In this document: one piece after another, positions 1 through 32,722 of the stretch
Position numbering within the stretch: the first letter of the stretch is position 1
Layout of the letters: each line of letters begins with the position of its first letter
From: Dehalococcoidia bacterium
GTDB lineage: Bacteria > Chloroflexota > Dehalococcoidia > GIF9 > AB-539-J10
Direction: 5' to 3'
Length of the DNA stretch: 32,722 nucleotides
NCBI GenBank assembly: GCA_014859205.1
Contig: JACUUR010000007.1
Span: 1 to 32,722 of the forward strand
The notes under the pieces: model-generated
Databases searched by the model: none
The model's input: the letters and a program-made list of their open reading frames with translations, nothing else
What the model was told of the DNA's origin: nothing
Program-made: the position numbers and the translations under genes

Positions 1-1139
1 CTAAGGTAGGCGCCACCGGCGACCGAAACATGGGTGAGCTTACGAGTCAGTTCCATCTCCTCCACTGCCTCAGCGATGGATCCACCGCTGACGATAGTGG
101 TTGTGGTGGCATCGGAACTGGCCAGGGCCGTTGCGATTGCCCTGGTGCCCTTCTGAAACTTGGGAAACTCGAATATCCCCAACGGGCCGTTCCAGATAAC
201 CGTCTTGGATTTACGGAATTTGGCTGTGAAGACCTCGATGGTTTTCGGCCCAATGTCCATAACATACCAACCGGGCGGTACGTCAGCTATGGGAACGGTT
301 CTGGACTTGCCCTGAGGGTCAAACTTATCCGAGATGACCACATCGAGGGGATAGAGCAGGTGTACGCCTTTCCGCCAGGCTTGGTCGACTAGCTCCTGCG
401 CCAATCCGGTAGCGTCGGTAGCATCTGCCAGTGGCTTGACGCCTTGCGCCAAGGATTTCAGGAAGGCGGAGCCAAGCCCGCCTCCAATGAGCAGGGAATC
501 GATCTTGTCCATGACGTTCTCTATGGTCCCCATCCTATCGCTGACCTTCCTGCCCCCGATGACGACGGTAAACGGGCGGGTCGGACTATCCAGGACCCCG
601 GTGATGGTGTCGAACTCCTTCTCCAGCAGGAAGCCAGCTACAGAGGGAAGATGCTCGGTGATACCCACGGTGGAGGCGTGAGAGCGGTGGCACATACTGA
701 AAGCGTCATTGACGAACACGTCGGCCAGTTGGGCCAGGGCCTGCGCGAACGCCGGGTCATTCCGCTCATCCTCGGGGTACAGGCGAAGGTTCTCCAGGAC
801 CAGGATCTGCCCCTCAAACAGGCTCCTGGCTGCCTCTTCAACCTCAGAGCCAATACAGCCGTGTGCCAGTTTGACCGGTAGGTGCAGTTGCTGAGAAAGA
901 CGCTCCGCTGCCGGCGCCAGGCTCAGCACCGAGTCCTTATCCTTGGGGTGTCCCAGGTGCGAACATACGATGACCTTTGCCCGTTTACCCAGCAAGTAGG
1001 TGAGGGTGGGCAGGGCAGCCCGAATGCGGGAGTCGTCAGTGACGGCGTTCCCTTCGCGGTTCAGGGGGACGTTGAAGTCCACCCTGACCAGGACTCGCTT
1101 ACCGCCGACGTCGATATCTCTTATGGTTTTCTGGTTCAT
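1..1139 (-). CDS. pgk: Phosphoglycerate kinase, divergent, 3'-truncated by window edge
   Basis: Manual reverse-strand translation from ATG at 1139: MNQKTIRDIDVGGKRVLVRVDFNVPLNREGNAVTDDSRIRAALPTL...CSHLGHPK...LENLRLYPEDE...VNDAFSMCHRSHAST...GGRKVSDRMGTIENVMDKIDSLLIGGG...NGPLGIFEFPKFQKGT...SGGSIAEAVEEM...THVSVAGGAYL. Open to base 1 without a stop, which explains its absence from the ORF track. Confidence 0.93.
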   Translation of the reverse strand, partial: MNQKTIRDIDVGGKRVLVRVDFNVPLNREGNAVTDDSRIRAALPTLTYLLGKRAKVIVCSHLGHPKDKDSVLSLAPAAERLSQQLHLPVKLAHGCIGSEVEEAARSLFEGQILVLENLRLYPEDERNDPAFAQALAQLADVFVNDAFSMCHRSHASTVGITEHLPSVAGFLLEKEFDTITGVLDSPTRPFTVVIGGRKVSDRMGTIENVMDKIDSLLIGGGLGSAFLKSLAQGVKPLADATDATGLAQELVDQAWRKGVHLLYPLDVVISDKFDPQGKSRTVPIADVPPGWYVMDIGPKTIEVFTAKFRKSKTVIWNGPLGIFEFPKFQKGTRAIATALASSDATTTTIVSGGSIAEAVEEMELTRKLTHVSVAGGAYL

Positions 1140-1221
1140 CCGATCCACCTCCAGTTCTCTGTTTAGCTACAGAGCCCAGTTAGACTGCCACAAAACCTGC
1201 CGGGGACGCTTTCGCCCCGAC

Positions 1222-1250
1222 ACTATAAATCAGTGCGGCGTTTTTATCAA
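1222..1250 (-). promoter_or_regulatory. Sigma70-type promoter for pgk (TTGATA-N17-TATAGT)
   Basis: Minus strand: TTGATA (1250-1245), 17-bp spacer, TATAGT (1227-1222), about 80 bp upstream of the pgk ATG. Confidence 0.6.
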
Positions 1251-1352
1251 GCGCCAATGCTGCAGCAGGTGATACTTGACATAAAGTGCAGATAGTAGCA
1301 GGATCGGCGGTGGGCACTGTCGCGATCCACGAGGGCCTGCCAAGGGCCGCTG

Positions 1353-1724
1353 CTATTCGCGGGTCATCGTCCTGGTGGCTATCACGTCGGCCCCCGTCCC
1401 AAGGACGTCGCTGACCACCACGTCCAGCATGTTAATGGGAGCCTGCAGGGTGATGCCTCTTAGCTGCCGCATTATGCGGGGGAACAATCGCCTGGGCACC
1501 GACTTATCGGTTCGTACCGGGACGACCGCCCATCTGGCCCCCTCGATTCGGACGGTGGTGGTCAATATGCGCATGGGCTCAACCAATTCCTGAGTCACGA
1601 ATTCTTCGGATCGCTCGCACTTGCTGCCTTCCATGGAGATGATCCTGTTGCCGTCGTGGACCACGTCTATCTCACATCCGATGGGACAGACAACGCAGAC
1701 AAAGTGTTGCTGCTGGGCAGTCAC
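1353..1724 (-). CDS. DUF1667 family protein (small Cys-containing partner of glycerol-3-phosphate-type oxidoreductases)
   Basis: 123 aa, MTAQQQHFVCVVCPIGCEIDVVHDGNRIISMEGSKCERSEEFV...; CxxCPxGC and later C pattern; 1-bp gap to the upstream FAD oxidoreductase. Confidence 0.8.
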   Translation of the reverse strand: MTAQQQHFVCVVCPIGCEIDVVHDGNRIISMEGSKCERSEEFVTQELVEPMRILTTTVRIEGARWAVVPVRTDKSVPRRLFPRIMRQLRGITLQAPINMLDVVVSDVLGTGADVIATRTMTRE

Positions 1725-1725
1725 G

Positions 1726-2970
1726 CTACTTCTCTCTTATGCTGACCCTGATGGGCTGCCTGATCTCAGTAAGCTTGCTCATGGGCACCTTCACTCTCAG
1801 CATCTCATTGGGTCGAGCATACGGTCTAGTGATCTTCGAGCCGGGAGGCTTCACCTCTACGGTGACAGGGTTTTCCACGGGCTCTGCCGCGCGTATGAAC
1901 AGGACCAGGTCATCCTGAAAGCCGTAGCGCTGCGGGAACAGCAACCTCACGTTCTGCCCGGCCACAATGTCCACGGGCTGCCTGCTCTGGTGTAGGTCGC
2001 CTGCCGCATATCGCGCGGCGCAACGGCCGGCGGCCTCTCCCGTCTGTGCAACGTAGTCCACGAGATCGAACACCGTGGAGACATTGCCGCAGGCGAACAC
2101 TCCGGGCACCGAGGTCTCCATTGTCTCCCTGGTCAGGGGGCCTCCAGTATCCGGACTGAGTTCGATGCCGGCCTTCCTTGATAGTTCGTTCTCCGGAATC
2201 AGCCCTACCGACAGCAACAGTGTGTCACATTGTATCACCTGCTGGCTTCCTGGTACCGGGTTGAGGGCGTCGTCAACCCTGGAGACGACGACTGCCTCCA
2301 CCCGTTCCCTGCCCCTTATGTCGGTGACGGTGTGAGACAGGTGCAGGGGAATGCCGAAGTCGTTGAGGCACTGCACTATGTTTCTCTTCAGTCCGCCGGG
2401 GTAGCTCATTATCTCATATACCCCGATGACGCTGGCTCCCTCCAGCGTGAGCCTGCGCGCCATAATGAGACCGATATCACCCGAGCCCAGGATGACGGCC
2501 TGCCTGCCGGGAAGGTAGCCGTCAATGTTGACGAACCGCTGTGCTACACCGGCGGCAAAAATGCCGGCGGGCCGCGTGCCCGGTATGCCTATGCTGCCTC
2601 TGGTGCGTTCACGACAGCCCATGGCCAGGACTATGCTCCTGGCCTTGATCTGGAGGGCACCATGCTGGGGACTGAGCGTCGTTATGATCCTGTCGGGCGA
2701 GAGGTCGGTCACCAGTGTATTCAGGAGGCATTGCACATCTGTATGCTGCAACTCGTTGATGAGGCGCTCGGCGTACTCGGGTCCGGTGTAGTCCTGCTTG
2801 AACTGCTCCAGGCCGAAGCCGTTGTGTATGCACTGCTTGAGAATGCCGCCCAGTTCCTCCTCCCTTTCGAGGAGCACGACTCTGCTTGCGCCGCTCCTGC
2901 GGGCGTGTATGGCAGCGGTCAAGCCGGCAGGGCCGCTCCCTATGACAGCTACATCGGCTTCCATTATCAT
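1726..2970 (-). CDS. NAD(P)/FAD-dependent oxidoreductase (GlpB/NoxA-like)
   Basis: 414 aa; N-terminal VAVIGSGPAGLTAAIHARRSG dinucleotide fold, second GSGDIGLIMARRLTLEGA, C-terminal GVFACGNV. Confidence 0.85.
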   Translation of the reverse strand: MIMEADVAVIGSGPAGLTAAIHARRSGASRVVLLEREEELGGILKQCIHNGFGLEQFKQDYTGPEYAERLINELQHTDVQCLLNTLVTDLSPDRIITTLSPQHGALQIKARSIVLAMGCRERTRGSIGIPGTRPAGIFAAGVAQRFVNIDGYLPGRQAVILGSGDIGLIMARRLTLEGASVIGVYEIMSYPGGLKRNIVQCLNDFGIPLHLSHTVTDIRGRERVEAVVVSRVDDALNPVPGSQQVIQCDTLLLSVGLIPENELSRKAGIELSPDTGGPLTRETMETSVPGVFACGNVSTVFDLVDYVAQTGEAAGRCAARYAAGDLHQSRQPVDIVAGQNVRLLFPQRYGFQDDLVLFIRAAEPVENPVTVEVKPPGSKITRPYARPNEMLRVKVPMSKLTEIRQPIRVSIREK

Positions 2971-2989
2971 CTCGAGAGTCAGAAACCTG

Positions 2990-4543
2990 CTATCTAATTC
3001 TGGGATAATTGGTTATCTCAGCGATCCGGTTGTGCAGCGGGGAAAGGGCAGGGTACATTTTGACATAAACCTCCCTGAACAGCCGATCGTAGATGCGGGC
3101 ATTGTCCGGTACAGGCTGGAAGGCGGCCTTGACCCTGATCATCCGCTCCACCGCCTCGGGAAAGCTCTTGTGCACTCCCATGGCCACGGCGGCATCGATG
3201 GCGGCTCCCAGTGCCGACAGATTGACAGTGTGTATCCTCATGGCCGGCAGGCCGAAGACATCGGCGGTGATCTGCATGATCTCGTCGCTCCTGGAACCAC
3301 CTCCGCCGACCCTCAGTTCAGTTATTCCGTTGCCCGAGCGCCTGGCGATTAACTCGCCCAGTCTCCTCAGTTCGTAGGCGATTCCCTCTATGATGGCCCT
3401 GTAGACATGCGCTCTGGTGTGCTCGCCGGAGAAGCCGATCATGGCCCCTTTCGAAAGAGGGTCGTTCTCCCGGGGGTGCCAGTAGGGATGCACCAGCAGG
3501 CCCATGGAGCCCGGCGGGACGCCGAGTGTCTGTCTGTCCAGCAGGACTTCGGGGGTGACTCCCAGTCGTGAGGCCTCATCCTGCTCGTGCTTCCCGAATT
3601 CGTGCTTGAACCACGAGACCATCCAGTATCCTCTGCCCACAAAACCTTCCAGTGCCCAGTGCCCTGGAATGGCCGCTCCCCAGGTGAAGAAGTCCATCCT
3701 AGGGTGGGTAACGTACTTGCTGGAGAGTAGCTCAATCACGGCTGCGGTCCCGTAGCTGATTCCAGCTATGCCGGCTGTCGTCACCCCAGCCCCGAGCAAC
3801 TCCGACTGCTTGTCCCCGGCACCTATGATCACGGGGAGACCCTGCGGTACGCCGAACCGGCACGCCCCCTCCTCTGAGACCGTGCCGGCGATGTCCACAG
3901 GGGAGACGAGATCAGGCAGCCTGGCACGCTCCACGCCGAGGACTTCATAGACGACCTTCCAGGGGTGCCAGCGAAGGCCCTTCAAGTCGATGGGGAATAG
4001 CCCTACGATCATCGAGGAACAGTCCTTGAAATCACCTGTCAGTGAGTGGAAGATGTGTGATGAAATGGTGAGAAACTTGAAGGTCCGTTCATAATTGTCG
4101 GGCTCGTGCCTTCTGAGCCAGTTGAACTTGGACCTTCTCTGATACTCCTTCAGTCTTTCGTACATTCCGGCCACCCTGAAGGCGAGGGAGACGGCCGGCC
4201 CGCCCGGCAACCTCAGGCCCTCGGTCTTGCGCTCGTCCAGCCAGGTGATGGCAGGGCGGATCGGAGTGCCTTGTTCATCGACCGGCACTATGGTGCTTCT
4301 GTGGGTGGTGATGGCAACCGCGACAAGGGTGTCTTCAGGTATTCCCGAATTCTGCACTACGCTTCTGGTTACGGCCTGCGTTATCTTCAGGTAGGCCCCG
4401 GCATCCTGTTCGGAGAAGTCCGGATGGACCGCGGAGTACGGGTTCACAGGCGCTGACTCAGCATGGACCTCGTTTCCGTTATCGTCGAAGATGAATGCCT
4501 TGATGTTCTGTGTGCCGCCATCGATGACCACAAAGTGCTTCAT
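2990..4543 (-). CDS. FGGY-family carbohydrate kinase (glycerol/xylulose kinase-like)
   Basis: 517 aa; MKHFVVIDGGTQNIKAFIFDDNG N-terminal phosphate-1 motif, ITTHRSTIVPVDEQGTPIRPAITWLDER, GISYGTAAVIELLSS, ELRVGGGGSRSDEIMQITADVFGLP, LGAAIDAAVAMG. Confidence 0.88.
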   Translation of the reverse strand: MKHFVVIDGGTQNIKAFIFDDNGNEVHAESAPVNPYSAVHPDFSEQDAGAYLKITQAVTRSVVQNSGIPEDTLVAVAITTHRSTIVPVDEQGTPIRPAITWLDERKTEGLRLPGGPAVSLAFRVAGMYERLKEYQRRSKFNWLRRHEPDNYERTFKFLTISSHIFHSLTGDFKDCSSMIVGLFPIDLKGLRWHPWKVVYEVLGVERARLPDLVSPVDIAGTVSEEGACRFGVPQGLPVIIGAGDKQSELLGAGVTTAGIAGISYGTAAVIELLSSKYVTHPRMDFFTWGAAIPGHWALEGFVGRGYWMVSWFKHEFGKHEQDEASRLGVTPEVLLDRQTLGVPPGSMGLLVHPYWHPRENDPLSKGAMIGFSGEHTRAHVYRAIIEGIAYELRRLGELIARRSGNGITELRVGGGGSRSDEIMQITADVFGLPAMRIHTVNLSALGAAIDAAVAMGVHKSFPEAVERMIRVKAAFQPVPDNARIYDRLFREVYVKMYPALSPLHNRIAEITNYPRIR

Positions 4544-4551
4544 GTTCTCAC

Positions 4552-6276
4552 CTACTTAGTCCTCTTGCTCAGGATATATGATCTCCCGTCGCTCTTGACC
4601 ACATGGTGTCTTGCGGTGTCCATCTCCCTGCTGATTATCTCCACGATTCTGGGCATACAGAAGCCTCCCTGGCACCTGCCCTGTCCCGCCCTGGTCCTTC
4701 TTTTGACTCCATCGACGCTCCGGGCAGCAAGCGGACCGTGCAGTGCCCGAACCACCTCCGCCTCGCTTGTATCCTCACAGCGGCAGACGATGTGTCCGTA
4801 TAGCTGATCATCACGAATAAGCTTGTCCTGGTCGTCCAGTTGCAGTTCCGCAAGGCGAACCTGTCTCTTTCTGACCGGATCGAAGTCTTCATTCGGGGAG
4901 GGCAGCCATTCATCCCTTGCTATTTCTCTGATCCTCTCAGCAATGGCCGGAGCCGATGCCAGCCCGGGTGACTGAATCCCCGCGGCATGCACGAGGCCCC
5001 GCACCTTGCGGGATGGCTCAATGATGAAGTCCTCCTTGTAGGTAGCTGCGCGGCATCCGGCGAACTGCGTGATTATCTTGCCTCTATCCGGCTTCTCGTA
5101 CTCCGGCTTCAGCCGCTCGAGCAGTGGCGCAAATCTGGTATACAGGCTATCGCATCCCTCGGCAGTAGTGGCAACATCCTCTCTGTCGCAGACCTCGAAA
5201 GCCGTAGGGCCGAATTGAAGGTTGCCGTCAGTGGTGGGAATAATGCCTCCGCCCTTGGAATGCTTGCTCTCCCTCGATTCGGCGGCCATGCTGACCGGAG
5301 CGAACACCGTGCGGACTGGCTGATATGACTTGTCGAAGATGATGGTCTCTCCCTTGCGAGGATGAATGGTGAAGAACCTGTCGCCGGCATACTCCGCTAT
5401 CCTGTCCGCATAGAGTCCGGCCGCGTTTATCAGGATTCGGGCCCTGACGGTGCCTCTGTCGGTATCAACAGCTCTGACGGCAGAGTCCTCGGTATGTATG
5501 CCCAGAACGCTGGTATCGAGGAAGATGCTGACACCGTTCGACAACGCGTTCTCAGCATAGGCTATGACCAACTCGAAGACGGAGATGATGCCCGTATTCC
5601 AGATGAGCACGCCCTTGGTGACATGCGGGACCAGGCCCGGCTCAACCCGGTCCAGGCCTTCCCTGTCCAGTAGCTTCGGTTCAGGGTCGTTGTGTTTGGC
5701 GGCCATATCCAGAACGTAGGGCAGCAGCTTCTCCTCCTCCTGGGTCTCTGCCACGATGAGTGTGCCGACGCGCCGGAAATCCACGTCCAGTTGACGTGCT
5801 GTCTCGTCCCACATGGCATTGCCCCTGTAGTTCATCTCCCACCTGAGTGTGCCGTACTCGGCCTGGATGGCCGGATGTATCATGGCGCAGCTATGGCTGG
5901 TCTGGTCCATGCCCAGGTCGTTATGCCGCTCGAACAAGGCGATGCTCAGATCGAACTGTGACAACTCCCGGGCCACTGCCAGTCCTATGACACCGCCTCC
6001 GACGATCACAACGTCGAATTCTTTGCCGGTGAGTTCCTCAGAAATCCTGCGCCGGGGCTTGAAACGCATCTTGCCCGGGAATACCAGGTCGTTTACCACT
6101 TCTCTAATGCGGTCGAAACCGGCAGCAAGGAATCCTGCCTGCACCGCAGTGTCATGCGAAGAGCATCGTCCGCTCAGCCGGGCGATGCCCTCTCCGACCG
6201 AGACGGCAGCCTGCTCACCAACTTGCTTCTCTATCTCACCGCGGATATCCCGCGCCAGCGTCCTGTCACCCTGCAA
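4552..6276 (-). CDS. FAD-dependent glycerol-3-phosphate dehydrogenase-like protein with N-terminal BON-like domain and C-terminal BFD-type [2Fe-2S] domain
   Basis: 574 aa; residues ~7-67 BON-like (DIRGEIEKQVGEQAAVSVGEGIARLSGRCSSHDTAVQAGFLAAGFDRIREVVNDLVFPG), then DVVIVGGGVIGLAVARELS DAO domain, C-terminal IVCRCEDTSEAEV...TRAGQGRCQGGFC. Confidence 0.85.
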   Translation of the reverse strand: MQGDRTLARDIRGEIEKQVGEQAAVSVGEGIARLSGRCSSHDTAVQAGFLAAGFDRIREVVNDLVFPGKMRFKPRRRISEELTGKEFDVVIVGGGVIGLAVARELSQFDLSIALFERHNDLGMDQTSHSCAMIHPAIQAEYGTLRWEMNYRGNAMWDETARQLDVDFRRVGTLIVAETQEEEKLLPYVLDMAAKHNDPEPKLLDREGLDRVEPGLVPHVTKGVLIWNTGIISVFELVIAYAENALSNGVSIFLDTSVLGIHTEDSAVRAVDTDRGTVRARILINAAGLYADRIAEYAGDRFFTIHPRKGETIIFDKSYQPVRTVFAPVSMAAESRESKHSKGGGIIPTTDGNLQFGPTAFEVCDREDVATTAEGCDSLYTRFAPLLERLKPEYEKPDRGKIITQFAGCRAATYKEDFIIEPSRKVRGLVHAAGIQSPGLASAPAIAERIREIARDEWLPSPNEDFDPVRKRQVRLAELQLDDQDKLIRDDQLYGHIVCRCEDTSEAEVVRALHGPLAARSVDGVKRRTRAGQGRCQGGFCMPRIVEIISREMDTARHHVVKSDGRSYILSKRTK

Positions 6277-7342
6277 TGATCATCTCCGCGACGAGTTCGG
6301 TCATGTATTTCATGTCGAGATCCGACAGCACAGATTTGCATGTGGGACAGGCTGTGACAAAGGTGCCGGCGCCGGTCTCCCGCAGTTGGTTCGTGCGCAT
6401 CGAGGTAACAGCGTCCCTGAGATCGTGGTCTCCGATCTTGGCGCCGTACGCCCCGCCGCAGCAGCGGGTGTGCTGCCCTGAGTAGACCGTCTCCTTCAGG
6501 TCAAAGCCCAGGGCCCTGATGATCTCCCTGGGCACATCGGCCAGCGCCAGGTCATACGACAGGATGCAGGGGTCGTGGAAGGTAACGGCCCTGCTCCTCT
6601 TTCTGAAAGTCAGCCTTCCCTGCTTGATGAGACCATACAGGAACTGTGTAGTGTGCATGATCTCCACGTCTAGTTCGGTGCCTGTCTGCTCGAAGACCTT
6701 CGTCATCATCTTGACACAGGTGGGACAGTCAACGACCAGCCTCCGCACCTGCCTGCTATCGATTGCGGTTTTCATCTTGTGCGCCGCCTGCCTGAACCCA
6801 TCCATGTCGCCCGCATAGTACAGAGGAGCACCGCAGCAGATATCGCCGCCCCCGAACTGCCTAACTTCAAGCCCTGACTTCGCAATCACCTTATCGGTGG
6901 CCTGTAACAGGGCTTCATCTTTATATGAGGAGCAAGAGATGAAATAACCTGTATCGCCGGATCCTTTGTCGATGATGGCGCGCTCTCCGTTGGGGTTGCC
7001 GAACTGCCTGTAGGTCTCCACCCTGTTCCTTACATCTTGCGGTATGGTCCCGCCGGCGAAGGCCTTGACTCTGGCCTCGTGTATGAACTCCCTCAGGTCA
7101 TAATCGTCATAGATACAATGACTGCTGCACGCCCCGCACATGGCGCTCTGGAACATTAGATTCAGAAAGCCCTGTTCATCCTCCAGCAGGCCCTGCTGGT
7201 CATAGACTATGAGGCGAGCCATCTTCTGAGGGCTCAGGGTCTCTCTGCCCGTGGCCAGATATGTGGGGCAGCTGTATTTGCACATATCGGCGCACATGGC
7301 GCATCTGGCGATCTGCTCAGGCTCTTTGCTCTTCTTTGTCAT
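6266..7342 (-). CDS. (Fe-S)-binding CCG-domain protein (GlpC/GlcF/HdrD-like)
   Basis: 358 aa; CAMCADMCKYSCP, CGACSSHC, two CCG motifs (CCGAPLYY, CCGGAYGAK), two CPTC motifs; overlaps both neighbouring genes. Confidence 0.88.
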   Translation of the reverse strand: MTKKSKEPEQIARCAMCADMCKYSCPTYLATGRETLSPQKMARLIVYDQQGLLEDEQGFLNLMFQSAMCGACSSHCIYDDYDLREFIHEARVKAFAGGTIPQDVRNRVETYRQFGNPNGERAIIDKGSGDTGYFISCSSYKDEALLQATDKVIAKSGLEVRQFGGGDICCGAPLYYAGDMDGFRQAAHKMKTAIDSRQVRRLVVDCPTCVKMMTKVFEQTGTELDVEIMHTTQFLYGLIKQGRLTFRKRSRAVTFHDPCILSYDLALADVPREIIRALGFDLKETVYSGQHTRCCGGAYGAKIGDHDLRDAVTSMRTNQLRETGAGTFVTACPTCKSVLSDLDMKYMTELVAEMIIAG

Positions 7343-8810
7343 CGACGAGTTTCCCTCTATTCAGTATGCCTTTGGGGTCGATGGCACCTCTAACCGATCT
7401 CAGAAGCTTCACCCCGCTGGCACCCAGCTCCCGTTCCATATACTGCATCCTCCAGAAACCGACGCCGTGGTGATGGCTGATCGATCCGTTGTTCCTGAGG
7501 GTAGCTGCCATGGCGGCATCCCAGGTGTCGCGGTAGTAACGCAGCGGGTCTTCGGGGATGCCTGCAAAGGTCATATAGAGACAGGCGCCCTCCGGGTAGA
7601 AGTGTGAGTAGTGGCCGGACACTTCCAGCACGCCTTCCACTGCCTTCATCGAGGCGACCATATCCGTATACAGCCTGGCGGCGTCCTTGAACAGGGCAGA
7701 CACCTCGATTGTGTCGACCACCCCACCGTGTTGCATCAGGAGCGGGCCCAGGCCGATATCGAACCGTTTCTGCAGCCATATGTCGACCGGTTCGTCGCCT
7801 GCGGACTTGCCTCCGTTCTCTCTGGAGATACGCCTGATGACCTTGCCGTCCAGGGAGGTATATTCGCGTTCACCCTCGGATATGAAGATGGTGGTCACCT
7901 TTCTTCCTATGCCGGTGAAGTATCTCTCGCTCTCTGCTTCATCAAAGATCCTGACCACCGCGGGTCTAGCCTCAGCCCTCAGGATCCGGCGGACAACGTC
8001 AACGGCTACCTCGATGGAAGGGAAGACGAAGGACTGTTTGACGGTGAGCGCGGGCAGCGGGTGAACAGAGATGGTTGCCCGGGTCACAATGCCCAGCGCT
8101 CCCTCGCTGCCCAGGAACAGGTCTTGCAGTGAAGGCCCGACCGATCTCCGGGGCACCGGTTTGATGTTCAGCAAGTCGCCATCGGGCAGGACCACCTCCA
8201 TGCCCATCACCATGTCCTCGATCTTCCCGTATTTGGTGGAGAACTGCCCGGCTGCCCGGGTGGCGATCCAGCCTCCCAGGGTGGAGCAGAACAACGACTG
8301 CGGAATATTGCCGGCCGAATATCCCCGGTGGGTCAACTCAAGCTCCAGATTTCCGCCCATGATGCCGGCCTCACACTCCGCCACCAGCGAGACCTCGTCC
8401 AGACTGAGGAACCTGTTCATTCTCTGCAGGTTCAGTATTATGCTTCCGTGCAGGGGGATTGCCCCTCCCAGCACTCCCGAGCCTCCGCCGAAGGGAGTGA
8501 CGGGGACGCCGTAGTCGTTGGCACACCGTAGTACTTCCTGGATCTCGGCGGCCGATGCTGGCGAGACGATGGCCGAAGGCAGCGCAGGCAGTTCCCCCTT
8601 CTGAGAACGGAATATGCCGTATAGCCAGTAGTCCAGGCTGTATGAGATGAGGTCTGCTTCTCGGCGGGAGACATGCTCATCGCCGACGATCCGTCTGACG
8701 CTGTCTGGAAACCCCCTGGGGAGGGTGCCTCTCGGCGACATGAACGTCTTGACTTTCATCTCGCTCACATCATATCGGATTCTCCGCGGCAATACCAGAG
8801 GGGAGGGCAT
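7317..8810 (-). CDS. FAD-binding oxidase/transferase of the alkylglycerone-phosphate synthase (AGPS)/GlcD family; alternative start at 8759
   Basis: 497 aa; PFGGGSGVLGG PP-loop, STLGGWIATRAAGQFSTKYGKIEDMVMGMEVVLPDG, C-terminal SISHHHGVGFWR (HHH motif at 7467-7475), DPKGILNRGKL. Confidence 0.85.
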   Translation of the reverse strand: MPSPLVLPRRIRYDVSEMKVKTFMSPRGTLPRGFPDSVRRIVGDEHVSRREADLISYSLDYWLYGIFRSQKGELPALPSAIVSPASAAEIQEVLRCANDYGVPVTPFGGGSGVLGGAIPLHGSIILNLQRMNRFLSLDEVSLVAECEAGIMGGNLELELTHRGYSAGNIPQSLFCSTLGGWIATRAAGQFSTKYGKIEDMVMGMEVVLPDGDLLNIKPVPRRSVGPSLQDLFLGSEGALGIVTRATISVHPLPALTVKQSFVFPSIEVAVDVVRRILRAEARPAVVRIFDEAESERYFTGIGRKVTTIFISEGEREYTSLDGKVIRRISRENGGKSAGDEPVDIWLQKRFDIGLGPLLMQHGGVVDTIEVSALFKDAARLYTDMVASMKAVEGVLEVSGHYSHFYPEGACLYMTFAGIPEDPLRYYRDTWDAAMAATLRNNGSISHHHGVGFWRMQYMERELGASGVKLLRSVRGAIDPKGILNRGKLVDDKEEQRA

Positions 8811-8969
8811 TCGGGACTGTCGAGACCATCCGGCTGAGCGATCGAGATCCCTCCCAGTTCCAGCAACCGGGGCCGACCGCCCGTGGTACGGCGTATGTAC
8901 GCTATTCTGGAATGTGAAGCTTGAGAAGGTTTGAATGGATCGCGTGTCTATCGTGCAGGTCGGCCGGCC

Positions 8970-9740
8970 TCAGAGGGCCTTCGCCCATTCAACCGCGTTG
9001 ACGAAAATCCGCAGACCGTCTCCATGGTCCCGGGGTGGCTCTCTGGTCCACCTCGGGTGCTGGGTCCAGCGCACAAAGCGTTCGGGGTGTGGCATCAGGG
9101 CGAAGATGCGCCCCGAATTATCACATATGCCGGCTATGTCAGCCAGCGAACCGTTGGGGTTATGAGGATAGCCCGGTGAGCGTCCCCGGTTCTGGTCAGT
9201 GTAGTACAGGACCGCGTTCAGGTTCTCGGCAACCCCGGTTGCGGCGAACACCTTGCCCTCTCCATGTGCAACCGGCAGATACATGTCGGTTATGCCGCGG
9301 GTGAAGATGCAGGGGGTGGCCTCGTTGACGTGGAGATGGACCCAACGGCACTCGAACCTGGCAGAATCGTTCGGGGCTATGGTCAACGACTGGCGAGTTA
9401 TGTCCGGGCATGCCGGTAAGACCCCGGCTTTCACCAGGACCTGGAGGCCGTTGCAGATCCCCAGGATAAGCTTTCCCTCACCGACAAACCTGTGAAGCTC
9501 CTCTCCCAGCTTCAGTCTCAGTTCATTGGCCAGTATCTTGCCCGCTGAAATGTCGTCGCCATAGGTGAAGCCGCCGGGTATGACCATTATCTGGTGGTTG
9601 GCAAGCGGGTCCTTCAGGGAAACGAGTTCAGCAAGCAGGGCGGATTCCACAGTAGAGCCGGCCTGCTCGAAGGCATACGCCGTCTCGGCGTCACAGTTTG
9701 TCCCGGGGGCGCGTATTATCAGTGTACTTACACGGGTCAT
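8970..9740 (-). CDS. purQ: Phosphoribosylformylglycinamidine synthase, glutamine amidotransferase subunit
   Basis: 256 aa; class I GATase: PGGFTYGDDISAGKI, GICNGLQVL nucleophile Cys, PVAHGEGK, MPHPER. Confidence 0.95.
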   Translation of the reverse strand: MTRVSTLIIRAPGTNCDAETAYAFEQAGSTVESALLAELVSLKDPLANHQIMVIPGGFTYGDDISAGKILANELRLKLGEELHRFVGEGKLILGICNGLQVLVKAGVLPACPDITRQSLTIAPNDSARFECRWVHLHVNEATPCIFTRGITDMYLPVAHGEGKVFAATGVAENLNAVLYYTDQNRGRSPGYPHNPNGSLADIAGICDNSGRIFALMPHPERFVRWTQHPRWTREPPRDHGDGLRIFVNAVEWAKAL

Positions 9741-9750
9741 CGGTTGGTAC

Positions 9751-12606
9751 CTACCAGCGGAGGGGCTTCTGCCAGGCCTCCTTCAGTTCAGCAAGTGAGG
9801 ACGAGAGCACCGGGCTTCCAGCCAGGCCGTATACTACCAGACTCTGTTTCGCGGTGACCCGTCCGATGACGGCGAAGTCGACTCCGGTCAGGCTCTCCTC
9901 GAACGCGGCACTATCCTGGGGAGCCACCTCCACCAGAAAGCGCGTGTTCGATTCAGAGAAAAGCACGATGTCGTCACGAGATATCTCCTCGCCCAGCGGG
10001 ACCTGCCTGAGATGGATTTCTATGCCCAGTTCGCCGGCGAATGCCATCTCGGCGGCGGCCACCCCGATGCCGCCCTCACTGCAATCATGACAGGCCCTGG
10101 CCAGGCCTGCCTCGGTGGCCGTGCTGAGGGCGTCCATCAGTTGCTTCCCTTTGCCGGGGTTCACCCTGGGCACATTGTTTCCGATGTAGCCATGAATGCC
10201 GTAGTAGTGCGAACCACCCAGTTCGTTCCAGGTGGTGCCCACGATATAGATGAGGTCGCCCTCCTGCTTGCAGTCCATGGAGATCGCCTTGTTGACATCG
10301 GGCATCACCGACAGCGCGGATATCAGCAGCGTGGGGGGAATGCAGATGCTTTCATGTTCGGTCTCGTACTCGTTGTACAGACTGTCCTTGCCCGAGATGA
10401 ATGGAGTCTCATATCCAAGTGCTATGTCGTAGCAGGCCTGCGCTGCTCTGACCAGCCCGCCCAGTCTGTCAGGTTTATCCGGATTTCCCCAGCAGAAATT
10501 GTCGAGCAGGGCCACTCGGCGAAGGCTGCCGCCGACGGCAACGATCTGCCTCAATGCTTCATCTATTGCCGAGGCGGCCATCCAGTAGGGGTCGATGTCC
10601 CCGTACTTAGGGTTGATGCCATTGGAAACGATGACTCCCCTGTCTGAACCCAGTGTCGGCCTGATGATAGCGGCATCCCCCGGGCCATCAGCGTGCGCTC
10701 CCACCAAAGGTTTGAGGACGCTGCCGCCCTGCACCTCATGGTCGTACTGGCGTATGACCCATTCCTTGGAGCAGACGTTCCAGGAGCCCAGGATGCGCAG
10801 TAGGTCCTCGCGAAGGTCGAAAGGTTGCGGGAAGTCCGGCTCAGGGAATTGCGGCGGCTGCCATATCGCCTTTCGCTCGACCTGCGGCAGTCCGCCATGC
10901 AGGAATCTCATGTCCAGATCTGCGACCTGACTCGCTTCGTAGAACAGCTGGAGCCGCTGATCTCCTGTGAACTCGCCAATCACCGTGGCCTCCACGTCTT
11001 CGTTCCGAAAGAGCTCAATCAGTTGCTTGACCGTACCCGGCCGAGCGGCCAGTATCATTCGTTCCTGCGATTCTGAAAGCCATATCTCCCTGTAGGAAAG
11101 GCCGGAGTACTTCAGGGGCACTCGCTCCAGGTGGATGCGGGTCCCGGTTTCTCTGGCCATCTCCCCCACTGCAGATGACAGCCCGCCCCCGCCGCAATCG
11201 GTGACGCGCCGGTACAGTCCCAGGTCTCTTGCCTTGAGCAGCGCATCGGTCAGTTTCTTCTCCATGATGGGGTTTCCTATCTGAACGGAACTGGCGGAGA
11301 CGTCCTCGGACTCCCTGGTAAGCTCCGCTGAAGCAAAGGTTACACCATGAATCCCGTCGCGTCCGGTCCTGCCTCCCACCAGGACGACCAGATCCCCGGG
11401 CTCCTGTTGACCTATCTGGGCCAGGGCGGTCGGTATCAGTCCCACTGTTCCGCAGAACACCAGCGGGTTGCCCACATATCGTTCGTCGAAGAGCACGGCT
11501 CCGTTGAGAGTGGGAATGCCGAGGCGATTTGCGTAGTCGGCGACCCCTGCACGAACGCCTCTGAAGACCCGTCGAGGGTGCAGGACTCCTTCGGGAAGCC
11601 CCTCATAGGGGAAGTCGGGCGGGCCGAAGCAGAACACGTCCGTGTTCATGATGGGTCTGGCGCCGAGGCCTGTGCCCAGCACATCGCGGATGACGCCGCC
11701 GATTCCCGTTGCGGCCCCTCCGTAGGGCTCCAGGGCTGATGGGTGATTATGCGTCTCCACTTTGAAGCAGACCGCATGGTCGCCGTCGAAGTCGATAACC
11801 CCGGAATTGTCCTGAAAGACCGACAGACACCACGGCTTGTTCAGTTCCTCAGTGACTCTCATGATGGTGCTCCTGAACAGGTTGTCGACAGTTATGCCGC
11901 CGAGTCTGATCTTGCTCTTGAAGGTCTTGTGAACGCAGTGCTCAGACCAGGTCTGTGCAAGGATCTCAAGCTCCACGTCGGTGGGATTGCGGCCCAGTGA
12001 GGAGAAGTGCTCCCGAATCGCCCTCATCTCCTCCAGATTCAGCCACAGCCCGTCCTTGCTTACCTCCATCAGTGCGTCATCGTCCGCGCCGAGCAGATCG
12101 ACTCTGCGCAGGGCGAACTCGTATTTCACAGCTCTTGTGGAGATGGCCTCGCGCCCTGTGACGACATGCTGGATCACCGGATTGACCAGCAGCTTGTCAC
12201 AGATCGATCGGATGTCCTCGTCCGAGAGGGCGCCCCACAGCAGATACGTCTTCGCCGTTCTGACTGACTCAACGGTGCTTATGCCCAGGTCCAGGATTCC
12301 CTTCTTGATGCTCTCCTCAACGGGGTCCATGACCCCGGAATTATAGGCAACCTCAATGACATGAACGCCCCTCGGCGCTGCTTCGGCCGCCCCGGCATAA
12401 GAGTATTCCTCAATGACAGGGTCGGCAAGCAGTTCCCGGCAGATCCTCTCTGCCTCGCCTTCATCCAGGGCTCCTTCCAGCAGATAGACGTCGTTGACCC
12501 CCACCCGGTCAGGGGCTGCAATCCCGAGGTCACGTATATCATCCTTGAGGGCTTCTCCGCGTGCATCGCGGAGGTCGCTCTTCACTGATACCTCAATCCG
12601 GTACAA
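9751..12606 (-). CDS. purL: Phosphoribosylformylglycinamidine synthase with two N-terminal tandem PurS-like domains (PurS-PurS-PurL fusion)
   Basis: 951 aa; internal repeat at 80-residue offset: DLGIAAPDRVGVNDVYLLEGALDEGEAERICRELLADPVIEEY vs DLGISTVESVRTAKTYLLWGALSDEDIRSICDKLLVNPVIQHV; then PurL core with WSEHCVHKTFKS, VETHNHPSALEPYGGAATGIGGVIRD, GGRTGRDGIHGVTFAS. Confidence 0.94.
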   Translation of the reverse strand: MYRIEVSVKSDLRDARGEALKDDIRDLGIAAPDRVGVNDVYLLEGALDEGEAERICRELLADPVIEEYSYAGAAEAAPRGVHVIEVAYNSGVMDPVEESIKKGILDLGISTVESVRTAKTYLLWGALSDEDIRSICDKLLVNPVIQHVVTGREAISTRAVKYEFALRRVDLLGADDDALMEVSKDGLWLNLEEMRAIREHFSSLGRNPTDVELEILAQTWSEHCVHKTFKSKIRLGGITVDNLFRSTIMRVTEELNKPWCLSVFQDNSGVIDFDGDHAVCFKVETHNHPSALEPYGGAATGIGGVIRDVLGTGLGARPIMNTDVFCFGPPDFPYEGLPEGVLHPRRVFRGVRAGVADYANRLGIPTLNGAVLFDERYVGNPLVFCGTVGLIPTALAQIGQQEPGDLVVLVGGRTGRDGIHGVTFASAELTRESEDVSASSVQIGNPIMEKKLTDALLKARDLGLYRRVTDCGGGGLSSAVGEMARETGTRIHLERVPLKYSGLSYREIWLSESQERMILAARPGTVKQLIELFRNEDVEATVIGEFTGDQRLQLFYEASQVADLDMRFLHGGLPQVERKAIWQPPQFPEPDFPQPFDLREDLLRILGSWNVCSKEWVIRQYDHEVQGGSVLKPLVGAHADGPGDAAIIRPTLGSDRGVIVSNGINPKYGDIDPYWMAASAIDEALRQIVAVGGSLRRVALLDNFCWGNPDKPDRLGGLVRAAQACYDIALGYETPFISGKDSLYNEYETEHESICIPPTLLISALSVMPDVNKAISMDCKQEGDLIYIVGTTWNELGGSHYYGIHGYIGNNVPRVNPGKGKQLMDALSTATEAGLARACHDCSEGGIGVAAAEMAFAGELGIEIHLRQVPLGEEISRDDIVLFSESNTRFLVEVAPQDSAAFEESLTGVDFAVIGRVTAKQSLVVYGLAGSPVLSSSLAELKEAWQKPLRW

Positions 12607-12661
12607 GGGCTCTCCTTCCCATATTCATGCCTGTGCGTATGCAAGGCAGTAGTCATCAGGC

Positions 12662-14005
12662 TTACAGGATCGGGAGGTAGCGCTGTATCTCATAGTCGGT
12701 CACCTGAGTACGATAGCGGTCCCACTCGATCTTCTTGTTCTGGATGAAAGCCGAGAAGACATGGTCGCCGAGCGCTTTCCGCACCAGCTTGCTTTTCTCG
12801 GTCAGCTGTATGGCCTCCAGCAGACTGGCGGGCAGGGTACCTATCCCGCGTGCCTGTCGTTCCTCGGCGGTCATGTCATAGACATTCTCCTCCACGGGGT
12901 CGGGAACCTCGTATTCCTTCTCAATCCCTTCCAGTCCGGCCGCCAGGATGACGCTGAAGGCCAGATAGGGGTTGCAGGCGGCGTCAGGCGATCTCAGTTC
13001 TATCCTGGTGGATTTCTCTCCTCCGCGACGGTACTCGGGGACCCGAATCAGGTCGGACCGGTTCTGCCTGGCCCAGGAGATATACACCGGCGCCTCGTAG
13101 CCTGCCACAAGTCGCTTGTAGGAGTTGACCCATTGGTTGGTTACCGCTGTGATCTCGGCCGCGTGCTTGAGCAACCCGGCCACGAAGCATCTAGCCGTCC
13201 TTGACAGGCAATACTGATCATCCTTGTCGAAGAAGGCATTTCTGTCGCCCTTGAACAGCGACTGATGCACATGCATGCCGCTGCCGTTCATGCCGAAGAC
13301 TGGTTTGGGCATGAAGGTAGCGTAGACGCCGTGTCGCAAAGCTACCTGCTTCACAACCAGCCTGTACGTCATTACGTTGTCGGCCATGGTCAGCGCGTCT
13401 GTGTAGCGCATGTCTATCTCATGCTGGCTGGCCGCGGCTTCGTGGTGGGCGTATTCAACGGCGATGCCCATCTCATCCAGTGCGAGCACCGTCTGTCGCC
13501 GCAGGTCGGTGGCCACGTCCATGGAGGTCATGTCGAAATAGCCCCCCGCGTCCAACCCCTGTGTGCCTCTTGAGTCCTGGAAGTAGAAGTATTCAAGCTC
13601 GGGGCCCACATTGTAGGTGTAGCCCATGTCCGTGGCCCGGTTCAGGTTTCTCTTCAGCACCTGTCTGGGATCTCCCTCAAACGCTCCCCTGGTGGGTTTG
13701 TGAATGTCGCAGAACATCCTGGCCACACCATGGTCCTCGGTTGGCTTCCACGGCAGCAATCGCCAGGTGCTTGGGTCGGGCACGGCCACCATATCGCTCT
13801 CGTCGATGCGGGCAAAGCCCTGAATCGAAGACCCATCAAAGCCCATCCCTAGCTCCAGCGCGCCCTCGAGTTCCTCCACAGTGATGGCGAAGTCCTTCAG
13901 GTTGCCCAGGATATCTGTAAACCATAACTGGATGAACTTGACTTCATGCTCCTTGGCCATCCTCAGCACATACTCCGCGCCTTCTTCGCTGCTTCTGGTC
14001 TCCAT
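12662..14005 (-). CDS. glnA: Glutamine synthetase, type I (I-alpha-like length)
   Basis: 447 aa; MGFDGSSIQGF, NVGPELEYFYF, NGSGMHVHQSLF, YKRLVAGYEAPVYISWARQNRSDLIRVP, RSPDAACNPYLAFSVILAAGL. Confidence 0.95.
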   Translation of the reverse strand: METRSSEEGAEYVLRMAKEHEVKFIQLWFTDILGNLKDFAITVEELEGALELGMGFDGSSIQGFARIDESDMVAVPDPSTWRLLPWKPTEDHGVARMFCDIHKPTRGAFEGDPRQVLKRNLNRATDMGYTYNVGPELEYFYFQDSRGTQGLDAGGYFDMTSMDVATDLRRQTVLALDEMGIAVEYAHHEAAASQHEIDMRYTDALTMADNVMTYRLVVKQVALRHGVYATFMPKPVFGMNGSGMHVHQSLFKGDRNAFFDKDDQYCLSRTARCFVAGLLKHAAEITAVTNQWVNSYKRLVAGYEAPVYISWARQNRSDLIRVPEYRRGGEKSTRIELRSPDAACNPYLAFSVILAAGLEGIEKEYEVPDPVEENVYDMTAEERQARGIGTLPASLLEAIQLTEKSKLVRKALGDHVFSAFIQNKKIEWDRYRTQVTDYEIQRYLPIL

Positions 14006-14112
14006 TGTTACCTCCTTATCGTTGTTTGGGTACTTGTGCAGGCTGCTATTGGGCGGGCCTACGACGGACCTCAGGCGTGCAGCCAGGGAGGAAATGGCCT
14101 GATATCTCTGTG

Positions 14113-14328
14113 CCCTGCTGTCTCCTCGGGGGTGTGACGTACAGGAGAGCAGGGGCGAAGCTGAAGCGGTGAAGAACCTGCAGTCAGTATCTGCCAGTGC
14201 ACCACGAGCATGTTGTTTGCGTAGTCTATGGGTTTCTACGCAGTCTCACGGATAGCTGAGACCGCCGTGGAGGCCGGTACCCGCAGACGTCGCTCCTGGC
14301 GATGGTCTTGTGCGCAGGAGGTACCGGC
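14113..14328 (-). ncRNA. Structured 5' leader / candidate cis-regulatory or small RNA upstream of glnA
   Basis: Four perfect or near-perfect hairpins on the minus strand: 14273-14281/14320-14328 (GCCGGTACC/GGTACCGGC, with nested CTCCTG/CAGGAG), 14243-14248/14257-14262 (GTCTCA/TGAGAC), 14218-14224/14236-14242 (TGCGTAG/CTACGCA), 14113-14126/14143-14154 (12 bp, 2-nt bulge). All lie downstream of a promoter. Confidence 0.55.
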
Positions 14329-14352
14329 ATCATAGGATTGCTGCTCAAGAGC

Positions 14353-14382
14353 ATTATAGCACCGCGGCATAATCCTCCGCAA
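14353..14382 (-). promoter_or_regulatory. Sigma70-type promoter for the glnA leader (TTGCGG-N18-TATAAT)
   Basis: Minus strand: TTGCGG (14382-14377), 18-bp spacer, consensus TATAAT (14358-14353). Confidence 0.6.
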
Positions 14383-14529
14383 CCGCCCTTAGCATGCCGG
14401 CCGTGCGCGATAGACTCAGCCGTCCGTGCCGAATGATGGGAGGGCTGCCCTGGGCCTGCCCCTGGGGCTGTATGCTATCATTGGGTTGGGATCGTGGTCC
14501 GGGCAGGAGTCAGATTCTGGCAGCATCGT

Positions 14530-16128
14530 ATGACAGCGGACAGACCATGGTATAGGGCCTGGCCCGAGGGCGTCCCAAAAACGCTTGACTATCCGGACAT
14601 CCCACTCCAGGATGTACTATCCGCGTCGGCGGCAAGGTGGCCCGGGAGCACTGCCTTCAGCTTCGGTAACCAGAGGTTGACCTATCGGCAACTCGACGAG
14701 TCAACCGACCGCCTGGCCGCCGGGCTTGATGACCTGGGAGTTCGGGCCGGTGATAAGGTCTTGCTTCTGCTGTCCAATAGCCTGGACTTCGTGGTCAGCT
14801 ACTATGGAATCTTGAAAACCCGCTGCACGATTGTCACCGTCAACCCGCTGTCCCGGCAGGCGGAGTTGAGGCACGTGCTTACCGATACCGGGGCCATCGC
14901 CCTGATGACTTCGGGCAAGAGTTATCGTGTCGTTCAGGACGCACGGTCCGGAACTCCACTGAGAACGGTGATCCTGACCGACGCTGGTGACTGCGAGGGA
15001 GTGGTTGATCTGAGAAGGCTCATGGACAGTTCTCCATCGGTCAGACCTGCTTCTTCTCTGACGCCACAGGATGAGGTGGCTGTGGTGGTCTATACTGGGG
15101 GAACCACTGGAATGCCCAAAGGGGTCATGCTTACCCACCGGAACCTGGTGGCCAATGCCATGCAGAACTCTGCCTGGTTTGGCTGGAACCATCAGGACGT
15201 CATCATGGGTGTACTGCCCTTCTACCACAGCTGGGGAGGCTGCACCTGTCTGAACTCGCCTCTCTACAGTGGCGCCAGGGTCGTCGTCATGTCGCGGTTC
15301 GATGCCGAGGAGCTTCCGGCAGCAATCGAGAGGGAGAAGGCAACAGTCATGTACGGCGCAGCATCCATGTTCACCTCCCTGCTGAGCAGCCCGGCTATCA
15401 CCGGATATGATCTCTCCAGCCTCCGCTACGTTAAGAGTGGCGCCATGGCCGTGCCTGATGAAATCAGGGCCCGGTGGGAGCGAGTGACGGGAGTCAGCAT
15501 GGTTCTAGGCTATGGGCTGAGCGAGGCCTCTCCTGAGACGCACAACTCGCCGCCGCAGAGGGTCAAGGCCGGCACCATCGGCATACCGGTCATCGACACC
15601 GAAGCCCGCATTGTTGACGCTGAGACGGGGGAGGCTGAACTGCCGGCCGGTAAGCCGGGAGAGCTGATCATCAGGGGGCCGCAGGTTATGAAGGGCTATC
15701 TTAACCGTCCCGATGACAGCCGAGAGGCACTGCGCGATGGGTGGCTCTACACGGGAGATCTGGGGATGATGGACGAGGAAGGCTACTTCCGCATCCTGGA
15801 TAGAAAGAAGGAGACCATAAAGTACAAGGGCTACACCATCGCTCCGGCTGAAGTTGAGGCGGTTCTGTACGAGCACCCTGCCGTTAGGGAGTGTGCGGTG
15901 GTAGGCAAGCCGGATCCTCTGGCAGGCGAGGTGCCCAAGGCCTACGTTGTGCTCAAAGCTGGCTGCACGGTTACGGCCGCTGAACTCATCGAGTTCTGCG
16001 CCGAGAGGATCTCTCCCCACAAACGCATACGGAATGTCGAGTTCATCGAGGAAATACCCAGGACTCCCGTGGGCAAACCGCTGCGCAGGGTGCTGCGCGA
16101 CCGGGAAAAGCCCGGGGACTCCGGGTAA
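14530..16128 (+). CDS. Acyl-CoA synthetase / long-chain fatty-acid-CoA ligase (AMP-forming)
   Basis: ORF 14494-16128, likely start at 14530 (MTADRPWYRAWPEG); YTGGTTGMPKGVMLTHRNL, GYGLSEASPETH, GWLYTGDLGMMDEEGYFRILDRKKETIKYKGYTIAPAEVE, PRTPVGKPLRR. Confidence 0.93.
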   Translation: MTADRPWYRAWPEGVPKTLDYPDIPLQDVLSASAARWPGSTAFSFGNQRLTYRQLDESTDRLAAGLDDLGVRAGDKVLLLLSNSLDFVVSYYGILKTRCTIVTVNPLSRQAELRHVLTDTGAIALMTSGKSYRVVQDARSGTPLRTVILTDAGDCEGVVDLRRLMDSSPSVRPASSLTPQDEVAVVVYTGGTTGMPKGVMLTHRNLVANAMQNSAWFGWNHQDVIMGVLPFYHSWGGCTCLNSPLYSGARVVVMSRFDAEELPAAIEREKATVMYGAASMFTSLLSSPAITGYDLSSLRYVKSGAMAVPDEIRARWERVTGVSMVLGYGLSEASPETHNSPPQRVKAGTIGIPVIDTEARIVDAETGEAELPAGKPGELIIRGPQVMKGYLNRPDDSREALRDGWLYTGDLGMMDEEGYFRILDRKKETIKYKGYTIAPAEVEAVLYEHPAVRECAVVGKPDPLAGEVPKAYVVLKAGCTVTAAELIEFCAERISPHKRIRNVEFIEEIPRTPVGKPLRRVLRDREKPGDSG

Positions 16129-16261
16129 GGCCGGATACTGCTAGCGGCCGGAACAGAACAATGATTGCCCTGCCGCCTGCTCCGGCTTCACCGTCTGTTG
16201 TGCCGGGTTGTCTGAGTCAGGACACGGTGTCTCACCCCGACCAGCGCGACGCGGTCACCGT

Positions 16262-18253
16262 TCATGATCGTCTGAACCGCCATGGCCAGCGATTGCGCTC
16301 GGGAGGCGGACACCACGCATCGAAATCGTCGGGCGTCTCGATGATAATGGTATGGCCCTCCTGGCGGGCCTTTACTTCCGGAGGTAGATATCCCTCGAAG
16401 CGGCGGATCTCCCAGAACTGCATCTGGTCCGGAAAACGTACCAGCAGCCTTTCCTTTTCTCTTGAGATCTTTGCCTCGCGCCGTCCGTAGACGAGGTCAA
16501 TCCATCTCCTTCTGCCCAGGTCATACTGGTTCTCAACGGGCTGTTGCAGGAAGAAGTCGGGCTGTCTTCTGCCGGCGTGTTCATAGAGCGTACGCATTAC
16601 AGCACGGGCAACGAAAAGCTCGTCATCGCTGAACTCGTCCTCTGCTGCCAGGTGTTGCATGTACAGCTTCGAGAACCAACGGAATATGTGATTATCGAAT
16701 TCCAGGATGCTCTTGAGTCTCTTCTTCTCCTGTCCGGTCGAGGCGAAATGGACATCAAAGTCGATCCGCTTAACGCGCGATCTTGCCCAGTCCCGAAGCC
16801 TGGGCTCATTTGAGGACATCAGTATTTGCGGCATGTCCGAGCTTGATGTCCACCAGGTCTCCCAGTATGACTTGATCACATCGGCTGCCCATGGTTTGCC
16901 TGAGAACTCCACGTCGTCAAAGGTCAGCGGGAAGACGGTACCTATGGCGGCGGCTCCCTTTATCTTTCGGCGGGTGAACTCCTCCCTGCGCAAAGGCTCA
17001 ATGTCCTGACCTGTAAGCAATCTCAAGGCGAAGCGGAAGAAAGTTGTCTTGCCGTTCTGGGACGGCCCATACACATATAGAAACCGAGGGCCTTTGGGGT
17101 CTGCCTGGCCGTAGGCCAACCGTCTTCTGCGCATATATTCGTTGGCAAACGGCGAGAAGAAGACGTAAAGCAGCGCCTCGAACATACTGGCTTTGGCGAA
17201 CTTGGGGTCAGGGCTCTTGGCCAGGTCCACCGTATGTATGTAGCCTTCGAGGTGTTCCAGTGCTGTGTTGACTTCCGCTCTATCAGCGGGTGGTTGGGAT
17301 AGATGGGCTATGGTGCCTTGCAGTCCCAGCCGGAGTTCACATCTGTCTGGGTCGATGCGCATCAAGGGTATCCCGTAGGTGACATGTACATGGTTGATGA
17401 AGGCCGAAGCCCGCAGTGTAGCCTGATTCCCCGCCGTGGAGGGAGACAGAGGTTTCAGAAAACGTTCCAGTTCCTTTCTGGCAGCCGGTGCCTCCGGCAG
17501 CTTGACGGTCACGACACTGGCCTCAGCCGTGTCTGAGGTCAGCAGGGACTGGATCGACATCTCCCGTAGCACCTTTGCCGTCTCGAGTTCAGAGGCGGGC
17601 AGGGCTGTCCCCTTCAACCAGACCTCAATCAACTCCCGCCTGGAGTCGCCGTGATGCTCCTTAAGCAGCCTGGTCAGGTCGTCCATGAACAGAGTGCAGT
17701 TCCTGGCGTGCGAACGATAGTCCCGTAACACCTGGTCGAGGAACTCGTGATTGGCGGGAAGATCGGCATACCAGGCGTAGTTGACCTGCGTTGCCTTGCG
17801 GGCCGTGTCGGTAAGGTTGGCGGAAGTCTGTATTATGCGCGAACTCTCAGAGCTATCGAGTATGTACAGCTTGGTATGTATACTGCGACGCGGGACCAGT
17901 ATGCGCAAAGAACCGGCCTCCACACGTGCAGCCAGCAACTCCAACACTTCCAGGGGCTTGTCCTGAAGTTCCTGCCGCAGGGCGGGCTCCGTCATATCTT
18001 CGCCCACGACAATCTCGATCTCCTGGTAGCCGCGCTTCTCGAAGAATTCCCGCAGCAGGTCGGACGACACCACATAGGAGACGGCGCGCATTCTCGTGAA
18101 GCCGTCAAAGAGTGACTCGAAATCGTGCCGGCGGGCGATAACGCGCGTTTCGACATCGCCTATGCCTCGAAAGAGGCTGCCCTGCAAAGCTGTGCTCTTC
18201 ACTTGGCCTGTCAGTGCCCCGGGTTCCTCCCTATTGTACAACATCTCAATCAT
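16262..18253 (-). CDS. Phospholipase-D-like (single HKD) nuclease domain fused to an SF3-helicase-like P-loop ATPase
   Basis: ORF 16262-18385; true start probably 18253 because an inverted repeat with terminator features lies in the longer N-terminus. In ORF numbering: HKD IHTKLYILD...TSANLT (H170/K172/D177/S188/N190), Walker A GPSQNGKT (440-447, bases 17045-17068), Walker B PLTFDDV, SF3 motif-C-like PQILMSSNE, then RSRVKRIDF. Confidence 0.75.
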   Translation of the reverse strand: MIEMLYNREEPGALTGQVKSTALQGSLFRGIGDVETRVIARRHDFESLFDGFTRMRAVSYVVSSDLLREFFEKRGYQEIEIVVGEDMTEPALRQELQDKPLEVLELLAARVEAGSLRILVPRRSIHTKLYILDSSESSRIIQTSANLTDTARKATQVNYAWYADLPANHEFLDQVLRDYRSHARNCTLFMDDLTRLLKEHHGDSRRELIEVWLKGTALPASELETAKVLREMSIQSLLTSDTAEASVVTVKLPEAPAARKELERFLKPLSPSTAGNQATLRASAFINHVHVTYGIPLMRIDPDRCELRLGLQGTIAHLSQPPADRAEVNTALEHLEGYIHTVDLAKSPDPKFAKASMFEALLYVFFSPFANEYMRRRRLAYGQADPKGPRFLYVYGPSQNGKTTFFRFALRLLTGQDIEPLRREEFTRRKIKGAAAIGTVFPLTFDDVEFSGKPWAADVIKSYWETWWTSSSDMPQILMSSNEPRLRDWARSRVKRIDFDVHFASTGQEKKRLKSILEFDNHIFRWFSKLYMQHLAAEDEFSDDELFVARAVMRTLYEHAGRRQPDFFLQQPVENQYDLGRRRWIDLVYGRREAKISREKERLLVRFPDQMQFWEIRRFEGYLPPEVKARQEGHTIIIETPDDFDAWCPPPERNRWPWRFRRS

Positions 18254-18284
18254 CCTATTCTGCGTCGGCAGGCTGTAATAGCCA

Positions 18285-18322
18285 GGAAAAGGGGGCGCTT
18301 CGATGTGATCTGAAACGCCCCC
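18285..18322 (-). terminator. Rho-independent terminator downstream of katG
   Basis: Minus strand: GGGGGCGTTTC (18322-18312), 10-nt loop, GAAGCGCCCCC (18301-18291; 11-bp stem with one G-U), followed by TTTTCC (18290-18285). About 80 bp after the katG stop. Confidence 0.65.
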
Positions 18323-18400
18323 AGGTATTACTACTGCCCTGTCAACCGATGATGATTGTCGCTCTCTAATGCTCCTCAGAGGCACTTGTACAGGTGTGCT

Positions 18401-20629
<2,229 letters not shown>

Positions 20630-20666
20630 TCAGGCATCATGTCACCGAGGCAGTAATATGATACCA

Positions 20667-20694
20667 TTGACCGCGCCTTCTGGTGTGATATAAT
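20667..20694 (+). promoter_or_regulatory. Sigma70-type promoter (TTGACC-N16-TATAAT) for the small ORF at 20768
   Basis: TTGACC 20667-20672, TATAAT 20689-20694, 16-bp spacer; divergent from katG. Confidence 0.6.
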
Positions 20695-20767
20695 AGTCAT
20701 GTAAGACTCAGATCCGGGCAATACTGGGCCGGGTGGGCCGGCAAGCGATGGTGAGGGGGCGAATATC

Positions 20768-21034
20768 ATGCCGTGCAGAATTGGAATAACCACAGACCCG
20801 GAAGGGATGAGGGATTACTGGCAGCACCAGGCCCCGGGCTTCACGAACTGGGAGATACTGAGCATGTTCAGAAGTGAAGCAGCGGCCAAGGAGTATGAGA
20901 CAGGTTACGCCCTCAGAAACCGATGTGATGCTACGCTGGGAGGGTTCGAGGGGCCTCGCACAGCACGGGAAGCCAAGACCCAGTATGACTGGTGGTACGT
21001 CTACCATTTTGACTATACGGCTGCTACGCCCTGA
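20768..21034 (+). CDS. Small uncharacterised protein (88 aa)
   Basis: MPCRIGITTDPEGMRDYWQHQAPGFTNWEILSMFRSEAAAKEYETGYALRNRCDATLGGFEGPRTAREAKTQYDWWYVYHFDYTAATP; GAGGGGG RBS and consensus-like promoter upstream. Confidence 0.7.
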   Translation: MPCRIGITTDPEGMRDYWQHQAPGFTNWEILSMFRSEAAAKEYETGYALRNRCDATLGGFEGPRTAREAKTQYDWWYVYHFDYTAATP

Positions 21035-21164
21035 TCGCATTCTGGGCAGACTGGATTCCGTGGACACCATACCGGTTAGCTCTGCTCCAATCAGGCACCG
21101 GGGCTCCCGACTTACGGATTCCGAAACCAGGCATCGTAGCGATGCTTGTGGGGTACTCGCCAGC

Positions 21165-21587
21165 CTATGCAGCGGCATCTTGTTGAAAGCCCCTGATCAC
21201 CTTCAGGTTGGGAAAGGGATAATGCTCAGCATTGTTGGTGAGTAGGGGGGCATTCAGCTGTAATGCCGTCGCCCCGATGATAGCATCGGCAATCCCGACA
21301 GTGACACCTTTCACGCGCAGGACTCCCAGCATCGTGCCCGCCCTGCGGGCAATGGGGATATCAACAGGGACTGAGACTAGGCCGTCCAGAAAGGCATTGG
21401 TTGCCTCACCTTCATCGGGTTTCATGCCCTGATAGATCTCAAGATGGGTAAGCGTGCTTATAGCCAGGAGGCCTTCGCTGCCCCAGTGCTCAAGGAGGTG
21501 CCGCGAATACTCACGTTCCCTAAGGAAATCAATGACAATATCAGTATCTACTATACAGGTAACGCCCTTGACACTACTGCTTTGCAT
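21165..21587 (-). CDS. vapC: PIN-domain toxin, VapC-like
   Basis: 140 aa; CIVDTDIVIDFLRE, STLTHLEIYQG, GIADAIIGATALQLNAPLLTNNAEHY: acidic residues typical of PIN nucleases; overlaps the upstream antitoxin-like gene. Confidence 0.85.
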   Translation of the reverse strand: MQSSSVKGVTCIVDTDIVIDFLREREYSRHLLEHWGSEGLLAISTLTHLEIYQGMKPDEGEATNAFLDGLVSVPVDIPIARRAGTMLGVLRVKGVTVGIADAIIGATALQLNAPLLTNNAEHYPFPNLKVIRGFQQDAAA

Positions 21588-21870
21588 CAGAGTTTCCCAA
21601 TCGTTCCAGACGCCCGTTGTCTGACTTTCTGATAGAGCGAACGTAGGCAGTGGATTCCTCAGGAGTAGCCAGGTCAGGGTGATTCTTACGCTTCCAGGCG
21701 CCGAAGCCTTTCTCGAGGGCTACCGCCTGCTTCTGGTAGGCTATGTAGTGCTCCACAGCGTGAGTGAGGAAGGAGCTTATCTCCCCGCGGGGCACGATAG
21801 ACCGTATTTGGCCCGCCAGCTCCCCAGGCAGCGTTATCGACATCTTCTCTGTCTTTGCCTTACCTCCCAT
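21574..21870 (-). CDS. Ribbon-helix-helix-like antitoxin (VapB-type partner)
   Basis: ORF to 21900; preferred start 21870 with AGGAGG RBS. KTEKMSITLPGELAGQIRSIVPRGEISSFLTHAVEHYI RHH-like N-terminus, charged C-terminus; 14-bp overlap with the toxin gene. Confidence 0.75.
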   Translation of the reverse strand: MGGKAKTEKMSITLPGELAGQIRSIVPRGEISSFLTHAVEHYIAYQKQAVALEKGFGAWKRKNHPDLATPEESTAYVRSIRKSDNGRLERLGNSDAKQ

Positions 21871-21899
21871 TCCTTCCTCCTTTCTGCGATGATGCTTCA

Positions 21900-21934
21900 T
21901 ACTAATAGTACTACCAATGGTCTTACCCCGTCAA
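21900..21934 (-). promoter_or_regulatory. TA operon promoter with palindromic operator overlapping the -10
   Basis: Minus strand: TTGACG (21934-21929), N18, TACTAT (21910-21905). Palindrome TACTA-A-TAGTA at 21900-21910 and TAGTACTA at 21906-21913. Confidence 0.55.
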
Positions 21935-22089
21935 GAGTGGCTATACGATGATACTCCAAACTACTCCGAGGTATTGCAGCATTCAACTGCGACGGCGTCA
22001 CGTAGACGACTGCATGGGCGGTAACGGCCGTGACGCGCGTCTCTGGCGTTGTTTGACTATGGTGCCGGCATGCGGCTAGGATATGGGGT

Positions 22090-22713
22090 ATGTCCCCGGG
22101 GGCGAGGCGTCAATGGGCCGATGGCGAAGAACAGGCATGGGACAGGCTCGGGCTGGCCGCTCCTGCTGATGTCTGCTCCCGGGCGGGAGCGTCCTATGAT
22201 GACCGCTCCGGCGCGTATAGCCTCAAAGTGTTCAGCGCCGCCATAACGGTCAATCCGGGGCAGCGAGAGATCAGTGGCTCGGGTGCTCTCAGTGACATGC
22301 TCCTGGGAGGTCTTTCCTCCTATTCGCGCCTGTCCATACTGTGGTATCTGGCGCAGGCACAGGACATTCCGGACTCCGGCATCTTGAAGAATCCCCGAGA
22401 CCTGCCGGGCGGGCTCATCTTCTCACGGGGCTCGCATGCCCTGCCCCTGGAGAGACTGGCAAGCGAGTATGGCCATGACGGTGCTGCATTCGTGAGCAGG
22501 GGAGTATCGCTGGGTGGGAAGCCGTGCGACTATCATGACGCCTCCGTCAAGCTGTATCCATTTCCACGAGTCCCGGTGCTGCTGGTGCTCCGGCTGAGGA
22601 GCTATGAGTTTCATGCCGAGGCGTTACTGCTGCTGGACTCCACCTGCCGGCATCACCTGCCGATGGATGTAGTGTGGTCTACCGCCATGATGTCGGTCCT
22701 GGTCATGTTGTGA
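22090..22713 (+). CDS. DUF3786 domain protein
   Basis: 207 aa; YSLKVFSAAITVNPGQREISG, LPGGLIFSRGSHALPLERLASEYG, YPFPRVPVLLVLRLRSYEFHAEALLLLDSTCRHHLPMDVVWSTAMM resembles DUF3786 C-termini. Confidence 0.65.
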   Translation: MSPGARRQWADGEEQAWDRLGLAAPADVCSRAGASYDDRSGAYSLKVFSAAITVNPGQREISGSGALSDMLLGGLSSYSRLSILWYLAQAQDIPDSGILKNPRDLPGGLIFSRGSHALPLERLASEYGHDGAAFVSRGVSLGGKPCDYHDASVKLYPFPRVPVLLVLRLRSYEFHAEALLLLDSTCRHHLPMDVVWSTAMMSVLVML

Positions 22714-22898
22714 ATTCTCTGGTCCATATATGGTGGACTCCTTAAGAGTTCCACGTGGATAGGCCGGTAGACAACGGCAATAGACGTTACAGGAACACGT
22801 CGGTCTGGTATCATGGTAGGGTGCGCAGAGGCAAGCACCTCCGGAAACGGGCATAGGGTGCCCCTCAATCGGAGCGTCAGGTAAATGGAGGTCAGAAC

Positions 22899-24269
22899 AT
22901 GAAGAAATATGATGTCATCGTGATCGGTTCAGGGTGTGGGATGAATGTCGTTGACGGGGCGGTGGCCCACGGGCTGAGCGTGGCGCTGGTGGATAAGGGC
23001 CCGTTGGGTGGCACGTGTCCTAACACGGGCTGTATCCCCTCCAAGATGCTCATCTCCGCGGCCGAGAGGATCGCTGAGATAGAGGAAGCGAGGGCAATGG
23101 GCGTTGAGGCGGAGGTAAGAAGCATCGACTTCGGCTTCATCATGGAGCGCATGAGGAGATTTGTTCGCGACAACCAGGCGGAGATGAGGCAGGGCCTGGC
23201 CGAGGTGGGGAGCCTGGACCTGTACGAAGGCGTGGGGCGGTTTGTGGGAGACTATACTCTTGAGGTCAACGGCGAGACGGTCAGGGGCGATAAGGTGTTC
23301 ATCGCCTGCGGCTCGCGTCCCTTCGTACCGCCGATCAAGGGTCTGGAGAGCGTGGACTATCTCACCAATGAGACGTTATTGCAGGTAACGGCAAGGCCGG
23401 AGAGTATCATCATCATCGGCGGCGGCTACATAGCGGTTGAGTACGGGCATTTCCTGGCGGCCATGGGCGTCAAGGTAACCATGCTGGAGATGGCGGATCG
23501 CCTGATTCTTTCGGAGGAGCCCGAGATAGCTGAGCTTCTGAAGAAACGGCTGAGCCAGCGCATGGACATTCATACCGGGGTGCAGGCCGAGGAGTTCAAG
23601 GAGGATGCGAGCGGAGTTGCAGTCACAGTCAAGGATGTCAAGGCAAGCAGCAAGAGTGACATCAAGGCGCAGAGGGTCTTGGTAGCGGTGGGCCGGAGGT
23701 CCAACGCGGATACACTGGCGCTTGACAAGACGGGCGTTGAGATCGATCAGAGAGGTTTCGTCAGGGTAAACGAGTACCTTGAGACCACGAAGAAGAACAT
23801 ATTTGCGGTCGGCGACAGCAACGGTCAGCAAATGTTTACCCATGTAGCCAACGTGGAGGCCTCGCTGGCTGCCGATAATGCCATCAATGGCAGCAAGACA
23901 AAGATGGACTACAGCGCTGCTCCCCACGCCGTCTACTCACATCCCCAGATTGCGTCCGTGGGCCTGACCGAGGAAGCTGCCAGGAAGGAACATAAGGTCA
24001 TGGTGGGCAAGGCCCGGTATTTCGACGTGGCCCAGGGCGAGGCGATGATGGAGAAGGACGGCTTCGCCAAGGCCGTTGTCGAGGCACACAGCCGAAAGCT
24101 GCTAGGATTTCACCTCATCGGCCCCTATGCGCCTGTCTTGATCCAGGAGGTGATCAACGCCATGGCGTCCGGCGGCGGCATTGACCAGATACAGACGGGC
24201 ATACATATTCACCCCTCGATCACCGAACTAATACCTGTGGTGCTGAGTAGCCTCGAGGATGCAGCTTGA
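22899..24269 (+). CDS. Dihydrolipoamide dehydrogenase-like pyridine nucleotide-disulfide oxidoreductase
   Basis: 456 aa; VIVIGSGCGMNVV, GGTCPNTGCIPSKMLI redox-active CxxxxC, IIIIGGGYIAVEYGHFLAAMG, FAVGDSNG, HIHPSITELIP; GGAGG RBS. Confidence 0.9.
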   Translation: MKKYDVIVIGSGCGMNVVDGAVAHGLSVALVDKGPLGGTCPNTGCIPSKMLISAAERIAEIEEARAMGVEAEVRSIDFGFIMERMRRFVRDNQAEMRQGLAEVGSLDLYEGVGRFVGDYTLEVNGETVRGDKVFIACGSRPFVPPIKGLESVDYLTNETLLQVTARPESIIIIGGGYIAVEYGHFLAAMGVKVTMLEMADRLILSEEPEIAELLKKRLSQRMDIHTGVQAEEFKEDASGVAVTVKDVKASSKSDIKAQRVLVAVGRRSNADTLALDKTGVEIDQRGFVRVNEYLETTKKNIFAVGDSNGQQMFTHVANVEASLAADNAINGSKTKMDYSAAPHAVYSHPQIASVGLTEEAARKEHKVMVGKARYFDVAQGEAMMEKDGFAKAVVEAHSRKLLGFHLIGPYAPVLIQEVINAMASGGGIDQIQTGIHIHPSITELIPVVLSSLEDAA

Positions 24270-24376
24270 CGGCTCCTTGAAGGGCATGCCGCGGCGTATG
24301 ATCAGGGAATACGAGTCTGCCCTCGCGGTTCGGCGGCTCGAGGCTGAGCCCCAACACGCGGGGAAGCGTCTCTGCC

Positions 24377-26818
24377 CTACCTCCCTTCCTTCTTCTCGTC
24401 AGCGTAGAAGCTCTTGAGGCGTCTCGCCATCTCCTCCAGGCGCTTATCGACCAGATAGTTGATGGTGTTCTCAGGATAGGTGCCATCCTCCTGTTTCTCA
24501 CCTGCGGGCACGCCGGTCAGTATCTCGACGCCCTCATCGATGGTCCCGGCCGAGTAGATACGAAACCGGCCCTGCCTTACCGCCTCGACCACTTCCTCCC
24601 GCAGCATGAGATTCCTCAAGTTCTGGCGTGGTATCAGCACCCCCTGGTCGCCGCTGAGCCCTTTGGCCTGGCAGACCTTGAAGAAGCCCTCTATTTTCTG
24701 GTTGACGCCGCCAATGGGCTGAATCTCGCCCTTCTGGTTAACCGAGCCGGTTACAGCTATGCCCTGCTTCAGGGGTCTGTCGGCCAGGCTGGATAGAACG
24801 GCGTATAGCTCGGCGGAGGAGGCGCTGTCCCCTTCCACGCCCTCGTAGGATTGCTCGAAGCAAAGGCTGGCCGAGAGCGACAGGGGTTTGTCCTGGGCAT
24901 ACTTCCAACCCAGGTAGCCGCTGAGTATCATGACGCCTTTGTTGTGTATCGGGCCGCTAAGCTGGGATTCCCGCTCGATGTTGATGACGCCGCTGCGTCC
25001 CAGGAAGGTCTTGGCGGTGATTCTGGACGGCTTGCCAAAGCTAATGTCGCCCAGGGCGTAGACGGTCAGGCCGTTGACCTGGCCCACCACGTCCCCTTCG
25101 GCGTCTATCATGATGGTGCCGCGGTCTATCATATCTCGGATCCGTTCTTCGATGAGGTTGTGCCTGAACAACTTCTCCTCGATGGCCTTCTGCACGTGAC
25201 TCGCCGAGATGAACCTGGCATTGTCCCGTGATGCCCAGTAGTTAGCTTCCTCGATCCAGTCCTTGATCTGGGCAAACCTTGAGGACAGCCGCTCCTGGTC
25301 CGCGACTATCCGGGCGGAGTACTCCACGACCTTGGCGACGCCGCTGGGGTCAAAATGCCTGGCCTGGCATTCCTCACAGCACCCGGAGAGAAAGGCGGCA
25401 TAAGCCAGCATGTTCTCCTCGGTTTTTTCGATCTGAGAGTCGAAATCAGCCTTGACCTTGAATATCTCCCAGAAGTCTTCATCGTATATCGAGAGCATCT
25501 GGTAGAGCAGAGCGTCGCCGGTAAGCACCACCTTTATCTTCACAGGCATCGGTTCTGGTCTGAGCCCCTGAGGCGCGATCAGCCCGAATTGCTCAAAAGG
25601 GTCCTCTATTCTCACCTCTCCATTCTTGATGGCACGCTTGAGTGCCGGCCAGACGCCGGGATTCATGAGCACGTCCTTCATACTGAGTAGCACATAGCCA
25701 CCGTTGGCCTTGCTGAGCGCCCCCGCTTTGAGCATGGTGTGATCGCTCAGGTAACCGCCGAGCAGAAAGCGTCTCTCAATCTTGCCGAACATGTTGCCGA
25801 AGTTGGGGTTGCTCTCCAGGACCACCGGAGGCCCCTTGGTCGCGCTGTTGTCCACGAAGACGTTCACCTGGAAGGGCAGGAAGGGGTCTCGTCCACTCAT
25901 TGCCTGGCTGACCGGGACTCCCAGCAGGGGGTGTGCCGGTTCTTCGGTGCTCTTGAATATCTCCAGGTTATCCAGGACGTACGCTTTGAGATCGGTGAGA
26001 TACTGAGTCACCTTGGGCCAGTCGGAGTGGTGCTCGAACAAGTGCTTGAACAGACCGGAGACGGTGTACTCGCCGATGTCTTTGTCCACCTTCTGCATTC
26101 GCTCCAGGGCTTTAGTCTGAAGCTCGCCGGCGGTTTCGAAGCTGGCCTGCAGTTTCTTCCTTAACTCAGCCTGTCTGGCTTCAATCTGCTTCCTGACATC
26201 TTCCTCCAGGGCAAGGTATTCCTGTTCCTGCATGGGGCGGTCCTCTTTCATGGGAATCAGCGCCGGGCCCGAGGGAGTCATCTGCAGTACAAAGCCCTGA
26301 CTGCGGGCCTCGCCGGATATCTTCTGAAATATCTTCTGCTGCTGGGCCTGCACCTCTTCAACGGTCTTCTGCTTCTGATGCTTGTACTCGTCGCTGGAGA
26401 AGGCCTGCCCGAGTCCGTGACGGATCTTGTTAAGCAGGTCCGTGATCTCGTCGCGGAAGGCTTTGGCCTGGCCCTGGGGCAGGCTGGCTATCTGAGGACT
26501 GTCGGGCTCCCTGAAGTTGTAGAGGTAACACCAGTCATTGAGATCGAACGTCTGGCCCCGGGTCTCGCGCTCCTTGATGACTCTCTCAATGTAGGCCTTC
26601 ACCATGCTCGTCTTTCCGGTCCCGGTGAGCCCGGCGACGTAGATGTTGTAGCCTCTGTCGGCCATGTTCATGCCGAACTCAACGGCTCGCGTTGCCCGGT
26701 CCTGGCCGATGAACTCCCTGAGCGGGGCCAGGTCGCCCGTACATTCGAAGTCGAACAGCTTGGGATCGCATTCCCAGCGGAGCTTCTCAACCGGCACCTC
26801 GTGTTTCTTCAGGTCCAT
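24377..26818 (-). CDS. Lon-like ATP-dependent protease (COG1067-type AAA + S16 domain)
   Basis: 813 aa; Walker A VAGLTGTGKTSMV, MILSGYLGWKYAQ, EGDSASSAELYAVLSSL (catalytic Ser), GSVNQKGEIQPIGGVNQKIEGFF (catalytic Lys), AAGGAGGAAGCT RBS. Confidence 0.9.
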   Translation of the reverse strand: MDLKKHEVPVEKLRWECDPKLFDFECTGDLAPLREFIGQDRATRAVEFGMNMADRGYNIYVAGLTGTGKTSMVKAYIERVIKERETRGQTFDLNDWCYLYNFREPDSPQIASLPQGQAKAFRDEITDLLNKIRHGLGQAFSSDEYKHQKQKTVEEVQAQQQKIFQKISGEARSQGFVLQMTPSGPALIPMKEDRPMQEQEYLALEEDVRKQIEARQAELRKKLQASFETAGELQTKALERMQKVDKDIGEYTVSGLFKHLFEHHSDWPKVTQYLTDLKAYVLDNLEIFKSTEEPAHPLLGVPVSQAMSGRDPFLPFQVNVFVDNSATKGPPVVLESNPNFGNMFGKIERRFLLGGYLSDHTMLKAGALSKANGGYVLLSMKDVLMNPGVWPALKRAIKNGEVRIEDPFEQFGLIAPQGLRPEPMPVKIKVVLTGDALLYQMLSIYDEDFWEIFKVKADFDSQIEKTEENMLAYAAFLSGCCEECQARHFDPSGVAKVVEYSARIVADQERLSSRFAQIKDWIEEANYWASRDNARFISASHVQKAIEEKLFRHNLIEERIRDMIDRGTIMIDAEGDVVGQVNGLTVYALGDISFGKPSRITAKTFLGRSGVINIERESQLSGPIHNKGVMILSGYLGWKYAQDKPLSLSASLCFEQSYEGVEGDSASSAELYAVLSSLADRPLKQGIAVTGSVNQKGEIQPIGGVNQKIEGFFKVCQAKGLSGDQGVLIPRQNLRNLMLREEVVEAVRQGRFRIYSAGTIDEGVEILTGVPAGEKQEDGTYPENTINYLVDKRLEEMARRLKSFYADEKKEGR

Positions 26819-27104
26819 AGCTTCCTCCTTGTGACCGTTTTGGGCAAGCAGAGTGTATCAGAATTTCCAGCAGGTCACTATCACCGCCGACTTACGGGAG
26901 GATTGCCTGCATAGGCGTTCCTGCTCGGATAAGCGGCGTTGCCGGACAGACCGTATCTTTCAAACTTCTGGCTCATCAAGTACAATATGAGCAGTCGGCC
27001 AGATCGACGGTTCCTCTGCCCGACAGGCTGGACCCAGTGCGGGTTCCTGAACTCGACACCGGTAAGGGAGCCGTCAGCGAACGAGAAGGTAACGGAGGCG
27101 ATAG

Positions 27105-28205
27105 ATGAACACCATTGAGAGAGCGTTGATGCATGCCCTGTTCACCCATCTGCACCACAACATCGATCGAGCGGTTGATTTTGCAGCGTTTGGGGAGCTA
27201 AACCGCATGGTCAGTCGAAGCTGGCCGGGGGCGCTGGTTGTGGGGCCGGGAGATGATGCTGCCGTGGTTCGGGTGCCCGGGTGGGAAGGCTATCTTGTAG
27301 CCAAACAGGAGAGTCATTGTTCTCCCTGTGTGCCCCGGCCTTATGATGCCGCTGCCACGGGAGCCGGGGGCGCCATGCGGGATATCACAGCCATGGGCGG
27401 CAGACCGCTTTTCCTGATGGATTTCATAGGCACGAGACCGCTGGAAGAGGAGGTACTGGTGGGGCCGTGCGGCTTCGCAGGCAAGTGCACCTGCGGGAAA
27501 TGCAGGACGATGACCAGCCAGGAGAGATTGAACCTGATGGTGCGGGGGATTAGGGACATGTGCGAGGCCATGGAAGTGTTCGTTATTGGAGGGGGGCTTT
27601 CCACCTCTTTCAGCGACATAGTGCCGGCGGTGGTGGTGGCGGTCATCGGCAAGCTGGTCACCGAGGCACCGCTAACCAAGCCGGCCAAGGCAGCAGGAGA
27701 CAGGATCATCCTGATTGGTGAGACGGCCGATGATGGGAACGACACTTTGTACAGAGCGGGGCTGGTCAGAGAGATGCGGCCGGCCAGAGCCCTGTTCGAG
27801 CAGGAGAGGACCACTCTCGAGGCCACTCTGGCTGCCTTTGAGGTGGGCGGTATCCATGCCTGTTCCGATCTGGGGGCGGCCGGCATCGGGGCTGGGATCT
27901 GCGAGTCGGCCAGATATGGCGGCCTCGGGGCGAGGGTAGACCTGTCGGCGGTGCCGGTCAGCGTAGGAGGGCTGACTGCCGAGGAGATCCTTATTTGCGA
28001 GACTCAGGCCAGGATGGTGCTACAGGTCGCTCCCGACAAAGCCGATGAGATGATGTCGGCCATCCGGTCACGAAACGGTGTCGCCGCAATAGTCGGTGAG
28101 ATCAACGACGACGACAAAGAGGTCTTCGAGTACGACGGGCAGGTCATAGCCTCTATTCCCAACAAGCCCTCTGCCGAGATGCTGGAGAGCTTGACGCAGA
28201 GATGA
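27105..28205 (+). CDS. AIR synthase-related / divergent single-unit PurL-like protein with Cys-rich segment
   Basis: 366 aa; VVGPGDDAAVVRVPG, ESHCSPCVPRPYDAAATGAGGAMRDITAMGGRPL (aligns to PurL [25 protein letters not shown]), CGFAGKCTCGKC, CSDLGAAGIGAGICESA; GGAGG RBS. Confidence 0.8.
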   Translation: MNTIERALMHALFTHLHHNIDRAVDFAAFGELNRMVSRSWPGALVVGPGDDAAVVRVPGWEGYLVAKQESHCSPCVPRPYDAAATGAGGAMRDITAMGGRPLFLMDFIGTRPLEEEVLVGPCGFAGKCTCGKCRTMTSQERLNLMVRGIRDMCEAMEVFVIGGGLSTSFSDIVPAVVVAVIGKLVTEAPLTKPAKAAGDRIILIGETADDGNDTLYRAGLVREMRPARALFEQERTTLEATLAAFEVGGIHACSDLGAAGIGAGICESARYGGLGARVDLSAVPVSVGGLTAEEILICETQARMVLQVAPDKADEMMSAIRSRNGVAAIVGEINDDDKEVFEYDGQVIASIPNKPSAEMLESLTQR

Positions 28206-28317
28206 TCGGGTCCGGGCAGGGGTGGATGGTTTTGGCCGGCATTGACGGCCTTAACGGCCGCCTTATCTTTGAATGACAGACAAGCTGGGATACGGTCCGA
28301 AGCGACCCGGAGGCAAG

Positions 28318-29196
28318 ATGACCATCGTCTGCTTCGTCTCCGGTTCGGGAACGAACTACCGGAAGATCGTGCAACGGGACCCCGACCACGACTATGTCGT
28401 ATTCACGAACAGACCGGGCTGTGAAGGCGTTCAGACAGCCGGAGAGTACGGACATATCGCTATAGAGCTGAGCCACCTGCCCTATTTGCAGGATGCCAGA
28501 GCCAGACACGGTCCGGGCAGGATCCCCAGAAATTGCCAGGAGAGGCTTAAGTATGAGCAGGACGCATGGGGACTTATCGAGGACAGGACCGGGAGGACGC
28601 CCGACCTGGTCTGCCTGGCGGGGTATGACCAGTGGTTTACGGATTGGACGATAGACAGATACTATCCCAGAATTCTGAACGTGCATCCCGGGGATACCAC
28701 CAGAGGCTATGCGGGCCTGCACTGGGTGCCTACCGCCAGGGCCATACTGGCGGGCGAGCGGGAGATCAGATCTACCGTGTTCATCGTTGACAAGGGAGAG
28801 GACACGGGGCCCGTACTGGCTCAGTCCAGGCCACTTGACATAATGCTCACACTAAGAGGCCTGGAATCGGAACGGGACGGGGGGCTGGTAGGGGAGCTTG
28901 AGGGGATTGTGGCGTTCGCCAGGCGGCATAGTGTAGCCAGTTATGCTGCTTTTGATAGCCTGGCGAATGCGGAGCAGAAGGCGGGCCTCAAGCGGATATG
29001 TGAGGGGCTTCAGGAAGTGCTTAAGAGGGAGGGTGACTGGAAGGTCTATCCGTTTGCCGTGCATGCCCTGATTGCGCGCGGGCGCGTGGAGGTGGTCGGC
29101 AGGGCGGTCTACGTAGACGGCAGCCAGATGCCGGACTACGGCTACAGGATGGACCGGGAGCCGCTGCCGGAACCAGATCCTGGCCTCACGGCATAG
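28318..29196 (+). CDS. PurN-like formyltransferase with C-terminal extension
   Basis: ORF from 28273; preferred start 28318 after GGAGG. IVCFVSGSGTN, DLVCLAGYDQWF, PRILNVHPGDTTRGYAGLHWV, STVFIVDKGEDTGPVLAQS: PurN-type N/H/D triad positions retained. Confidence 0.8.
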   Translation: MTIVCFVSGSGTNYRKIVQRDPDHDYVVFTNRPGCEGVQTAGEYGHIAIELSHLPYLQDARARHGPGRIPRNCQERLKYEQDAWGLIEDRTGRTPDLVCLAGYDQWFTDWTIDRYYPRILNVHPGDTTRGYAGLHWVPTARAILAGEREIRSTVFIVDKGEDTGPVLAQSRPLDIMLTLRGLESERDGGLVGELEGIVAFARRHSVASYAAFDSLANAEQKAGLKRICEGLQEVLKREGDWKVYPFAVHALIARGRVEVVGRAVYVDGSQMPDYGYRMDREPLPEPDPGLTA

Positions 29197-29300
29197 ATGT
29201 AGGAGGTCAAGCGACTGTGCGGTCAGCCCGCCGTGCTCCGGCCCAAACTCCGGCCGCAACAGGGGAGCCGGCGGCGGGCAGCAGCGAGGTAGAAGTATCC

Positions 29301-30083
29301 ATGACGAAGGAAAGGAAGATACTGTGCTGGAATGTCAATGGCATCAGAGCGGCTGTGAGAGGCGGCTTTCTGGAGTGGCTTCGCAGTGAATCGCCCGACA
29401 TTCTGTGTCTGCAGGAGACCAAGGCCAGTCCTGAACAGCTGAGTGATGAAGTGAGAAAGCCACACGGCTACCATGTGTGCTGGAACCATCCCGAGAGGAG
29501 GGGCTACAGCGGTGTTGCCACCTTCGCAAGAGAAAAGCCGGTGGCGGTGAATTGCGGTCTGGGAATCCCCAGGTTCGACGCCGAGGGCAGGGTCATAATG
29601 GCGGAGTATCCTGAGTTTTCCATCTTCAATGTCTATTTCCCCAACGGTAAGAGGGATGAGACCAGGCTAAAGTACAAGCTCGACTTCTACGATGCCTTGT
29701 TCGAGTTTGTCGAGCCCCTCAGACAGCAAGGTGAGAAGCTGATAATCTGCGGCGACTTCAACACGGCCCACAAGGAGATAGATCTGGCCCGGCCTAAGGA
29801 GAACGAGAAGTTCTCCGGCTTTCTGCCTGTTGAAAGGGCATGGCTGGATAAGCTCACAGGGCACGGGTACGTCGACGTGTTCCGGCGGTTCAACCGTGAG
29901 CCGGGACACTATACCTGGTGGGACCTCAAGACGAGGGCGCGCGAAAGAAATGTGGGCTGGAGGATCGACTACTTCTTTGTAACCGAGAACCTGCTGGAAC
30001 TGGTCTCGGACGCATTCATAATGCCGGAGATAATGGGGTCCGACCATTGTCCGGTCGGTATCAAGCTGAGGGCGTCTGCCTGA
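29301..30083 (+). CDS. xth: Exodeoxyribonuclease III (AP endonuclease family)
   Basis: ORF from 29217, likely start at 29301 (MTKERKILCWNVNGIRAAV); DILCLQETKA, FNVYFPNGKRDETRLKYKLDFYDAL, CGDFNTAHKEIDLARP, WRIDYFFVTENL, GSDHCPVGI. Confidence 0.95.
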   Translation: MTKERKILCWNVNGIRAAVRGGFLEWLRSESPDILCLQETKASPEQLSDEVRKPHGYHVCWNHPERRGYSGVATFAREKPVAVNCGLGIPRFDAEGRVIMAEYPEFSIFNVYFPNGKRDETRLKYKLDFYDALFEFVEPLRQQGEKLIICGDFNTAHKEIDLARPKENEKFSGFLPVERAWLDKLTGHGYVDVFRRFNREPGHYTWWDLKTRARERNVGWRIDYFFVTENLLELVSDAFIMPEIMGSDHCPVGIKLRASA

Positions 30084-30152
30084 CGAGACGGGAGTAGGCC
30101 GGATGGAAACCCGACGTGGTTCGGGGGCAAGGGACTGATAGCAGGGAACTCG

Positions 30153-30992
30153 TTGGCGATTGAAAAAGTTAGCATCGTAGATACGCACGCTCATCTGGAC
30201 ATGCGGGCCTTCGACAGGGACCGCGAGGAGGTGATAGCCAGGGCGATACAGGCAGGTGTAGGCGCGATCATCACCGTTGGCATTGACCTGAAGTCCAGCA
30301 GGAGGGCTGTGGAGCTAGCTGAAAGGTATACAGGGGTTTACGCGGCGGTGGGTTTTCACCCTCATGATGCGAGTGCACTGAAGAGCGAGGACATGGCTGA
30401 ACTGGCTGACATGGCCCGTCATCCCAGGGTGGTTGCCATCGGTGAGATCGGTCTGGACTTCTACAGGAACTACTCTCCCCGGGAGGCTCAGGTGCAGGCG
30501 ATGGAACGGCAATTGGAACTGGCAGCCGGGCTGGAGATGCCGGTTATAGTTCATTGTCGTCAGGCAGAGCGGGACATATTGAGTATTCTGGGGGAGTGGT
30601 TGTCCTCGCATAAGGGCGCCCGGGGCCAGGCTCTGGGCGTGGTTCACTGCTTCAACGGCACCCGTGAGAGCGTGAGGAGGTATCTCGACATGGGCTTCTG
30701 CCTGTCTGTGGGTGCCTATATCGGATACCCTCGCTCGGTGGACATATACGATGCCGTCAGGGATATTCCTGAGGACAGGTTGCTGGTCGAGACCGATTGT
30801 CCCTTCCTGTCGCCACAGGTTCACCGGGGCAAGCGGAACGAGCCGTCGTATCTGCCGCTCACCATAGAGTCACTGGCTGCGATTCGAGATGGATCGCCTG
30901 AACAGCTCGCAGCCAGGACCACCACAAACGCGCAACGTCTGTTCGGGATCAAGGTTGAGACAGGGTCCGGTGTCTCAACACAGGCAGAGTGA
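30153..30992 (+). CDS. tatD: TatD family metal-dependent hydrolase (TTG start)
   Basis: 279 aa; VDTHAHLD, VGFHPHDA, AIGEIGLDFYRNYSPREAQ, PVIVHCRQAERD, VHCFNGT, LVETDCPFLSP. Confidence 0.93.
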   Translation: MAIEKVSIVDTHAHLDMRAFDRDREEVIARAIQAGVGAIITVGIDLKSSRRAVELAERYTGVYAAVGFHPHDASALKSEDMAELADMARHPRVVAIGEIGLDFYRNYSPREAQVQAMERQLELAAGLEMPVIVHCRQAERDILSILGEWLSSHKGARGQALGVVHCFNGTRESVRRYLDMGFCLSVGAYIGYPRSVDIYDAVRDIPEDRLLVETDCPFLSPQVHRGKRNEPSYLPLTIESLAAIRDGSPEQLAARTTTNAQRLFGIKVETGSGVSTQAE

Positions 30993-31045
30993 GGCCGTCC
31001 CCATAGGGGGCTATGACCCGTCCTCCGACCGGAGAATACCGAGCA

Positions 31046-31074
31046 TTGACACCCCGTTGGCGCTGGTATATGAT
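31046..31074 (+). promoter_or_regulatory. Near-consensus sigma70 promoter (TTGACA-N17-TATGAT)
   Basis: TTGACA 31046-31051, 17-bp spacer, TATGAT 31069-31074; about 135 bp before the lipoprotein ATG. Confidence 0.7.
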
Positions 31075-31211
31075 GAATCGAGGCGGCTTCAACGTATTGG
31101 ACTGCTGGTGTGTGGACGCACGCCCCGTAGATAACACGGGAATCGTTGGGCGAGGAGTTGATCTGCTGGTGAAGCGGTACGGGCAGGCTCAGTCCGGGTG
31201 CGGAGACTAGG

Positions 31212-32519
31212 ATGAGATCCGACTCAGGCATACGTCATCATCTCAGAACCGTCGGCGTGTTATGGCTTACGGTGGCATTGATCGCCGGTCTGGCTGGCTG
31301 CGCCGTGACTCGCTATGAGGTCACATTCTCCAGCACGGAGGGCGGTTCAGTTACGTCTCCCGGCGAGGGGACTTTCAGATATGACTTCTGCACCGGGGTC
31401 GACCTTGTCGCATCTCCCGACAGCGGATACCGTTTCGTGGGTTGGGGTGGCGGTGGCGCCCCTATCGAGGACGTTACCTCGCCGGTCACAATCATCACCA
31501 GTGTGCATGGAAACTACAAGGTCAAGGCCAGTTTCCAGGCAATCCCTCCCGATCAGTTTGAGCTGATCGTGTCGAGCACCGCGGGTGGTTCAGTGACCGC
31601 CCCCAGTGAGGGGACGTTCGTCTATGGGATCGGAACGCTGGTTAACCTGGTGGCGGCCCCTGCCAGTGGATACGAGTTTGTCAGCTGGACAGGCAATGTC
31701 GGCACCATAGCGGATGTCAACTCGCCCACCACCACGATTAACATGCAGGGCAGCTATGCTGTAGTGGCGAACTTCCAGGCGATCACACCGGTCACATACA
31801 ACCTGAATATCTCCAGCACGGCCGGTGGGTCGGTAACGGTGCCCGGCGAAGGGACTTTCGGGTATGGTGCCGGGACAGTGGTTGGCCTGACGGCGACCCC
31901 GGCTGCCGGTTACAGGTTCGTCAACTGGACCGGCAACGTGGGCACGGTTGCCAGCCCGACGTCGCCTACTACTACCATCACCATGCAGGGCAACTACTCC
32001 ATAGCCGCCAACTTCGAGGTGATTCCGGCCGTTACGTACAACCTGAACATCTCCAGCACCACAGGCGGGTCGGTTACGGCCCCGGGCGAGGGGACTTTCG
32101 GCTATGGCGCTGGAACGGTAGTGGGCCTGACGGCCAGCCCGGCCGGTGGATACAGGTTCGTCAATTGGAGTGGCAATGTGGGCACGGTGGCCAATGTCAA
32201 CTCTGCCTCAACCAGCATAACCATGCAGGGTAACTACTCCATAGTGGCCAACTTCGAGCCGATTCAGGCTGCCCGGTATACTTTGACCATCTCCAGCGGT
32301 TCCTGTGGTTCGGTGACGGAGCCGGGCGAAGGAGTGTTCACTTATGATGCGGGAACTGTGGTCACCCTGCTGGCGACTCCGGTCAGGCGCTACGAGTTTG
32401 TGGGCTGGAGTGGCGATGTGGGCACAATTGCCGACGTGAACTCCGCCTCAACCACCATCGTCATGAATGGCAACTACACCATAAGGGCCGACTTTCAGAG
32501 AAGCCGGCGCCTGTCCTGA
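31212..32519 (+). CDS. Lipoprotein with five tandem InlB-B-like (divergent InlB B-repeat) domains
   Basis: 435 aa; signal peptide with lipobox AGLAGC; five ~80-aa repeats (YNLNISSTAGGSVTVPGEGTFGYGAGTVVGLTATPAAGYRFVNWTGNVGTV...ITMQGNYSIAANFE). Confidence 0.85.
   Translation: MRSDSGIRHHLRTVGVLWLTVALIAGLAGCAVTRYEVTFSSTEGGSVTSPGEGTFRYDFCTGVDLVASPDSGYRFVGWGGGGAPIEDVTSPVTIITSVHGNYKVKASFQAIPPDQFELIVSSTAGGSVTAPSEGTFVYGIGTLVNLVAAPASGYEFVSWTGNVGTIADVNSPTTTINMQGSYAVVANFQAITPVTYNLNISSTAGGSVTVPGEGTFGYGAGTVVGLTATPAAGYRFVNWTGNVGTVASPTSPTTTITMQGNYSIAANFEVIPAVTYNLNISSTTGGSVTAPGEGTFGYGAGTVVGLTASPAGGYRFVNWSGNVGTVANVNSASTSITMQGNYSIVANFEPIQAARYTLTISSGSCGSVTEPGEGVFTYDAGTVVTLLATPVRRYEFVGWSGDVGTIADVNSASTTIVMNGNYTIRADFQRSRRLS
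31314..32505 (+). repeat. Five in-frame coding repeats, ~240 nt period
   Basis: Repeat starts at 31314, 31557, 31797, 32037, 32277; the last four are spaced exactly 240 nt. Confidence 0.85.
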
Positions 32520-32629
32520 TATCCGGCCGATCGTGTGCTGCGGATGGCGGAGTGATTGCTGGGATTCAGAGGAACGTTGCGTATACCCTAGCTGGCGCCT
32601 ACCTAAGTGGAGTGTCGTCCCGAGTTTGT

Positions 32630-32706
32630 TGGCGTCCCTGGAGGGATTCGAACCCACGACCCGCTGCTTAGAAGGCAGCCGCTCTGTCCAGCTGAGCTAC
32701 AGGGAC
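32630..32706 (-). tRNA. tRNA-Arg (anticodon UCU), CCA encoded
   Basis: Minus strand GTCCCTGTAGCTCAGCTGGACAGAGCGGCTGCCTTCTAAGCAGCGGGTCGTGGGTTCGAATCCCTCCAGGGACGCCA; 7-bp acceptor stem, anticodon loop CTTCTAA, TTCGAAT T-loop. Confidence 0.95.
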
Positions 32707-32722
32707 AGCCGTGTTAAGTATA

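Follow-up and report, generated by a model that had tools for sequence, protein, structure and literature searches.

The gene described here lies on the minus strand of a 32,722-nucleotide stretch of Dehalococcoidia DNA (the window). Its reading frame, 16262-18385, is intact and comprises 707 codons from a GTG. A 663-aa form (16262-18253) starts at an internal ATG (18253) of the same frame, and in the alignment of homologues the conservation of the relatives begins just within this shorter form. The features identified are the following.

16262..18253, minus strand: AgaP-like PLD-nuclease/SF3-type ATPase gene, conserved 663-aa form (in-frame upstream GTG at 18385 giving 707 aa)
17750..18160, minus strand: PLD (HKD) nuclease domain, about residues 32-168 of 663, from AF2 and Foldseek, a weak Pfam RE_NgoFVII match and PADLOC ZacB
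17816..17878, minus strand: catalytic HxK(x)15SxN motif with H126, K128, S144 and N146 (663 numbering), invariant in 21 sequences
16265..17521, minus strand: linker and C-terminal ATPase region, residues 245-663 (AF2 pLDDT 85, pTM 0.84; Foldseek; hhalign to DUF5906/SF3)
17045..17068, minus strand: Walker A GPSQNGKT, with G, G and K invariant
16913..16918, minus strand: Walker B DD (D446, D447), D447 invariant and D446 nearly so
16769..16816, minus strand: SF3 motif C-like SSN (S480-N482) and R493/K495 (candidate arginine finger), with N482, R493 and K495 invariant

The gene is flanked by an AMP-ligase gene and katG, and neither integrase nor phage context was identified around it, in agreement with the preliminary description, which had placed it among housekeeping genes. 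In the sister contig L006 AMP-ligase and dihydrolipoamide-dehydrogenase-like genes again frame its counterpart, and katG and the small genes are missing. The segment missing there between the dihydrolipoamide-dehydrogenase-like and agaP-like genes corresponds to window 18401-22713, comprises katG, three small genes (one with a PIN domain) and DUF3786, and represents an insertion or deletion block. The PIN-domain gene (21165-21587) overlaps a small upstream gene (21574-21900), the two being a probable VapBC-like toxin-antitoxin pair. Elsewhere in the window a PurS-PurL fusion (9751-12606) adjoins PurQ, and 27105-28205 holds another AIRS/PurL-like gene, a shorter one.

The AgaP-like gene is single-copy in its own genome (1.67-Mb assembly, 95.7% complete) and the nearest named relatives of the 663-aa protein come from Dehalococcoidia MAGs. 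Compared with the sister copy in L006, at 87% amino-acid identity, the gene has an overall dN/dS of 0.114, with 0.054 for a 170-codon segment of the ATPase; compared with the copy in L007 the ratio is 0.085, with synonymous sites near saturation. The gene is under purifying selection, and from the intact frame, the conservation and the low dN/dS it is therefore considered real and maintained. Scans of the protein with Pfam, NCBIfam and PHROGs gave no family above threshold, the only sub-threshold Pfam matches being AAA and RE_NgoFVII, so that the domain calls made by eye in the preliminary description exceed the standard library. A sequence search of the PDB was of no help either.

The N-terminal half is a PLD nuclease domain. 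In the full AlphaFold model (pLDDT 80) the best Foldseek matches of this part were the restriction enzymes SauUSI and NgoAVII R-protein, followed by Nuc, NucT, BfiI and Tdp1, with E values of 1e-7 to 1e-4 against SauUSI, NgoAVII, Nuc and NucT. The HxK...SxN motif claimed at 17816-17878 coincides exactly with H126, K128, S144 and N146, and each chain carries a single HKD half-site. Across 21 homologues, which span two domains of life, H126, K128, S144, N146, N158, G396, G401, K402, D447, N482, R493 and K495 are invariant, which is far from chance. Of the PLD-type HxKxxxxD...SxN originally proposed, the HxK and SxN residues stand as invariant, and the D does not, being variable among relatives (E, T or other). 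The canonical HxK(x)4D(x)6GSxN also differs in a spacing 3 residues longer here and in the replacement of its G by T; since the functional AgaP likewise departs from the canonical motif, the word canonical was given up and the assignment as a PLD nuclease was kept. A phospholipase role is less likely: PLD restriction enzymes head the fold matches, and the nearest relative of known function is a toxin/defence protein that acts through its nuclease. Membership in ZacB was considered from a PADLOC profile match (E=7e-4) and rejected, as the match spans the PLD region only and is common to AgaP and to a more distant PLD-ATPase protein; a literature search found no paper using the name ZacB.

The C-terminal half contains the ATPase motifs as originally read: Walker A GPSQNGKT, the DD pair and the SSN...RSRVKRIDF stretch at about 16750-16816. 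With the isolated C-terminal region the SCCmec helicase Cch was the sole PDB match of Foldseek at E < 0.001 (partial TM-score 0.33), the SaPI5 primase-helicase, D5 and the NrS-1 C-terminal region (CTR) being much lower fold matches. Matches among viral models include primase-helicase-like proteins. To discriminate among AAA+ classes, profiles were compared with hhalign, one alignment being built from DUF5906 (SF3-type) proteins of Chloroflexota genomes and another from Thermoplasmatota MCMs. The ATPase matched DUF5906 with 96% probability (E 4.9e-9, 236 columns, identity 11%), and the controls gave 0.8% for MCM, 0.2% for UvrD and 0.2% for HerA; an SMC-like AAA family reached 34.5% over 24 P-loop columns only. 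An MCM origin had been considered because Cch was the best fold match, and was ruled out by this comparison. The Walker A, the acidic pair, the SN of motif C, the downstream Arg and the agreement of profiles support an SF3-type ATPase, through a link that is remote at 11% identity. Together with the PLD restriction-enzyme folds and the invariant motifs, these results bear out the fusion of a PLD nuclease to an SF3-like ATPase, for which the preliminary description had proposed AlphaFold and profile comparisons.

Several known proteins share one half or the other. SauUSI, an ATP-dependent, modification-dependent restriction enzyme and the best fold match, also combines a PLD nuclease with an ATP-driven motor, but that motor is SF2 and the one in the window protein is SF3-type. 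NgoAVII R-protein and BfiI have a single-HKD PLD nuclease domain in an enzyme against foreign DNA; they carry B3-like DNA-recognition domains and, unlike the window protein, no SF3 ATPase in their chain. The DUF5906/D5/P4-type SF3 primase-helicases resemble the ATPase half, D5 and the SaPI5 primase-helicase through weak fold matches, whereas the window protein has no primase domain and a fused PLD nuclease instead. A second Chloroflexota family with PLD and SF3-like domains (L056-L063) presents the same domain order and an ATPase part matching at 98.7% over 310 columns (hhalign), but forms a separate clade and has QxE after SxN, whereas the AgaP family has QxN, its last residue being the invariant N158 just downstream of SxN. 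The members of this second family, such as L062:8562-10613, are of about 680 aa, lie beside varied, seemingly housekeeping genes and sometimes occur several per genome (G398, G103).

The closest characterized relative is AgaP ('Ago-associated PLD') of the haloarchaeal APAP system. Searches of plasmids with tblastn retrieved haloarchaeal proteins that align to 81-88% of the query and are 26-29% identical to it (E down to 2e-71), and phmmer gave E 9e-80 to the copy of Natrinema pellirubrum. Identity to AgaP is about 29% over 85% of the length, and 24-29% across haloarchaeal members. The ago-agaP operon of the N. pellirubrum plasmid pNATPE02 is the locus on which Cheng et al. 2024 (PMC11442185) worked, and in its translated copy H105, K107, G157, S158 and N160 coincide exactly with the residues mutated there. 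H126, K128, S144 and N146 of the window protein correspond to H105, K107, S158 and N160, and the equivalent of G157 is T, A or G among the relatives. On these alignments, which cover the full length and retain the catalytic HxK/SxN residues, the window protein is a full-length homologue of AgaP. As reported in that study, AgaP alone is toxic, and its toxicity requires the HxK and the remote GSxN residues in vivo; plasmid restriction depends on its catalytic residues; AgaP boosts the immunity against virus that depends on Argonaute (pAgo), and it needs pAgo for the suppression of its toxicity.

That study presents AgaP simply as a protein with an N-terminal PLD domain; its main text makes no mention of an ATPase and uses 'helicase' for neighbouring genes and for systems other than AgaP (PMC11442185). 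The AgaP sequence nevertheless contains a Walker A GESNGGKG at 447, DD, SND and RxK, all aligned with their counterparts in the window protein, and this alignment indicates that the published AgaP also ends in a predicted SF3-type ATPase. A distance of about 50 residues between HxK and GSxN is stated as a hallmark of AgaP (PMC11442185). The H-to-S spacing is 48-53 in 6 of 12 haloarchaeal copies (the N. pellirubrum subclade) and 19 in the other 6; in those bacterial and Thermoplasmata copies that were measured, the window protein among them, it is 18, so the gap of about 50 residues marks one subclade. The window gene further differs from AgaP/APAP (Cheng et al. 2024, PMC11442185) in its location on a bacterial chromosome, that of AgaP being an archaeal plasmid, and in having no long-A pAgo gene adjacent to it. 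The preliminary description had recognized no named system with such an architecture; this was mistaken, since AgaP aligns over its full length with all catalytic and ATPase motifs in common. The description had also held that a characterised system of identical architecture would count against its reading: at the protein level AgaP is largely such a case, and at the system level it is not, as the pAgo partner is missing.

Full-length members were identified in Dehalococcoidia, Elusimicrobia and Thermoplasmata, where they are always sparse, occurring in 4 of 60 near relatives and 3 of 20 genomes of the genus, with about 8 full-length copies among 393 genomes of the class. No AgaP-like match was found in a phage collection of 50,697 records or in two viral-contig scans. 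In the tree the haloarchaeal copies group together (SH-aLRT 100), and the bacterial ones form a separate clade in which Elusimicrobia are nested among Dehalococcoidia; the window protein is placed in the bacterial/Thermoplasmata branch. The neighbours encoding pAgo are confined to the haloarchaeal clade, so the pAgo-free state is just as likely to be the ancestral one.

Six haloarchaeal loci (L035, L036, L037, L045, L046 and L048) have agaP beside a Piwi-domain pAgo gene, and haloarchaeal copies often adjoin UvrD/AddAB-like and DEAD helicases. In L040, L041, L042 and L044 (about 8.4-9.65 kb, minus strand), on haloarchaeal plasmids without adjacent pAgo, a 375-aa gene lies beside agaP. At its N-terminus it matches the corresponding region of the L037 pAgo (E=1e-10) and the remainder is DEDD-type exonuclease-like by eye; its product may be an alternative nuclease partner of AgaP sharing an N-domain with pAgo. 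No Piwi domain was found in the non-haloarchaeal loci examined, and no pAgo adjoins any bacterial or Thermoplasmata copy. With PF02171, no Piwi was detected in the window's own genome, nor in 14 of the 15 carrier genomes, several of which are incomplete drafts and in which this profile may miss divergent pAgos; absence of pAgo is thus strong only as a pattern across carriers. The single carrier with a Piwi domain has it on a different contig from the AgaP-like gene. At L095:705-4860, two genes of 301 and 323 aa tightly flank a Thermoplasmatota pAgo of 754 aa, whose genome carries an AgaP-like gene as well, not linked to it.

Most non-haloarchaeal copies stand by themselves among housekeeping genes, and no operon partner common to these loci was found. 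Two bacterial copies are inside tight RM/defence operons. The first (L065:643-8674) is compact, with gaps of 20-26 bases, and comprises a type ISP/IIG methyltransferase, the agaP-like gene and an SF1 helicase with a PLD domain; the second (L052) comprises a IIG methyltransferase, the agaP-like gene, a HerA/mad8-like gene and GmrSD. The L065 operon also resembles MkoA/MkoC and DrmC in PADLOC and is possibly a composite defence system. In L051 a DNA methylase and a Swt1-HEPN protein are encoded close to the agaP-like gene.

The reading preferred here, with a probability of roughly 0.6, is that of a stand-alone, Argonaute-independent PLD DNA nuclease of the AgaP family with an SF3-type AAA+ ATPase, acting against mobile DNA. 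The nuclease would probably be active as a dimer with one HxK/SxN half-site per chain, and the ATPase would most likely assemble on or travel along DNA, perhaps replicating or exposed plasmid or phage DNA, where it may control, direct or position the cutting by the PLD domain. By homology with AgaP, the protein would remove or disable mobile DNA. Defence had been proposed as a candidate role, and it is supported as the likely one by AgaP, the experimentally tested relative, being a defence nuclease (PMC11442185). The AgaP homology, the matching motifs, the restriction-enzyme fold matches, the patchy spread, the two defence operons and the dN/dS of 0.11 count for it; against it count the solo position of most copies, the lack of a common partner, the identity of about 29% to AgaP, the remote link of the ATPase to SF3, and the suppression of haloarchaeal AgaP toxicity by pAgo, for which no substitute was detected here.

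A chromosomal nuclease for DNA repair or replication stress, in which the SF3-like motor would load at forks or lesions, with the PLD domain trimming ends or protein adducts, is rather unlikely. It is consistent with the solo chromosomal site among housekeeping genes in most bacterial genomes, the strong purifying selection, the presence of Tdp1 among the fold matches, the helicases beside haloarchaeal copies and the RefSeq name of haloarchaeal members, 'tyrosyl-DNA phosphodiesterase'. However, the gene is very patchy even inside one genus, unlike core repair genes, some copies are within RM operons, the family member studied experimentally acts in defence, and there is one HKD half-site per chain, unlike Tdp1.

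Less probable still is a gene that served the replication or maintenance of a plasmid or integrative element and is now stranded on the chromosome, its PLD domain being a processing nuclease. SF3 motors are typical of element replication, the haloarchaeal copies are on plasmids and the best PDB match of the ATPase is encoded by SCCmec, but phage and viral-contig collections gave no match, no integrase, relaxase or replication genes were recognized near the bacterial copies, and AgaP is reported to be toxic and to cause plasmid loss (PMC11442185). The full-length homology to AgaP and the 14 carriers without detectable pAgo would also agree with the gene being the decaying remnant of an APAP (pAgo-PLD) system that has lost its pAgo. 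This is very improbable and is largely refuted by purifying selection (dN/dS 0.11 and 0.08), by motifs intact in all aligned copies and by the restriction of pAgo neighbours to the haloarchaeal clade, the pAgo-free state being just as likely the ancestral one.

The defence reading raises the question of what keeps the nuclease in check where no pAgo is found, given that AgaP is toxic on its own; the ATPase itself may be the gate or, alternatively, the bacterial branch may be less active. More tentatively, and with somewhat less than even odds, the family may comprise widespread Argonaute-free defence nucleases of bacteria and Thermoplasmata that sense or gate through an SF3-type motor, from which haloarchaea would have secondarily built the pAgo-coupled APAP, the ATPase being an essential part of AgaP itself. 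New in this family are the pAgo-free branch and the SF3-type ATPase half, which is absent from the main text of PMC11442185. If functional here, the protein would extend an experimentally proven, Argonaute-linked defence nuclease from haloarchaeal plasmids to bacterial chromosomes, where it would act with no detectable Argonaute.
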